From Emcibacteraceae bacterium (GTDB taxonomy: Bacteria > Pseudomonadota > Alphaproteobacteria > Sphingomonadales > Emcibacteraceae), in assembly GCA_021774795.1 (NCBI GenBank), contig JAJFIR010000014.1:124001-188000 (forward strand): a stretch of DNA of 64,000 bases, given 5' to 3'. How positions within the stretch are numbered: position 1 is the stretch's first letter; every line of letters starts with the position of its first letter. Shown here one piece after another: positions 1 to 64,000 of the stretch. The translations under genes were made by a program, and so were the position numbers. The notes under the pieces were generated by a model that did no database searches, was not told the origin of the DNA, and saw only the letters and a program-made list of their open reading frames with translations.

Positions 1-2
1 AT

Positions 3-116
3 GGTACCCGTGAACATATGGAAGCACTAAATCTTGTAGGACCTTCGCGTTTTCATCGAAAATCATTTGCGCCAATTCGTAATCTAATGACTCAAGAAAA
101 ATATATAACTAATTGA
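3..116 (+). CDS. rnhB: Ribonuclease HII, C-terminal end (5' part outside window)
   Basis: The reading frame is open from base 3 and ends at TGA 114-116, giving 37 residues. They begin GTREHMEALNLVGPS and continue with an RKSFAPIR segment. This matches the C-terminal tail of bacterial RNase HII, where a GT(R/K)EHxxAL helix and an HRxSFxPV strand close the protein. RNase HII removes ribonucleotides misincorporated into DNA. In many Alphaproteobacteria rnhB lies directly upstream of ccrM on the same strand, as here, which supports the call. The catalytic acidic residues lie in the missing part. Confidence 0.85.
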   Translation, partial: GTREHMEALNLVGPSRFHRKSFAPIRNLMTQEKYITN

Positions 117-134
117 TTTCAGTTAAAAAAACAC

Positions 135-1325
<1,191 letters not shown>

Positions 1326-1331
1326 AACAAT

Positions 1332-1365
1332 AAAAAAAGACCCATATTATCTTCTCCGATAATAT
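1332..1365 (-). terminator. Rho-independent terminator of the PP-loop-like gene
   Basis: A perfect 8-bp inverted repeat (1344-1351 with 1358-1365, 6-nt loop) is followed on the minus strand by a run of seven U (1338-1332). It lies downstream of the minus-strand gene ending at 1451. Confidence 0.6.
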
Positions 1366-1392
1366 CAACTACTTACCTACTCCGGTAAAGTG

Positions 1393-1430
1393 ACCCGTCA
1401 AGAGCCCAATCTTGACGGGTTATTTGTTTC
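1393..1430 (+). terminator. Rho-independent terminator of ccrM
   Basis: A perfect 11-bp inverted repeat (1393-1403 with 1410-1420, 6-nt loop) is followed by a T-rich tail (TTATTTGTTT) on the plus strand, 68 bp after the ccrM stop. With the minus-strand hairpin at 1344-1365 it separates two convergent genes. Confidence 0.75.
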
Positions 1431-1450
1431 AAGATTACAAGTATTTGAAA

Positions 1451-2725
1451 TTAAAATACGGAATTTTCAATCAAATTGTGCGGAATACGCCAAAGAATTG
1501 GCATATCTTGCAGCACAAATGAACGCCTTACCCACTTAGAGCGACGTAAACTTTTGTGAATTCCCCTCGAAAGTTCAATTTTACCCTGATTTTTTGCCAT
1601 ATCAGCCATATTTAAATAATCAGTTACGTTATCTGGCGAAATGATAAATACGTTTCCCACTTCATCATAATTATACTTATCAAGATCAAATAGTTCGCAT
1701 TTCTCCAAGCCGCCATATAGATCAAATGCGATCATTGTCCGGTAACATTTTTCACAGTGAGAGCAATTCACTTCATCTTGTCCTGTACCCTCTTTTCCGC
1801 GAATGCACACATGAAGATGTTTTAAGGCCAAGTCTTTATGGGATAAATACTGGATTTTCTCTGACCTGTTAACGCCGTCGCCATCATGAATTATATTTGT
1901 CCTGGTTGTGGAGTAAAGTGAATCACTCAAAGGGTGTGAACCGTTACCATTTAAATCTGCGTAACTATTGTGGCTAGAAGATATAAATAATTCATGGAAA
2001 TGTTTTTCAAACAATAAACCTATAGAAGCAAGTGCAGATCCGTGGGAAACCCGTTGCCAGCGGGTGGCCTTCCACCGTGTTTCCCTAATATTTGTGCGCA
2101 CTGGAACGATAGTTTCCCCCAGTTCATCGACCGCTTTACTAATTCGGTCAAAATGAATTTTAAATTCTTCCGTCTTGTTTATATTTATGTCAAATCCGTG
2201 GATTAATATTTTATATTTTGTCCTTGGTTTCATATACGCCGTATAAAACGCATCAACACCGGATGAAAAAAATGAAGCAGAATCGGATGGGTAGTTGTCA
2301 ATGACGCTGGTGCCATTTTTCGCCGTCACCTTAATAATTGTTGTTCCGAATTCCCAACTTTTCCAAAGTCGCATTATATCGTTGGCACCGTCCAATAACC
2401 GCGGGTCAATTGGCAGCGAAATAACCAAATCTTCACCTTTCGTGGCCGCCATCGGAAGTAGCGCAGCCAACCACGGATTGCCTGTGTCAGAAACGTTAAA
2501 CTGTGAAGGATATTCAAACCAATACTCTTCTTCAAAACCGTCGTCATATTTGACAATTCCGGTTATCCGTTTCGTGTCTTTCGTTACATCGGTTATGAAC
2601 GTATTTAATAATTCCATATTTTCCCAGACTATTATCTGAATTAACTGATCTATACCTTTAATCTCTAGCTTAAAGGCTCCACCCCTCTCTATAGGTTCTT
2701 TTGACGAACTGATTGGCGGGCTCAA
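1451..2725 (-). CDS. Uncharacterised PP-loop-like protein with C-terminal Cys cluster
   Basis: The middle of this 424-residue protein carries FFSSGVDAFYTAY followed by an IHGFD strand. This resembles the PP-loop (SGGxDS) nucleotide-binding signature of ATP pyrophosphatases, but with SSGVDA in place of SGGVDS. About 150 residues later a cysteine cluster (CIRGKEGTG... NCSHCEKCYRTM) could bind metal. I recognise this architecture from uncharacterised proteins found near glycan genes, but cannot name a reaction. The start at 2725 is TTG and overlaps the 3' end of the upstream oxidoreductase gene by 56 bp. The first in-frame ATG is at 2617, which would remove a plausible N-terminal strand. The overlap implies translational coupling. 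Terminated by the hairpin at 1344-1365. Confidence 0.6.
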   Translation of the reverse strand: MSPPISSSKEPIERGGAFKLEIKGIDQLIQIIVWENMELLNTFITDVTKDTKRITGIVKYDDGFEEEYWFEYPSQFNVSDTGNPWLAALLPMAATKGEDLVISLPIDPRLLDGANDIMRLWKSWEFGTTIIKVTAKNGTSVIDNYPSDSASFFSSGVDAFYTAYMKPRTKYKILIHGFDININKTEEFKIHFDRISKAVDELGETIVPVRTNIRETRWKATRWQRVSHGSALASIGLLFEKHFHELFISSSHNSYADLNGNGSHPLSDSLYSTTRTNIIHDGDGVNRSEKIQYLSHKDLALKHLHVCIRGKEGTGQDEVNCSHCEKCYRTMIAFDLYGGLEKCELFDLDKYNYDEVGNVFIISPDNVTDYLNMADMAKNQGKIELSRGIHKSLRRSKWVRRSFVLQDMPILWRIPHNLIENSVF

Positions 2726-4109
2726 AATTTGTTATCTTCATATTTTCACCGTCCCACAATAATTTCTTACGACCAGGATATTCAAAGTTATCCCCTTTTT
2801 GTTCCCTTACATTAAAGCTCCTGATAGCAAGATTACCCATTAATATAGACTCTGTTAATGGACCGGCAAAATCAAACGACGACGTAAGCCTCTTGTGTTC
2901 ATCACTTCCATACCCTTCTTTACAGGCATTAACCCAATCGGCATGGTGACCATTTTCTGGTAATGTCGTCGCCGTTGCATTTGTTTCGGCTGTCATGACT
3001 TCACCAGAATTTAGATATATTTTTGGATTTTCTGCATAGGTACCGCAGGTCATGATACCTTTTTCGCCCATCATTATCACGCCATTTGCACTATCGTCAT
3101 CACCAATTGGGTGATCGGCGGGGATAAGTTCCGGATGAAACGGCCTAAGGCCACCGTCAGTCCAGTCCATCTTCACTTCAACCGGATTTTTATCGCTTGC
3201 GGGAAACTTTAATTGTGTCCTTGATGAAGGCGGACAGCTTTCCGGCAAATAGTCCGGGACCCAGTCTCGGGAGAATATAGCGCCAACGCTGCTTTCTACT
3301 TCGGTCGGATATCCAAGTCCCAGTACCCTGAATGGTGGATCAATTAAATGGCACGCCATATCCCCAAGAGCACCCGTGCCGAAATTCCACCATCCACGCC
3401 ACTTAAAGGGATGATATAGCGGATGATAATCCACCCATTGCGCCGGACCAATCCAATTGTCCCAATCCAGGCCGTCCATCACTGACGGCTTGTCGGTTGG
3501 TGATTTAATCCCTTGCGGCCATACCGGACGATTGGTCCATACATGAACTTCACTTACACTTCCGACAATGCCCTCATCAAACCATTTTATCATCGTTTTA
3601 ACGCCACCACCCGACGCGCCCTGATTTCCCATTTGACTTACGATTTTATACCGATTGGCCGCTTCAGTCAGAACCCGTGCTTCGTGTATGCTATGTGTTA
3701 GTGGTTTTTGCACATATACATGTTTATTTAACTGCATTGCGGCGTGGGCGATCACCGCGTGAGTATGATCCGGCGTCGACACGGTGATCGCATCAATATC
3801 GTTCATTTCATCCAGCAGTTTCCGGTAATCTTTATATCGCTTCGCATCCGGGAATTTTTCAAACGCATTTGCCGCCATATTCCAATCAACATCGCAGATA
3901 GCGGAAATTCTGGATGTGCCACCACCCCAGGCATTCACTGCATCGCTATATCCTTTGCCGCCACCACCAATGACGGCGATATTTAATTGATCACTTGGCG
4001 CAGTAAATCCCTGCCCCAAAACATGTCTTGGGACTATTGAAAACCCAAGCACTGTAACCGCGGTCTTTTTAATAAATGACCGTCGGGTTGACTTTTGCTG
4101 TGAACTCAT
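2670..4109 (-). CDS. Tat-exported Gfo/Idh/MocA-family oxidoreductase
   Basis: NAD(P)-dependent oxidoreductase of the Gfo/Idh/MocA fold, which typically acts on sugars or inositols. The start at 4109 is chosen because a strong ribosome site (GAGGAGG) lies just upstream; an in-frame ATG at 4160 has none. The N-terminus is a twin-arginine signal (STRRSFIKK, then a hydrophobic stretch ending near VLGQG), so the protein is exported folded. A Rossmann motif (IAVIGGGGKGYS) follows, then the family's EKP-like segment VQKPLTHS and a conserved histidine region (DMACHLID). At 479 residues it resembles secreted Gfo/Idh proteins common in Planctomycetes and Bacteroidetes. The downstream gene overlaps its 3' end. 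Substrate unknown. Confidence 0.88.
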   Translation of the reverse strand: MSSQQKSTRRSFIKKTAVTVLGFSIVPRHVLGQGFTAPSDQLNIAVIGGGGKGYSDAVNAWGGGTSRISAICDVDWNMAANAFEKFPDAKRYKDYRKLLDEMNDIDAITVSTPDHTHAVIAHAAMQLNKHVYVQKPLTHSIHEARVLTEAANRYKIVSQMGNQGASGGGVKTMIKWFDEGIVGSVSEVHVWTNRPVWPQGIKSPTDKPSVMDGLDWDNWIGPAQWVDYHPLYHPFKWRGWWNFGTGALGDMACHLIDPPFRVLGLGYPTEVESSVGAIFSRDWVPDYLPESCPPSSRTQLKFPASDKNPVEVKMDWTDGGLRPFHPELIPADHPIGDDDSANGVIMMGEKGIMTCGTYAENPKIYLNSGEVMTAETNATATTLPENGHHADWVNACKEGYGSDEHKRLTSSFDFAGPLTESILMGNLAIRSFNVREQKGDNFEYPGRKKLLWDGENMKITNFEPANQFVKRTYREGWSL

Positions 4110-4283
4110 CTCATTCCTCCTCACATGTGGGTCATGCAATTCATTATTTTGTGATGCCATTATATTGAATGAATTTTCGTAATTTTTCCAGATGTAAAAT
4201 AATTTTCAGCTTATGCAGGCTCTTTCGATATTTTTATTCAATTAAAACTATGCTAAGCACCCACAATAAATTAAAAGATTTCT

Positions 4284-5207
4284 ATGGCTATTCTTTTGTT
4301 ACTAAATCAGGTTGACCCAACACTGCTAGAAAAACATCTCAAGGCGTTGCCCGACTGTCCGCAGGTACGCATCTGGCCCAACGCAGGCGAAAAAAATGAC
4401 ATAAAATGCGCCATCGTCTGGAAGCATGATGAAGGGGTCCTAAACGATTTTCCCAATTTGAAACTTATTGCATCTTATGGTGCTGGCGTTGAAAATATTT
4501 TATCTGATCCCGCGCTACCCGAAAATGTCCCAATCACACGCTTTGTCGATGATACACTTTCCAGCCAAATGGCGGAATATGTATTGGCTGCTATATTAAA
4601 CCACCGCCTTCACATTACCCATTATAGGGAACTTCAAGCCGCAACAGTATGGAATTCAGGCGAGTTTCTAAAAGGAAAAAATGTTACAATTTTGGGTATG
4701 GGTGAACTTGGTGCTGTAACAGGGAAATCCTTAGTTCAAAATGGATACATCGTTTCGGGGTGGAGCAGATCACAAAAACAAATCGAAAGTATAAAAAGTT
4801 ATTACGGCGATGATCAATTGCGTCTCAGCGTTTCTGATGCAGATTATATTGTATGCTTGTTACCACTTACTCCCGCAACTACCGGAATTTTAAATAAAGA
4901 ATTATTTAGCCACGCAAAAAAAGGTGCACATGTTATTAATGTTGGTCGTGGCGACCACTTAAACGAAGAAGATTTATTAGATGCCCTTTATAATCAACAA
5001 ATTTCAAGCGCTACTTTGGATGTCTATTCCACCGAACCGCTTCCATCGGATCACCCATTCTGGAAACATCCCAAAATTCACATGACCCCGCATATTGCCA
5101 GTGCCACTGACAAAGAACAAGTCGCCAGACAAATTCTTGAAAATTATAATCGTGTACTAAATGATATGCCCCTCAACAATCAGGTAGATCCAGAAAAAGC
5201 GTACTGA
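4284..5207 (+). CDS. ghrA: D-2-hydroxyacid dehydrogenase, glyoxylate/hydroxypyruvate reductase A type
   Basis: Cytosolic NAD(P)H-dependent dehydrogenase of the D-isomer 2-hydroxyacid family, most like GhrA, which reduces glyoxylate and hydroxypyruvate. The cofactor motif GMGELG is at residues 138-143. The catalytic triad is visible as R222 (INVGRGD), E251 (STEPL) and H270 (TPHIAS). Length (307) is normal for GhrA. It is divergent from the Gfo/Idh gene across 174 bp, with only a weak ribosome site before ATG 4284. The GhrA assignment over other family members rests on length and overall pattern; true substrate is inferred. Confidence 0.85.
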   Translation: MAILLLLNQVDPTLLEKHLKALPDCPQVRIWPNAGEKNDIKCAIVWKHDEGVLNDFPNLKLIASYGAGVENILSDPALPENVPITRFVDDTLSSQMAEYVLAAILNHRLHITHYRELQAATVWNSGEFLKGKNVTILGMGELGAVTGKSLVQNGYIVSGWSRSQKQIESIKSYYGDDQLRLSVSDADYIVCLLPLTPATTGILNKELFSHAKKGAHVINVGRGDHLNEEDLLDALYNQQISSATLDVYSTEPLPSDHPFWKHPKIHMTPHIASATDKEQVARQILENYNRVLNDMPLNNQVDPEKAY

Positions 5208-5285
5208 TTAATCATTGCATCGCTTCACGCAAGGTGTTAGTTTCCGCCCAATTCGAATAATTTGTTCTTTAAAAAGGTTGAAGCT

Positions 5286-5849
5286 ATGAAAGTACCCGGT
5301 AATACAATCCGTCCCGGTAATGTTGTTGAACATCAGGGTGGAATATGGATCGCAGTTAAAATTGCCCACACGCAACCGGGAAAAGGTGGTGCATACCTGC
5401 AAGTAGAGCTTAAAAACCTTATTGATGGCCGTAAACTCAATGAAAGATTTCGTTCTTCTGAAAAGGTTGAAAAAATACGCCTCGAGCAGAAAAATAACAC
5501 ATTCCTTTTTGAAGCTGACGGCATGTATACATTCATGGACACAGAAACATACGAACAAATAGAAATCGACGGCGAATTAATGGGCGATAAGACAGCCTTT
5601 CTCCAGGATGGGATGGAAGTAATAGTTGAAAGCTATGAAGACAAACCAATAGGCGTGGAATTGCCCGCCACTGTCGAACTGGAAGTAACAGAGACAGAAC
5701 CTGTTGTTAAAGGTCAAACCGCTAAATCATCTAATAAACCGGCCACGATGAGTAACGGAACCCGCGTTATGGTTCCTCCGTTCGTTAATCAGGGCGACAA
5801 AATCAAAATCAATACAGAGGACGGCTCATATTCGGAGCGCGTAAAGTAA
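5286..5849 (+). CDS. efp: Elongation factor P
   Basis: EF-P binds stalled ribosomes between the P and E sites and promotes peptide bonds at polyproline stretches. The 187-residue protein starts at ATG 5286, where the conserved MKxxGNxIRPGNVxEHQGG N-terminus begins; an in-frame ATG at 5262 would add eight non-conserved residues. K33 in the PGKGG loop is the position modified in lysylated EF-Ps. No epmA or epmB homologue is in the window. The three domains are complete, ending with the [13 protein letters not shown] segment. suhB follows after 26 bp, a common alphaproteobacterial order. Confidence 0.96.
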
Positions 5850-5875
5850 TAGTTTTAATAATCAGGAACAAATGA

Positions 5876-6697
5876 ATGGCATTGCAGTCTGCGATAATTA
5901 ACGTAATGGAAAAAGCTGTAAAAAAAGCAGCGATCAAACTTGCCCGTGATTTCGGTGAAGTTGAACATTTACAGGTTTCCCGTAAAGGACCCGCGGATTT
6001 TGTATCGCGTGCTGATATTAGAGCTGAAAAAACCATCGTCGAAGAATTAAGGGAAGCCCGTCCAAATTTTGGTTTCATTCTTGAAGAAGGAAAAGATATC
6101 CCGCCTAAGGACGGTAATAACAGTGTTTGGATCATTGACCCGCTCGACGGAACGACGAATTTCTTACATAGTATTCCTCACTTTGCAATTTCCGTTGCGC
6201 TTGAGCAAGGCGGTGAAATAACCGCCGCCGTTATTTATAATCCAATCACCGACGAGTTTTTCTGGGCAGAAAAAGGACGCGGTGCGTTTCTTCAAAACCG
6301 TCGGCTCACCGTTTCTTCACGTAAAGGCCTTAACGATTGTGTTCTGGCCACGGGAATACCGTTTTTAGGTAAGCCAAATTTGCATAGTTTCCCAAGTCAA
6401 CTTGACACTATTATGCCGCAAGTCGCGGGAATTAGACGTTTTGGTTCCGCCGCATTAGACCTGGCATTTGTTGCCGCCGGTCGTTACGACGGCTTTTGGG
6501 AAGAAGATTTAAAGCCATGGGATATTGCAGCCGGCATATTAATCGTCCGCGAAGCCCGCGGAATGGTTAGTGAATTTGATGGCCGCGCTAAAATGATGCA
6601 GACTGGACAAATACTTGCTACAAATGCTTCTATACATGGAAGCGTAACAAGGCTATTATCAGAAGCAAGAAAGAAACATAAATCAAAGCAGCAATAA
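5876..6697 (+). CDS. suhB: Inositol monophosphatase family protein SuhB
   Basis: Mg2+-dependent inositol-1-monophosphatase fold enzyme. Metal-binding motifs are LEEG (69-72), DPLDGTTN (88-95) and PWDIAAG with D216. The length of 273 residues fits the family. In bacteria SuhB also acts in rRNA antitermination, so the physiological role may not be phosphatase activity. The start at ATG 5876 is in frame with no strong ribosome site. Its stop overlaps the next start by one base (TAATG), so translation is probably coupled. Operon with efp upstream. Confidence 0.93.
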   Translation: MALQSAIINVMEKAVKKAAIKLARDFGEVEHLQVSRKGPADFVSRADIRAEKTIVEELREARPNFGFILEEGKDIPPKDGNNSVWIIDPLDGTTNFLHSIPHFAISVALEQGGEITAAVIYNPITDEFFWAEKGRGAFLQNRRLTVSSRKGLNDCVLATGIPFLGKPNLHSFPSQLDTIMPQVAGIRRFGSAALDLAFVAAGRYDGFWEEDLKPWDIAAGILIVREARGMVSEFDGRAKMMQTGQILATNASIHGSVTRLLSEARKKHKSKQQ

Positions 6698-7182
6698 TGA
6701 ATTCTAATCCCATTACTAATTTAGCCATTACGTCCGCCCTTTGGCTTACTTTATTGCCTGCGGTTTCATATTCACAAGATATCGCTAACCTTCCGGCGCA
6801 TGCCCCGAGCAATCAGGCGCAAATTTTTTTAAATGCTGGAAATCTTACGACAATTAAGCCGTTATATATAAATTTTCACGCACAGCAAATTAAGCTAGAG
6901 GAAGATACCCTGACATCATTGCAAAATTGGGTTGAGCAGGTAAAGAAGTCCGAAGTAACTATTCACGTTTATAGTTATGCAACGCCACCAAACAGCCGAC
7001 GTGATATGACAGAAAAATCCGCTCATCACATGGCGACGAGAAAAGCTTTTAACCGCGCCATAAATGCCAAAAACGCCCTGCAAAATGAAGGTATTCCAGA
7101 AAATCTCATCGCTCTGCATGCCATCGGCCCGGCCACAGAAAATCCCGCAGATCAGCTTCACATAACACTACGAAACAATTAA
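6697..7182 (+). CDS. Small exported protein, OmpA-like domain suspected
   Basis: A signal peptide is visible at residues 1-26 (hydrophobic ALWLTLLPAVSYS, cleavage before QDIAN). The mature part of about 135 residues has a beta-alpha-beta pattern reminiscent of an OmpA C-terminal fold: VTIHVYSYATPP where OmpA proteins have a DGHTD strand, then a helix with R and K residues, then HITLRNN as the closing strand. The peptidoglycan-binding Asp and Arg are not clearly present, so binding is doubtful. It is coupled to suhB (1-base overlap) and precedes the stator-like pair by 181 bp. Function unknown; a partner of that pair is possible. Confidence 0.65.
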   Translation: MNSNPITNLAITSALWLTLLPAVSYSQDIANLPAHAPSNQAQIFLNAGNLTTIKPLYINFHAQQIKLEEDTLTSLQNWVEQVKKSEVTIHVYSYATPPNSRRDMTEKSAHHMATRKAFNRAINAKNALQNEGIPENLIALHAIGPATENPADQLHITLRNN

Positions 7183-7363
7183 AGCCGTTATTAGTTTTCA
7201 CAAAGAAAACAATATCCTGCCTTATTATTGCCAACTAATTCTTAGACTCTTGCCCGCGAAGTTGATAATATCCCCAATAGTATGTATCAGGTAAAACCAT
7301 ATAAATAATAAGGGACTATGCGTCGCAATTTGTAACACGCATTAAGCCAGGAGCATGATATAA

Positions 7364-8632
7364 ATGATCAGACCTCAAAAATATCTCAATAGGACTATAT
7401 TTTTTCTTATTGGCGTAATAATCGTCTGTGCCTTTCTTTTTCCGACTATGCAAGACGCCTTCGCCGCAAACCCAGGATTAAACGGTATGATTGGTGCGGT
7501 GTTGATATGTGGAATATTCATATCCATGCGCCAGACATATATGTTAATCCCTTGCGTTAACTGGCTCGAGAATTTCAAAAATTCCGAAAATTCCGAAACG
7601 GTTGAAACACCGCCGGCCATGCTTGTTTCCATGGCGACAATGATGGAAGAACAAAAAGACCGTAAAATGTCCCTTTCCACCATGTCCATGCGCACATTGC
7701 TTGACGGCATAGCCGCGCGGATGGACGAAGGGCGCGAAATTACCCGATATATTATTGGTCTTCTTATTTTTCTTGGTCTTTTGGGCACCTTCTGGGGGCT
7801 TCTTGGCACTATTGGTTCCATCGGGAACACCATCGATAGTTTAAGAGTAGGAAGTGGCGATGTATCTCTGATGTTTGAAGATTTAAAAGAAGGCCTTGCC
7901 GCCCCACTTGCCGGAATGGGCACTGCCTTTAGTTCATCGTTATTTGGTCTTGCTGGTTCCGTAATCCTTGGTTTTATTGATCTTCAATCCGGGCAAGCAC
8001 AAGGCCGATTTTTTAATCATCTGGAAGATTGGCTGTCTGGGATCACCAAGCTATCGAGCGGTAGTAATATTACTCTTGAAGCCGGTGATGCCTCTGTTCC
8101 CGCATATGTTAGCGCATTGCTTGAGCAATCCGCAGACAGCCTTGATAGTCTTCATAAGGTTATATCTCGCAGCGAAGAAAATAAATCGGAAATTAATCAT
8201 GCCATCACCAATTTATCTACACAACTATCCGGTCTAGTGGATCATCAAGCCGAAATGCGTTCTGTAATGAAGCAAATGGTTACTGTGCTTGCCGCCAATA
8301 AACCTGATGGTACAGCTGACGTTGGTGAGAAACATCTGCGTAATATTGATGTGCAACTTAAATCATTGACAGACGAAACCATTAAAGGTCAGGACAAGTT
8401 CGCCCAAAACCTTCATTCGGAAATAAGACTGCTTGCCAGAACACTTGGCGCCATTGTTGACGGTACAGCACCCCCCAAAGCGACGACGCCCGGCTCAAAC
8501 AAGCCCACAGTGGCAGCGCAGGACGCAACGCCGGCCAAGAAAACAATTGTCGAAGAAGGCAATTATACCATGCCGGAAGTTAAGCCAAAATCAGACAAAA
8601 AACCCGCATTAACGGCTAAAAGGGAAGAATAA
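7364..8632 (+). CDS. MotA/TolQ/ExbB-family proton-channel-like inner membrane protein
   Basis: Four hydrophobic segments fit membrane helices: about 9-29, 38-56, 127-150 and 180-206. The last two (GLLGTFWGLLGTIG, and GMGTAFSSSLFGLAGS) match the proton-channel helices of the MotA/ExbB family. A tail of about 200 residues follows, with a charged end (KPKSDKKPALTAKREE). A ribosome site AGGAG precedes ATG 7364; the ATG at 7355 is closed at once by TAA. The stop overlaps the start of the MotB-like gene by one base. No flagellar, Tol or TonB gene is near, so the energised process is unknown. Confidence 0.85.
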   Translation: MIRPQKYLNRTIFFLIGVIIVCAFLFPTMQDAFAANPGLNGMIGAVLICGIFISMRQTYMLIPCVNWLENFKNSENSETVETPPAMLVSMATMMEEQKDRKMSLSTMSMRTLLDGIAARMDEGREITRYIIGLLIFLGLLGTFWGLLGTIGSIGNTIDSLRVGSGDVSLMFEDLKEGLAAPLAGMGTAFSSSLFGLAGSVILGFIDLQSGQAQGRFFNHLEDWLSGITKLSSGSNITLEAGDASVPAYVSALLEQSADSLDSLHKVISRSEENKSEINHAITNLSTQLSGLVDHQAEMRSVMKQMVTVLAANKPDGTADVGEKHLRNIDVQLKSLTDETIKGQDKFAQNLHSEIRLLARTLGAIVDGTAPPKATTPGSNKPTVAAQDATPAKKTIVEEGNYTMPEVKPKSDKKPALTAKREE

Positions 8633-9729
8633 TGGCTCTTTTGCGAAGCGGAAGGAGACCCGGCGGCGGAAACGAAAATACATGGCCCGGTTTTGTGGAT
8701 GCTCTCAGCACCCTTCTTCTGGTTATCATTTTCCTGCTTTCAATATTTATGCTGGCGCAGTTCTTCCTTGGGCAGGCACTTTCTGGACGCGATGAAGCAC
8801 TAGATAGACTGCGTACACAAGTGCTCGAGCTTAGTGACCTGCTTAGCCTTCAGCGACAAGCCAACGACGATCTTCGCGCTAACGTGACCCAACTTTCCGC
8901 ATCCTTGCAAGTGGCCGATAGTTCCCGTGAACAATTACAAAGACGCGTTTTGGAACTTGAAGCCGATATTGCCGACGCCGAAGGCATATCGGGCCGGGTC
9001 ACGCGCTCTAATAGCGAGCAGGAGGAAACAATTAGCGAACTTCAAAACCGCTATAATGTGGCGATGGATACCTTAAATAAAGAACGCGCATTATCCAAAA
9101 CCGCAAAGGATGAGGTGGCAGTGCTAAACGATCAACTCGCCAGCCTTCGCCAGCAACTGGCGGCGTTAAATGCGGCGCTCGAAGCATCAGAAGCCAATGA
9201 TAAAGAACAACAAGCCGTCATCACAAATTTAAGCGAACGTTTAAATACCGCCCTCGCGTCAAAGGTAAATGAACTTAACCAATTTAGATCAGAATTTTTT
9301 GGCCGCTTAAGACAGGCCCTCGGTGACCGTAGTGACATTCGCATTCAAGGCGACCGCTTTATATTCCAGTCTGAAGTTCTTTTCGGTTCCGGCTCCGCGA
9401 CGCTTGGTGCGGGCGGTCAGGATGAAATGGCAAAGCTCGCAACCACTTTAAGCAGCATCATGGCGACCATCCCCGATGATGTGGACTGGATACTTCGTGT
9501 CGACGGACACACTGACATTCTTCCGATCCGCACCGCACAATTCCCGTCAAACTGGGATCTGTCAACGGCACGGGCGTTATCAGTGGTAAAATATTTGATC
9601 AGTCAGAACATTCCCGCGGAGAGATTAGCCGCCACCGGGTTTGGTCAGTTCCACCCGCTTGATCAGGCAGACAATCAAGACGCCTACCGTCGCAACAGAC
9701 GGATTGAAATGAGACTGGACCAGAAATAA
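8632..9729 (+). CDS. MotB-like stator subunit with coiled coil and OmpA peptidoglycan-binding domain
   Basis: Inner-membrane protein with one helix (22-44) preceded by the proton-carrying aspartate typical of MotB (GFVDALSTLL, D23). Then comes a coiled coil of about 180 residues (52-235), rich in Leu, Gln and Glu. The C-terminal OmpA domain is complete: VDGHTDILP, then LSTARALSVVKYL, then RRNRRIEMRL. The coiled coil is much longer than in flagellar MotB, so the stator would hold its peptidoglycan anchor far from the membrane. It overlaps its MotA-like partner by one base. Possible relatives are stator pairs such as ZorAB or other non-flagellar motors; no defence-effector gene accompanies it. 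Confidence 0.87.
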   Translation: MALLRSGRRPGGGNENTWPGFVDALSTLLLVIIFLLSIFMLAQFFLGQALSGRDEALDRLRTQVLELSDLLSLQRQANDDLRANVTQLSASLQVADSSREQLQRRVLELEADIADAEGISGRVTRSNSEQEETISELQNRYNVAMDTLNKERALSKTAKDEVAVLNDQLASLRQQLAALNAALEASEANDKEQQAVITNLSERLNTALASKVNELNQFRSEFFGRLRQALGDRSDIRIQGDRFIFQSEVLFGSGSATLGAGGQDEMAKLATTLSSIMATIPDDVDWILRVDGHTDILPIRTAQFPSNWDLSTARALSVVKYLISQNIPAERLAATGFGQFHPLDQADNQDAYRRNRRIEMRLDQK

Positions 9730-9732
9730 GTA

Positions 9733-10590
9733 TCAAGCAGTGGCAAGCAAGACAACACCACTTAATATAACCGCCGACCACATAAGTCTGCGCTTTAAAT
9801 CCCCCTCACCAAGCAAGATGCTGCCCATAAGCACTGATATCAACACACTGGTTTCACGCACCGGAGCGATAAGAACAACCGGGGTAAAGGTTAACGCATA
9901 AAGAAATAGGATATATGCGAGCGGGCTTAATATGCCGATCAACACGACGCCCATACGATGCTCGTTCCAATAATCCTTCACTAAGGATTTTCGCCTGTAG
10001 GCCACTGGCGCAAGAACAATTGTTCGAAACAGGTTTGACGAATAATCAAGCACGATCGGTGACACAAGTATAATGGATACCACATACGCGTCCCAGACCG
10101 TATAACCGCCGATAAATAGCCCTGCCCATAGCCCGAACAGCATCGAAGATGTTAAATATTTATCATCCTGCTTAAATCCACCCGTCAAACTAAGCACGCC
10201 AAAAATAATAATAATGCCACCTACGGCGATTTGTACGGTGAGCTGTTCCTGTAAAAATAGAACCGCAAAGGCAGTTGAAATGAATGGTCCGGTAGAACGC
10301 GCAATGGGATATACCAAAGACAGATCGCCCTTTTTATAACCCCGCTGTAAAAGCAGAAAATACCCTAAATGAATAAGGGAGCTAATCATGACGCATAAAA
10401 ATTCGAACAGACCGAAATTAGATGTGCCGTCCCACAAAATATAGAGAACTGCCGGTAGATAAAAAATTACAGAAAATATAGAAATAAGCCAAACAAGCTC
10501 AGGGCCACCATCAATGCGTTTTACATAATAATTCCACGTGGCATGGCAGAAAGCTGCGGTGAAAACAAGAATAAGGGCGAAGAATGTCAT
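9733..10590 (-). CDS. EamA/DMT-superfamily transporter
   Basis: Ten hydrophobic segments in 285 residues form two repeats of five helices, the EamA drug/metabolite transporter pattern. It begins MTFFALILVFTAAFCHATWN, with HATWN characteristic of the first helix in this family, and the second half contains PVVLIAPVRETSVLISVL. Substrate cannot be deduced. It is convergent with the MotB-like gene (3 bp between stops). The upstream 213 bp hold two palindromes (10675-10686 and 10759-10773) that may be operators. Confidence 0.85.
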   Translation of the reverse strand: MTFFALILVFTAAFCHATWNYYVKRIDGGPELVWLISIFSVIFYLPAVLYILWDGTSNFGLFEFLCVMISSLIHLGYFLLLQRGYKKGDLSLVYPIARSTGPFISTAFAVLFLQEQLTVQIAVGGIIIIFGVLSLTGGFKQDDKYLTSSMLFGLWAGLFIGGYTVWDAYVVSIILVSPIVLDYSSNLFRTIVLAPVAYRRKSLVKDYWNEHRMGVVLIGILSPLAYILFLYALTFTPVVLIAPVRETSVLISVLMGSILLGEGDLKRRLMWSAVILSGVVLLATA

Positions 10591-10674
10591 AAAATTACCT
10601 TAAAAAAATTAAAAAATAAGCAAGCCGAAGCTTACCCATCTATCCCCCCTAGTTTTTTAATCTTTAAGGTGTCT

Positions 10675-10686
10675 ACCGTATACGGT
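10675..10686. promoter_or_regulatory. Perfect 12-bp palindrome upstream of the EamA gene
   Basis: ACCGTATACGGT is self-complementary over 12 bp, 85 bp upstream of the transporter start. It may be a transcription-factor site; no regulator gene is adjacent. Confidence 0.35.
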
Positions 10687-10758
10687 TCATAACGGCGCTC
10701 GGTCCTGACTTGTTTAATAAAACAACGGAACCCTAGCCGCACATAAATAGGTCATCTG

Positions 10759-10773
10759 ACACTAATTTAGTGT
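10759..10773. promoter_or_regulatory. 7-bp inverted repeat (operator-like) upstream of the EamA gene
   Basis: ACACTAA-T-TTAGTGT is a perfect 7-bp inverted repeat with a single central base, in the 213-bp gap between the EamA and PNPOx-like genes (both minus strand). It could control the transporter or lie in the PNPOx 3' region. Confidence 0.35.
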
Positions 10774-10803
10774 TCGAATATGTCAAGTACATAAAATCTT
10801 GTA

Positions 10804-11475
10804 TTAACGCATTTTTCCAAATGAGTTGGGAAACGCATCTTCCTTAAGCCATTTTTCTTCAAGGGGCGGAAAGTCGGGATTTTGATCTGTTTTCTCTTTC
10901 CAATTTACTTTTCCACTCCAGCTTTTTATGTCAATACGGTAAGCGCGCGTGCGAGCCAAGTCTTCTTCTACTATTGGACTAAAGTCCTTGTTTAATTCCA
11001 TCGGCTTGAAATATTTTTCTATAAGGCCGTAAAAGGCATGCTTTTGTTCTTCTTCCGTGATTACTTCGACGATTTCACCAAACGCCATCACCGATTTAAA
11101 CTGAGCAGAAAAATTAAGCGCCCGGTTCGACGGTAGCAACAATCCCATTTCTGAGGTGCAAAAGCATATTTTATTATGGCGTTTTGTATTGGCATCACGG
11201 CGGCCCATCATCGCGCCATGCATATAGATGCAGTGTTCGCCTTCGTCATACCAATATGTCATTGGATGAATGAATGGCTGATCATCCCAACGCGTTCCAA
11301 AATATCCCATTGGCGCGCGTTTGATAAAATCTTTAATCCACTCGTCTTCCTGTACCATGTGCCGACGACGTTGTTTATTTTCCGGGCGACTTTTCAAATC
11401 ATAACCACGTTTTTTCGCACGTGTTTTTTTGACTTGGTGTGGTTCTGTAACTTCTGACATTTTCTTTACTCGCAT
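10804..11475 (-). CDS. Pyridoxamine-5'-phosphate-oxidase-fold flavin-binding protein
   Basis: The central part (about 50-185) fits the PNPOx-like split barrel: APMGYFGTRWDDQPFIHPMTYWY, then CIYMHGAMMGRRDANTKRHNKICFCTSE, then SVMAFGEIVEV. This is the arrangement of FMN- or haem-binding stress proteins of the NimA/flavin-nucleotide-binding group. The N-terminal 40 residues are very basic (KKTRAKKRGYDLKSRPENKQRRRH), unusual for the family and suggestive of nucleic-acid or membrane contact. The ATG at 11475 is used; ATG 11460 is equally possible. Precise role unknown. Confidence 0.75.
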   Translation of the reverse strand: MRVKKMSEVTEPHQVKKTRAKKRGYDLKSRPENKQRRRHMVQEDEWIKDFIKRAPMGYFGTRWDDQPFIHPMTYWYDEGEHCIYMHGAMMGRRDANTKRHNKICFCTSEMGLLLPSNRALNFSAQFKSVMAFGEIVEVITEEEQKHAFYGLIEKYFKPMELNKDFSPIVEEDLARTRAYRIDIKSWSGKVNWKEKTDQNPDFPPLEEKWLKEDAFPNSFGKMR

Positions 11476-11558
11476 CAATGATAATTAACACGAATATAGG
11501 AAATTATATGGTCATTTAAAATATCCAGTTATATAATATTTTTATATAACCACTTTGA

Positions 11559-12794
11559 TTAAAAACTATAAATTATTGACATTTGATAACGGTCCACATT
11601 TGGTTTTGCCCCGTCGGAAAGCAGCCCTATTAATTTTTTATATTCGACACCAACAAGAAAGTCTTCAGTAAGGTCATAAAATAAATTACCGTGAAGTGAC
11701 TTTACCGTTTCAATTGAATGGCCGGTGCCTAACGTTTGCGTATTTTGACCCGGGTCCAAATTCTTTGTCCATGATCCGACAATTGTTGAACGTAGTTTAT
11801 TGGTCCAGTGCAACGTCACGCTGCCTGTCACACCATGAAAGTTTAGCGGATCTATAATTTTGCCGCCCTGCCCGTCATCCAGAACGATACCGTCAGCGAA
11901 TGCGGAAAATGAACCATAGTGGCCAATACCACCACGAATATATTGCGCCATAATATCAAACCTGTTTGCTATCGCTTCTTTACTTACGGTTACCGCAAAT
12001 CCACCGGTTAATTTATGGGCTTCAAAATCATTCGTATCAATACGTAGTTCGCGTAAAATTCCGGCAACGGAAAAATGACCAAAGGCATTATCAAAATCCA
12101 GGCGTCCAACAAAATCCGGTATTCTTTGATCATCCGTGATCAAATTATGACCCAAATTTGATGTCGGGTTTTCAACGGCCAATCGCAGCGTAAAGTTTTC
12201 TATTTTTTGCGTAAATCTAATTTGCGTTTGCCTTGCAAAAACGCTGGCGGCGTTACCCCCATAATCAATAATTTGGGGTGAACTCACTGGATCCAGAAAT
12301 GTACTATAGGTTTGACCGATGATAAAATTACCAACTTCTACATAAGCATGACGCAAAACAAAACGTGCGTTGCTGCTACCATAAGCCTCCAATGTATTAC
12401 CGTCATTATTACCGTCAACGCCAAAATTACCTTCGACATATGCCAATATGGGACCAACAGGCGAATGCTGTTTTGTATATGTAATGTTTAATCTGGTTTC
12501 CTTTGCGTTTATCCCAAATCGTGATCCTTTGTTGTCGCCAGCAAAAAGCAAATCTACATTATACATTCCAAGCGCATCATCTATGCCATTTATACCTTTT
12601 GTTGCAACAGCTGTACTTACCTTTACAAATCCGCCAAACTTAATTTTTCCAATATTGGTATCATGTTCACTCGTTTTATTTTCCTGGGCTGCTGCGTTCA
12701 ATATAGCCACAAAAAACACGATAATTGTTGAGGCCAATATAGTTATTCCGGGTTTATTTTTGCAAAGCATATCCTTTTCCACATAATTGCTCAT
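11559..12794 (-). CDS. DcaP-like outer-membrane porin
   Basis: A 411-residue exported beta-barrel protein. A ribosome site (AGGTGAG) precedes ATG 12794. The signal segment ends near ILNAAAQEN. The mature part begins KIKFGGFVKVSTAV, has alternating amphipathic strands (YVEGNF, FVLRHAYVEVGNFIIGQTYSTFLDP) and ends in a terminal Phe (MSIIYSF), as required for Bam-dependent insertion. The pattern of a small-molecule porin with a strand reading GQTYSTF is that of the DcaP-like family, which transports dicarboxylates or other anions. It is divergent from the MocR-type regulator across 287 bp, so that regulator may control it (inference). Confidence 0.8.
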   Translation of the reverse strand: MSNYVEKDMLCKNKPGITILASTIIVFFVAILNAAAQENKTSEHDTNIGKIKFGGFVKVSTAVATKGINGIDDALGMYNVDLLFAGDNKGSRFGINAKETRLNITYTKQHSPVGPILAYVEGNFGVDGNNDGNTLEAYGSSNARFVLRHAYVEVGNFIIGQTYSTFLDPVSSPQIIDYGGNAASVFARQTQIRFTQKIENFTLRLAVENPTSNLGHNLITDDQRIPDFVGRLDFDNAFGHFSVAGILRELRIDTNDFEAHKLTGGFAVTVSKEAIANRFDIMAQYIRGGIGHYGSFSAFADGIVLDDGQGGKIIDPLNFHGVTGSVTLHWTNKLRSTIVGSWTKNLDPGQNTQTLGTGHSIETVKSLHGNLFYDLTEDFLVGVEYKKLIGLLSDGAKPNVDRYQMSIIYSF

Positions 12795-13081
12795 GTGAAC
12801 TCACCTGTTAAATTGTTGTAATATTTTCGTCTGTATTTACGTTATAGTTAGGCAGCGGCCTCTGGTCTTACCGTTTCTTGCGTTCTCAACAATAATTAAA
12901 TTCCTACATCATTATTACTGACAAAAACAAATATATCACACCAGTAATAGTTAAAAAATACAGAATGGTTGTTTTTATTGTTCTATTAATTTGAATAATA
13001 TGTTGATATTCTATTTTTATTCCATTTACAGTTTATCATTGATATAGTCATTAAAAATAGCGAAATCGAGTGCTTTTTTAT

Positions 13082-14518
13082 ATGACCAGTTTAACATTCT
13101 TTTTAGACAGAAAATCAAGTGAAACACTTCATAAGCAACTGATAAACAAACTCAAAGAAAATATTTTAGGAGGAAATGTTTCTAAGGGTGAAAAACTACC
13201 CTCCAGCAGAGAACTTGCTATAAATTTGAAGGTATCGCGTATTGTTACCCTCGCCGCCTATGAGCAATTGATTGCCGAAGGTTATTTGGTCTCAAAAGCG
13301 GGGTCCGGCACATTCATCAGTAGCAACATCCCTGAAACTACTAATAATGGTATTAAAAAATATCTGGGGCCAGATTGGTTCGAACCGTCACCAAAGACCG
13401 TTGATGCGAGCAATAATTCAACCCAAAATAGCCTATATGACTTTTCAATCGGAAGGCCGGCGTTAAGCCTGCTACCGATAGATAGTTGGAAAAGGTCGTG
13501 GCGTAAAGCACTGACCATCCCTTTTGACAATAACCGAACCGATCCTGCTGGCGTATATTTTCTAAGAAAAGAAATTGCAAGCTACCTAAACAGAGCCCGC
13601 AACATAAAATGTCATGCAGACGACATCATCATTACATCCGGCGTAGCAGAATCGTTGCGTCTTATTGCAAAGGCTACAGATCAATTTTCACCGACTACTT
13701 ACGCTGAATTTCCGGGCTTTGCTATAGCTTGGCATTTCCTGTCTTTAGGGAAGCGAACAATAAGACCGCTCAGTATAGATAAAAATGGATTGATTACCGA
13801 CAAACTTCCTAAAACCACCAACCATCCACACATGTTATTCTGCACACCTTCCCACCAGTTTCCTCTGGGCTATCGGTTAAGTCTAAAACGCAGAAACCAA
13901 ATTCTAAAATGGGCAGCTTTCAACGATGGCCTGATTTTGGAAGATGATTATGACAGTGAATTTCATTATGACACCATGCCGCTTCCAACATTAAAGTCTC
14001 AAGATAAAAAAGGAAATGTGCTTTATTTTTCAAGCTTCTCCAAAAGTATAAGCCCGAATGTCAAAATTGGATATCTGATCGCGCCGCAAAATATACGAGA
14101 GAAAATTACGGCGATCATCCAAAAAGAACATGCGGAGCCAACATTTTTAATGCAAAATGCGATGGCGCATTTTATTGCTCAAGGCTCATTAGATAAACAT
14201 ATAGCCCGTTCAAGAAGATATTATGCAAAGCTCAATAAGATTATGAAAGATGAGCTTTCTAATCTACCCGCCGGGATAAAACTTTCCGGACTTGACTCCG
14301 GCATTCACTGTTTTCTTTCATTTCAGAAATCACCCGATCAATTGATCAAAAACTTAATGGAAAAATCATTCCATGTACCGTTATTACCCCACATTACCGA
14401 AATACGAACAAACCCCCACGGTTTTGCATTGGGATACGGTCATTTTGAAGCCAATCATTTAAGGCGTTCCATTAAAATTTTAAAATCGGAAATCGAAAAA
14501 TTATACGCCGAACTGTAA
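13082..14518 (+). CDS. MocR-type transcriptional regulator (GntR HTH fused to aminotransferase domain)
   Basis: Residues about 8-75 form a GntR-type winged helix (LHKQLINKLKENIL, LPSSRELAINLKVSRIVTLAAYEQL, GSGTFI). Beyond about 100 comes a fold-type I aminotransferase domain with DYDSEFHYD and the PLP-lysine segment SSFSKSISPNVKIGYL. MocR proteins such as PdxR and GabR use PLP as the effector-sensing cofactor. ATG 13082 is preferred to the in-frame GTG 13070. The 3' end overlaps the convergent ABC exporter by 18 bp. The divergent porin is the obvious candidate target, though no pdxST or gabTD is present. Confidence 0.9.
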   Translation: MTSLTFFLDRKSSETLHKQLINKLKENILGGNVSKGEKLPSSRELAINLKVSRIVTLAAYEQLIAEGYLVSKAGSGTFISSNIPETTNNGIKKYLGPDWFEPSPKTVDASNNSTQNSLYDFSIGRPALSLLPIDSWKRSWRKALTIPFDNNRTDPAGVYFLRKEIASYLNRARNIKCHADDIIITSGVAESLRLIAKATDQFSPTTYAEFPGFAIAWHFLSLGKRTIRPLSIDKNGLITDKLPKTTNHPHMLFCTPSHQFPLGYRLSLKRRNQILKWAAFNDGLILEDDYDSEFHYDTMPLPTLKSQDKKGNVLYFSSFSKSISPNVKIGYLIAPQNIREKITAIIQKEHAEPTFLMQNAMAHFIAQGSLDKHIARSRRYYAKLNKIMKDELSNLPAGIKLSGLDSGIHCFLSFQKSPDQLIKNLMEKSFHVPLLPHITEIRTNPHGFALGYGHFEANHLRRSIKILKSEIEKLYAEL

Positions 14519-16294
14519 ACCAGCCAGATGAGCATAGAGGCCATCTTTTTTAATAAGCTCATCATGATTACCGCTTTCAACGATTTGACCGTGATCCATA
14601 ACAACAATTCTGTCTGCTTTAAGCACCGTGGCCAAACGGTGTGCAACCACCAGAGTTGTTTTATTTTGCATTAGTTTTTCAAGTGCTTGTTGAACTAGCT
14701 TTTCATTTTCAGCGTCAAGCGCAGATGTTGCCTCATCCAAAAGTAATATTTGTGCATCATGCTGCACAGCACGGGCAATGGCAATCCGTTGGCGCTGCCC
14801 TCCTGACAGGCGTGTACCGCGTTCCCCTAAAAACGTGTCCATACCTTCGGGAAGTCGCGTGATAAACTCGTCAGCGCGGGCTGCCTTTGCTGCGGCTTCA
14901 ATCATTTTATCGGTGGCGTCCTGATTGCCGTAACGAATGTTTTCTGCGATTGATGTTGCAAATATCATAGATTCCTGGCTTACCACTGCAAGATGTTTGC
15001 GCACTTCCACGGGATCCGCATCGGCAAGAACCACATCGTCAATAAGAATTCTGCCGCTTTGCGGATCATAGAAACGCTGTAATAGCTGAAAAACGGTCGT
15101 CTTCCCGGCACCGGACGGCCCAACAATCGCAACCGTTTCTCCGCCTTTCACATCCAGATTAAACCCGCCTAATATTTTCTCGCTTGGCCGTGAAGGATAT
15201 GCGAAAGTGACATCTTCAAATCGAAGTTTACCCGTTGAAGGGCTCGGAAATATTGCCGGTTCTTCAGGTGCTTTAATTTCAGATTCTGTTGCGATGATCT
15301 CGAGGCACCTGCCCGCAGCCCCTGCGGCCCGCTGCAATTCACCATAAACTTCCGATAAAGCCCCCATGGCACCGGCAACCAGAACCGCGTAGATGACAAA
15401 TGCTGTAAGCTCCCCGCCCGTGATATTACCGGCGATAACATCACGCGCTCCTAGCCATAACACCAAATCAACAGCACCAAAAACAAGTAATATTATCAGG
15501 AACGTCAAAACGGCGCGCATTCTGGTTCTCGCGATAGCAGCATCAAATGCCGTTTCAATAAAACCGGAATATTTACTATTTTCAAAAATTTCCTGTGTGT
15601 AAGATTGAACCGTCTGTACCGCGCTTATGGTTTCGTTCGCTGTCGCGCTTGAATCCGCAAGCTTATCCTGCGAAATACGGGAAAGTCCCCTTACCTTCCG
15701 CCCCAATATAATCAGCGGGGCGACAATAAATGGCAGCAATAGAAACACGTAACCGGTAAGCAGCCAATTGGTATAAAGCATCATCATCAACCCGCCGATG
15801 AGTGTCAGCAAGTTGCGAAGTGCTACAGAAGCCGTAGAGCCCACAACCGATTGGATGACCGTAGTATCCGTATTGAGGCGAGATAATATATCTCCGGAGC
15901 GATTTTTTTCAAAAAATACAGGACTTAAAGACAATATTTTTCCGAAAACTTCCCTGCGGATATCTGTTACGACTCGTTCCCCGAGCCACGTCACCAAATA
16001 ATATCGCGCAAATGTCGCAATGGCCAAGATAAACGCTACTCCTAATAAGGCCAAAAAATATAGATTAATTAGATCAATACTAACCGATGTAAAACCCATA
16101 TCAATGATACGGCGGATCGCTTGTGGGATAGCAAGGGTCGAAGCAGCAGCGACAATGAGGGCGGCCAGTGCTTGAAAGATAGTTTTTTTATAAGGCGAAA
16201 GAAATGTCCATAATAGATTGATTTCACTCACTTTTCTAAGCGGTGCATCTTCGGCCCGGATGCCGTTCATATCAGTTTTGTTATTATTCGCCAT
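14501..16294 (-). CDS. ABC exporter, fused membrane and ATPase domains (MsbA-like)
   Basis: Half-transporter of 597 residues. The N-terminal half has six predicted membrane helices (from FQALAALIVAAAS to about residue 310). The C-terminal ATPase contains Walker A (GPSGAGKTT), the Q-loop (AVVSQESMIFATSI), the signature LSGGQRQRIAIARA, Walker B (ILLLDEATSALD) and the switch His (VVAHRLATV). It should act as a homodimer exporting lipids, drugs or peptides. Similar 'ABCB-type' exporters are common in alphaproteobacteria with unassigned substrates. It overlaps the convergent MocR gene and is divergent from rpmE. Confidence 0.9.
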   Translation of the reverse strand: MANNNKTDMNGIRAEDAPLRKVSEINLLWTFLSPYKKTIFQALAALIVAAASTLAIPQAIRRIIDMGFTSVSIDLINLYFLALLGVAFILAIATFARYYLVTWLGERVVTDIRREVFGKILSLSPVFFEKNRSGDILSRLNTDTTVIQSVVGSTASVALRNLLTLIGGLMMMLYTNWLLTGYVFLLLPFIVAPLIILGRKVRGLSRISQDKLADSSATANETISAVQTVQSYTQEIFENSKYSGFIETAFDAAIARTRMRAVLTFLIILLVFGAVDLVLWLGARDVIAGNITGGELTAFVIYAVLVAGAMGALSEVYGELQRAAGAAGRCLEIIATESEIKAPEEPAIFPSPSTGKLRFEDVTFAYPSRPSEKILGGFNLDVKGGETVAIVGPSGAGKTTVFQLLQRFYDPQSGRILIDDVVLADADPVEVRKHLAVVSQESMIFATSIAENIRYGNQDATDKMIEAAAKAARADEFITRLPEGMDTFLGERGTRLSGGQRQRIAIARAVQHDAQILLLDEATSALDAENEKLVQQALEKLMQNKTTLVVAHRLATVLKADRIVVMDHGQIVESGNHDELIKKDGLYAHLAGLQFGV

Positions 16295-16431
16295 AAAAAA
16301 GCCTGAGAAAAAAAATTCTAATATTCTTATTATTACAGCAGGGGATATAGCAGGAACACCGCCTGCTCACAATGATAGATCAGTAAATTCATGATTTTTT
16401 TTACAAAAAATGCTATTTTATCTTTTCCCGC

Positions 16432-16460
16432 TTGCGCTGAAGTGATCTGTTGGGTATATA
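16432..16460 (+). promoter_or_regulatory. Putative sigma-70 promoter of rpmE
   Basis: TTGCGC (16432-16437) and TATATA (16455-16460) are separated by 17 bp and lie about 30 bp before the rpmE start. Confidence 0.5.
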
Positions 16461-16491
16461 GTCGCAACAATTTCACGCAGAGAGTTTAAAG

Positions 16492-16716
16492 ATGAAAAAA
16501 GATATTCACCCAGATTACCACAATATTAAAGTGGTTATGACTGATGGCACATCTTATGAAACACGTTCCACATGGGGCAAAGAAGGTGACACCTTAACAT
16601 TGGATATTGATCCAAAATCACATCCTGCCTGGGTTGGCGGTACTAAACAGGTCGCTGATAAAGGTCGTGTTGCGCAGTTTAATAAACGTTTTTCCAATTT
16701 CAAATTGTCAAAATAG
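16492..16716 (+). CDS. rpmE: Ribosomal protein L31, zinc-free type
   Basis: Large-subunit protein L31 of 74 residues, beginning [19 protein letters not shown] and ending RFNKRFSNF-type residues. It has no cysteine, so it is the C-minus form usual in Alphaproteobacteria. A promoter-like pair lies upstream and a hairpin with T-rich tail downstream, so it appears monocistronic. rcdA is convergent, a frequent alphaproteobacterial neighbour. Confidence 0.95.
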
Positions 16717-16749
16717 TATATCAAAGTTACCGCAAACATTTGAATTCAG

Positions 16750-16784
16750 GGCTTCCTTATAGCGAGGAGGCCTTATTTATTTAT
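16750..16784 (+). terminator. Terminator after rpmE
   Basis: GGCTTCCT (16750-16757) pairs with AGGAGGCC (16765-16772) with one G-U pair and a 7-nt loop, followed by TTATTTATTT. Confidence 0.65.
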
Positions 16785-16791
16785 GCAACCC

Positions 16792-17277
16792 CTATATGTC
16801 GGATGTATTTTTAATTTGTTCCATTAAATCATGAACAGGATTCTTGGTGGAGTTCTCATTTTCATATAACACACGGTCAATACGGACTATTTTTTCAAAT
16901 AAATTTCTTATACGCTTTGAATAATCGATAAATTCTGTCGGAAAATCATCAGTAGCGCAACCTATCGGTTTGGAAAAAAGTTTCGCATCGCTAAGCCTAC
17001 TTTCCCTTTCACCAGCCTGTTCACTGGAAATTTCACCAGAACTCAAGCCTTTTTGCATTAAACACCACGAAACGACCTGCATGATCCCCGTGGTCATCCG
17101 ATTGCATTCTAACGTATAGTTCCCCATCCGCTCTGAGCCTAAATGTTGTAGATTCTCTTTCTTATTCACTTGAAAATACTCAACCACAAGACGGCTCAAC
17201 TCCAGACCTTCTGTATAGAGTTCTTCCAATATTTTATGATCAAGTTGACCATCTTCTAAAATAATATTTTCAAGCAT
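16792..17277 (-). CDS. rcdA: RcdA/DUF1465-family adaptor (CtrA degradation regulator)
   Basis: A 161-residue, mostly helical protein of the DUF1465 family. The diagnostic middle segment reads YTLECNRMTTGIMQVVSWCLMQKGLSSGEIS, with Met/Thr and Gln-Val-Trp positions conserved among RcdA proteins. In Caulobacter RcdA delivers the master regulator CtrA and other substrates to ClpXP during the G1-S transition, together with CpdR and PopA. The location beside rpmE is conserved in many alphaproteobacteria. The C-terminal region (ENENSTKNPVHDLMEQ) is probably disordered, as in RcdA. Function by homology. Confidence 0.85.
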   Translation of the reverse strand: MLENIILEDGQLDHKILEELYTEGLELSRLVVEYFQVNKKENLQHLGSERMGNYTLECNRMTTGIMQVVSWCLMQKGLSSGEISSEQAGERESRLSDAKLFSKPIGCATDDFPTEFIDYSKRIRNLFEKIVRIDRVLYENENSTKNPVHDLMEQIKNTSDI

Positions 17278-17477
17278 AAAAAGCCTTTTTATCTATAAAA
17301 CGGGAATAGTTTAATCAAATTCATAAAAAAAATCATCTTTACATATTGAAAAATAAAAATCTCTAAATATTTATAGAATGTAGGAAGATGGTCGCTGGTT
17401 GCCAAAATGGGACAAGCAACATCAACCTACATTACATAAACAGACATTCCACATATGGTTTAATAACATTTGTAGGA

Positions 17478-17503
17478 ATATATCGCTTAACATAAAGGAT
17501 ATT
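17478..17503 (+). promoter_or_regulatory. Possible SD-sequestering hairpin in the hsp20 leader
   Basis: AATATATC (17477-17484) can pair with GATATT (17498-17503), with a 2-nt bulge, enclosing and partly covering the ribosome site AAAGGA (17494-17499). Small heat-shock genes in alphaproteobacteria are often controlled by ROSE-type RNA thermometers. This is a weak structural match only. Confidence 0.3.
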
Positions 17504-17506
17504 ACT

Positions 17507-17974
17507 ATGAGAGCACTAGATTTAAGTCCCCTTTTAAAGTCAACAATTGGCTTTGATCAAATGAATCGCATTTTTGAAAATGCAATCGGAAATGGTGATG
17601 TTTCCTATCCGCCTTATAATATTGAAAAAATAGACCAGGATGATTATCGCATCACTATGGCACTCGCCGGTTTCAATGAAGCTGATTTGAACATTGAACT
17701 GGATAACGGCGTATTAACCATCTCTGCTGAAGGCGCAGATGAAGAAGCAGATACAGAACGTTACCTTCATCGTGGGATTGCGAAGCGCGCCTTTACTCGG
17801 CAATTCAGACTTGCTGATACGATAAAAGTACTAGGTGCACATTTCGAAAATGGACTTCTAATGATTGATTTGCAGCGCGAAATCCCTGAGCATTTAAAGC
17901 CTCGCCAAATTAAAATTAATAATGGTCAGGAAATTCCGAAAATAGTCAAGGACGGTAAAGAAGACGCCGCCTAA
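17507..17974 (+). CDS. Small heat-shock protein (Hsp20/IbpA family)
   Basis: ATP-independent chaperone that holds unfolding proteins. ATG 17507 is chosen because AAAGGA lies 7 bp upstream and the protein then begins MRALDLSPLLKSTIGFDQM, the canonical N-terminus of class A alphaproteobacterial sHsps; the frame is open further upstream. The alpha-crystallin domain covers about 35-130 (PPYNIEKIDQDDYRITMALAGF, then GVLTISAEG, then FENGLLMIDL). The IXI-like tail motif may be RQIKIN. Length of 155 is normal. It stands alone between rcdA (divergent) and DUF1192. Confidence 0.93.
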   Translation: MRALDLSPLLKSTIGFDQMNRIFENAIGNGDVSYPPYNIEKIDQDDYRITMALAGFNEADLNIELDNGVLTISAEGADEEADTERYLHRGIAKRAFTRQFRLADTIKVLGAHFENGLLMIDLQREIPEHLKPRQIKINNGQEIPKIVKDGKEDAA

Positions 17975-18016
17975 TAAATATGAAATTAGTTAAGCTCTAA
18001 AAGAAAATTTTGGAGC

Positions 18017-18208
18017 TCAACTAAATATGTCATTGGCATCCTCCTGGGCTTTCTTTTTTCTTTCGACTTCCGTACGCGCCCGGATAATCTCCGCTTCCAG
18101 AATTTGAATTCTATCCTTTAGTGCGTCAACGCTATGGATTACCAAATCCTCTTGCATCAACAACTTTAAGGCAGAACCAATGGGAATTTCTAATTCTTCG
18201 TCGTCCAT
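18017..18208 (-). CDS. DUF1192 family small coiled-coil protein
   Basis: A 63-residue acidic and helical protein. The LVIHSVDALKDRIQILEAEI segment followed by RARTEVERKKKAQEDANDIF matches DUF1192, a small alphaproteobacterial family with no known function. Start ATG 18208 follows AAAGG at suitable distance; an in-frame GTG at 18217 is less likely. It usually occurs near rpmE and DUF1465, as here. Confidence 0.8.
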   Translation of the reverse strand: MDDEELEIPIGSALKLLMQEDLVIHSVDALKDRIQILEAEIIRARTEVERKKKAQEDANDIFS

Positions 18209-18350
18209 GACATTCACCTTTGCATTAATATATCTGTTTGCGTAAAAATCTCTATTGTCTATAAAATAACCCGATAGTCAATCTGGTTTAAGACCATTTT
18301 CATGAATAGAAACGGAAGCAGGATTAAAAATGTGAACGGCTTGTCGTCGT

Positions 18351-20036
18351 TTATTGACCTTTTCGGCGCCAGTTATCAATGGTTTCCTTGACGAAGTTTT
18401 TATCATCCAGTTCAAGCTGCCAATCAACGGAAAAATCAGGACTGCCACTACTCGGAAGATGCTCATCTTCTAGCTTATCGACGAGCAACCTTACCGGTGC
18501 TTCAACGCCTTCCCCGACAGCCAGAGTTTCACGGTTTTGAAGAGAGGATAACGAATTAAGAGTACCACTAGCCCCTTCCGGCATCACATGGGAAACGAAT
18601 TTCTGATCACGTTCATTATTAAGCCGCATGGCAAAAATGGTGCCGCACTGCGATAACGCAGATTCGGAAACGTCAGCTGGCCTTTGTGAAACAAGCCCTA
18701 AAGAAACCCCATATTTACGCCCTTCTTTGGCTATTCGCTCAATCGCCTTTTTCGTCGATGTAAAAATCGTTGATGTGTCAGTAGGCACATATCTATGGGC
18801 TTCTTCGCACACAAGCAAAATAGGCCTCGCATCTTTACCCCTGCTCCACACCGCGAAATCAAACACGGTCCGGCTTATGATCGACACCACCACATTAACA
18901 ATTTCCGACGGTACACCGGACAAATCAATTGTCGAAACTGGTTTCTTATCCACCGGGAAACGCAATAAATCACCAAGAATGCTTGTCAACGTATCGTTTA
19001 CAAGCATTCCAGAAAACATAAAGCCAAACCGCGTATCGCGGCGCAATTCATCAACCTTATTTCTTAGGCGCAAATACGGTGTTAATGTTTCCGGATTATC
19101 AAGTTTCCCCATTTCGGTGTTAAGGTAACTTTGTACGAAAGAAAGCTTGTATGGAATAGGTGTATCAACTGTAATTTGTTCTGGCGTCAATGTATCCGAG
19201 TTATCCACTCTTGCCTCATAAATACAGCGCCTGAGTATATCTATTTCGATCTGCCTATCTGCACTTTGATATGTACCGATAAACATTTCAATATGCTCTT
19301 CGAAATTCATCATCCAGTACGGGAGGCGAAGATTATTAATATCAAAATGTTCCGCGCAATCTGAAAAAGCTTTTTCATATTCGTTATGAGGATCCAACAT
19401 AATAATATGGGCCTTAGGAAGTCGTTCGACGATCCGCCGAATTAACAGCGCGACTGTACAGGATTTACCTGTTCCGGTACTTCCCAGTACCGAAAAATGT
19501 TTTCCAAGCAATGCATCAATATTGATCGAGGCCGGTGTCAGATGTTGCGGGTAAACGTGCCCTAAGTGAAAATGGTTGCTATCATTGTCTCCAAAAATAC
19601 CTTCTACGTCACGTAAACTTACCGGGTAAACAGGTTGGCCGGGAATGGGGAAATCTGTTACACCACGGTCAAAAATCATGCCGGATTGAGTGTAAGGTGC
19701 GCGAATACCATGACCCAGAAAATCCAATTCCATAATAGCATTCTTTATGCTGCCATCATCATTTTGCTGGGCCGTAACATCACTTACCGTTACGTATAAA
19801 AAACCTTTCGAGACTTTAATCTTAAGAATGGTACCGATTTGCCCCGGCGAAAATTCAGCATCATCATTATCCATGTTGGACATTTCGCGAAGTATCTCTA
19901 CATCGCACAACGCCTTAGCACCGCTACCGCTAATTTCAATAATATAGCCAATTTGCTTGGATGTTTCGGTTTCTGTTGCTTCAATTTCAAAATGGTCCAT
20001 TTGATTCTCTTGGCTTTCCGCGTTATTTTGTCCCAT
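18351..20036 (-). CDS. HerA-like ATP-binding protein (DUF87)
   Basis: A 561-residue P-loop ATPase of the HerA/FtsK superfamily. Walker A GSTGTGKS is at 185-192, followed by AHIIMLDPHNEYEKAF. The Walker B-like strand is PILLVCEEAHRYVP and the sensor region is LGLVSQRPADVSESALSQ. The N-terminal 130 residues form a HAS-barrel-like beta domain (IGTILKIKVSKGFLYVTVSD). Archaeal HerA works with NurA in DNA end resection; some bacterial homologues act in defence with Sir2 or other nucleases. No NurA, Sir2 or nuclease gene is adjacent here, so the role is open. The start could also be ATG 20000 (residue 13). Confidence 0.82.
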   Translation of the reverse strand: MGQNNAESQENQMDHFEIEATETETSKQIGYIIEISGSGAKALCDVEILREMSNMDNDDAEFSPGQIGTILKIKVSKGFLYVTVSDVTAQQNDDGSIKNAIMELDFLGHGIRAPYTQSGMIFDRGVTDFPIPGQPVYPVSLRDVEGIFGDNDSNHFHLGHVYPQHLTPASINIDALLGKHFSVLGSTGTGKSCTVALLIRRIVERLPKAHIIMLDPHNEYEKAFSDCAEHFDINNLRLPYWMMNFEEHIEMFIGTYQSADRQIEIDILRRCIYEARVDNSDTLTPEQITVDTPIPYKLSFVQSYLNTEMGKLDNPETLTPYLRLRNKVDELRRDTRFGFMFSGMLVNDTLTSILGDLLRFPVDKKPVSTIDLSGVPSEIVNVVVSIISRTVFDFAVWSRGKDARPILLVCEEAHRYVPTDTSTIFTSTKKAIERIAKEGRKYGVSLGLVSQRPADVSESALSQCGTIFAMRLNNERDQKFVSHVMPEGASGTLNSLSSLQNRETLAVGEGVEAPVRLLVDKLEDEHLPSSGSPDFSVDWQLELDDKNFVKETIDNWRRKGQ

Positions 20037-20183
20037 AAATTATTTTCTTTTCTGAATTTTTATAAAATTAGTGGTTATTTTCCCTGAATTATAGAGCTCC
20101 AGTGATAAAGAAACGGTTAAAAACCTGTTTAGCAGCTGCAAAGTCGCGTATTATGCTTTTTTTGAATTTGCCAATAGAATTCG

Positions 20184-20210
20184 TTGACTTTTGATATGTT
20201 CCCCTATAGC
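20184..20210 (+). promoter_or_regulatory. Putative promoter of rpmJ
   Basis: TTGACT (20184-20189) and TATAGC (20205-20210) are about 15 bp apart, 80 bp before the L36 start. The spacing is short, so this is tentative. Confidence 0.35.
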
Positions 20211-20290
20211 TTCCTCAAAAGTTTTGAAATGTGAACGTTAACGCTGGTCATAACGGCCATAAAAATCAATTAAGTAACACGAGATATATC

Positions 20291-20416
20291 ATGAAAGTCG
20301 TAAATTCATTAAAGTCTTTAAAAAATCGTCATCGCGATTGTCGCGTAATCCGTCGTAAAGGCAGAACGTTGGTAATAAACAAGACAAATCGTCGTTTTAA
20401 AGCTCGTCAAGGATAA
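20291..20416 (+). CDS. rpmJ: Ribosomal protein L36, alphaproteobacterial type
   Basis: A 41-residue basic protein beginning [22 protein letters not shown] and ending NRRFKARQG, the L36 family. The four zinc ligands of C-plus L36 are not present; one Cys (residue 17) remains. Although the frame is open from 20231, homology begins exactly at ATG 20291. A strong terminator follows. It is divergent from the HerA-like gene. Confidence 0.95.
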
Positions 20417-20496
20417 AGTACTAAACGTTTATTTGACACTCGTGTCTCAATCATAGTAGATTAGGTTTTGTTGTAGACTCCGGTTTATAACAAATC

Positions 20497-20541
20497 GGAG
20501 GTCGTGCTTCCCCCCCAAGGGCACGGCCTCCTTCTATTTAT
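20497..20541 (+). terminator. Strong terminator after rpmJ
   Basis: GGAGGTCGTGC (20497-20507) pairs with GCACGGCCTCC (20521-20531) over 11 bp with one G-U, with a C-rich loop, then TTCTATTTAT. It may also stop transcription from pyk on the other strand. Confidence 0.8.
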
Positions 20542-20585
20542 ACGTCTGTACAAAAAGCCTTCATTTTCAACAGTTTTATATAGAT

Positions 20586-22019
20586 TTAGATGTTGATATG
20601 ATAGTCCTGTACTCTTGAAATTCTAAGTACATTAGTTTTACCAGGTGTGCCAAATGGCATTCCCGCCATTATTACGATTCGCTCATTTACCTTCGCATAA
20701 CCATATTCATAACAAATATTACATGCTTTATCGATCATATCCTGGAAGTTTACGGCATCCTGCGAATAAACACAGTTTAATCCCCAAACCATAGCAAGCC
20801 GACGTGCTGTCCCAATATTCGGTGATAAGACAAGAAGTGGTGTTTCCGGTCTTTCTCGTGATGCTCTGAGTGCCGTTGATCCGGAACCAGTGTAGGTGAC
20901 AATTGCCTGCGCTTCAATAGTTGTCGCGACCTGTTTGGCGGCAGCACTGATAGCATCAGCGGTCGTCGCCTCTGGTGTTGCTATATCTTTACTCAACTGC
21001 CGTCTATAACTTGGTTCATCTTCAATTGACTTTGCTATCCGGTTCATGGCTGCTACTGCTTCTTCGGGATACTCTCCCGCCGCCGATTCCGCTGATAGCA
21101 TAATTGCATCCGCGCCATCAAAAACAGCATTGGCTACGTCAGATACTTCCGCCCTTGTAGGAACAGGCGCCGAAATCATGCTTTCTAACATTTGAGTGGC
21201 TACCACTGCTGGAATTCCGGCCCGTCTTGCGTGGCGGATTATTTTCTTTTGCTTTGCAGGCACCATTTCCATGGGGAGCTCAACACCCATATCACCACGC
21301 GCCACCATGACACCGTCTGAAAGCGCAATGATTTCATCAATCGCATGAACGGCAGATGGTTTTTCAATTTTTGCCATTATTGCGGCGCGACCTTTAATAA
21401 TATCACGCGCTTCAACCAAATCCTTGGAACGTTGAACAAAAGAAAGAGCAACCCAGTCTACACCAAGACCAAGAGCAAAATTCAGATCTTTTTTATCTTT
21501 TTCAGTAAGCGCAGCCAAAGGCAAAATCGCGCTAGGTACATTAACGCCTTTTCGGTCAGAGAGCTCTCCCCCTACCTGAACAGTCGTCGTTATCTTACTT
21601 TCTTCCACTTTATCAATCAGTAGTCTGATTTTTCCGTCATTAAGTAAAAGTTCCGTTTTAGGCTCAACAGCCTGATAGATTTCCGGATGAGGGAGCTCCA
21701 CCCTTGCTTCATCCCCAGGCGCACCATCCATATCAAGAACAAACTGTTGTCCTTTTTCCAGCAGAATTTTTTCCGCCGCAAAAGCACCAACTCGCAATTT
21801 CGGCCCTTGCAGATCTGCTAATATGCCGATGGGACGGCCGGTTTCTTTTTCTACCTCCCTCACGGTTGAATAGAGGTTCGATGCTTCGGCGTGTGTCCCG
21901 TGGCTCATGTTTAAGCGAAAAACGTCGGCACCTGCCTCCGATAATTTCTTAATCATCTCAAATGTGGAAGAAGCTGGCCCAAGTGTAGCAATTATTCTCG
22001 TGCGTCTACGACGATGCAT
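20586..22019 (-). CDS. pyk: Pyruvate kinase
   Basis: Converts phosphoenolpyruvate and ADP to pyruvate and ATP, the last step of glycolysis. The 477-residue protein begins with RIIATLGPAS and contains DVFRLNMSHG, GILADLQGPKLRVG, the active-site region MAKIEKPSAV, and MVARGDMGVE, then the signature VVATQMLESM and PTRAEVSDVANAV. The C-terminal domain (about 345-477) is complete. It lies 24 bp downstream of the M18 peptidase gene on the same strand, probably co-transcribed. Confidence 0.97.
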   Translation of the reverse strand: MHRRRRTRIIATLGPASSTFEMIKKLSEAGADVFRLNMSHGTHAEASNLYSTVREVEKETGRPIGILADLQGPKLRVGAFAAEKILLEKGQQFVLDMDGAPGDEARVELPHPEIYQAVEPKTELLLNDGKIRLLIDKVEESKITTTVQVGGELSDRKGVNVPSAILPLAALTEKDKKDLNFALGLGVDWVALSFVQRSKDLVEARDIIKGRAAIMAKIEKPSAVHAIDEIIALSDGVMVARGDMGVELPMEMVPAKQKKIIRHARRAGIPAVVATQMLESMISAPVPTRAEVSDVANAVFDGADAIMLSAESAAGEYPEEAVAAMNRIAKSIEDEPSYRRQLSKDIATPEATTADAISAAAKQVATTIEAQAIVTYTGSGSTALRASRERPETPLLVLSPNIGTARRLAMVWGLNCVYSQDAVNFQDMIDKACNICYEYGYAKVNERIVIMAGMPFGTPGKTNVLRISRVQDYHINI

Positions 22020-22043
22020 ATTTTTTTCCTATTATTTTAGAAT

Positions 22044-23507
22044 CTACTTTTTGAAGAAAGCGTTGCAGGCACGAAACAAATTATAAACATCAACCTTGGC
22101 GCTCACCGCATAAGGTGTATGAATAGAAAGTACCGGCACACCAAAATCAATAACATTCATATCTTGCCTTGAAAATTCGCCGCCAATGGTGCCCCCGCCC
22201 GCAGTTCCAACTTTATAAGTCGCTGTTTGCCATGGAACGTCATTTTCATCAAGTACTTTACGGATATATGCAATATATTCGGAATTCGCGTTAAACCCTC
22301 TCCCATAAAGCTTCAAATTGACACCGTAACCAAGGCGCGGACCGTTGGTTTGCTCCCATGCATCGGGGCGCATGGGATTAATGCCCGGATTAACATCAAT
22401 CGATATTACCCGACTGTTACTTAACGCACGCCTTACCTGAATTTCCCGGTAGTCGTCGCCGTTTTTTGCTTCAATAAGGCGGGCAATCAAATTGGAAAAA
22501 TATTGTGATTTTGCGCCAGTATTATTCACATTACCTACTTCCTCATTATCCACTAGATGAGCAATCGCCGTTTTCGTAGGCGTATCAATATCCAGAATTG
22601 CCCGAACATTTGTATAACTGGCCAATCTATCATCTTGACCGTAAGCCGCTATCAGACCGCGATCAAAGCCCATATCCCGTGATTTCATTGCGGGAACTAA
22701 CAGAAGTTCTGCGGAAACAAGATCACCTCTGGTTATGCCGTATGTCGCTTGCAAATATTCCTCTACCTGATCAGAGACGTCTTTATCACTATCCCTGCTT
22801 GGGATATGCGCAACGATCGGGTCCATTTCCTCGGCGGTAATTAATTTTGAAACGGGTTGGTTTTGATATCCACGGTCAGTATGTGGTGAAACTTCCGGGA
22901 TCATAAAAATGGGATCATTTTCGTTCATCCCGATGTTAATTTGAACTGTTGTTCCGTCTTTCTTATCAACACGACCAATCAGCGCGAGAGGGATATTGGT
23001 CCACTGATGTTTCTTAATGCCGCCATGATAATTTGTCTGAAACAGCGCAAATTCTCCTTTGGCGTAAAGTGGAACATTTTTAAGTTCTAACCGCGGACTA
23101 TCAATATGCGACGCAACAACATGAAATCCTTCCTCAAAATCATCCTCACCTATAACCATAAGCGATACGGCGCGGTCTCTATTGTTGTCATAATATTTTG
23201 CGCCCAGTGTCATTGGGCTATCGTCTTGCAGCGGCTTAAAACCATTCGCCTCAGCAATTTTTACTGCTTCTGAAACAAAAGTCAGCTCGGACCGTGCCTT
23301 GTCCATGAAACTCTTATAATCTTCCGCAAAATCGAAAACTGTTTTTTTCGATGCCGCGTCCAGGGTCAACCATGAAGATTTACAATCCATCGCATTATTA
23401 CATTCAGCACTGGATGCACCCTGCGACACAAAAATCGTTGCGCTTAATGTCATCAAACCTGCAATCAATATAGTTACGATTTTATTAGATTTTTTCTTAA
23501 AATACAT
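22044..23507 (-). CDS. Exported M18-family aminopeptidase
   Basis: A 487-residue protein of the M18 (aspartyl aminopeptidase/aminopeptidase I) family. Metal-binding motifs include VASHIDSPR, the catalytic pair VDNEEVGN, VISIDVNPG and the closing LSIHTPYAVSAKVD. A clear signal peptide precedes it (KKKSNKIVTILIAGLMTLSA, cleavage near ASSAEC), so it acts outside the cytoplasm, unlike classical M18 enzymes. ATG 23507 is chosen for its spacing from AAGGGGAG; GTG 23513 is in frame. Two early cysteines (CNNAMDC) could form a disulfide. Probably co-transcribed with pyk. Confidence 0.87.
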   Translation of the reverse strand: MYFKKKSNKIVTILIAGLMTLSATIFVSQGASSAECNNAMDCKSSWLTLDAASKKTVFDFAEDYKSFMDKARSELTFVSEAVKIAEANGFKPLQDDSPMTLGAKYYDNNRDRAVSLMVIGEDDFEEGFHVVASHIDSPRLELKNVPLYAKGEFALFQTNYHGGIKKHQWTNIPLALIGRVDKKDGTTVQINIGMNENDPIFMIPEVSPHTDRGYQNQPVSKLITAEEMDPIVAHIPSRDSDKDVSDQVEEYLQATYGITRGDLVSAELLLVPAMKSRDMGFDRGLIAAYGQDDRLASYTNVRAILDIDTPTKTAIAHLVDNEEVGNVNNTGAKSQYFSNLIARLIEAKNGDDYREIQVRRALSNSRVISIDVNPGINPMRPDAWEQTNGPRLGYGVNLKLYGRGFNANSEYIAYIRKVLDENDVPWQTATYKVGTAGGGTIGGEFSRQDMNVIDFGVPVLSIHTPYAVSAKVDVYNLFRACNAFFKK

Positions 23508-23661
23508 GGTCACTCCCCTTGAAAGTTAGTATATTTTTTTGCCGCAATCGTCTGCGGTGATTTGAGCTCATTTAAACACAGCACCACAGAAGATAACAGC
23601 ATAAAATTTGGATTCCAAAAAATTTATATCGGGTAAAATTCTTAAAATATTAATTTCGCAT

Positions 23662-23685
23662 CGTAATTAAATTAGATTAATTACG
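23662..23685. promoter_or_regulatory. 9-bp perfect inverted repeat between M18 peptidase and AraC genes
   Basis: CGTAATTAA (23662-23670) and TTAATTACG (23677-23685) are exact inverted repeats around ATTAGA. They sit in the 245-bp divergent promoter region, about 70-90 bp before the AraC-type gene. A regulator site is likely; its binder is unknown. Confidence 0.4.
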
Positions 23686-23716
23686 TTGATCAAATTTTTG
23701 ACACTTATTATACTTA

Positions 23717-23737
23717 ATTTCCGGAACAATCGGAAAT
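23717..23737. promoter_or_regulatory. 7-bp inverted repeat just upstream of the AraC-type start
   Basis: ATTTCCG (23717-23723) and CGGAAAT (23731-23737) are perfect inverted repeats separated by 7 bp, 15 bp before ATG 23753. They could be an autoregulatory site or a leader hairpin. Confidence 0.3.
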
Positions 23738-23752
23738 GGGGATCAAAAAATA

Positions 23753-24973
23753 ATGTTCGATTTACCGCAATATGAAATTGCTATTGAATTAATGGGCCTT
23801 TCCATCTGCCTGTTTATGGCGATTTTCTTTTTTACGGATAGCAAGGATAAGACGACAACGACCAAGTCACCAAGGCGTTTTTTAGCGGGGTTTATGCTTG
23901 TCTACAGCATCACTTTCTTTGATAGCCTATTAATGGTTTCAGATATTAATGCTAATTATCCCCATACATTTGGCGTCTTCCTCCCTGTATATTTTTTACT
24001 GGGCCCATTTCTTTATTTTTACATAAGGGATATGTGCGGAATGACAACCTACATTTTAGTCAGACCTCGTTTGAAACACTTTATTATCCCAATAGCTTCA
24101 GTCATTATACTAATTCCTTTTTATATTCTCCCACCGAGTGAAAAACAGCTTATATTTTCAAAAAACCTAATTGGTTCGCCGGAAACTATTCTTCCCTGGG
24201 TTGCCATATTTTGCATACTTATCGTACACGTAATTTTGCTCGGCCAAATATTATTCTATCTTGTCCAATCATTTCGGGTATTAATGCGTTATTTTTCGAA
24301 CCTAAAACAGTTCTTTTCTAACATTGAAGATAATCAATTGGGATGGCTTCGAATTCTCATAGTAATGTTATCTCTATCTTGGGCTATATATACATATGAA
24401 GCACTCTTGGCCTGGCCAGATACCATGACTGAAACCATACGGTTCTCCACTTCCTTGATCGATGTAGGCATCATATATTTCATTAGCTTTAAAGGACTGC
24501 GTCAAATAGCCGTATTTCGAGATCAAAATTCCGACACGGAAGACGAGAGGATTATCAATAGCGAAGATAAAAATGCCACAGATGAAAAAAACCTGGGCAA
24601 GCAAAAATATGCGAAGTCAGCTTTAAACGATGGCGACACAGAACGAATATTAAGCAAATTACAAAAAGCCCTCCTGCACGATCAACTCTACAATGATAGC
24701 ATGCTTTCGCTGCGTGGATTAAGTGATCATACCGGTATTTCCACAAACTATATCTCACAAGTTATTAATCAAAAAACTGACAGTCATTTTTTCGATTATA
24801 TCAATAGTTTTCGTATTGATGCTGCAAAACAAAAGCTAACTAATAATCAGGAAAACAAATCTATTTTGGATATCGCATATGATGTGGGGTTTAATTCTAA
24901 ATCTACATTCAATATGGCATTCAAGCGATATACTGGCCAGACACCGTCAGAATATCGAAAAACTAGTCTATAA
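23753..24973 (+). CDS. Membrane-bound AraC-family transcriptional regulator
   Basis: The N-terminal 240 residues hold about seven hydrophobic segments (such as LMGLSICLFMAIFFF, FGVFLPVYFLLGPFLYFYI, HFIIPIASVIILIPFYI). A charged linker (about 250-290) follows, then a C-terminal AraC helix-turn-helix pair (LSLRGLSDHTGISTNYISQ, then SILDIAYDVGFNSKSTFNMAFKR, then TGQTPSEYRK). This seven-helix-plus-AraC layout occurs in Bacteroidetes and some proteobacteria and suggests direct signal-to-DNA coupling at the membrane. Two inverted repeats lie upstream. The target may be the divergent M18 gene or the outer-membrane protein downstream; neither is proven. Confidence 0.87.
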   Translation: MFDLPQYEIAIELMGLSICLFMAIFFFTDSKDKTTTTKSPRRFLAGFMLVYSITFFDSLLMVSDINANYPHTFGVFLPVYFLLGPFLYFYIRDMCGMTTYILVRPRLKHFIIPIASVIILIPFYILPPSEKQLIFSKNLIGSPETILPWVAIFCILIVHVILLGQILFYLVQSFRVLMRYFSNLKQFFSNIEDNQLGWLRILIVMLSLSWAIYTYEALLAWPDTMTETIRFSTSLIDVGIIYFISFKGLRQIAVFRDQNSDTEDERIINSEDKNATDEKNLGKQKYAKSALNDGDTERILSKLQKALLHDQLYNDSMLSLRGLSDHTGISTNYISQVINQKTDSHFFDYINSFRIDAAKQKLTNNQENKSILDIAYDVGFNSKSTFNMAFKRYTGQTPSEYRKTSL

Positions 24974-25215
24974 AAGATACTTTAGGTTCTTTTTTATTGT
25001 CCCATTACTCCTCAAATGTACAAGTAAAATTGCCTTTTTTTTATCTGTAAATGCTAACTAAGAAGTACGAATACTTAGGATCGCACGTTTTGGTGTTTAA
25101 TCCTATCCACTTGGACGAATGTATTTTTCATTTCTCATAAAAGTTTCTTCGTGAGGGCCATAAATGTCCAAACAGACAAATATGATCAACTAAATTAACG
25201 AACTTAAGATTGGAA

Positions 25216-25863
25216 ATGAAAATGAAATCCTTAACCAAGAAAATACTGTTAATTACTTTAACATTAACGGCACTTGTTACTGCTCCTATTTCATCAGCGT
25301 CCGCCGCAGATGAAATGTCACCCTTTGACGGACCGTATATGGGCGCGGGACTTATTTTGAATAAATCAAAAACCGGTACTTCAGTTACACCATCTGCGAC
25401 CGTTACACAAAATAACAATTCGAAAGTCGCTGGTGGTTTTTATGCGGGTTTCGGTAAACAAGTAGAGCAATTATATTTTGGTGTTGAAGGTGGCTTTTAT
25501 TTAAACGGCAGCCCAAGTCCTACTGCCTCTTTCGGAACAACCAGCACTGGCTTGAAATCCAAAAATACATTTGATTTATCAGCCCGTACAGGTTTTGTTG
25601 TGGATCAAGCATTGATTTATGCTGTTGGTGGTTACACTTCAACCCGTTATGAAACAACCGGCCTTGCAACAACCCGTAAAAAACGCTTGGGCGGCTTCCG
25701 TTATGGTGGTGGAATCGAATTTGCTATTACGCCGCAATTTAGTTTACGCGGCGAATATACGCACGCAAATTATAAAAAGTGGGATGTCGCAAACGGAACT
25801 AACACAATACGGTTTGATCCAAGTGAACACCGTTTCTTGGTAGGTGCTTCAGTTCGTTTTTAG
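25216..25863 (+). CDS. Outer-membrane beta-barrel protein, Omp25/OmpA-like barrel family
   Basis: Signal peptide at about 1-30 (LLITLTLTALVTAPISSASA, cleavage before ADEM), then FDGPYMGAGLIL and amphipathic strands ending in a terminal Phe (RFLVGASVRF). The strand pattern GGFYAGFGKQVEQLYFGVEGGFY, with FDLSARTGFVVDQALIYAVGGY, is that of the small eight-stranded Omp25/RopB-type surface proteins. Start ATG 25216 or 25222; the frame extends to a TTG at 25210. A perfect terminator follows at 25916. Structural or adhesion role is inferred. Confidence 0.83.
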   Translation: MKMKSLTKKILLITLTLTALVTAPISSASAADEMSPFDGPYMGAGLILNKSKTGTSVTPSATVTQNNNSKVAGGFYAGFGKQVEQLYFGVEGGFYLNGSPSPTASFGTTSTGLKSKNTFDLSARTGFVVDQALIYAVGGYTSTRYETTGLATTRKKRLGGFRYGGGIEFAITPQFSLRGEYTHANYKKWDVANGTNTIRFDPSEHRFLVGASVRF

Positions 25864-25915
25864 AAAGCACTTCCCGGTTTAAGGAGTTCACATTCCCTTC
25901 AAACTCCTTAAATCA

Positions 25916-25946
25916 GCAGGAGCGGTTCTTCCCGCTCCTGCTTTTT
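25916..25946 (+). terminator. Terminator after the outer-membrane barrel gene
   Basis: A perfect 10-bp stem (25916-25925 with 25932-25941, 6-nt loop) is followed by TTTTT. A second 8-bp stem (25881-25888 with 25902-25909) lies just before it. Confidence 0.9.
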
Positions 25947-26054
25947 ACTAATTATAATTATTTTAATGTCACTTGTTGTGAATTTATTTAAACGCATATA
26001 CATATGTAAACCCTAATTATAAAATACATTAACGACTGATAAATCTTGCACAAT

Positions 26055-26804
26055 ATGGCTTTTGAAATTTTAAACCCACACGGCAAAGCAAATATTATAC
26101 TAATATCCGAGCATGCCAGTAATCATATCCCCACGGATTATAAAAAACTGGGTTTGGATGACCAATTGTTAGAGACCCATATAGCTTGGGATATTGGAAT
26201 AGGTTCTATCACACGCAACTTATCAGTGATGCTTGATGCGCCAGCAGTTCTGGCTTGCTTCTCCCGTTTGCTTATTGATGCCAACCGCGGGCTAGACCAG
26301 GCCGGGTTAATTCCGATATCAAGCGACGGGTACTCTATACCTGGCAATCAAAATATTTCGGCTGATGAATTAAAGCGACGAATAGAAAAATTTTATAATC
26401 CTTTTCATGAAGCCACGGATAAGCTTATAAAATCGAATATAACAAATACCGAAGCACCCATCATACTGAACATGCATAGTTTTACACCGGCGATGAATAA
26501 TAACCGCAGAAAATGGCACGCTGGCGTGCTCTGGAACAAAGATGATAGAATTGCCAAAGTACTGAACAGAAATCTGACAAGAAAAGGATTCATTATCGGT
26601 GATAACCAACCGTATTCTGGCCGACATTTAAATCACACCGTCAATACACACGGTCATACACACGGTTACCCCCATCTGAATATTGAAATACGTCAAGATG
26701 AAATCAGCAATGCACAAGACATAAATAAATGGAGTGATCTACTTTTTGAAGAAATTAACACTATCCGAAACTTACCGGAAATGTCATATATAAAGCATTA
26801 TTAA
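26055..26804 (+). CDS. N-formylglutamate amidohydrolase family protein
   Basis: Hydrolyses N-formylglutamate or related N-acyl amides by a zinc-dependent mechanism; in histidine utilisation this releases formate and glutamate. Visible family features are ISEHASNHIP, THIAWDIGIG, FSRLLIDANRGLDQ, LNMHSFTP and the HTHGYPHLNIEIRQD segment, which carries the metal-binding His and catalytic residues. ATG 26055 is used; a TTG at 26046 is in frame. Not next to hut genes; instead it heads a conserved alphaproteobacterial cluster with DUF1244 and gapR, 11 bp before the next start, so its substrate may differ. Confidence 0.85.
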   Translation: MAFEILNPHGKANIILISEHASNHIPTDYKKLGLDDQLLETHIAWDIGIGSITRNLSVMLDAPAVLACFSRLLIDANRGLDQAGLIPISSDGYSIPGNQNISADELKRRIEKFYNPFHEATDKLIKSNITNTEAPIILNMHSFTPAMNNNRRKWHAGVLWNKDDRIAKVLNRNLTRKGFIIGDNQPYSGRHLNHTVNTHGHTHGYPHLNIEIRQDEISNAQDINKWSDLLFEEINTIRNLPEMSYIKHY

Positions 26805-26815
26805 TGGAGTTATAA

Positions 26816-27121
26816 ATGGACAATAAAACACAAACGGAAATAGAAGCGGCTACCTTTCGCAGGATCATAGCTCATATGCAAAAAAGAACAGATGCACAGA
26901 ATATCGATTTAATGGGCCTCACTGGATTTTGCCGCAACTGTTTTTCCAAATGGTACGCCGCAGAAGCGAAAGAGCGTGGCATTGAAATTGAAAAAATGGC
27001 AGCCCGTGAAATCGTTTATGGTATGCCCTATGATGAATGGGTGAAAAAATATCAAACTGAGGCCACCCCGGAACAATTAAATAAAATGGACGAAAGTCTC
27101 AAATTAAATAAAGAAAAGTAA
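26816..27121 (+). CDS. DUF1244 family protein
   Basis: A 101-residue helical protein. LMGLTGFCRNCFSKWYAAEAKERG with CxxC-type cysteines and MAAREIVYGMPYDEWVKKYQ are diagnostic of DUF1244, a small proteobacterial family with a known fold but no assigned function. GGAG lies 8 bp before the start. It is in a tight group with the amidohydrolase and gapR, a repeated arrangement in alphaproteobacteria. Confidence 0.88.
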   Translation: MDNKTQTEIEAATFRRIIAHMQKRTDAQNIDLMGLTGFCRNCFSKWYAAEAKERGIEIEKMAAREIVYGMPYDEWVKKYQTEATPEQLNKMDESLKLNKEK

Positions 27122-27142
27122 ATAATAACTTGAGGAAAAATA

Positions 27143-27394
27143 ATGGTAGAAACTGGTGGCATTGCCGCTGATGCGCTTCGTTCATATATTGAACGTATCG
27201 AAAGATTAGAAGAAGAAAAAAAAGCATTGGCGGATGATATTAAAGATATCTATGCAGAAACGAAATCAACAGGGTTTGATGTTAAGATAATACGACAAAT
27301 AGTTCGGCTTCGCAAAATGGATGAAAATGATCGTCAGGAACAAGAAGCTCTACTTGATACATATGCTCACGCGTTGGGAATGATCCGCGGTTAA
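27143..27394 (+). CDS. gapR: Nucleoid-associated protein GapR (DUF2312)
   Basis: An 83-residue DNA-binding protein. The segment [21 protein letters not shown] followed by [18 protein letters not shown] and [11 protein letters not shown] is the GapR signature. In Caulobacter GapR binds overtwisted AT-rich DNA, travels ahead of replication and transcription forks, stimulates topoisomerases and is essential or near-essential. It has a good ribosome site (GAGGAA) and a terminator 23 bp after its stop. Confidence 0.92.
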
Positions 27395-27416
27395 ATAAGC
27401 ATGATCAATTAACGGA

Positions 27417-27441
27417 GACGGTGAATTTCGCCGTCTTTTTT
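27417..27441 (+). terminator. Terminator after gapR
   Basis: GACGGTGA (27417-27424) and TCGCCGTC (27428-27435) form an 8-bp stem with one G-U, followed by six T. Confidence 0.85.
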
Positions 27442-27691
27442 AATCCTTGGACTTTATCGCATCTACTATTTGCTGAGTACGTTCATCGTCATTAACCCCT
27501 TTAACGACGATAATCGCCCAGATAATAGTTAGTATCCAGATTGGGAACGTAAGACCAGATAAAATGCCAAACGAAAATACAAACATAACCACACTGGCAA
27601 ACCAAAGAATTCCATTAAAAATTGCCTGAAAAATTTTACCTTTAAATAAAAGAGCCAGAGGCGGGATAAGTATTGCAACCAAATAAATCAT
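27440..27691 (-). CDS. Pmp3/YqaE-like small membrane protein
   Basis: An 83-residue protein with two hydrophobic stretches (MIYLVAILIPPLALLFKGK and VVMFVFSFGILSGLTFPIWILTIIWAIIVV) and a soluble tail ending DAIKSKD. The ILIPPLALLFKG start and the two-helix layout fit the Pmp3/YqaE stress-membrane family, though it is longer than the typical 50-60 residues. Convergent with gapR. Confidence 0.65.
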   Translation of the reverse strand: MIYLVAILIPPLALLFKGKIFQAIFNGILWFASVVMFVFSFGILSGLTFPIWILTIIWAIIVVKGVNDDERTQQIVDAIKSKD

Positions 27692-27758
27692 AAAAATACC
27701 CTGAATTTAATAACGATCCTCATATATTTAATGACACATCAATAAAATTCAAGAAGTT

Positions 27759-28826
27759 TTACTGTTTATTCTCATCCAAGAGGCCAAGTTCGGTTACTTT
27801 GCGGTAAAGCGTGGAACGACCAATTGCCAGACGCTTTGCAATAACGGTCATCTTTCCATCATATCTTTGATAAGCATATTTGATCATCATTTTTTCGATT
27901 TGATCAATGGGATACACGTCACCGTTTTCATCATAAATTGATACATGATGAAATTCCTTGGGTATTTCAAGCGCCATAATTAAATCATCAATGCGCCGGT
28001 TATGCCTTTTATTTTCAGCGGCAATTTTATCGATATCCGCCATTATTTGCGGAAAATCATTTGGCATAATCATCGAACCATCTGATAGGATAACCGCACG
28101 AACGACAGCATTTTCCAGCTGACGAACGTTGCCCGGCCAGTGGTAGGAATTTAATAACTTCGACGCTCCTTTGCTTAGTGACTTAACATTCCGGCCTTCT
28201 TTCCGGCAAATATGTTGAATGAAATGAACTGCGAGCGTTTCAATATCGCCACTTCTTTCATTAAGTGGTGGGATGGAAACGGGAAATACATTAAGTCGAT
28301 AATACAGATCTTTACGAAAGGAGCCCGCAGCCATAAGGCCTTCAAGCTCTCTATTCGTCGCGGAAATCACACGAACATCTATTTTTACGGTATTGGAGCC
28401 ACCGACAGGGTCAACTTCGCTCTCTTGCAATACCCGTAATAATTTTACCTGAAGATCAAGCGGGAGTTCGCCGATTTCATCAAGAAAGATAGTACCGCCA
28501 TCCGCGTCAACAAATTTACCTGAATGATCCTCTTTCGCGTCTGTAAACGCACCCTTGGCATGACCAAATAAGATGCTTTCCACCAAGTTTTCGGGCAACG
28601 CCCCGCAGTTGACTACAATAAATGGTTTATCCACACGATTACTTGATTTGTGGATCGCACTTGCAAACATTTCCTTCCCGACGCCACTTTCTCCCGTGAG
28701 CAATATCGGCACATCAGTTTCAGCACCTTTACGGGCAAGCAAAACAGATTTGCGCATTACATCACTATGCCCGATAAGATTATCGAATGCGTCGCGCGTA
28801 TCAGATGACGTTTTTTTTGGAGCCAT
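27759..28826 (-). CDS. Sigma-54-dependent transcriptional activator without receiver domain
   Basis: Enhancer-binding protein of 355 residues that consists of an AAA+ domain and a Fis-type DNA-binding end, like PspF. Features are Walker A (LLTGESGVGKEMFA), the sigma-54 contact loop GAFTDA instead of the consensus GAFTGA, Walker B (GGTIFLDEIGELP), and arginine-finger region (SGDIETLA). The HTH is VIAKRLAIGRSTLYRKV. ATG 28826 is chosen because homology begins there; the frame stays open to 28949. With no sensory domain, control must come from a partner or by autoregulation. A 15-bp inverted repeat lies directly upstream. Confidence 0.88.
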   Translation of the reverse strand: MAPKKTSSDTRDAFDNLIGHSDVMRKSVLLARKGAETDVPILLTGESGVGKEMFASAIHKSSNRVDKPFIVVNCGALPENLVESILFGHAKGAFTDAKEDHSGKFVDADGGTIFLDEIGELPLDLQVKLLRVLQESEVDPVGGSNTVKIDVRVISATNRELEGLMAAGSFRKDLYYRLNVFPVSIPPLNERSGDIETLAVHFIQHICRKEGRNVKSLSKGASKLLNSYHWPGNVRQLENAVVRAVILSDGSMIMPNDFPQIMADIDKIAAENKRHNRRIDDLIMALEIPKEFHHVSIYDENGDVYPIDQIEKMMIKYAYQRYDGKMTVIAKRLAIGRSTLYRKVTELGLLDENKQ

Positions 28827-28877
28827 TTTCAAAGTCAATCTATTTATAAACCTGTGTTTATTAATTCTACAGTGTAT

Positions 28878-28934
28878 CATTACGGGACAAAAGTTAAGAA
28901 AATGAAAAAATTGAATATTTTTTGTCTCATAATG
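28878..28934. promoter_or_regulatory. 15-bp inverted repeat with widely spaced arms (activator-site-like)
   Basis: CATTACGGGACAAAA (28878-28892) and TTTTGTCTCATAATG (28920-28934) are inverted repeats matching at 13 of 15 positions, with arm centres about 42 bp apart, close to four helical turns. They lie between the sigma-54 activator (minus) and pntAA (plus). This spacing is typical of cooperative or loop-forming sites. No -24/-12 promoter element was recognised nearby. Confidence 0.5.
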
Positions 28935-29088
28935 AAACAAAACCGACATACATTAGGATATTGAAGATATTAAATTTAAAATTATTTTTTTATTTTTCAC
29001 CTTAGAAAATATCTGTTAAGCTCCGTTTCACCATAAAAGATAAACTTCAATCAATGTCAACGAATTGATCATATCGAGAGGTCTTCCC

Positions 29089-30240
29089 ATGATCATTGCC
29101 ATCCCTAAAGAACGTCACCAACATGAAAAACGCGTTGCAGCAACGCCTGACACCGTCAAAAAACTAATATCATTTGGTTTTAATGTTATTGTTGAAAAAG
29201 ATGCTGGTAAAAATAGCCAGATACCGGACGCCTTATATGAAGAAGCGGGTGCATCAATCGCTGCCGACGCGTCCAGCGCATATGTAAATGCGGATATAAT
29301 TTTTAAAGTACAACGCCCAATGATGAATGGTGAAGGTGATGTTGATGAAATGTCACAGATAAAAGAAGGGTCAATTTTAGTCGCCATTCTTGATCCAACA
29401 AAGAGTCCCGAACATGTACAGTCATACGCAGATAAAAATATTTCCGCATTTGCTATGGAATTTATGCCTCGCATCACGCGCGCTCAAAGTATGGATGTTC
29501 TTTCGTCGCAATCAAATCTGGCGGGTTATTGTGCAGTAATTGACGCGGCACATGAATATGGCCGTGCCTTTCCCATGATGATGACAGCCGCAGGAACGGT
29601 TGCCCCCGCAAAAATAATGATAATGGGCGTTGGTGTCGCTGGCCTTCAAGCCATTGCAACTGCAAAACGTCTTGGCGCAGTGGTATCTGCCACGGATGTC
29701 CGTGCCGCAGCAGCGGAACAAGTAGAAAGCCTTGGCGGAAAATTCATAATGGTAGAAACAGAAGAAAGCGGTGAAACGGAAGGCGGTTACGCCAGAGAAA
29801 TGAGTGACGATTATAAGAAAAGACAAGCCGAACTCATCGCGGAAACCATAAAAAAACAAGATATTGCGATCACAACAGCCCTCATTCCGGGACGACCGGC
29901 ACCAATTTTAATTACAGATGAAATGGTCGCAAGCATGAAACCGGGATCAATTATTATCGACCTAGCGGTTGAAGCGGGTGGTAATTGCACTTTATCGCAA
30001 CCCGGCGAAATTGTTACGACCGACAATGGTGTGATAATAGTTGGGCATCTTAATGTTCCAAGCAGACTGGCAACGGATGCCAGCGCGTTATATTCCAAAA
30101 ACTTGTTAAATTTCATTACACCTCTTGTGAACGAAGAAACAGGGGACCTTAATATCGATTGGGAAGATGAAATTATTACCGGGACTTTACTGACAAAGGA
30201 CAAAACAATTGTCCATGAACGCCTAAAGGGAGGAAATTAA
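29089..30240 (+). CDS. pntAA: NAD(P) transhydrogenase subunit alpha part 1
   Basis: NAD(H)-binding domain I of the proton-translocating transhydrogenase, which converts NADH and NADP+ to NAD+ and NADPH at the expense of proton-motive force. The protein starts MIIAIPKERHQHEKRVAATPDTVKKL at ATG 29089, preceded by GAGAGG; an in-frame ATG at 29065 adds unlike residues. The Rossmann motif is IMGVGVAGLQAIATAKRLGAVV, and RAAAAEQVESLGGKF and the mobile loop are present. The split alpha subunit (two genes) is the Rhodospirillum-type arrangement. Two bases separate it from pntAB. Confidence 0.95.
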   Translation: MIIAIPKERHQHEKRVAATPDTVKKLISFGFNVIVEKDAGKNSQIPDALYEEAGASIAADASSAYVNADIIFKVQRPMMNGEGDVDEMSQIKEGSILVAILDPTKSPEHVQSYADKNISAFAMEFMPRITRAQSMDVLSSQSNLAGYCAVIDAAHEYGRAFPMMMTAAGTVAPAKIMIMGVGVAGLQAIATAKRLGAVVSATDVRAAAAEQVESLGGKFIMVETEESGETEGGYAREMSDDYKKRQAELIAETIKKQDIAITTALIPGRPAPILITDEMVASMKPGSIIIDLAVEAGGNCTLSQPGEIVTTDNGVIIVGHLNVPSRLATDASALYSKNLLNFITPLVNEETGDLNIDWEDEIITGTLLTKDKTIVHERLKGGN

Positions 30241-30241
30241 A

Positions 30242-30595
30242 ATGGATCAAGTTTCTCAATTAACCGATGCCGCGATGCAAAGCGCCAGCATGTCACCGTT
30301 TGTTTCGCAAATATCCCTTTTCGTGCTTTCAATTTTCGTTGGATATTATGTGGTCTGGAGCGTGACCCCCGCCCTGCATACACCGCTTATGGCCGTAACC
30401 AATGCCATATCATCCGTAATCATAGTCGGTGCCTTGATTGCGGCTGGACCCGAAACGATGACCGTTGCTAAAATATTGGGCATCATCGCAATAGGTCTTG
30501 CTGCCGTGAATATTTTTGGCGGATTTGCCGTCACCAACCGAATGCTCGCAATGTATAAGAAAAAACCCGCCTCTAAAAAGAAGGGGGATAAATAA
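30242..30595 (+). CDS. pntAB: NAD(P) transhydrogenase subunit alpha part 2
   Basis: A 117-residue membrane protein with about three to four helices (SLFVLSIFVGYYVVW, ALHTPLMAVTNAISSVIIVGAL, ILGIIAIGLAAVNIFGGFAVT). HTPLMAVTNAISS is the conserved PntA membrane motif. It supplies part of proton-channel domain II. GGGAGGA before the start is strong. It is followed by pntB without a gap. Confidence 0.95.
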   Translation: MDQVSQLTDAAMQSASMSPFVSQISLFVLSIFVGYYVVWSVTPALHTPLMAVTNAISSVIIVGALIAAGPETMTVAKILGIIAIGLAAVNIFGGFAVTNRMLAMYKKKPASKKKGDK

Positions 30596-32014
30596 ATGTC
30601 TGAGCAAAATATTTTAGATTTAACCGCAATCGCTTATCTGGTATCAGGGGTTTTATTTGTCTTAGCACTCCGTGGCCTTTCTTCGCCTGAGAGCTCTCGT
30701 AAAGGTAATTTTTTCGGCATGCTTGGCATGGCCATTGCTGTGGTCACAACATTGGCTAATCCGGAAATCGTTTCTTACACATGGATATTAGTCGCCTTGG
30801 TCGTCGGTGGTGGCATAGGTATTATAATCGCATCGCGTATTGCGATGACAGCAATGCCGCAACTCGTCGCCGCCTTCCATTCTTTGGTCGGTCTTGCTGC
30901 GGTACTTGTCGCTGCGGCCGCATTTTTATTGCCGGGAAGCTTTGGTATTGTTGACGCGGCGGGCCATATATTTATGGCCAGCCGGATTGAAATGTCACTT
31001 GGCGCAGCAATCGGTGCCATTACCTTTTCCGGTTCAGTCATCGCTTTTGCTAAATTAAACGGCAATATGTCCGGTGCGCCAATCATGCTACCTATGCGTC
31101 ATGTGATTAACGCCGCTATCGCCCTGGCTATCGTCGGCGCAATTTCTTTCTTCTCCATCGATGAGTTGTCCGCAACCGGCGGCGGTAACATTATGTGGAT
31201 CATAATCGGACTAAGTTTCCTTATTGGCTTTCTAATCATTATACCGATCGGTGGTGCAGATATGCCGGTTGTCGTCAGTATGCTTAACAGCTATTCAGGA
31301 TGGGCTGCCGCCGGTATCGGGTTTACCCTTCAAAATAATGCCCTTATTATAACGGGATCCCTTGTTGGTTCATCCGGGGCGATATTGAGCTATATCATGT
31401 GCGCTGCTATGAACCGTTCCTTCATCAGTGTTATCCTTAGTGGATTTGGTGGCGAAGACGCCACAGCAGGGAGCGGTGAAATTGAAACAAGACCCGTAAA
31501 ACAAGGGGCAGCTGAAGACGCGGCCTTCATTATGAAAAATGCAAGTTCTGTCATTATTGTTCCCGGTTACGGGATGGCAGTGGCGCAAGCACAGCACGCA
31601 CTACGCGAAATGTGTGATATTTTGAAGGAAGAAGGTGTCAAAGTATCTTACGCTATTCATCCGGTGGCTGGCCGTATGCCGGGCCATATGAATGTTTTGC
31701 TCGCAGAAGCGAATGTTTCTTATGATGAAGTTTATGAATTGGAAGACATTAATAGTGAATTTTCGGCAACCGATGTTGCCTTCGTTATCGGTGCTAATGA
31801 CGTAACCAACCCTGCTGCTAAAACCGATAAAACCAGCCCAATATACGGCATGCCTGTGCTGGATGTCGAATTTGCCGGTACAGTGCTCTTTATCAAGCGC
31901 GGTATGGCATCGGGATATGCCGGTGTCCAAAATGAATTATTCTTTCGCGATAACACCATGATGCTTTTTTCTGATGCGAAGAAAATGGTCGAAAACATCA
32001 TTAAGGCACTATAA
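30596..32014 (+). CDS. pntB: NAD(P) transhydrogenase subunit beta
   Basis: The 472-residue beta subunit has about eight or nine membrane helices (1-270, domain II) and a cytosolic NADP(H)-binding domain III. Visible signatures are MPVVVSMLNSYSGWAAAGIGF, VIIVPGYGMAVAQAQHAL, HPVAGRMPGHMNVLLAEA, and VIGANDVTNPAAK with a C-terminal GMASGYAGVQNELF. The three subunits together supply NADPH for biosynthesis. The last 6 bp overlap the convergent yigZ gene. Confidence 0.96.
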   Translation: MSEQNILDLTAIAYLVSGVLFVLALRGLSSPESSRKGNFFGMLGMAIAVVTTLANPEIVSYTWILVALVVGGGIGIIIASRIAMTAMPQLVAAFHSLVGLAAVLVAAAAFLLPGSFGIVDAAGHIFMASRIEMSLGAAIGAITFSGSVIAFAKLNGNMSGAPIMLPMRHVINAAIALAIVGAISFFSIDELSATGGGNIMWIIIGLSFLIGFLIIIPIGGADMPVVVSMLNSYSGWAAAGIGFTLQNNALIITGSLVGSSGAILSYIMCAAMNRSFISVILSGFGGEDATAGSGEIETRPVKQGAAEDAAFIMKNASSVIIVPGYGMAVAQAQHALREMCDILKEEGVKVSYAIHPVAGRMPGHMNVLLAEANVSYDEVYELEDINSEFSATDVAFVIGANDVTNPAAKTDKTSPIYGMPVLDVEFAGTVLFIKRGMASGYAGVQNELFFRDNTMMLFSDAKKMVENIIKAL

Positions 32015-32641
32015 CTCATCTTGGTTTCGAAATTGAACGCGTCCGCTTGTTTTATCTAAAATTTCAGATATAGCAAGCGGAGCTTCTCTACTATCAATCT
32101 TAACTTTCCAACTTACCTGACCGGTAAAATCTTTTTTTGTATCCAGCACCATATATAAGGAGAGGATTTGCTCGATTATGCCTTGATGAGAGTATTCAGA
32201 TATTCCCTGGATAATTGTCTCCGGTATTTTTTCAGCCGTTGTCAATTCTTCAAGCGCGTGATTTAAGCTACCGCCATATGCTCTCACCAGCCCACCTGTG
32301 CCAAGTTTAATTCCACCAAAATAACGTGTCACAACTGCGGTGATTTCCCCAAGCCCGGAGCCGATCAGTACATTCAGCATTGGTTTACCCGCCGTACCGT
32401 TTGGTTCACCGTCGTCAGAAAAACCTAATACGTGGTTATCATCAGGGCTACCGGCTATATGAGCGCAACAGTGATGTCGAGCATCTGAATATTTTTCACG
32501 AATTTTTTCTATGAATAATTTCGCACTTATAACATCGGGAGTATGCGCAATATTAACAATAAAACGACTTCTTTTAATAACTTCTTGATAGCAAGCGGGG
32601 AGTTTAGGAATATGATAGGAGTTGTTATCAGGATTATTCAT
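32009..32641 (-). CDS. yigZ: YigZ/IMPACT family protein
   Basis: A 210-residue protein of the YigZ family. The N-terminal IMPACT domain has FIVNIAHTPDVI, DARHHCCAHIAG, FSDDGEPNGTAGKPML and ITAVVTRYFGGIKLGTGGLVRAYGG, followed by a C-terminal DUF1949-like part. The biochemical role is unsettled: members bind nucleic acids and eukaryotic IMPACT regulates Gcn2. It overlaps the 3' end of pntB by 6 bp in convergent orientation. Confidence 0.92.
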   Translation of the reverse strand: MNNPDNNSYHIPKLPACYQEVIKRSRFIVNIAHTPDVISAKLFIEKIREKYSDARHHCCAHIAGSPDDNHVLGFSDDGEPNGTAGKPMLNVLIGSGLGEITAVVTRYFGGIKLGTGGLVRAYGGSLNHALEELTTAEKIPETIIQGISEYSHQGIIEQILSLYMVLDTKKDFTGQVSWKVKIDSREAPLAISEILDKTSGRVQFRNQDEL

Positions 32642-32671
32642 GAAATGTGATTAACACATTATGTTCAGAAA

Positions 32672-34495
32672 TTAAACCGCTAGCGTGTTTATAAATTTCG
32701 ACGATAACGAGTCATTTTCTTCGTTGGTAAGAACACGTTCTTTGGGAAAACGCACAGTTACAGCAGTATAATGGCCTAATTCACTATCAATCGTAAGCTC
32801 ACTATCATGAAGATCGACAAATGCTTTGATCAATGATAACCCCAAACCTGTACCCACTTCGGTTTTGGCGTAACTTGTCTCTACTTGCTGGAAGGGCTCT
32901 AGCACTTCTTTGATTTTATCTTTGGCTATACCAATACCAGTGTCCATGACACTAAATAAAAGTTCATTATCGGACGAAAGTAAAATTGTGATTTTAATTT
33001 CTCCACCCGGTAAAGTGAACTTTACAGCATTGGACAATAAATTTGTCATTATCTGCTGCAACATTCTTTCGTCTGCACTAATATACGGTAAATTATCCGC
33101 TGCATTCAAAGTTACCGAAATGTTCTTTTCCCGGGCATGATTACTCAACAAGCGCATGGCAGTTTCGCAAACCTCGCAAATATCTACTTCTTCTTCATAA
33201 AAGCTCATTTTTCCGGCTTCAACTTTTGATAAGTCCAAAATATCGTTAATGATACTTAATAAATGACGACCGCTATCACGAATATCCAACGCATATTCTT
33301 TAGTTTTATCCTGACTGAATTCCCCTACCCCGTCACTTGATAATAATTCAGAAAATCCAATGATCGCATTGAGCGGCGTTCTGAGTTCATGGCTCATGTT
33401 CGCAAGAAAGTCTGATTTTGCAACATTAGCAACTTCCGCCTGCTTAATTGCTTTCTCGAGATCTTCTTTGGTGCGGGTTCTTTCATCATTATAGTCGATA
33501 ACCCGCTGCAACTGTTTGGCAAGATAAGAAAATTCGTCATCGCGGTCCAAAGCAATATATTCATTCGGCTTACCGTCAACGATGTTTTTCATTGTTTTGG
33601 AGAAGATTTCAATTCTACGAAATAGGTTAACCCGTAAAAGGAAAGTTCCGATTACCCATACTGCGATTAAACAAAGAATGGCGACGACAATCGACATATA
33701 TTTTAGTTTCTCAGTTTCCAGTATTAGCTCCCGATCATCCACATATGCGATCATTGTTACATACTGGCCTTGCTTTCCCACATTAATTTTCTCGCTAACA
33801 ATTTTCAAATTATCATCATCAGGCAAATTAAGACCCTTCTTTTGATTTAGATACTTTTCCTTAAATAATAATTCATCATTCATTCCTCTCATTTCAAAAT
33901 CAGAGTGAATAATTTCTGAAATTCCGGTCAAACTCTCCCAAATTGACGTAATAACGATTAACTTTTTTTCGAACCCGGTTTCTTTTATAGGTATCATCAT
34001 AAGGTATGTTGGAATACCATTTACATCTATTTCAAATGCGTCGTCCATAACCCCTTTAAGGGCATCAGATTGAGTATTCTTTTCTTTTAAGAACCTCTGG
34101 ATAGCAGTTTCATCTAGATCAGAATTATCCCAGGAACCCAGAACTGCGTTATTCTGATCATAAACTTTAAACCCAATAATCTCCGCATCATTTTTTTTAA
34201 AAAATGACTGAGAACGAACATCTTCAAGATATTCGTTAATTCTATTAACGTCATTTTTATTTAGGCTTGCTATGAAATTTTTATCATCAAGAACGAGACT
34301 GCCCGCAAGTAATACATTGCTGCGATGTTTTCCCTGTACCATATTAGCAAGGATCATTCGGAACTGATCTCGTTTATGCTCATCATCAGCATTAGTTATA
34401 AAATTTGAATAATTATTAATGCTATAAATATGGACCGTAAGTGGCACTAAGGTGATGAAAAGCATTACAAAAAACAATAACGTTTTAAGCTTCAT
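32672..34495 (-). CDS. Membrane sensor histidine kinase
   Basis: A 607-residue kinase. TM1 ([18 protein letters not shown]) is at residues 5-22 and TM2 ([22 protein letters not shown]) near 265-287, flanking a periplasmic sensor of about 240 residues. Then come a HAMP-like linker, a HisKA domain ([23 protein letters not shown], phosphoacceptor His) and a HATPase domain ([41 protein letters not shown]). No receiver domain and no response-regulator gene adjacent, so it is orphan in this window. ATG 34495 is preferred; the frame is open to 34606 but lacks conserved sequence. Confidence 0.9.
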
Positions 34496-34701
34496 TTTTT
34501 TAAATAATATATAATTATTGTTCAATTTTAAAATGCCCTTTAACCCCAAAATTAAAAAATTATATCGATGGAGAAAATATCCAAAAACACAACAGTACGA
34601 AGACATTAATTTAGAAAAGATAAAATTTAATTAATATTTATGGCATTAAGCAAGTTATAAACGAGCAGAATTGACGGATAAAATAAGTCATGAGTGGCTG
34701 A

Positions 34702-35319
34702 TCAGCTTGCGATACTTATTGTCAGACCGATGGAAGCGTTATTTTGGCTAAGATCATTACCATTTGCATAAGCTTTTTCGACAGAACTGGCAGCAACATC
34801 TCCAAAATCATTGATGTCAAAAGAAGTGTCGCTTTCACTGACTTCTTCTTGTTCCTCTTTCTTCTTGCTCGTAAGTTCGGCGCGTGCCTCGTTACGTGCT
34901 GCAACCGCTGCAGCCGCAACTTTACGGTCTTGACCAGATGGTTTAGCAGGTGCTAACGCCGCGGAAATCACGACGTTAAGTTTTGCAATCGTCGCTTCAG
35001 GATCACCCTCTATCTTTGCAGTATCAATTGAAACTTCACCACCAACCGCATATCTCTTACCGTCAGGTCCAACGGTATAGGTAAAGGACGCACTTCCCGC
35101 ATACTGGCCGCCAGCATTCTTATGTGCTTGTTCGTGGGCTCTAACCTCTTGGTCAATTTTTTTTAATTTATCGACTTGGGATTGCTGTTCTTTCGAAACT
35201 TCACCGATTTTTGCTGTTTTCTCTGGCGCAGACGCGACTTTGACGCCTTTTGGTTCAGCATTTGGCTCACCATTCGGCGCTAAAAGCGGCGGTAATTGTG
35301 TCGATACATTCGATATCAT
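34702..35319 (-). CDS. Putative metalloprotease of the CJM1_0395/SprA-related family
   Basis: A 205-residue protein with the zinc-protease-like HExxH motif in VRAHEQAHKNAGGQYAG, followed by SASFTYTVGPDGKRYAVGGEVSID and LNVVISAALAPAKPSGQDRKVAAAAVAARNEAR. This is the pattern of a family annotated as putative metalloprotease, often found in proteobacteria with unknown substrate. The third zinc ligand is not obvious. The N- and C-terminal thirds are low-complexity and likely disordered. It stands between the histidine kinase and the ECF operon on the same strand. Confidence 0.8.
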   Translation of the reverse strand: MISNVSTQLPPLLAPNGEPNAEPKGVKVASAPEKTAKIGEVSKEQQSQVDKLKKIDQEVRAHEQAHKNAGGQYAGSASFTYTVGPDGKRYAVGGEVSIDTAKIEGDPEATIAKLNVVISAALAPAKPSGQDRKVAAAAVAARNEARAELTSKKKEEQEEVSESDTSFDINDFGDVAASSVEKAYANGNDLSQNNASIGLTISIAS

Positions 35320-35384
35320 GGGATTAAGTTATACCAAATTCATTAATTTGATATTAAAAAATTGATACAATTATCAGTTTATTT

Positions 35385-35918
35385 TTACCGGTCACGACCA
35401 TCTTGAGGCCGACGGGTAGATGAACTTGGGGGTCTTCTGCGATCATTGCTGTCTCTGTCACGGTAAGATCTTCTAGGGGGGTTCTTATAGCGCTCCAAAA
35501 TAGCTTGCCGTTCTTTTAGTTCTAGTCCACCAATAATACTAATCAGTACTTCCTGCGAAGGGTCAACCATAGCATGATATATGTCATGATATTCCTGCAT
35601 TGCTTTACGTAATTTATCGCTGTCCAGTTGTTCTTCAGCAATAATCGTCATAATCATCGCCCTTTGTGACATAATATTTCGGTATATGGGGATGAGTTCT
35701 TCGCGCTTGCTGCGCATTGTTACATAAAATTCATGTTTTCCTTGTCTTGGAAAAGGTTCAACAAGCTTCGATATTGAATTATCAAATGCAAGTCTGGTCA
35801 TCCGTATCTTCTTTGCTTGATATTGTGAATATATGAAGCCAACCACGAAGAAATTAATCCCCAGTGATAAGAGCATTACAATACTCATCCAATTTAATTT
35901 CAAGGAAAGATTTTTCAT
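35385..35918 (-). CDS. Periplasmic metal-sensor/CpxP-like regulatory protein
   Basis: One N-terminal membrane helix (WMSIVMLLSLGINFFVVGFIYS, about 10-31) precedes a helical domain containing RSKREELIPIYRNIMSQRAMIM, an arrangement seen in heavy-metal-sensing CnrX/ZraP-type proteins. The tail is highly charged (RRSYRDRDSNDRRRPP). It is the last gene of the ECF-sigma operon, overlapping the preceding gene by 4 bp. A likely role is periplasmic sensing that controls the sigma factor through the middle gene. Confidence 0.75.
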   Translation of the reverse strand: MKNLSLKLNWMSIVMLLSLGINFFVVGFIYSQYQAKKIRMTRLAFDNSISKLVEPFPRQGKHEFYVTMRSKREELIPIYRNIMSQRAMIMTIIAEEQLDSDKLRKAMQEYHDIYHAMVDPSQEVLISIIGGLELKERQAILERYKNPPRRSYRDRDSNDRRRPPSSSTRRPQDGRDR

Positions 35919-36283
35919 TGTGCCGGTTCCTCAACAAAAATAAATTCTTCTACGTCTAAAAGGGTTTCTGCATCCGCATCAATTACAATTGTCGCATTCT
36001 CCGCGACAAAAAGATCAGCTTCGATCTCAGCAAGTTCATCTTCCGCGAGTGCTGCACTACCCGCACTACCCATATAAAGACCAAGTACACAGGCCGCTGT
36101 AAGACCGGATAATCTTGGCACCAAAAACAAACACCAATCGGTTATTTTCCAAGAAATCATTGATTTTTGCTCAACTTCATGCGGAATAGCCATAATATTA
36201 TCAACAAGCTTTCTACTTGGTTCCACACTATAGGCTTTGCCATAATCATTTAAATAGTCATTTAATTTAATATCATTCATCAT
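35915..36283 (-). CDS. Putative anti-sigma factor, single-span membrane protein
   Basis: A 122-residue protein. Its N-terminal part (about 1-50) should be cytosolic; a hydrophobic segment LSGLTAACVLGLYMGSAGSAAL lies near 59-80, and the acidic tail (ADAETLLDVEEFIFVEEPAQ) would be periplasmic. The zinc-binding HxxxCxxC motif of common anti-sigma factors is absent. The gene overlaps both the ECF sigma gene (4 bp) and the CpxP-like gene (4 bp), which is the main support for the role. Confidence 0.6.
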   Translation of the reverse strand: MMNDIKLNDYLNDYGKAYSVEPSRKLVDNIMAIPHEVEQKSMISWKITDWCLFLVPRLSGLTAACVLGLYMGSAGSAALAEDELAEIEADLFVAENATIVIDADAETLLDVEEFIFVEEPAQ

Positions 36284-36855
36284 CCTATCTCCTTTAAGAG
36301 ACTGCTTTTCTCATCGCTTAATATATCAGCCAAATTGCGCCGCCCTCTTACCAAATAAGATTCAAGTGCATTAAGGCTCACTTCCATTACTTCCGCAGCT
36401 TCGCGGTTTGATAACCCTTGAAAATAACACAGTATTATCGCTGTATGTTGCCTATGTGGCAGCTCTTCAAGAGCTTCTTTAACTTGTTCTGACCTCTGAT
36501 TAACAGCGATCACATTTTCAGCACTCATTTCATCCGACGCTATCGTTTCTAATATTTCGACCTTTTCCTGCGGCTTTCTTTTTCGTCCCACGTCATAACA
36601 TAAATTAGTTACTACTCTATAAAACCACGTCGTAAATTTTGTTTTGCGTGCAGGGTCCCATCTTATTGCATGCTTCCATACTCTTATAAATGCTTCCTGC
36701 ATCACTTCTTCCGCTTCCGCGCGATTACCGAGCAGCTTTGTTGCATAGCCTAAATTCATAGACAGGTGCCGGTTGACCAACATGCTATAAGCCGTTTGAT
36801 CACCTTCACCGATACGCAGCATCAAATCTTCGTCGGTTATAGCATCTGTCCCCAT
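36280..36855 (-). CDS. RNA polymerase ECF sigma factor
   Basis: A 191-residue sigma-70-family factor. Region 2 reads GYATKLLGNRAEAEEVMQEAFIRVWKHA and KFTTWFYRVVTNLCYDVGRKRK; region 4 reads ALEELPHRQHTAIILCYFQGLSNREAAEVMEVSLNALESYLVRGRRNL. It is the first gene of a three-gene overlapping operon with a membrane protein and a periplasmic sensor-like protein, so it most likely responds to an envelope or metal signal and directs its own operon. No -35/-10 autoregulatory motif could be assigned with confidence. Confidence 0.9.
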   Translation of the reverse strand: MGTDAITDEDLMLRIGEGDQTAYSMLVNRHLSMNLGYATKLLGNRAEAEEVMQEAFIRVWKHAIRWDPARKTKFTTWFYRVVTNLCYDVGRKRKPQEKVEILETIASDEMSAENVIAVNQRSEQVKEALEELPHRQHTAIILCYFQGLSNREAAEVMEVSLNALESYLVRGRRNLADILSDEKSSLLKEIG

Positions 36856-36949
36856 ATAGGCATCACCATCTCGTTACCATTCGATCATTATACGGTTATT
36901 TTCATAAAAACTGGCGCAAAAAATAAACTGTCTATTTAACAATTATAAT

Positions 36950-36965
36950 TTTAGTTTACACTAAA
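36950..36965. promoter_or_regulatory. 6-bp inverted repeat upstream of the phosphatase gene
   Basis: TTTAGT-TTAC-ACTAAA (36950-36965) lies 26 bp before ATG 36992, in the 136-bp divergent region with the ECF sigma gene. Possible operator. Confidence 0.3.
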
Positions 36966-36991
36966 TGTAGATAATAAAGAAAGCACCGCAA

Positions 36992-38119
36992 ATGATCAAA
37001 ATATTTTTAAGATTTGCATTATTATTTATTTTGGTATTTTTACCAGCTAGTATGTTGAATGCAAAGGGAAAAACTGAAAACATAATTTTAATTACGCTGG
37101 ATGGAATGCGCTGGCAGGAAGTATTTCAAGGCATCGATAACCGCTATTTTGATCAAACTGAATACCTTGCCTACAAATATACCCATGATCAGTTTAAGGA
37201 TAAATATTGGCGCGATACGCCCGAGGAAAGACGGAAAATATTGTTCCCCTTCCTGTGGGGTACCATCGCAAATAAGGGCCAAATTTATGGAAACAGGAAA
37301 CTAGGCAGCAACGCAAATATTACTAATAAATATCATTTCTCTTATCCTGGATATAATGAAATATTAACCGGTTTCGCCGATCCAACAATTGATAGCAATG
37401 ATAAAATTCTAAATAAGAACTGGACTTTTTTAGAATGGCTGGAACATCAGGAAGATTACAAAGGAAAAACCGCTGCCTTTGCATCATGGGATGTATTTCC
37501 CTATATTTTGAATAAGGAACGCAGTGGTATTTTTACTAATAGCGCCTTCGAAAAAATGGATATAATGCTTGATAATCAAAAAATTCAAACCATAAATCAG
37601 TTGCAGGATGACATTCCTATCCCGTGGGACACGGTTCGGTTCGACGTTTACACCCATACATATGCCATCGAATATTTGAAGGAAAAAAAGCCCAAAGCAA
37701 TGTTTATTTCACTGGGTGAGACGGATGACTATGCCCATGACGGTCAGTATGATCGGTATATTAATTCAGCTCAAAAATCTGATGAATTCATAAGCCAGAT
37801 TTGGAAATGGGTTCAAAGCGATCCTGATTATAAAGATAAAACAACACTTTTAATCACCACAGATCATGGAAGAGGTTATAAAAACCTTGAAGACTGGAAA
37901 GATCATGGCAATATGGAAATCACCAGCGAAGATGGGGATAGAGCCATATGGATGGCCGTGATAGGGCCGGATACGCCGGTGATTGGCGAAATGAAAAACA
38001 CAAATGATGTTAAACAAAATCAAATCGCCAAAACATTAGTGAAATTTTTGGGACTGGATTACAAATCTTCTCATCCAATACTCAAGGCCGGCGAGGTGAT
38101 AGAGACGATGTTTGAGTAA
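36992..38119 (+). CDS. Exported alkaline-phosphatase-superfamily phosphatase
   Basis: A 375-residue protein with a signal peptide (LRFALLFILVFLPASMLNA). The mature part is of the alkaline phosphatase/sulfatase fold: NIILITLDGMRWQEVF at the start, a nucleophile-region motif HFSYPGYNEILTGFADP, then FISLGETDDYAHDG and LLITTDHGRG carrying metal-binding Asp/His. Such proteins are annotated as phosphoglyceromutase-like or nucleotide pyrophosphatases without proof. It begins a probable transcription unit with the sulfite dehydrogenase genes, 80 bp ahead of them. Confidence 0.78.
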   Translation: MIKIFLRFALLFILVFLPASMLNAKGKTENIILITLDGMRWQEVFQGIDNRYFDQTEYLAYKYTHDQFKDKYWRDTPEERRKILFPFLWGTIANKGQIYGNRKLGSNANITNKYHFSYPGYNEILTGFADPTIDSNDKILNKNWTFLEWLEHQEDYKGKTAAFASWDVFPYILNKERSGIFTNSAFEKMDIMLDNQKIQTINQLQDDIPIPWDTVRFDVYTHTYAIEYLKEKKPKAMFISLGETDDYAHDGQYDRYINSAQKSDEFISQIWKWVQSDPDYKDKTTLLITTDHGRGYKNLEDWKDHGNMEITSEDGDRAIWMAVIGPDTPVIGEMKNTNDVKQNQIAKTLVKFLGLDYKSSHPILKAGEVIETMFE

Positions 38120-38199
38120 TATTTGGATTAGGTAGCCGATAAGGTTGCTTGATATTGGCAATTTTGGCCACTATGATCCATAAATTAGGGAGAATAATA

Positions 38200-39435
38200 A
38201 TGACGAGCGATAATAATTCAATTAACGAATGGAACAGACGAAAGTTTCTTATGCGCAGTACAGGGGCCAGCGCAGGTCTGGTTTTAGGAATGATTGTGCC
38301 TTTTGCACGTAATATACCAGACGGGCTACTTCCCATCGTATTGGCACAAGATGCAGATGAAATTGCTGGTAAAGATAATTTATCGCTCCTTAATGATCGG
38401 CCGCTGAATGCGGAAACACCCCCTCACCTCCTCGATGATATTGTCACCCCGACAGATAGACACTTTATACGCAACAATGGCAATCCTCCCGATGATGTTG
38501 ATCCGGAAAGCTGGCTTTTAACAATTGATGGCCTCGTTGAAACCCCCCTATCCCTAACTATCGAAGAACTTAAAAACCAGTTCGAAATTGTCACTTATAA
38601 CTTGCTTATTGAATGCGGAGGAAATGGTAGAGCATTTTTTGATCCTCCCGCGCGCGGTAATCAGTGGACATATGGAGCGGTAGCGTGCTCACAGTGGACA
38701 GGGGTTCGTCTTGCAGATGTACTCAATGCTGCCGGAATAAAACCAGATGCCGTCTACACTGCACATGAAGGAACGGACAGCCATCTTTCTGGTGATCCAG
38801 AAAAACATCCTGTTTCCCGCGGAATGCCAATCGACAAGGCAATGGACCCGTTTAACCTTATAGCTTTTGAGCAAAATGGTGACGCACTGCATCCTATGAA
38901 CGGAGCACCACTTCGGCTCGTTGTGCCAGGTTGGCCCGGGTCATGTTCTCAAAAATGGTTAAACCGGATTTATCTTCGTGATCAAGTTCATGATGGCGCC
39001 AAAATGACAGGCACTTCATACAGAGTTCCCGAGTATAAAGTTGCTCCCGGTCAAAAAGTGCCGGAGGAAGATTTTAAAATAATTGAAGCAATGCCCGTTA
39101 AATCTTTAATTACATATCCGGAAACAATGGCAGATATTTCTGCGAACGAATTTGAAGTACGAGGTCAAGCGTGGGCGGGCGATACAACAATTTCCGCTGT
39201 TGATATTAGTTATGATTTCGGCGCAACTTGGCAAAAAACCGAATTGCAGGAACCGACAAACCCACATGCCTGGCAAAGATGGAGCGTTAAAATTAATCTA
39301 CCACAAAAAGGATATTATGAAGTTTGGGCGCGCGCAACGGACGCCAACAATATAAGCCAGCCATTTGCAATAGATTGGAATCCAAAAGGTTACTTGAATA
39401 ACAGCTTGCATCGCATTGCTATTCAGCGGGTTTAA
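38200..39435 (+). CDS. Sulfite dehydrogenase molybdopterin subunit (SorA-like, Tat exported)
   Basis: A 411-residue oxidoreductase of the sulfite oxidase family. The Tat signal is NRRKFLMRSTGASAGLVLGM. The molybdenum-pterin domain has LLIECGGNGRAFFDPPARG, whose Cys should be the Mo ligand, and PLRLVVPGWPGSCSQKWLNRI. A C-terminal dimerisation domain of Ig-like strands follows (from about 300). ATG 38200 follows TTAGGGAGA; an in-frame ATG at 38149 lacks one. The next gene, 5 bp later, encodes a monohaem cytochrome, as in sorAB. It would oxidise sulfite to sulfate in the periplasm. Confidence 0.85.
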   Translation: MTSDNNSINEWNRRKFLMRSTGASAGLVLGMIVPFARNIPDGLLPIVLAQDADEIAGKDNLSLLNDRPLNAETPPHLLDDIVTPTDRHFIRNNGNPPDDVDPESWLLTIDGLVETPLSLTIEELKNQFEIVTYNLLIECGGNGRAFFDPPARGNQWTYGAVACSQWTGVRLADVLNAAGIKPDAVYTAHEGTDSHLSGDPEKHPVSRGMPIDKAMDPFNLIAFEQNGDALHPMNGAPLRLVVPGWPGSCSQKWLNRIYLRDQVHDGAKMTGTSYRVPEYKVAPGQKVPEEDFKIIEAMPVKSLITYPETMADISANEFEVRGQAWAGDTTISAVDISYDFGATWQKTELQEPTNPHAWQRWSVKINLPQKGYYEVWARATDANNISQPFAIDWNPKGYLNNSLHRIAIQRV

Positions 39436-39440
39436 AACCG

Positions 39441-39746
39441 ATGGCCCGATTGTTGCTGCTTTTCTTATCTGTGATCGCTGTTATTTCAACCGCTGCAATC
39501 GCACAGGTTGAAGATGAAGAGCCAGAAATGGCGCTTCTACCGACAGGTGAAGGTCGTGAAGACGTATTTTACCTTTGTTCCGCTTGTCATTCAATTAAAA
39601 CAGTAGTTCAACAACGCTTGTCACGAGATGTCTGGGACGAGACCCTCGATTGGATGGTTGAAGAACAAGGTATGCCTGAGTTAGACGAAGAAGACCGGCA
39701 GCAAATATTAGAATATCTGTCCACTTACGTATCGCCGGATAAATAA
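39441..39746 (+). CDS. Small c-type cytochrome, putative sulfite dehydrogenase subunit (SorB-like)
   Basis: A 101-residue protein with a signal peptide (LLLLFLSVIAVISTAAIAQ) and one haem-c motif CSACH (YLCSACHSIK). The axial Met is probably in EEQGMPELDEED. It ends DDRQQILEYL-type residues typical of small sulfite-dehydrogenase cytochromes. It is 5 bp behind the molybdoenzyme gene, so it should take its electrons and pass them to the respiratory chain. Confidence 0.82.
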   Translation: MARLLLLFLSVIAVISTAAIAQVEDEEPEMALLPTGEGREDVFYLCSACHSIKTVVQQRLSRDVWDETLDWMVEEQGMPELDEEDRQQILEYLSTYVSPDK

Positions 39747-39771
39747 ATCAGAAAACCATAACCGATTTATT

Positions 39772-40794
39772 TTATTCAACCGTCCAGGTACGTCCCTGCC
39801 TGATAAGCGCATTAAAATCTGCTTTTTTTGCTGACTTAGCATCGTTCACTTGTCTGTGTACTGCGTCATCATAGCTTTCTTGAGGATCACAGTAAATCAC
39901 ACCGCAAACTACCGGAAATTCCGGCGCGGTCAGTTCAACAAGCATTTGCGCCATCAACTTATTGGTTTCGTCATGTACCAAAATGTCTGCTTCCGTTACA
40001 CCATTTTCGCCGATAATAACTGTCTCAAGTGCAAATTTTTCAGTGTTAAACCGAAGCCCCATATTTTTTTCTTTGCCGTAAATTAATGACTGACCGTGTT
40101 CAACATGAATTTGCGTATTTTGCGCTTCTTTCTTCAACGTAAAATGTTCAAAAGTTTTGTCGTTAAAAACGATACAATTTTGAAAAATTTCTATGAATGA
40201 TGCACCTTTATGTTCTTTCGCCCGCGCCAACGTGACCGGCAAAGCTTTAAGTGCCGTATCAATACCGCGTGCCACAAACCGGGCCCCCGCGCCGATCGCG
40301 AATGAGCATGGCGTGAGCGGTAAATCGACTGAACCAAGCGGTGTAGAAGGAGATTTCGTGCCTTGCTTTGATGTTGGTGAATACTGTCCTTTGGTCAGGC
40401 CATAAATTTCGTTATTAAACAACATAATTTGCATATTCACATTGCGTCTAAGGACATGAAGCATATGGTTACCGCCAATACTGAGGCCGTCACCATCACC
40501 TGTTACTAGCCAAACATCAAGTTCCGGGTTCGCAAGCTTTACGCCGGTCGCAACCGCCGGGGCGCGGCCATGGATCGTGTGAAAGCCATATGTTTCCACA
40601 TAATATGGAAAGCGCGATGAACAACCGATACCGGAAACAAAAACCGTATTTTCCGGCGTTGCACCAATATTAGCGAGTGTTATTTGAACGGCTTTAAGTA
40701 TGGCGTAATCTCCGCAACCCGGACACCACCGCACTTCTTGATCAGTTTCAAAATCTTTATATGTAAGTTTTTTTACGTCTACTTGCTCGTTCAT
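39772..40794 (-). CDS. korB: 2-oxoacid:ferredoxin oxidoreductase, beta subunit
   Basis: TPP-binding beta subunit of 340 residues. VRWCPGCGDYAILKAVQ, GIGCSSRFPYYVETYGFHTIHGRAPAVATG, and WLVTGDGDGLSIGGNH plus NNEIYGLTKGQYSPTS are the TPP motifs of the KorB/PorB family. With KorA it oxidises a 2-oxoacid, probably 2-oxoglutarate, to the acyl-CoA, reducing ferredoxin. The start overlaps the korA stop by 4 bp (ATGA). Choice of 2-oxoglutarate over pyruvate is by overall similarity only. Confidence 0.9.
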   Translation of the reverse strand: MNEQVDVKKLTYKDFETDQEVRWCPGCGDYAILKAVQITLANIGATPENTVFVSGIGCSSRFPYYVETYGFHTIHGRAPAVATGVKLANPELDVWLVTGDGDGLSIGGNHMLHVLRRNVNMQIMLFNNEIYGLTKGQYSPTSKQGTKSPSTPLGSVDLPLTPCSFAIGAGARFVARGIDTALKALPVTLARAKEHKGASFIEIFQNCIVFNDKTFEHFTLKKEAQNTQIHVEHGQSLIYGKEKNMGLRFNTEKFALETVIIGENGVTEADILVHDETNKLMAQMLVELTAPEFPVVCGVIYCDPQESYDDAVHRQVNDAKSAKKADFNALIRQGRTWTVE

Positions 40795-42656
40795 TTATCT
40801 GCTCCTGCTTGTCCACGGATACAGTCTAATATTTCTGTAATTTTAAAAGGTTGGCCCGACACTTTTGTCAAAGAGAAGGCATCTAACAAATATTCAGCAC
40901 GGAGCAGGTTATTCATCTGACCCTTATTCATTTCTGCAACAATAACTTTATCGTAGCTATTCAAAACATCTTCCAAATTACGCGGTAGCGGCCAGATATT
41001 ACCAATATGAACATGTGATACATCAATATTTTCATCGCGAGCCCGTTTCACCGCCTGATGAATAGCCCCCCGTGTTGATCCCCAGCCAACAACGGCGAGC
41101 TTCCCGCCCTCCTTTCCAAGATCAACTTTTTGCAAAGGAATATCATTCGCTATATTTGCAATTTTTTGCGCACGAACATCGGTCATCTTTTGATGGTTCG
41201 CCGCATCATAAGAAATATGCCCGCTGTCATAATCTTTTTCAATACCACCTATGCGGTGAAGAAGATCAGGTGTGCCCGGCTTGGCCCAGACACGTGCCAG
41301 AGTTTTTGGATCACGTTTGAACGGATGAAAACCTTCCGGATCCGTATGATGCTTAACCGGAAATTTTTCAAGCTCATTAATATCCGGAATTTTCCACGGC
41401 TCCGAAGCATTACCGATATATCCGTCTGACAACACCATTACCGGTGTCATATATTTTGTCGCAAGGCGCACCGCTTCAATACCAACATCAAAGCAGTCTT
41501 GGGGGTTAGACGTCGCGAGCACAACAATTGGTGCATCTCCATTTCGGCCCCAAACCGCCTGATAAAGATCGGACTGTTCGGTTTTCGTCGGTAATCCAGT
41601 TGAGGGACCTGCTCTCTGCACATCAACAACAATAAGGGGAAGTTCTGTACTTATAGCAAGACCGATCGCTTCGGTTTTAAGAGCAATACCAGGACCAGAG
41701 CTCGATGTCACTCCGAGCTGCCCTGCAAAAGATGCACCGATCGCTCCGCAAATAGCGGCAATCTCATCCTCTGCCTGGAATGTCATAACACCATATTCCT
41801 TTAGCCCACTAAGTGTATGCAATAACGCAGAAGCAGGCGTAATTGGATATGTTCCGAGTAAAAGCGGAATATCGCCAAGCTGTGAACCGGCAACCAAACC
41901 CCACGCAAGGGCTTGGTTTCCGTTTACGGTACGGTACTCGCCCGGCTTATCCGTATCATGCTTACCAACGATATAACGGCGCAAATTGCTGGATACTTCA
42001 GCAGTTTCCCCGTAAGCATGACCAGCGTTAACGGCCGCTATATTAGCATTTGCCACATCGGGTATTTTTGCGAATTTCGTCTTTAGCCAATCGGTAATCG
42101 GTTTTCGTGCGCGGCCAAACATCCAGAGAATAAGTCCCAACGTCCACATATTCTTTGAACGAAGTGCATCTTTCTTGCCAAGACCAAATTCTTTAACTGA
42201 TTCTAATGTCATTTTCGTAATATCAAGTTTTTGAACCTGATAATCACTTAAGCTATTATTTTCGAGCGGGTTTTCCGCGTATCCCGCTTTATCAAGATTG
42301 CGCTGGTTAAATGACCCTTCGTCAACAATGATCAATCCACCTTTACGTAAGCCACTTAAACTGACCATCAATGCTGCCGGGTTCATCGCAACCAAAACAT
42401 CCGGCTCATCACCTGCCGTTGACACTTCAACAGAGCCAAAATTAATCTGGAACGCAGAAACACCAAATGTTGTACCTACTGGGGCACGAATTTCAGCAGG
42501 AAAATCCGGGAAAGTTGAAAGATCGCTACCTTCTAATGCGGTAACAACAGAAAATTGATTACCTGTCAGCTGCATTCCATCGCCACTATCGCCGGCAAAA
42601 CGTACACAAACTGAATCTAACTCATCGTAATCAATTACGGGTGATTGCACATTCAT
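40791..42656 (-). CDS. korA: 2-oxoacid:ferredoxin oxidoreductase, fused gamma-alpha subunit
   Basis: A 621-residue protein with the gamma domain (about 1-200, starting CVRFAGDSGDGMQLTGNQF) fused to the alpha domain (about 220-621). Alpha motifs are GTYPITPASALLHTLS, QAEDEIAAICGAIGASFAG, TSSSGPGIALKTEAIGLA and QRAGPSTGLPTKTEQSDL. ATG 42656 is chosen because AGGA is properly spaced before it; ATG 42683 is in frame. The fused form is the aerobic KorAB type known from Actinobacteria, haloarchaea and some proteobacteria. It may replace or supplement 2-oxoglutarate dehydrogenase. Confidence 0.92.
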   Translation of the reverse strand: MNVQSPVIDYDELDSVCVRFAGDSGDGMQLTGNQFSVVTALEGSDLSTFPDFPAEIRAPVGTTFGVSAFQINFGSVEVSTAGDEPDVLVAMNPAALMVSLSGLRKGGLIIVDEGSFNQRNLDKAGYAENPLENNSLSDYQVQKLDITKMTLESVKEFGLGKKDALRSKNMWTLGLILWMFGRARKPITDWLKTKFAKIPDVANANIAAVNAGHAYGETAEVSSNLRRYIVGKHDTDKPGEYRTVNGNQALAWGLVAGSQLGDIPLLLGTYPITPASALLHTLSGLKEYGVMTFQAEDEIAAICGAIGASFAGQLGVTSSSGPGIALKTEAIGLAISTELPLIVVDVQRAGPSTGLPTKTEQSDLYQAVWGRNGDAPIVVLATSNPQDCFDVGIEAVRLATKYMTPVMVLSDGYIGNASEPWKIPDINELEKFPVKHHTDPEGFHPFKRDPKTLARVWAKPGTPDLLHRIGGIEKDYDSGHISYDAANHQKMTDVRAQKIANIANDIPLQKVDLGKEGGKLAVVGWGSTRGAIHQAVKRARDENIDVSHVHIGNIWPLPRNLEDVLNSYDKVIVAEMNKGQMNNLLRAEYLLDAFSLTKVSGQPFKITEILDCIRGQAGADK

Positions 42657-42846
42657 TTTTAGTCCTAACTTATTAAATGGCATCTTATATACAGAGTATT
42701 TTCTACTAAAATCATTTTATAGGTAATTTTTTTATATACAAATGATATATTTTCCATTTAATGGAAAACCCATATCATTTCAATGATTGTAATCAATTAT
42801 TATTGTAATAACGCTATTACTCACACATAGGCCACTTTTTTTAAAT

Positions 42847-44184
42847 ATGACGCAACTAACTAATAATAATACGATATCGCGTCATATGTGGCAAATAGCG
42901 GTCCCTTCCATCCTCGCAAATCTGTCCACTCCGCTGCTGGGTCTTTCCGATAGTTTTATCATGGGTCATATGCCTCATGAACGATATCTGGCAGCCGTTG
43001 CTTTGGGAGCAATATTTTTCAGCATCCTCTATAACGGTGTAAATTTCCTACGCATGGGTACAACTGGCTTGGCTGCGCAAGCACACGGCCGCGGTGATGA
43101 ACTTGGTTTAAATCAGCTCTTCATTCGCGGCTGCATCAGTGCCTTCGCGATTGGACTTATTTTTATCAGTGTTCAATCCTTATTATCTTATGTCTTTTTC
43201 TATTTTATGGAGGCGGAAAGGATTGTTATGCAACTCTCGGCGCAGTATTTCTCAATTCGAATTTGGGGTGCCCCTTTTGCACTGATGAATTATGTTGCGT
43301 CAGGCTGGCTGCTTGGTATGGGTCAGGCAAAGGAAGTACTTTATATTCACCTTTACATGAACATCAGCAATATTTTGCTTAACTTTCTTTTCGTTTATTC
43401 ATTTGGTATGACTGTTGATGGCGTCGCACTCGGCACCGTCCTGTCCGAAAGCACCGCATTTATCCTCTGTATTTATTATGTCATGCGCCACAATAGATTG
43501 GATTTTAAGCTAACGCTGTTTAACGCAAAAGTACTTGATAAAATTATGGAACTTGCAGCCTTCAAAAAGCTTTTCACTTTAAACCGCGATATTTTTATCC
43601 GCACCATGTGTCTTACTTTTACTCTGGCGAGTTTTACGCTTCTGGGAACACGGTTTGGCACTGAAATTTTGGCTGCTAATGCTGTTCTTATGAATTTACA
43701 AAACCTGACCGCGTATGGTCTTGACGGTTTTGCGCAGGCGGCAGAAGTATTGGTCGGAAAAGAAATTGGTAAAAAATCGAAAGAAAGCCTTCGTAAAGCT
43801 GTCATTGTATCCAGCAAATGGGCGTTATACACTGCAATCGCATTTACATTGTTCTATTTAATACTTGGCGAAACAGTAATTCACCTTCTGACCAATATCG
43901 AAACCATTCGCACTATCGCTGGTGACTATCTGATATGGGTTATCGTACTGCCGCTCCTTTCAATCTGGAGCTTTCAACTAGATGGTATTTTTATTGGCGC
44001 CACCGCCGGAAACCATATGAGAAACGGCATGATTATTTCAGCAATTTGTTATGTCATTTGTATTTTTACACTCTTGCCATTATTCGGTAATCACGGATTG
44101 TGGCTTTCATACAGTATTTTTCTGATTATGCGGGCATTAACGCTTGTGGTAAAATATCCTGAAATTGAAAAACGCGCGGTTTAG
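42847..44184 (+). CDS. MATE-family efflux transporter (DinF/NorM-like)
   Basis: A 445-residue membrane protein with about 12 helices. It begins with HMWQIAVPSILANLSTPLLGLSDSFIMGHM, the MATE first-helix pattern; the second half repeats it from about 245. Such carriers export cationic compounds with Na+ or H+ antiport. The closest named subgroup is DinF-like by length and sequence pattern. The 190-bp upstream region contains an imperfect operator-like TGATT-GT-AATCA (42784-42795). Confidence 0.88.
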   Translation: MTQLTNNNTISRHMWQIAVPSILANLSTPLLGLSDSFIMGHMPHERYLAAVALGAIFFSILYNGVNFLRMGTTGLAAQAHGRGDELGLNQLFIRGCISAFAIGLIFISVQSLLSYVFFYFMEAERIVMQLSAQYFSIRIWGAPFALMNYVASGWLLGMGQAKEVLYIHLYMNISNILLNFLFVYSFGMTVDGVALGTVLSESTAFILCIYYVMRHNRLDFKLTLFNAKVLDKIMELAAFKKLFTLNRDIFIRTMCLTFTLASFTLLGTRFGTEILAANAVLMNLQNLTAYGLDGFAQAAEVLVGKEIGKKSKESLRKAVIVSSKWALYTAIAFTLFYLILGETVIHLLTNIETIRTIAGDYLIWVIVLPLLSIWSFQLDGIFIGATAGNHMRNGMIISAICYVICIFTLLPLFGNHGLWLSYSIFLIMRALTLVVKYPEIEKRAV

Positions 44185-44218
44185 CATTACATCTCCATAA
44201 CGTTAAATCAATCTATCC

Positions 44219-44232
44219 TGTAATCGATTACA
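44219..44232. promoter_or_regulatory. Perfect 14-bp LacI-type palindrome upstream of the sulfatase pair
   Basis: TGTAATCGATTACA is self-complementary over 14 bp, with a central CG as in LacI/GalR-family operators. It sits 80 bp before the first sulfatase start. No LacI-family gene is in the window. Confidence 0.5.
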
Positions 44233-44311
44233 TATCTATTGGCAAATTTATCTAGTTTGTATAAAGTATAGTGATCATTATCCAATAATTGAAGAAGAAA
44301 AGGACATCCTA

Positions 44312-45940
44312 ATGTCGCACCGATTAATATCATCTGTCAAAAACATATCTATTGTGCTCACCTCTATAACCCTAAGTATTCTGGTCGCTGTCCAATCGTC
44401 TTTTTCTCAAAGTAAACCAAACATTATTTATATTCTGACCGATGATCAGCGCTATGACGAACTCGGCATCTTAAATCCCTTATTAGATACGCCAAATATG
44501 AACGCAATCGCAGAAAATGGCGTACATTTTAAAAATGCTTTTGTAACAACCGCCCTTTGCTCTCCAAGTCGTGCGACGATCCTCACCGGGCAATATGCCA
44601 ATACTCATGGTGTTGTGGACAATAACGCTCAATTACCCGAAGGTACTATATTTTTCCCAAGCTATATGCAGGATGCGGGATATCAAACAGGCTTTATCGG
44701 TAAATGGCACATGGGTGATCAGGGTGATAACCCGCAACCCGGGTTTGACAAATGGGTAAGCTTCGAAGGACAGGGCAATTACTATCCGGAACTTTCAGAC
44801 GGAAGTATTGCTCAGCTGAATATCGACGGTACTCAGGTCGATCAAAAAGGATACATCACTGACGAGTTAACCGATTACGCAATCGACTGGCTTGATACAG
44901 TGGACAAGGAAAAACCATTCTTCCTTTATTTTTCGCACAAGGCCGTTCACGCGGATTTTTATCCCGCAGAGCGATACGAAAATCAATATGCTGATAAACA
45001 GGTAGAATTACCGGAAAATATGGCCGACACACCGGAAAACTACCGCGGCAAACCTCGTTGGGTTAAAGATCAGCGCAGCAGTTGGAACGGCGTTGACTTC
45101 CCCTATCATAGCACTTTAGATGTTGGTGAATATAAAATGCGCTACCACCGCACCCTTACAGCTGTCGATGACAGCATTGGAAGGGTACAGGAATGGCTAA
45201 AGGAAAATGGCCTTGCTGAAAACACCATCGTTATGTTGATGGGTGATAATGGCTTCATGTTTGGTGAACACGGCTTAATAGACAAACGCAACGCTTACGA
45301 AGAAAGCATGCGGGTTCCGCTACTTGCGATGGGACCCGGCTTTGAAAAAGGTAAAGTGGTCGAAGAGGTCGTCGCTAACTTAGACATTGCGCCAACAATA
45401 CTGGAAATAGCCGGTATTGAAAGACCGGAACAATTTCAAGGGCGAAGCTTTACTAAATTGGGAAGCGGCGCGGAGCTTGATGAACCATGGAACAACGAAT
45501 TTGCCTACGAATATTTCTGGGAATATGATTTTCCGCAAACACCAACCACATTCGCGGTCAGAACGGACAAATATAAGTTGATCCAGTATCACGGAATTTG
45601 GGACCGCGAAGAACTTTATGACATGGTCAATGATTCTACGGAAATGAATAACCTTGCTGATGACCCGGATATGATAGAAGTAAAAGTAGCCTTAAGAAAA
45701 AGGATATATGCGCTTTCTGCCAACACGGGCGGTGAACATGTCGTGCCTTATACGGAACGTACCCACAGCGGTTATCGCTTTCGTGACAAAACGGCAATTC
45801 GTGCCGCTGACTTTCCAAAAGAATGGTTAAGAACCGGGGCAGAAGCCGACAGGTTCGAAGCCGACTTCGATGATAGCAGAGAAAAGTTTGAAAGATTACA
45901 AAGAGAGCAAGAAGCACTAGATGCGAAAAACAAGGATTAA
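44312..45940 (+). CDS. Secreted type I sulfatase, copy 1
   Basis: Arylsulfatase-fold hydrolase of 542 residues, exported by a signal peptide (IVLTSITLSILVAVQSSFSQ). Metal-binding start NIIYILTDDQR has the Asp pair at 44-45. The active-site motif CSPSR (C83 to R87, CxPxR) is converted to formylglycine by FGE or anSME in the maturation step. GKWHMG and GDNGFMFGEHG follow, and a C-terminal DUF4976-like part (RTDKYKLIQYHGIWDREELYD). It probably removes sulfate from a carbohydrate. A second, highly similar copy follows 3 bp later. Extra C-terminal charged tail (REKFERLQREQE). Confidence 0.92.
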   Translation: MSHRLISSVKNISIVLTSITLSILVAVQSSFSQSKPNIIYILTDDQRYDELGILNPLLDTPNMNAIAENGVHFKNAFVTTALCSPSRATILTGQYANTHGVVDNNAQLPEGTIFFPSYMQDAGYQTGFIGKWHMGDQGDNPQPGFDKWVSFEGQGNYYPELSDGSIAQLNIDGTQVDQKGYITDELTDYAIDWLDTVDKEKPFFLYFSHKAVHADFYPAERYENQYADKQVELPENMADTPENYRGKPRWVKDQRSSWNGVDFPYHSTLDVGEYKMRYHRTLTAVDDSIGRVQEWLKENGLAENTIVMLMGDNGFMFGEHGLIDKRNAYEESMRVPLLAMGPGFEKGKVVEEVVANLDIAPTILEIAGIERPEQFQGRSFTKLGSGAELDEPWNNEFAYEYFWEYDFPQTPTTFAVRTDKYKLIQYHGIWDREELYDMVNDSTEMNNLADDPDMIEVKVALRKRIYALSANTGGEHVVPYTERTHSGYRFRDKTAIRAADFPKEWLRTGAEADRFEADFDDSREKFERLQREQEALDAKNKD

Positions 45941-45943
45941 TTA

Positions 45944-47470
45944 ATGCGTATTGTTCTCATACTATGCTCTATCATCATCGCGTCATGTAGCCCGCTTCAG
46001 GAACAGACACGATCTGATAAACCGAATATCATCTATATCCTGACCGATGATCAGCGTTATGATGAACTGGGAATATTAAACCCGCTTTTAAACACACCGA
46101 ACATGGACGCGCTGGCAAATGACGGAGTTCATTTTAAAAATGCGTTTGTTACGACCGCGCTATGTTCCCCTAGCCGCGCAACGATCCTCACCGGGCAATA
46201 TGCCAATACTCATGGTGTTGTGGATAATAACGCCCCGATACGCGACGGCACTGTCTTTTTCCCAAGCTACCTTCAGCAGGCAGGTTACAAAACCGGCTTC
46301 TTTGGCAAATGGCACATGGGTGCGGAAGGTGATCAACCCCAACCCGGATTTGATAAATGGTTAAGTTTTGAAGGACAGGGCCATTATTATCCTGATCTTC
46401 CCGATGGTAGCATTGCGCAGTTTAACATTGACGGCGAACATGTTGATCAGAAAGGATATATTACAGATGAGCTTACTGATTACGCAATTGATTGGCTGGA
46501 TGGTCTAAACAAACAAGAACCCTTCTTTATGTATCTTTCTCATAAAGCGGTACATGCGCTTTTCTTACCTGCTGAAAGATATAAAGATCAATATTCAGAT
46601 AGCCAGGTAAATATGCCGGATAACATGGCCAATACTGAAGAAAACTACCGCGGCAAGCCCCGCTGGGTCCGCGATGCCAGAAACGGATATCATGGTGTAG
46701 ATTTTCCTTATCATGCTAATGAATTATCGGTTGCCGCTTATAAAATGGAATATCACCGTACCCTTAGCGCCGTTGATGATAGTGTTGGCCGCGTTCGCGC
46801 TTGGCTTAATGAAAATGGCCTCGCCGAAAATACTATTGTTATGTTGATGGGCGACAATGGTTTTTTATTTGGTGAACACGGAATGATCGATAAAAGAAAC
46901 GCATATGAAGAAAGCATGCGGGTTCCCCTACTCGCAACTGGGCCCGGATTTGAAGGCGGAAAAGTGGTTGATCAGGTGGTTGCAAATCTGGATATAGCAC
47001 CAACAATTCTTGACCTCGCCGGTGTATCCAAGCCCGATCACTTTCAAGGCGATAGCTTTTCAAAACTTCCAACCGATGAAGACGCTAGAACAAATTGGAA
47101 TAATGAATTTGCTTATGAATATTTTTGGGAATATAGCTTCCCGCAAAACCCGACCACCTTCGCCGTCAGAACTGATAAATATAAATTAATTCAGTACCAC
47201 GGTATTTGGGACCGCGAAGAATTATATGACATGGAAACGGACACGGCGGAAATGAATAACCTTGCCCTTGACCCTGCCTATGAAGAAACTGTGGTCGCGC
47301 TTAGAAAGCGTATTTTTGCCCTTATGGGTGACGCAAACGGAAGGCATATTGTTCCCTATACTGAACGCAAAAATGGCGGCAACCGTTGGCGCGGCAAAAA
47401 TAGCGAAGACGGTGTTAAGGCCGGCGACTTTCCACCGGAATGGCTAAAGGAAGGCCAGCCAAAACAATAA
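45944..47470 (+). CDS. Lipoprotein type I sulfatase, copy 2
   Basis: Paralogue of the preceding sulfatase (508 residues) in tandem, same fold and motifs: CSPSR at C74 to R78, GKWHMG, MGDNGFLFGEHG, and the DUF4976-like end. The N-terminus differs: MRIVLILCSIIIASCSPLQ has a lipobox with C15 as the lipidation site and Ser at +2, so it should be anchored in the outer membrane rather than free. It is translated with copy 1 (3 bp gap). A 44-nt stretch that covers residues just after the active-site motif is identical to copy 1. Confidence 0.92.
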   Translation: MRIVLILCSIIIASCSPLQEQTRSDKPNIIYILTDDQRYDELGILNPLLNTPNMDALANDGVHFKNAFVTTALCSPSRATILTGQYANTHGVVDNNAPIRDGTVFFPSYLQQAGYKTGFFGKWHMGAEGDQPQPGFDKWLSFEGQGHYYPDLPDGSIAQFNIDGEHVDQKGYITDELTDYAIDWLDGLNKQEPFFMYLSHKAVHALFLPAERYKDQYSDSQVNMPDNMANTEENYRGKPRWVRDARNGYHGVDFPYHANELSVAAYKMEYHRTLSAVDDSVGRVRAWLNENGLAENTIVMLMGDNGFLFGEHGMIDKRNAYEESMRVPLLATGPGFEGGKVVDQVVANLDIAPTILDLAGVSKPDHFQGDSFSKLPTDEDARTNWNNEFAYEYFWEYSFPQNPTTFAVRTDKYKLIQYHGIWDREELYDMETDTAEMNNLALDPAYEETVVALRKRIFALMGDANGRHIVPYTERKNGGNRWRGKNSEDGVKAGDFPPEWLKEGQPKQ

Positions 47471-47531
47471 TAATTGTTGCGTGATTAGTCGCATTGTCAT
47501 ATAGTTTATACAGTAATTATTGGGGAAACAT

Positions 47532-48185
47532 ATGTTACGAGTAATCTTAATATCATTTCAAATACTTTTCTTTTCTACGTTTCAGATTAAAGCAGAAGAA
47601 GTACAAAGTACTGTAAACTTATATGGTACAACCTTTATCTATGGTGCGCCGCTGTGGATTAATACAAACGACCCGAATTTCAAGACTACCGACTTACTGA
47701 AAATGAGTAAAAATTTCCGCGATCAAAAAGGCCCTTCATTTATTTTAGAGGCGATTCCGGTGAATGAAAATTTTGAAAACTGGACAACTATGTTTGCTGT
47801 AAAAGCCTTTAATGTTGGTCGTAAAGCACCTATGGGGGCCTGGGAAGACAATACACTTGCCACATTCAGACAAGTATGCGGAGGTCTTTCAATTCAATAT
47901 TTGGAACAACAATCCGATATATCCCTAGTGCAGATCATTTGCCCTAAAATATTAGGATATAATCAAGATGGATATAATGATGGTGTAGGTGAGATTGGAT
48001 TATTCGCATTTTATGTAAATAATACAACAGCAATAAGCCATTATATAGAATGGAGAGGCAATGCCTTTAGTCCTACTAACAAAGCAGAATGGCCAGTATC
48101 AGAAGTAATAATACAAAAGGCCATAAATGATATGAAGCAAACTAGGGCTATTAACGAAAATAGTATAGTTAGCTTTAATGAATAG
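47532..48185 (+). CDS. Hypothetical secreted protein
   Basis: A 217-residue protein with a signal peptide (LRVILISFQILFFSTFQIKA). No family is recognised. The mature part has mixed beta character and two cysteines (RQVCGGLS and QIICPKILGYNQDG) that may pair. GGGGAA lies just before ATG 47532; a TTG at 47520 is in frame but less likely. It lies between the sulfatases and the fic region, and its base composition is AT-rich. Function unknown; it may be a late acquisition with fic. Confidence 0.6.
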   Translation: MLRVILISFQILFFSTFQIKAEEVQSTVNLYGTTFIYGAPLWINTNDPNFKTTDLLKMSKNFRDQKGPSFILEAIPVNENFENWTTMFAVKAFNVGRKAPMGAWEDNTLATFRQVCGGLSIQYLEQQSDISLVQIICPKILGYNQDGYNDGVGEIGLFAFYVNNTTAISHYIEWRGNAFSPTNKAEWPVSEVIIQKAINDMKQTRAINENSIVSFNE

Positions 48186-48200
48186 ATAAATTCACTTCCG

Positions 48201-48266
48201 CTAAATCAAACCCGCTAGCGGCGAAGATGGATCAGCATAGGGATTCTTCGAACGTTTTCCGCATAA
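48201..48266 (-). pseudogene. Remnant copy of the thiG 3' end
   Basis: On the minus strand this stretch reads [14 protein letters not shown] followed by TAG. It matches the true ThiG end [16 protein letters not shown] comparison with 49684-49749 gives 53 of 66 identical bases (44 of the first 50), and most differences in the conserved part are synonymous. It begins 11 bp after the fic stop. The two copies are in the same orientation and enclose fic. Confidence 0.8.
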
Positions 48267-48276
48267 CTTAATAAAA

Positions 48277-49407
48277 CTATACTCTTACCAGCTGCATCAA
48301 AGGTTCAAATGAATAGAGTGCTGCTTTTCTTCCAGCCGCTTCTTCTATTGTTGTCAACAAGCCTTTTTCGGCCAGTATTTTAGTAATTCTCTTTGCCGGT
48401 TGAGGCGGAATTCCACTTTCGCTCTTAAAAAAATTATTACGAAACACTGGATTAGCAAAAATAAAATCTAATGCCTGAATATGCCACTGAGTCACAAGCA
48501 AATCTCTAAACATTTCTTTCATTTCATCATATAATGATTGGATGTTTTCTGAAATTTCAAGATTCTTAATTGCTTGTTTTTCGATGGCTTCAAGAAAGAA
48601 AACACACCATTCTGTCCAAGCACCACTTTTTGACACTTCTCGCATCACATCAATATATTGCTCTTTTTTCTCTTCAAAATACCCACTTATATAAAAATGA
48701 GGTGCTGAAATAATGCCACTTTTCCATAATAGCAATGTAATTAGCATTCTTCCGATGCGCCCATTACCATCTTTGAAAGGATGCAATGCTTCAAATTCTA
48801 TATGTGATAAGGCTATTTTTATTAGTGTTTGATCTTCACTTGTGTCAAGATATTTAAACAGATTTTCAAGTCCATCATTTAACTGTGTAGGTCTGATTGG
48901 TACAAATAAAACTCGTCTCTTAGTCTGATCAGCTAGGTAATTTTGTTCAGTTTTAAATTCTCCGGGATTTTTCCTAGCTCCGCGGCCAAATGATAGGAGT
49001 TCTTTGTGCATTGCTCTTATAAACCATTTATTAATTGGCTTGTTTTCATTGAGATATTCTTGCGCGATTTTCATTGAAAAGTGATATAGAACTGTTTCAA
49101 ACACTTCACTTCGATACTTTTTATTATTTTTTTCACCTTCAACATGATCTGCTTCATATTGCAGGATTTCATCCATAGTACTTATCGTACCTTCCATACG
49201 GGACGAGATAACAGCTTCCTGTTTTCTTAAGGGTGCAAGTAAAATTTCGTTGTTATGCATATTTTTAAGCATTTGATCAAAGCGCGCTATAGCATCTGTT
49301 GCTTTAACTATCGGATCGATTAATTTTTCATAATCTAATTTTTCAATAGGAAATTGCCCATAATGATACTCAACAGCATCATCAAAATTTAATTCATCTT
49401 TTAACAT
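48277..49407 (-). CDS. fic: Fic-domain AMPylator, class II (self-inhibited)
   Basis: Fic enzymes transfer AMP or another nucleotide from NTP to a protein hydroxyl. The catalytic motif [12 protein letters not shown] is at 209-220 with the catalytic H209. The inhibitory helix S-S-R-M-E-G (68-73, S-xxx-E-G) lies N-terminal, which defines class II; release of Glu72 activates such enzymes. The C-terminal about 70 residues ([40 protein letters not shown]) look like a winged helix. AAGGTGAG precedes ATG 49407. No antitoxin gene is adjacent. It is enclosed by two thiG-tail copies, so it seems to be an inserted cassette. Confidence 0.9.
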
Positions 49408-49417
49408 CTTCTCACCT

Positions 49418-49599
49418 TGATCATCAAAAATACATCATTATAATACACAAAATTAATTGAGTTTCAATTTTTATTATTTTCGATCTTCAATCTGATTTGG
49501 ATGTGTTTAACAACCTTCATGTACGTTTGAGTATCAAATTTATACTATTTTGATCGTCAAAATTGTTTGATGGTGCTAGATGATCATCAAAATTGTTTG
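49418..49599. repeat. Direct repeats upstream of fic
   Basis: TGATCGTCAAAATTGTTTG (49551-49569) and TGATCATCAAAATTGTTTG (49581-49599) differ by one base and start exactly 30 bp apart. A third, shorter copy TGATCATCAAAA is at 49418-49429 just above the fic ribosome site. The phase of three helical turns suggests a binding array. The rest of the 276-bp gap is AT-rich with no recognised gene. Confidence 0.55.
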
Positions 49600-49683
49600 T
49601 CTATCATGCTTCTTGATTTTTAATATACAAATAAAGATGCAGTCAAATTAACTACACTCTATATAATGAGAAAGCAAAAAAAC

Positions 49684-50490
49684 CTAAATCAAGCCCGCGA
49701 GCGGCGAAGACGGATCAGCGTAGAGTTTCTTCGGCATTCTTCCTGATAAATAAGCATCCCTACCTGCCTGAACTGCGTGGTTCATGGCGCGTGCCATCAG
49801 TATGGGGGCTTTGGCTTCGGCAATGGCGGTATTCATCAGAACACCGTCACAGCCAAGCTCCATGGCCTGCGCCGCTTCGGATGCGGTGCCAACCCCCGCA
49901 TCAACAAGCACGGGAACACTGGCATTTTCAACAATGATACGAATTCCCACCGGGTTTTGAATACCAAGGCCGGAACCGATCGGCGCGCCCAGTGGCATAA
50001 TCGCGCAGCAACCGATGTCTTCAAGGATTTTTGCCTGTATTGGGTCATCATTGCAGTAAACCATAACCTGAAAACCTTCTTTGATTAGCGTTTTGGCGGC
50101 TTCCACGGTTTCCGGCATATTGGGGTATAATGTTTTTTGGTCCCCTAGCACTTCAAGCTTCACAAGGTCCCAACCACCGGCTTCACGCGCAAGACGCAGC
50201 GTACGAACCGCATCATCGCCGGTAAAGCATCCTGCTGTATTGGGAAGGTACGTGTATTTTTTAGGATCGAGATAATCCACCAACATCGGCTCTCCCGGGC
50301 TGGCGATATTAACGCGGCGCACCGCAACGGTCACTATTTCGGCGCCTGATGCCTCGACCGCCAATTTGGTTTCTTCAAAGTCTTTATATTTACCCGTACC
50401 AACGATTAAACGAGAGGAGTATTCTGTACCCGCAACAGCAAAATTATTAATATTATTTTCTGAATTATTTTCTGAATTATTTTCTGGCAT
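49684..50490 (-). CDS. thiG: Thiazole synthase ThiG
   Basis: Forms the thiazole phosphate moiety of thiamine from DXP, dehydroglycine and ThiS-thiocarboxylate. The 268-residue sequence has [35 protein letters not shown] with the Schiff-base lysine, [29 protein letters not shown] and [10 protein letters not shown]. An unusual N-terminal extension [16 protein letters not shown] is encoded by a 12-bp tandem repeat. It sits 21 bp behind thiS. Its last 66 bp have a diverged second copy beyond fic. Confidence 0.95.
50452..50487. repeat. 12-bp tandem repeat in thiG 5' end
   Basis: Three copies of ATTATTTTCTGA (last base differs in copy 3) at 50452-50463, 50464-50475 and 50476-50487. The 12-bp unit adds four residues (ENNS) per copy, so slippage keeps the frame. 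Confidence 0.85.
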
Positions 50491-50511
50491 TATTTGTATA
50501 TTCCGTTTTAT

Positions 50512-50715
50512 TCAACCACCACCAATGAAGTGGACAATTTCCAAGTTATCGCCGTCATCCACCATCACTTGGTCAAAAGTCGATTTTGGCACAATCGCCA
50601 AATTATGTTCGACCGCAACTTTGTCTTCTTCAATTTCAAATTTTGTCAATAAATCACATAGACTTAATGCGTTTTCCAAACTATGCGGGTCACCGTTAAT
50701 TTTCACATTTATCAT
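50512..50715 (-). CDS. thiS: Sulfur carrier protein ThiS
   Basis: A 67-residue ubiquitin-like protein starting MINVKINGDPHSL and ending IVHFIGGG, whose C-terminal Gly-Gly is thiocarboxylated by ThiF/IscS for thiazole synthesis. VAVEHNLAIVPKSTF matches the family. It lies immediately before thiG on the same strand; other thi genes are not in the window. Confidence 0.92.
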   Translation of the reverse strand: MINVKINGDPHSLENALSLCDLLTKFEIEEDKVAVEHNLAIVPKSTFDQVMVDDGDNLEIVHFIGGG

Positions 50716-50804
50716 TATAATGCTCTGTTTTTCACAATGGCTATTTTCAAATTATAATTAAAGTATTATATACATATGTAATGACAATAAGTCAGTAGGG
50801 AAAT

Positions 50805-51242
50805 ATGACAAAATCAATATTGGTGATTAACGGCCCCAATTTAAATTTATTGGGCACACGTGAACCAGAGATATATGGCATCGCCACCCTGGATGACATT
50901 AAAGACAGCATGATTGGTAAAGCGGCCCCCTTGGGACTTAGTATAGATTTTCGCCAAACTAACGCGGAAGGTGAAATTGTCAACTGGATACAGGAAGCAC
51001 GCGAAAATCACCAGGCAATAATTATAAACGCCGGGGCATTAACCCACACTTCGGTGGCGATAATGGATGCCCTGCTGGCGGTCAATACACCCAGCGTCGA
51101 GGTTCATTTATCAAATATATTTAAGCGCGAAGAATTCCGCCACCATTCCTATATCTCTCCCGCAGCGGTCGGCATGATCACCGGGTTTGGTGCGATCGGT
51201 TATTTAATGGCAATAGAAGCCATTGATAATATCCTCAATTAA
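50805..51242 (+). CDS. aroQ: 3-dehydroquinate dehydratase, type II
   Basis: Third step of the shikimate pathway. The 145-residue type II enzyme has ILVINGPNLNLLGTREPEIYG, RQTNAEGEIVNWIQEA, IINAGALTHTSVAIMDAL, VEVHLSNIFKREEFRHHSYISP. The catalytic tyrosine (IYG) and the loop Arg (TRE) are in place. It starts a series with accB, accC and aat, the common alphaproteobacterial order. Confidence 0.97.
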   Translation: MTKSILVINGPNLNLLGTREPEIYGIATLDDIKDSMIGKAAPLGLSIDFRQTNAEGEIVNWIQEARENHQAIIINAGALTHTSVAIMDALLAVNTPSVEVHLSNIFKREEFRHHSYISPAAVGMITGFGAIGYLMAIEAIDNILN

Positions 51243-51294
51243 ATACATACTCATCACTTAGAAATTTACTGAATTATTAAAAGGATTAAAGATA

Positions 51295-51756
51295 ATGGCA
51301 AAAATGCAAGTCGACAGAGACCTTATTCGCGACCTCGCTGAACTGCTTAATGAAACAGATTTGACTGAAATTGAAGTGGAAGATGGGGAACGAAAAATAA
51401 AAATTTCAAGAAATAGCGGCGCGGTACAGATGGCACAAGTCGCTGCGCCTGCCGCTGTTGCTGCTACACCCGTTGCTGCGGCAGTGCCAGTTGCTGAAGC
51501 ACCGTTAAATCCTGAAACAAATCCCGGTACCGTGTTCTCACCCATGGTTGGTTCAATTTACACTGCACCTGACCCCGCTTCTGATGAATTTATAAAAGTT
51601 GGCGATAGTGTAACAGCCGGACAAACCATTTTCATCATCGAAGCCATGAAAGTGATGAACCAAATCCACGCTGCCAAGGGCGGGGTCGTGAAAGAAATAT
51701 TTGTTGAAAATGCCCAGCCTGTTGAGTATGGCGAAGCCCTTGTTATAATTGAATAG
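51295..51756 (+). CDS. accB: Acetyl-CoA carboxylase biotin carboxyl carrier protein
   Basis: BCCP of 153 residues. An N-terminal helix ([21 protein letters not shown]) is followed by an Ala/Val-rich linker (about 45-75) and the biotinyl domain, with EAMKVMNQ carrying the biotinylated lysine and the BCCP thumb region [19 protein letters not shown]. It carries CO2 between AccC and AccAD. 13 bp separate it from accC. Confidence 0.97.
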
Positions 51757-51769
51757 CGGGTCAAACAGT

Positions 51770-53119
51770 ATGATTGAAAAAGTACTCATTGCCAATCGCG
51801 GGGAAATCGCCCTTCGCATTCATAGGGCATGCCATGAAATGGGCATTAAAACCGTGGCCGTTCATTCTACTGCCGATGAAGATGCGATGCATGTTCGTCT
51901 CGCCGATGAAAGTGTTTGTATTGGACCGCCCCCGTCAACTGACAGCTATCTTAATATTCCGGCGATTATATCTGCCGCTGAAATAACCGGTGCTGACGCT
52001 ATTCACCCGGGCTACGGTTTTTTATCGGAAAGCGCACAATTTGCCGAGATTATCGAAAAACATAATATAGCTTTCATTGGCCCCACCGCCGAGCATATAA
52101 AATTGATGGGTGATAAAATTTCCGCCAAGGAAGCCGTAAAAAAAGCCGGTATTCCCGTTGTACCCGGTTCTGACGGCGAAGTAAGCGAGTTTAACGACGC
52201 GGCAAAGATCGCAAACGGCATTGGCTATCCGGTTATAGTTAAAGCCGCATCTGGCGGCGGCGGTCGAGGAATGAAGATCGTTCATAATGAAAATGAACTT
52301 TCGCTTGCCATAAGCTCCGCACAGCAGGAAGCGGCAGCAGCATTCGGTGACGGAACTGTTTATCTGGAAAAGTTCCTCACTACACCAAGACATATTGAAA
52401 TTCAGGTTTTAGCGGACACCCACGGCAATGTTGTTCATTTAGGGGAGCGGGATTGCTCATTACAGCGCCGCCACCAAAAAATTCTCGAAGAAAGCCCCTC
52501 TCCTGCTCTTAATTCAGCGGGTCGTGATGAAATTGGCGAAGTATGCCGAAAAGCCATTCAAACTCTTGGGTACCGCGGTGCCGGAACGATCGAATTTTTA
52601 TATGAAAATGGTGAGTTTTATTTCATAGAAATGAACACCCGCCTTCAAGTTGAACATCCTGTTACTGAAATGATTACAGGTATCGATCTTGTGCGTGAGC
52701 AAATCCGTATTGCGGACGGTCAACCGCTTGCCTTTAAACAGGAAGACATTAAATTCTCGGGCCATGCCATAGAATGCCGCATCAACGCTGAAGACCCCTT
52801 TACGTTTATGCCTTCCCCGGGGCAAGTGAAAGATTACCATACGCCGGGCGGATTGGACGTGCGGGTTGATAGCGGGCTTTATAGCCGTTACAAAATTCCC
52901 TCGCACTATGATAGTATGATTGCCAAATTAATTGTTCATGGTAAAACTCGTAACGAATGCTTGATGCGCCTTCGCCGTAGTCTTCAAGAATACGTCATTG
53001 ACGGGATTAAGACCACTATTCCACTGCACCAAAAATTAATTCGCGAAGATGATTTCATTAATGGTGATTATAATATCCATTGGCTTGAAAAATATCTGGA
53101 CAGTCTCACCGCTGATTAG
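51770..53119 (+). CDS. accC: Acetyl-CoA carboxylase biotin carboxylase subunit
   Basis: ATP-grasp enzyme of 449 residues that carboxylates BCCP-biotin. [77 protein letters not shown] and [16 protein letters not shown] are all present. ATG 51770 is used since homology begins there; the in-frame TTG at 51749 overlaps the accB end. Co-transcribed with accB. Confidence 0.97.
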
Positions 53120-53148
53120 AGCATATATGACGGAGGTCACATTTATTA

Positions 53149-53817
53149 ATGGAAATAACTGTAGAACTCCTTTTAAGTGCCTATATGCAAGGCATTTTCC
53201 CGATGGCGGAAAGTGCGGATGCAGAAGATATATTTTGGGTGGATCCGGAAGAACGCGGAATATTTCCACTTGATCAATTTCACGTTCCTAAGAAACTCGC
53301 AAGAAAAATCAAAAGCGAACCTTTTAAAATTACTATAAACAAAGCTTTTCGCGATGTTATGATTGAATGCGCAAAACCGACAGATAACGAAGACCGGCAA
53401 AACACCTGGATCAATGACATAATTCTTGAAAACTATTCAAAACTTCATGAAATGGGGTATGCACATTCGGTCGAATGTTGGCAAAATGAAAAACTTGCCG
53501 GTGGTCTATATGGCGTTTCAGTAAATGGTGCTTTTTGCGGCGAAAGCATGTTTCACGATGTAACGGATGCCAGTAAAGTTGCGCTTGTGTATTTGGTGGC
53601 GAGACTAAAGGTCGGTGGTTATATATTGCTCGATACACAATTTATTACAGATCACCTAAGCCAGTTTGGTGCCATCGAAATACCACGGTCGCAATATCGC
53701 GCGTTACTTAAGGAAGCCCTTACAATTAAAGATTCTAGCTTCTATAAACTCTCCGAAGAGACAAGCGGAGCATCTATATTAAGGTTTGTTGCTCAGCCCA
53801 TTGGTAAGAGAGCATAA
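53149..53817 (+). CDS. aat: Leucyl/phenylalanyl-tRNA-protein transferase
   Basis: Adds Leu or Phe from aminoacyl-tRNA to N-terminal Arg or Lys of proteins, marking them for ClpSAP degradation. The 222-residue sequence contains AYMQGIFPMAES, FWVDPEERGIFPLDQFHVPKK, TWINDIILENYSKLHEMGYAHSVECW, and LYGVSVNGAFCGESMFH, then LDTQFITDHLSQFGAIEIPR. GGAGGTCAC precedes the start. It normally leads into DUF2155; here two unrelated genes follow first. Confidence 0.96.
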   Translation: MEITVELLLSAYMQGIFPMAESADAEDIFWVDPEERGIFPLDQFHVPKKLARKIKSEPFKITINKAFRDVMIECAKPTDNEDRQNTWINDIILENYSKLHEMGYAHSVECWQNEKLAGGLYGVSVNGAFCGESMFHDVTDASKVALVYLVARLKVGGYILLDTQFITDHLSQFGAIEIPRSQYRALLKEALTIKDSSFYKLSEETSGASILRFVAQPIGKRA

Positions 53818-53923
53818 ATCGTCTTATCATGCTATCATATTGAACTTCTTTACATATTGATAATTAATTTGAAGTAAAATATAGTCGAAGCCCCTATTTT
53901 GATCGAGAAGAAATCGCCCAAAA

Positions 53924-55480
53924 ATGTCTGAGGAAATAAAAGTTTTAATTTTTATATTCGGCGTCGCAGTTGTACCAATATTTTTATTGGTGCAATTTGC
54001 ATCTTATCATTCATTAAAAAAAGAGGTCAAACTGTGGTCCATAATATGGATAACGACAACCATACTTGCGTTTTTATCTCCTAACTTTTGGTTTTTTTTA
54101 GCGTTCATGGGTGTAATCTTGTTGGCGGTTACAAAAAATAATCCAATGTTAAAATTGTGTTTGTTCTTTGTTTTATTGCCCTCAATTCCCCCTGGTACTG
54201 CAACGATACCCGGTTTTGGGATAATTAATTATCTTTTTAACATAAGTTTTCAATTGTTTTTATCGATTGTTTTGTTAACACCACTCGCATTCTCAAATGC
54301 GAGGCACAATATTTCAATTAAAAGCGTCAAATATTTGATACTCGCCTTTTGTCTACTCAATATTGTGATCTACTATCAGGAAAGTTCATTTGTTTATAAA
54401 GGCGTCTTAATCAGCAAAGCCAGCTCGATAACGGAGGTAATAAGATATGCATTCACACTTTCATTGACATTGCTGATCCCATATTACGCTGTCATCAAAA
54501 CCGTGAAATCATCGGAAGGTATTAACAAAGTATTTTATGCCATTCTCTTTGGTATTCTTCTGCAAGCGTGTATTGGCTTTGCGGAACTCCTGAAGGTGTG
54601 GCACGTCTATAATATTGGCGCAAATGCACTTGGCCTTAAAGGAGGGGGTATGATGTATTTATCCCGGGAAAATCTTCTTCGTGCATCTGCTGCCCTAGGC
54701 CACCCAATAACATTGGGATTTGTTGTCGCTATCGGAATTGGTATTATTTTGAACTATAACAATCAAAAGAATAGAAATGCTAACATGACATTTTGGGCGA
54801 TTTTCGCGTTACTTTCATTTGGGCTTCTCACTACTCTTTCTCGCGGTCCATGGGTCGGTACAGCTTGCATTATCATATGCTATTTTTTTATTGCCAACAA
54901 AGCGGCAAAAAATTTAACCAAGCTTGGACTAGTCACCTTTCTGGCATTGGTCATCATTTCTTTCTCACCTGTTGGCGAACGATTTATAAACTTGTTGCCA
55001 TATTTCAACCAAAACACTGAAACCCATGCTACGAGTACCATTACTTATCGAGAAAGGCTCTTCGAACAGTCCTGGAAAGTTATACAAAAAAACCCATTCT
55101 TTGGATCACCAAATTACCTGCAAACTCCTGAAATGGAAGAAATGCGACAAGGAGAAGGAATTATTGATGTCGTCAATTCATACCTGGCTATCGCGATGGA
55201 AATTGGTCTTGTCGGCCTCAGTTTGTATCTACTTATATTTATTACAATTTTGGTGAAACTTAAGAAAAACCTAACCCGCTTAAATAAAACAAAAGAACAT
55301 GATCACCTTTGGACGCAAGGGCGAATAATTTTTGCCACTATCGTCGGAATAATGGTGATTTTATATACCACTAGCAATAGTATAGTTCCTAAATATTACA
55401 TTTGGAGCCTAATAGGATTAGCTACCGTTTTCATAGCCTTATCGCGTCAGAAACTTATCGCACAATTAACAATTAAATAA
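53924..55480 (+). CDS. O-antigen ligase/polymerase-like membrane protein (Wzy/WaaL fold)
   Basis: A 518-residue protein with about 12 hydrophobic segments. A long loop (about 340-450) and the pattern ALLSFGLLTTLSRGPWVGTACIIICYF, then NSYLAIAMEIGLVGLSLYLLIF, are those of the O-antigen ligase family. It would join or polymerise surface-glycan units in the periplasm. No glycosyltransferase cluster for a full O-antigen is here. Starts are without a strong ribosome site. It overlaps the convergent glycosyltransferase-like gene by 8 bp. Confidence 0.8.
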   Translation: MSEEIKVLIFIFGVAVVPIFLLVQFASYHSLKKEVKLWSIIWITTTILAFLSPNFWFFLAFMGVILLAVTKNNPMLKLCLFFVLLPSIPPGTATIPGFGIINYLFNISFQLFLSIVLLTPLAFSNARHNISIKSVKYLILAFCLLNIVIYYQESSFVYKGVLISKASSITEVIRYAFTLSLTLLIPYYAVIKTVKSSEGINKVFYAILFGILLQACIGFAELLKVWHVYNIGANALGLKGGGMMYLSRENLLRASAALGHPITLGFVVAIGIGIILNYNNQKNRNANMTFWAIFALLSFGLLTTLSRGPWVGTACIIICYFFIANKAAKNLTKLGLVTFLALVIISFSPVGERFINLLPYFNQNTETHATSTITYRERLFEQSWKVIQKNPFFGSPNYLQTPEMEEMRQGEGIIDVVNSYLAIAMEIGLVGLSLYLLIFITILVKLKKNLTRLNKTKEHDHLWTQGRIIFATIVGIMVILYTTSNSIVPKYYIWSLIGLATVFIALSRQKLIAQLTIK

Positions 55481-56951
55481 GACATTGCGGCAAGCCAATT
55501 TTGGCTCTGTAAAAACATATATTCGATCTGGATTTATTAATAATGCCGGTTAATTTATTTTGGTCATCGGTTATCCACAATCTATTGCTTCCCACTTCAA
55601 ACATGATAACTTTACTGGCGACGACAGTACCGTTATATCCACCTTTTTCCAAAGCTAACTGAGCATGGCGCCAAGCTGCTGCACCTTCAGCAAAATAATT
55701 CTCATCCCCAATAAATATGATGATTTTATTGTTTCCGGTTAAAAGCGCGTCAACTATCTTTTGACCATTGAGTGCCTGATTACTTTCGTCGTACCAATGA
55801 TCAAAGCGCAAAACTTGGAATATATAAGCCCCCCATGACCGTTGACCATCATGAGTGCCAATTTGTCTGGCATTGCTAACAGAAACAGATAAGTAAGGTG
55901 AAACCCGTATAGGTTCAATGGCGACAACCGTGATCAAACATGTACTCAGTATCAGTAATTTCTGTGATTGCCGTCTTCTATAATCGTCCATATTGTCAGC
56001 TATAACCTTCCATATAAATGCTGCAAAGAATGGAAGTATCACCATAGACGGCAGTAGATATTTAACTGACAATAGATCCGGCAACACAACTAAACTTGGT
56101 AGAAAAGCCAGACCCAATATCAACCCTTTGACATGCTTGTTTTTAGCCATATGTCTAAAAGTTATGAACAAACCAAAGGCATAGTAAATCCAACCGATCG
56201 GACTAAAAATAGTTGTTCGAACCATGAACTTTGTATAGGCATCCCAACCGCCCATATTGGAAAGAGTCTGAAGTTCATTATTGCTGGAAAAGTAACTTTC
56301 GATAATATTATTTGGCCTTACTACATCGAAAGTTATCAAAATAATTGAAAATAAAAGTATCACACTTCCTGCAATCAAAACTGGCCTTACACCTCCACCC
56401 AAAATAAATAAAGTAGCCATCATGCACGGTAGAATTAATAGAAAATCAAGCCGGAGAAAAATTGAAAGAACCAACGCAATTCCGATAAAAAAAGAACCGG
56501 TTTCATTGGGTTTACTCAATATCATAACAAATGCAGCTATTGAAAATAGATAAGCAATAGCTGACGAATTATAATATAACCCGCTATATATTATTTCCGG
56601 CGATAGAAGTATAAAAAATAGTGATAGATAATATGGCGTGCCAAATAATTTAAAACACTTGTAACATATAAGCACTAATGAAAGTGCTATCGAAAATGCT
56701 GAAAGAAAAAAAATGGCACGTGGATCACCAACAATAGTATAAATTTTCGCACCCAGTAAATAACTCAACGGCTGCCAGTCGTAACGGTATATTTCCAAAT
56801 TTCCCATAAGAGCATCATCAAGATGGAGCATGGGAAGCACGCTATTTAAATCATCTCCCTCATAACCGCTCCAATTGGCGAATAAAACAATCACAAATAA
56901 GATTAATAGAAAAAGCAAAAAAGATTTTATAAGATGGCTAATATTCTCCAT
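55473..56951 (-). CDS. GT-C-type membrane glycosyltransferase-like protein
   Basis: A 492-residue protein with around ten membrane segments. A conserved acidic motif sits in the first periplasmic loop (WSGYEGDDLNSVLPMLH, DD), as in dolichyl-phosphate-mannose and ArnT-type glycosyltransferases. The C-terminal about 130 residues are soluble and periplasmic (SVSNARQIGTHDGQ, WITDDQNKLTG). It probably transfers sugar from a polyprenyl-phosphate donor; donor and acceptor are unknown. It lies on the strand of the following cell-envelope genes and 5 bp upstream of DUF2155's end-side neighbour. Confidence 0.72.
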   Translation of the reverse strand: MENISHLIKSFLLFLLILFVIVLFANWSGYEGDDLNSVLPMLHLDDALMGNLEIYRYDWQPLSYLLGAKIYTIVGDPRAIFFLSAFSIALSLVLICYKCFKLFGTPYYLSLFFILLSPEIIYSGLYYNSSAIAYLFSIAAFVMILSKPNETGSFFIGIALVLSIFLRLDFLLILPCMMATLFILGGGVRPVLIAGSVILLFSIILITFDVVRPNNIIESYFSSNNELQTLSNMGGWDAYTKFMVRTTIFSPIGWIYYAFGLFITFRHMAKNKHVKGLILGLAFLPSLVVLPDLLSVKYLLPSMVILPFFAAFIWKVIADNMDDYRRRQSQKLLILSTCLITVVAIEPIRVSPYLSVSVSNARQIGTHDGQRSWGAYIFQVLRFDHWYDESNQALNGQKIVDALLTGNNKIIIFIGDENYFAEGAAAWRHAQLALEKGGYNGTVVASKVIMFEVGSNRLWITDDQNKLTGIINKSRSNICFYRAKIGLPQCLI

Positions 56952-56956
56952 AAACC

Positions 56957-57379
56957 TTAAGGATTTTTTGATGAAGCGTCCGCCGTCATCAATTTACAAT
57001 CCGTAACCCAGACATCATACACCGCGTGTTCAAGTGGTGATACCGCGGGGCTTGAAGCAAACATCCAACCGGTGAATATTTTTGATGGCTCCCCCACGTG
57101 GCCTAAATCAATGACCTCAAGAAACGCAACAGATTCCGGCGTTTCCTCCGGAGGGTTCGAACGACAATCACGCATGGTTATTTCCAAGGTACCAAATTGA
57201 ACTGTTTCATTACGGCTCACATTAATGGTTTCCAGTTTCGCCGTAATTTTATTTAATGCGCCAAGTGTAACCACAGGTTCCGGTCCGTTAGGGTCATTGC
57301 CCAAAAAACCTTGTGTATTACCTACGGATGTAGGGGCAAAAAAGAAGAAAATGAAAAAAGAATAAAAAAGGCGAACCAT
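56957..57379 (-). CDS. DUF2155 family exported protein
   Basis: A 140-residue protein with a signal peptide (LFYSFFIFFFFAPTSVG) and a beta-rich mature part: VVTLGALNKITAKLETINVSRNETVQFGTLEITMRDC, then GWMFASSPAVSPLEHAVYDVWVTDC. It is diagnostic of DUF2155, an alphaproteobacterial family without known function. Two cysteines (RDC, TDC) may bridge. ATG 57379 lies directly after the mlaD stop with GAGGAA before it. The frame is open up to 57466 within mlaD but is not conserved there. Confidence 0.88.
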   Translation of the reverse strand: MVRLFYSFFIFFFFAPTSVGNTQGFLGNDPNGPEPVVTLGALNKITAKLETINVSRNETVQFGTLEITMRDCRSNPPEETPESVAFLEVIDLGHVGEPSKIFTGWMFASSPAVSPLEHAVYDVWVTDCKLMTADASSKNP

Positions 57380-57380
57380 T

Positions 57381-57830
57381 TTATTCCTCGCTTTCGCTGC
57401 TTCCGGCAAATTTGTCAAGCAGCCCCAGAAAATCCACCGCACCTTGTGTTTCGGTAATTTCATCACCTTCTTTAAGCATCACATCACTGCCACCTGGATC
57501 AAGCACGAGGTAGTTCCCACCAAGCAGCCCTTCAGATGTAATTTTTGCAAATGTATCTTCTGGAAGCTCTATCGATGAGCTGATATTTATTTCAACAATC
57601 GCACTGAAGGTATCTTCATTAAGATATTGGCCCGTAATAGTACCGACCTTAATACCGCTTATTTTCACTTCACCGCCAACCGCAAGGCCGTCTACTTTAT
57701 CAAAGCTCGCCAGGTAAGTCGTACCATCAACTGCACCGACACCAGAATTACTAAAAGCGAAATATAAAAATCCACCGGTAATAAGAAGAACAAAGGCTCC
57801 CATCATCGTTTCAACAACATTGCTTTTCAT
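57381..57830 (-). CDS. mlaD: Outer-membrane lipid asymmetry protein MlaD
   Basis: A 149-residue MCE-domain protein. One helix (GAFVLLITGGFLYFAF, 11-26) anchors it, and the MCE domain reads FDKVDGLAVGGEVKISGIKVGTI, then FAKITSEGLLGGNYLVLDPGG. It passes phospholipids between the MlaFEB ABC transporter and the outer membrane. GGAG precedes the start. The mlaFEB genes are not in the window; the mlaD-DUF2155 pair beside NDUFA12 is the usual alphaproteobacterial arrangement. Confidence 0.93.
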   Translation of the reverse strand: MKSNVVETMMGAFVLLITGGFLYFAFSNSGVGAVDGTTYLASFDKVDGLAVGGEVKISGIKVGTITGQYLNEDTFSAIVEINISSSIELPEDTFAKITSEGLLGGNYLVLDPGGSDVMLKEGDEITETQGAVDFLGLLDKFAGSSESEE

Positions 57831-57854
57831 TTCATTCTCCAGAAATTATTTTCA

Positions 57855-58244
57855 TCAGTTGCCAGGTGTCCAAGCTTCATAATCGCCCGTTGTCGCTTTG
57901 CGGTTTCCACCTTCAGAAAGAGCCCCGCTCGGCGAATAAGCATTTACAGTTCCCGTTTGATTAGGCAAATGTTCTTTTTCCCAACTTTTAATAGTTCGTG
58001 GTTTTTCCAGTGGTGTTTCATCTATAATCTTATGAAGCCAGGCATGCCACTCCGGCTGAATGCGCGATGCTTCTATTTCGCCACTATAGATAACCCATCT
58101 TCTATCGCCGTTCTTTGACACATAGTATTTATTTCCCTGCGAATCTTCACCAATCTTTACACCTTTAAAGAATGTATGAATAAGCGTGCCTATAGAGCCA
58201 ACATGCCACCAGCCAAAAATTCGCCTTACCATTGAAACAAACAT
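57855..58244 (-). CDS. NADH:ubiquinone oxidoreductase NDUFA12-family subunit
   Basis: A 129-residue protein of the NDUFA12 family, an accessory subunit of alphaproteobacterial complex I. IFGWWHVGSIGTLIHTFFKGVKIGEDSQGNKYY, then DRRWVIYSGEIEASRIQPEWHAWLH are conserved. An in-frame ATG at 58232 (MVRRIFGWW) is an equally good start. It lies 24 bp before mlaD and leads that operon. Confidence 0.92.
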   Translation of the reverse strand: MFVSMVRRIFGWWHVGSIGTLIHTFFKGVKIGEDSQGNKYYVSKNGDRRWVIYSGEIEASRIQPEWHAWLHKIIDETPLEKPRTIKSWEKEHLPNQTGTVNAYSPSGALSEGGNRKATTGDYEAWTPGN

Positions 58245-58671
58245 ACTTAATCCACTTATAACGTTGTCTAAATTTATTTTTCTACAAAATTGCTATTCAT
58301 TCTATACCCCGTGTACGAAAATAGAACAACCTTTAAAGCAATTCTAGAGCTGCATACTTCATTTCCTAATTCATTGATGAACGACAAGTCGGGCAATAAT
58401 ATGACATTAGGTTGATTGTCAAAATAAATCCCTCTTATTCGTCATATAATTAGCTGTATTCTTACAGAATCTGCAAAAAGCGGTCCTGATCAACGAACCT
58501 ACCAGATGTAGTTTATTAATGTGAGCGAAACACAAAATATACTAGAAAACGCTTTTCCAAACCGGTCTATTGAGATACAATTTCCGTTAGAATCGAAAGT
58601 AAAAACTATTGATAAATTTAGCGATTTTTTTAAAAGAATTTTAATCAATCTTTTAAGCCTTAGGAACCAAA
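58245..58671. other. 427-bp intergenic region between NDUFA12 and nrdJ
   Basis: Both flanking genes are transcribed outward, so this region should hold two promoters. It is AT-rich. One GANTC site lies at 58467-58471 and an NrdR-box-like sequence at 58530-58545. No cobalamin riboswitch consensus could be recognised by eye, and no tRNA or credible small gene was found. Confidence 0.5.
58530..58545. promoter_or_regulatory. NrdR-box-like sequence upstream of nrdJ
   Basis: ACACAAAATATACTAG matches the first 12 positions of the NrdR consensus (acaCwAwATwTwGtgt) and 13 of 16 overall, 127 bp before nrdJ. A second box was not found. NrdR normally acts at paired boxes, so this is tentative. Confidence 0.3.
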
Positions 58672-61600
58672 ATGAAAATCCAAAGACACTACACAAAAAC
58701 ATCAAAATCTCCGTACGAAAATATTGATTTTCGAAACGCCGATAGCGAGATTCGCAATCCTGATGGTGAAGTTATTTTTGGACTTAGTGATTTTGAAGTT
58801 CCCTGCGGTTGGAGTCAGGTAGCCTCAGATATCATCGCACAAAAATATTTTAGGAAGGCCGGTGTTCCTGCGCGTCTAAAAACCGTCGAGGAAAAAAATG
58901 TTCCAAAGTGGTTATGGCGGCACGAGGCAGACGAAAAAGCACTTAAAGAACTACCCGAAGCAGAAAGATACGGGTCTGAGACGAGCGCGAAACAGGTTTT
59001 TAACCGTTTAGCCGGTACTTGGACATATTGGGGCTGGAAGGGGGACTATTTCGCCAGTGAAAAAGATGCAAAATCTTTTTACGACGAGTTATGCTTCATG
59101 TTGGCAAATCAAATGTGCGCCCCCAATTCGCCGCAATGGTTCAATACGGGCCTCCACTGGGCATATGGCATCGATGGTCCGTCACAAGGCCACTATTACG
59201 TAGATTATAAAACAAGAAAATTAACCAAATCCAAAAGCGCATACGAACATCCGCAACCGCACGCATGCTTTATTCAAGGCGTGGGGGATGATTTAGTTGG
59301 CGATGGCGGCATTATGGATCTTTGGACACGCGAAGCACGCCTGTTTAAGTATGGGTCTGGAACAGGCAGCAATTTTTCTACCATTCGCGGCTTGGGTGAA
59401 AGCTTATCCGGCGGCGGTTCTTCGTCGGGTCTAATGAGTTTCCTTAAAATCGGTGATAGATCCGCTGGTGCCATAAAATCTGGCGGCACTACGCGCCGCG
59501 CTGCAAAAATGGTGATTGTTGATATTGATCATCCCGATGTCGAAGAGTTTATCAATTGGAAAGTTGTCGAAGAACAAAAAGTTTCCGCCTTGGTAACCGG
59601 ATCGAAAATAACCGAAAAGCACTGTAAGAAAATTATTATTGCCTGCCATAACTCCTCTGTCTCCGATGAGCAGATGTGTGACCCCAAGAAAAACGAACTG
59701 TTAAAAAAGGCTGTCCTTGACGCGCGTGGAGATTTGGTCCCTGAAAATACAATCCAGCGGATTATTGGTTTTGCTAAACAGGGTTTTAACGATATCGACT
59801 TTAAAACCTATGATACGGATTGGGATTCTGAGGCATATTCGACGGTATCGGGTCAAAATTCAAATAATACAGTGCGTGTAACAGATGATTTCATGAAAGC
59901 TGTCGAGCAAGATAATAATTGGGATTTAATAAGGCGGACTGACGGTAAAATAGACAAGACGGTTAAAGCCCGCGACTTGTGGGATGATATCGGCATGAGT
60001 GCGTGGCAATGTGCTGATCCGGGTCTACAGTTCCATACAACCATTAATGATTGGCATACTTGTTCAAACTCCGGCGAAATTCACGCATCGAACCCCTGTT
60101 CTGAATATATGTTTCTAGATGACACTGCTTGCAACCTTGCGTCACTTAATTTGATGAAATTTAAGACCGACACCGATGAATTTGACGTGGAATCGTTTGA
60201 GCATGCGATAAGAATTTGGACAGTCGTCCTTGAAATCGCCGTGATGATGGCACAATTTCCGTCTAAGGAAATCGCGCAACGCAGTTTTGATTTCCGCACC
60301 CTTGGGCTTGGGTTTGCGAACATTGGTGCACTAATTATGTCTTGTGGCTATTCGTATGATAGTGACGAAGGTCGCGCCCTTTGTGGGAGCATCAGTGCGC
60401 TCATGACCGGCATAGCGTATAAAACATCCGCTGAAATGGCATCTGAATTAGGTGCGTTTAAAAAATATCACGAAAATAGATCACCTATGTTGCAGGTGAT
60501 CCATAATCATAGAACCGCCGCTTGGGGAAAATCATATTACCGGGGACTTCACACCAAACCAGCTCCGCTTGATATTACCAACTGCCCATTTCTTAATATT
60601 GCAACCGCTGCCGGTCACGCTTGGGATATCGCGCTTGCAATCGGTGAAAAACACGGTTTTAGAAACGCTCAAACCACCGTAATTGCCCCTACTGGAACAA
60701 TTGGGTTGGTCATGGACTGTGACACGACGGGAATTGAACCTGATTTTGCTCTGGTTAAATTCAAGAAACTCGCAGGTGGCGGATATTTTAAAATCATAAA
60801 CCGAATGGTACCCGCGGCACTAAAAACTCTCGGATATACACCAAAGCAGATCGGTGAAATTTCGACCTTTGCGGTTGGCCACGGCAATTTGAAAAAGGCA
60901 CCGCACATCAATCACGATACGTTAAAAGGAAAAGGGTTCGCGCAAGCCCAAATTGATCAAATTGAAAAAGCAGTTGAGAATGCTTTTGATATAACATTCG
61001 CGTTCAATCGCTGGACGCTTGGTGATGATTTTTGCAAAGATGTTCTTGGGTTCGCCAATGAGCAAATCACTGATCCAGGTTTTAACATGTTAAAGGAACT
61101 CGGTTTTAATCAACAACAAATTGAAGCCGCCAATCAACATATTTCCGGCACTTTTACGTTGGAGGGTGCTCCGCATTTAAAAGAAGTGCATCTGCCCGTA
61201 TTTGACTGTGCAAATCCGTGCGGTAAAATCGGCAAACGCTTTTTGGGTGCTAAAAGCCACATATACATGATGGCTGCCGCACAGCCGTTTATTTCCGGTG
61301 CAATATCGAAAACCATTAACATGCCTGCCTCCACCAGCTTTGAAGAATGTAAAGACGCCTATAACCTTTCCTGGCGGCTAGGGCTAAAAGCTAACGCCCT
61401 TTACCGAGATGGTTCAAAATTAAGCCAACCCCTAAATGCTGTAATCTTGGATGATGAAGAAGTCGAGCATTTACCTCTTTTGGAAAAAACCCAGGCGGTT
61501 GCCGAAAAAATCATTGAACGGGTTGTGGAGCGAACCGGCAATGCCCAAAGGCGTAAATTACCAACACGCAGAAAAGGTTATACACAAAAGGCAAGTGTCG

Positions 61601-62322
61601 GGGGTCATAAAGTTTATCTTAGAAGTGGTGAATATGATGACGGCACGCTCGGTGAAATATTTATAGACATGCATAAGGAAGGTGCTGCATTTAGAAGTCT
61701 TATGAATAACTTTGCTATTGCATTATCAATTGGTCTGCAATACGGGGTGCCACTAGACGAATATGTAGACGCGTTCACGTTCACACGGTTTGAGCCATCC
61801 GGACAAGTAACAGGCAACGATGCCATCAAAATGGCCACCTCAGTTTTGGATTATATTTTCAGGGAGCTTGCCGTATCATATCTTGGACGAACTGACCTCG
61901 CACATGTGGTTCCAGAAGATTTGATGCCTGACTCATTAGGGTCCGGCGATCAGGAAATATCTGCTGAAGAATTCATCGCAAGCACAGATACGGCATTAAA
62001 CCGTGTTATCGGATTAACAAGCACGGGTTACGTAAGAAAAAGCAATTTATATGTACTTAAGCAGGAAAATATTGAAACAAAAGAAACCCAATCATTATCG
62101 GTTACCGATGAAACCCAGATTTCGTCACAAATTGCCGTAGGTGCCGAAATGATATCCGAAAGCACATTGATAGAAAAAAGCACCCGAACGACGCAGATTA
62201 TGCAAGCCAAAATGAAAGGTTATGAAGGTGATGGTTGCGGCGAATGCGGAAACTTTACAATGGTTCGAAATGGTACATGTCTAAAATGTGATACTTGCGG
62301 TTCAACAAGTGGATGTTCCTGA
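58672..62322 (+). CDS. nrdJ: Adenosylcobalamin-dependent (class II) ribonucleotide reductase
   Basis: Reduces ribonucleotides to deoxyribonucleotides using B12 radical chemistry, independent of oxygen. The 1216-residue length and the start [19 protein letters not shown] with [17 protein letters not shown] are typical of alphaproteobacterial NrdJ. It has [16 protein letters not shown], the active-site region [37 protein letters not shown], and [21 protein letters not shown]. The end carries the redox/zinc-type Cys cluster [23 protein letters not shown]. No cobalamin synthesis genes are in the window, so the cofactor must come from elsewhere. No nrdAB is seen. Confidence 0.95.
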
Positions 62323-62487
62323 AATAATAAAAATAATAACTAAATAGGCCTTGGACCAATTTAATTATGTTCTGCGGCGATGAATTTTACTAAATTTTTA
62401 CCTAATTGGAGCAAGCTATACTCTTAAACATTCAATGTTTCTCGTGCATCTTTCAAATGAACGGTAAATAAGGGCAAGGCGAACCAA

Positions 62488-64000
62488 ATGACAGAACAGT
62501 CAAACGCGGCACCATTTCTTTTTAGAAATAAGAAGCCCACGCTTACTTCGCGTTCTAAGTCTTTTGACGTAACAAGCCCGATTGCCGACGGCATTGCAAT
62601 TGTAAATGTAGAGGAAAACGATCAATTTCGACTTATTTCTGCTAATGAAAAATTTCTGGAAAACGTCTATGTGGATGATGAGCAGCCCGTCGGATCGTTC
62701 ATATCCGAGATATTCTGGGGTGAGAATTTCGAAGAGAATCAATTACAGGCTCATCTATTAAAAAGCTACAATCAAAAAAAAGCCCGTGCTTTTATCTGGC
62801 TCCTGGTCATTGATGGCGTATCCCGCTCGTTTATATGCAAAATAATACCGCTGCAAAATAATGACGGCATCATTGGCAACATAACATTGACCACATCCGA
62901 CTATGATGAAACCGAACAGCTTGAAATTGAAGTAGAACGTTATAATTATATTGATACACTCACGGAATTGCCAAACAGGTTTAAATTTCTCAAAATGCTT
63001 GAAGAAAGCTATGGCAGTAGCTCGCAGTCAAATACATCATATGATGATCCCAATATTCCGGAAGCGGCTGTTTTATTTGTAAATATCAATAAATTGCAAA
63101 CTATCAACGAGAATTTTGGATACGAAATCGGTGATAATGTGCTAAAAGCCGTTGCAAACCAATTAAAAGATAACCTAGCGGAAAACACTTTTTTAGCGCG
63201 CTTTACAAATGACAAGTTTGTAATTTTCATTACCGACGAACATTTTGAAAACATAAAACAGGATGCCCAGGTCCTTGCGCAATCGATACATCACAATATT
63301 ACCAATTTAACTTCAATTACCGACACCGGTATCAGACTTTCCTTATCCATCGGAATCGCAACCGGACCCGCTTCGCCAGCTAAATTGGAGCAATTAATGC
63401 AAAACGCCCACATGGCGATGAGACGAACCAACGATAATATAGGAAACCAAACTATAATATTTAATCAGGATCTAAAATCACAAGTTGAAACTAAGTTAAA
63501 ACTTGAAACGGAATTTCGCGAAGCATTAAAATGTAACGCTCTTGAACTTCATTACCAACCACTGGTAAATTTGCAAAATGGTGTGATATGTGGCTTTGAA
63601 GCATTGGCGAGATGGAATAATTCTCAGCGTGGTAATATTTCCCCTCTCGAATTTATAGCGCTTGCGGAAGAAGTTGGGCTGATCATCCCCTTGGGAGAAT
63701 GGGCACTAAATACGGCCTGCCAACAGCTAAAAACCTGGATCGACGCGACACCATCTTTTTGTAATATGTTTATGGCGGTCAACATTTCGAGCACGCATAT
63801 TATCAAAGGCAATATTATGGCACTCACGCGTGATGCCTTGGCTAAAAGCGGACTGGAGGGTGGCTGTCTCAAGCTTGAGTTAACGGAATCAACAATCATG
63901 GAAAACTCGGATATTGCCCGAAATATTCTTTTAGATTTAAAAACGCTTGGCATTTCGTTGGCGGTAGATGATTTTGGAACTGGTTATTCGTCGCTTTCTT
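62488..64000 (+). CDS. PAS-like/degenerate GGDEF/EAL protein, partial (3' end outside window)
   Basis: Open frame from ATG 62488, preceded by AAGG, to the window end (504 residues). Residues about 25-150 look like a PAS-type sensor (VTSPIADGIAIVNVEEND...FLENVYVDDE). The GGDEF domain (about 152-325) begins IDTLTELPNRFKFL, but the signature is ARFTNDKFVIFI, so the catalytic GGDEF is lost. The EAL domain (from about 335) has GFEALARW, EVGLIIPLGEW, VNISSTHI, ELTESTIMEN and VDDFGTGYSS intact. It most likely hydrolyses c-di-GMP, the GGDEF part serving as a regulatory domain. Confidence 0.9.
   Translation, partial: MTEQSNAAPFLFRNKKPTLTSRSKSFDVTSPIADGIAIVNVEENDQFRLISANEKFLENVYVDDEQPVGSFISEIFWGENFEENQLQAHLLKSYNQKKARAFIWLLVIDGVSRSFICKIIPLQNNDGIIGNITLTTSDYDETEQLEIEVERYNYIDTLTELPNRFKFLKMLEESYGSSSQSNTSYDDPNIPEAAVLFVNINKLQTINENFGYEIGDNVLKAVANQLKDNLAENTFLARFTNDKFVIFITDEHFENIKQDAQVLAQSIHHNITNLTSITDTGIRLSLSIGIATGPASPAKLEQLMQNAHMAMRRTNDNIGNQTIIFNQDLKSQVETKLKLETEFREALKCNALELHYQPLVNLQNGVICGFEALARWNNSQRGNISPLEFIALAEEVGLIIPLGEWALNTACQQLKTWIDATPSFCNMFMAVNISSTHIIKGNIMALTRDALAKSGLEGGCLKLELTESTIMENSDIARNILLDLKTLGISLAVDDFGTGYSSLS

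Follow-up and report, generated by a model that had tools for sequence, protein, structure and literature searches.

The window (the whole stretch of DNA that was analysed, 64,000 nucleotides) contains, on its minus strand, an intact thiG gene (49684..50490; PF05690, E=6e-110) with thiS upstream of it (50512..50715, minus strand; PF02597, E=2.5e-9). Behind thiG, on the same strand, lies a fic gene (48277..49407) coding for a 376-aa protein with Fic_N and Fic domains (PF02661 and PF13784). Upstream of fic there is a region (49408..49683, minus strand) in which a repeat search found a 19-bp sequence twice (49551-49569 and 49581-49599), perhaps a candidate operator. On the other side of fic, after a spacer of 10 bp (48267..48276, assigned to no strand; 11 bp according to the first-pass annotation), a second thiG 3′ tail is stranded (copy B, 48201..48266, minus strand), as a direct repeat of the joined tail, with which thiG itself ends (copy A, 49684..49749, minus strand).

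The second tail is real, as had been claimed. Aligned without gaps and in the same orientation, the two copies are equal at 53 of 66 bases, the similarity being strongest over 48201-48250 (88%), whereas the next-best 66-base stretch on both strands of the whole window equals copy A at 34 of 66. The pair was also recovered by a repeat search of the window and, when the last 50 bp of thiG were compared with the whole of their own genome, copy B was found at 88% (E=2e-11), the remaining four matches having E>=0.43.

Within 48267-49683 the only ORFs of at least 50 aa are fic and one antisense ORF of 50 aa, and no recombinase was found among the ORFs of this insert of about 1.4 kb. The fic segment has a GC content of 29-35%, vs 52-53% in thiG, and the region upstream of fic showed no match to the collected loci apart from the window's own copies. 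The Fic domain scores 69.9 bits with PF02661 (the Pfam cut-off is 24), and the translation contains HPFKDGNGR, a form of HxFx(D/E)GNGR, which we take to be the motif of the Fic/DOC family. The match to NCBIfam SoFic is weak, 151 bits, under the cut-off of 550. The nearest relatives of this fic in the same family, in genomes G021 and G022, are 63% identical to it, and plasmids of other Alphaproteobacteria, and also of Riemerella, carry relatives up to 61% identical. Relatives that are 48-49% identical (L346 and L347) adjoin or lie inside plasmid conjugation gene clusters of Paracoccus and Rhodobacter. A phage origin of fic was considered and rejected: 19 of 50,697 phage records match, every one at less than 60% identity.

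Two features of the neighbouring DNA are described for themselves. An ORF of 217 aa on the plus strand (47532..48185), with a signal-peptide-like start and no Pfam match, adjoins copy B; in 60 genomes searched it was found, besides the window's genome, only in G035 (37%), so that the stranded tail has another private gene next to it in addition to fic. Further on, two adjacent sulfatase-like genes (44312-47470) are about 74% identical across 1.26 kb, and G005 has one gene there.

The genome to which the window belongs comprises 3.93 Mb in 58 contigs, with an estimated contamination of 3.92%, and those of its near relatives that are in named collections are marine MAGs, under the label Kordiimonadaceae or Emcibacteraceae. 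Comparison with these relatives indicates that fic and the second thiG tail are a derived insertion, as the first-pass annotation had supposed. No match to fic (E<=0.001) was found in any of the 12 same-genus genomes, one of which is only 53% complete, and a single tail is present at nine of ten same-genus thiG 3′ ends, those of G003 and G010 being called single from 805 and 1183 bp, respectively, of sequence past the gene. In the same-genus genomes, the content of the DNA from thiG to what we take to be a MATE-like transporter gene varies (tandem TPR-like genes, capA-like genes, sulfatases and a hydrolase-like gene).

The remaining same-genus genome, G009, has two tails, the second of about 225 bp and behind cargo that is not fic. 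This is the one sister genome in which other cargo was seen between thiG tails, an arrangement that the same annotation had envisaged. We take thiG there to be followed by a TPR-like gene, then by a capA-like fragment to which the second thiG tail (about 225 bp) is fused, and after that by another TPR-like gene and a capA-like gene. The repeated parts are the thiG tail (94%), the start of the TPR-like gene (90%) and the capA-like sequence (96%), while the rest of the TPR-like genes are unlike one another. The thiG copies of G009 have kept their frame, and their differences are mostly synonymous (P=0.002). Judging from these sequences, the arrangement would suit either a tandem duplication or a foreign unit placed beside the old one. 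The locus (L032, 8614-14000) has the TPR-like pair beside thiG, and the capA-like/thiG in-frame fusion is an ORF of 153 aa (10690-11151).

In the window itself, the differences between the thiG copies are distributed unevenly. Six of codons 1-9 of the copy are changed, all of them non-synonymously (LSGRMPKKL vs LCGKRSKNP), and four of the last 13 codons are changed, all of them synonymously. The description of these changes as mainly synonymous therefore applies to the last 13 codons and not to the first nine. Over the whole copy there are five synonymous and eight non-synonymous changes, as expected from neutral decay (P=0.22); consequently, the argument that synonymous divergence proves a foreign, diverged allele fails for thiG taken alone, although it does hold for two further genes described below, M28 and metH (P<0.001). 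Among the compared thiG tails, none is nearer to the stranded copy than the joined one of the window (13 differences in 66 bases, the next having 15), the copy being too short for a placement. Over the last 39 bp, three of ten relatives are nearer to the joined tail, three are nearer to the stranded one and four tie, so that neither copy is clearly nearer.

The genome carries a second fic gene, which was found beside an M28 peptidase gene in a tail scan. The scan, run over 400 kb of contig C25 without selection, yielded this one case: the M28 gene (349779-351173) is followed by the fic gene in the other orientation (351302-352438), by a stranded copy of the M28 tail (352583-352675; 93 bp, 83 bp of which are 85.5% identical) and by the next gene, which we take to be gshA-like. 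Both fic genes found in this genome consequently sit between copies of a gene tail. The M28 site is empty in six of nine same-genus genomes, in which the gshA-like gene begins 37-70 bp past the computed end of M28; in the other three it was not found within 1.2-1.5 kb. The two M28 copies have kept their frame and differ by 11.5 synonymous vs 4.5 non-synonymous changes (P=0.0003). The stranded tail is nearer than the joined tail to 14 of 15 relatives (the exception is G002), these relatives not being mutually independent. M28 is the only gene at which the stranded copy emerges as the more native of the two; from the sequences compared, this tail looks native there and the other one, joined to the gene, looks foreign. 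The first-pass annotation had proposed such an exchange for thiG; it fits this other fic insertion of the same genome, but at thiG itself no copy is favoured. The M28 copies differ at one of their first 30 bases and at 16 of their last 63, as if the outside contribution were confined to the right part of the joined tail, both left parts being resident.

The same layout is found with other cargo. In both G021 and G022 the fic gene faces the end of metH. In G022 the order is metH, a gene of 644 aa with Sel1 repeats, a metH tail of 110 bp at 93% and then fic, whereas in G021 metH lies directly against fic. On the far side of the G021 fic there are a transglycosylase (SLT) gene, an RDD gene and a decayed transglycosylase tail of 70 bp, and the corresponding site in G022 has neither the RDD gene nor a second tail. 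As G022 has the Sel1 gene and no RDD gene, and G021 the reverse, each genome represents the empty site for the other. The layout thus recurs, with empty sites, at three other genes. The metH copies have kept their frame and differ by seven synonymous changes and one non-synonymous change (P=0.0001), whereas the SLT copies of G021 differ by five and ten, respectively, with two in-frame stops. At the eight metH sites that differ, G021 has the base of the stranded copy five times and that of the joined copy twice, the remaining site being unreadable. A jump in divergence from the sister genome, as would mark a foreign joined tail, was not significant for metH (P=0.14-0.49) and was marginal for SLT (P=0.03-0.05). 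Taken together, the alignments give good evidence for probable pre-existing divergence at M28, metH and the G009 thiG, and none at thiG of the window or at the transglycosylase. Because frame was kept and differences are mostly synonymous, the copies of the former three would have diverged as working genes before they met.

Another tail scan covered 103 sources (1.55 Mb, some genomes being included twice) and yielded four real cases. Rows L073, L085, L097 and L116 of its output are repeats, but not gene ends, and were rejected; row L117 was left out. The scan that had found the M28 case was of stretches taken regardless of fic (400 kb each of C25, G012, G036 and G019, together with a further 160, 14 and 220 kb from G000, the genome of the window, and G017), and in these a single tail pair, that of M28, was seen in 1,777 genes, with none outside the C25 scan; this count is of tail rows only, head rows being left out.

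Direct repeats are also more frequent around fic than around other genes. The fic loci compared were the nearest relatives of the two genes, drawn from as many as 400 genomes belonging to the class and from relatives; 61 of the 78 listed loci were tested, and 17 were dropped because of a duplicate protein, the lack of a long ORF or a short flank. With the criterion of a direct repeat of E<=1e-5 within 500 bp on either side, repeats flank six of 61 fic loci vs three of 884 other genes (P=4e-6). The control consisted of 885 ORFs of 250-600 aa from five genomes, four of which had repeats; one of the four was the M28-side fic and was removed. Since the genomes that supplied the controls are not those of most fic loci, the excess may be due in part to horizontal genes at large. 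The six include a doubtful locus, L269, whose repeats resemble short dispersed palindromes; if this locus and the window are left out, the figure falls to four of 59 (P=0.0004), and if the whole genome of the window is left out, to three of 58 (P=0.004). The repeats are at gene tails in the cases of thiG and M28, at gene heads in G017 (94 bp, 95.7%) and G137 (111 bp, 85.6%), and in a 5′ region in G327 (56 bp, 82%). Among six plasmid-borne relatives of fic, none had flanking repeats. The G017 fic, which is of the M28 type (L148 and L240), presumably has on one side the end of an apparent type I restriction gene and on the other a small gene, the first 94 bp of which occur twice. The first of these 94-bp copies runs into the end of a different gene, a fusion resembling that of G009.

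In the best reading, the process would be a one-sided homologous insertion, which we regard as a variant of insertion with long target duplication; it would amount to homology-facilitated illegitimate recombination in which the join falls within the anchor gene. For the locus of the window, we give about an even chance to the proposal that fic was acquired horizontally, as a single gene, and reached its place behind thiG by one-sided homologous recombination. On the incoming DNA, fic would have been preceded by the end of a related thiG, which would have paired with the resident thiG end as an anchor. The far end, just past fic, would have been joined without real homology slightly upstream of the resident stop codon. 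thiG would then stay whole with one tail, and the resident tail would be stranded behind fic, useless and free to decay; selection would retain only joins by which the gene is not broken. The parts of this model that we infer are the donor molecule, the route of entry (transformation, conjugation or other) and the incoming thiG copy. It is supported by metH, since the stranded tail in G022 retains the flank that is found after the single metH of G021. Against it, the changes at thiG itself are those of a copy that was once identical and decayed neutrally, neither thiG copy is clearly nearer to the relatives, and the joined tails of metH and SLT have little or no excess divergence. Moreover, the left third of the thiG copy has only non-synonymous changes and the rest only synonymous ones, a pattern predicted by no simple one-step model. 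No donor molecule was found from which the far junction could be read. ComEC and DprA are present in the genome; an E. coli control has both, so their presence says little about competence.

A possible, though rather unlikely, explanation is a transposition-like insertion with long target duplication, in which fic would have entered the end of thiG and the resident 50-66 bp would have been copied, the copies being identical at first and the stranded one decaying afterwards. The thiG pair is compatible with such initial identity (P=0.22, as under neutrality), the SLT copy of G021 has decayed as such a fragment would, and the 94-bp repeats at the head of the gene next to the G017 fic are still 95.7% identical. 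Additionally, repeats of tens to about 100 bp at varied targets fit the descriptions of restriction-modification genes in the available portion of one report (PMC3874152). By contrast, M28, metH and the G009 thiG are not compatible with initial identity, as their differences are mainly synonymous and their frame is kept, which a stranded fragment would not do. The relatives' closeness to the stranded M28 copy, in 14 of 15 cases, also speaks against this explanation.

We hold it unlikely that Fic and other single genes in these marine Alphaproteobacteria are integrase-free one-gene cassettes, each carrying a copy of the neighbour gene's end. If that were true, such a cassette would graft itself onto the end or start of a gene, swap in its own end and strand the native one, so that insertion at a housekeeping gene would be harmless.

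A partial tandem duplication of thiG and the DNA downstream of it, followed by deletions and with fic arriving separately, is improbable as an explanation for the window. G009 is the locus that fits it best, its second tail being part of a repeated unit (thiG end, TPR-like start and capA-like start) with the capA/thiG fusion as the joint. Around the copies of the window, however, the thiG tail alone is repeated and, at metH and SLT, the sister genome with the empty site shows that the inserted gene is new and that no further sequence has been duplicated.

We regard as very improbable a site-specific integration in which a tyrosine or serine recombinase, acting in trans, would have used the thiG 3′ end and left copies A and B as attL and attR. 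It would account for an end that is restored and a displaced fragment at the far end, as at integrase targets in the portion available of one source (PMC4383910), for the exact 11-bp run that copies A and B have in common, and for the point near codon 10 with changes of a non-coding kind on one side and synonymous ones on the other, as expected of an attP arm. The mixed sites of metH would also suit a two-part crossover (by way of a circle or an att site), which explains them at least as well as the one-sided model. However, the insert of 1.4 kb lacks a recombinase, the two fic genes of one genome are at thiG and M28, and the fic genes of G017 (of the M28 kind) and G137 are at gene heads; with such different targets, they would not be the work of one enzyme with one att site. 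The att-like arrangement suggested earlier is consequently not supported as an att site in the strict sense, as homologous fic genes adjoin different genes at heads and tails alike.

Lastly, an assembly artefact or chance similarity, which the 58 contigs, the estimated contamination and the fragmentation of many relatives might suggest, is scarcely credible given the match of 53/66 vs 34/66, its genome-wide E value and the recurrence of the layout, both in further genomes and on contigs 184 kb and 568 kb long.

The event is a real, well-marked single-gene gain of ordinary size, one of at least two in this genome. Its recurrence around other genes and with other cargo in related bacteria points to a common way of grafting single genes without breaking their neighbours. 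Single-gene gains that involve no recombinase make up much of bacterial genome change, and the joining step is rarely visible in them. The stranded gene ends are scars that date the event, mark the join and, at M28, reveal the part from outside, and they offer a simple genome-wide search for such grafts. Additionally, the excess of flanking repeats ties the toxin-like fic to the mobility described for restriction-modification genes. Among the literature matches listed there was no account of fic moving in this way, and thiG, as an integration site, was absent from them.

The closest known systems are of several sorts. Insertion with long target duplication is a term used for restriction-modification genes (Nobusato et al. 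2000 and Furuta et al. 2010, as cited in PMC3874152, PMC3031569, PMC1643837, PMC4978471 and PMC3154945). According to the available portions of these sources, such insertions resemble those described here in having one or a few mobile toxin-like genes, variable direct repeats of about 100 bp, no need of a transposase or integrase and an empty site in relatives. The repeats in our cases are of similar kind, 66 bp at 80% in the window and 70-225 bp in the others. They differ in that the cargo here is fic, Sel1, RDD or TPR-like genes and the repeated sequence is a neighbouring gene's end; moreover, the M28 and metH copies are diverged alleles and not a fresh duplicate, and the portions available of those sources make no mention of divergence. 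The target end is also regenerated, with a displaced fragment at the far border, in genomic islands at gene 3′ ends, such as tRNA islands, as far as the same portion of PMC4383910 describes them; here, unlike there, we find no integrase, one cargo gene and a different target in each case.

The proposed mechanism resembles that of loci where incoming DNA is anchored by homology at one end and the old gene ends are pushed behind the new gene. In the sections available of the respective papers, homology-facilitated illegitimate recombination is described for Vibrio T6SS effector loci, with old 3′ ends stranded behind (PMC5361080), and “illegitimate recombination assisted by homology” for the dimorphic loci or variable segments of E. 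coli (PMC2884548); in pneumococcus, an excerpted source reports that transformation makes partial duplications (PMC3784515). The displaced 3′ regions of the Vibrio loci, as given there, differ from the new ones, the genes being polymorphic toxins, whereas the tails described here are homologous and the anchor is a housekeeping gene. As for the cargo, the fic of the window is like the Fic/DOC family in its two domains and its motif and unlike it in falling below the SoFic cut-off. The event is consequently of a known general kind, and what is new is that the ends are homologous but diverged and that fic is a recurrent cargo.
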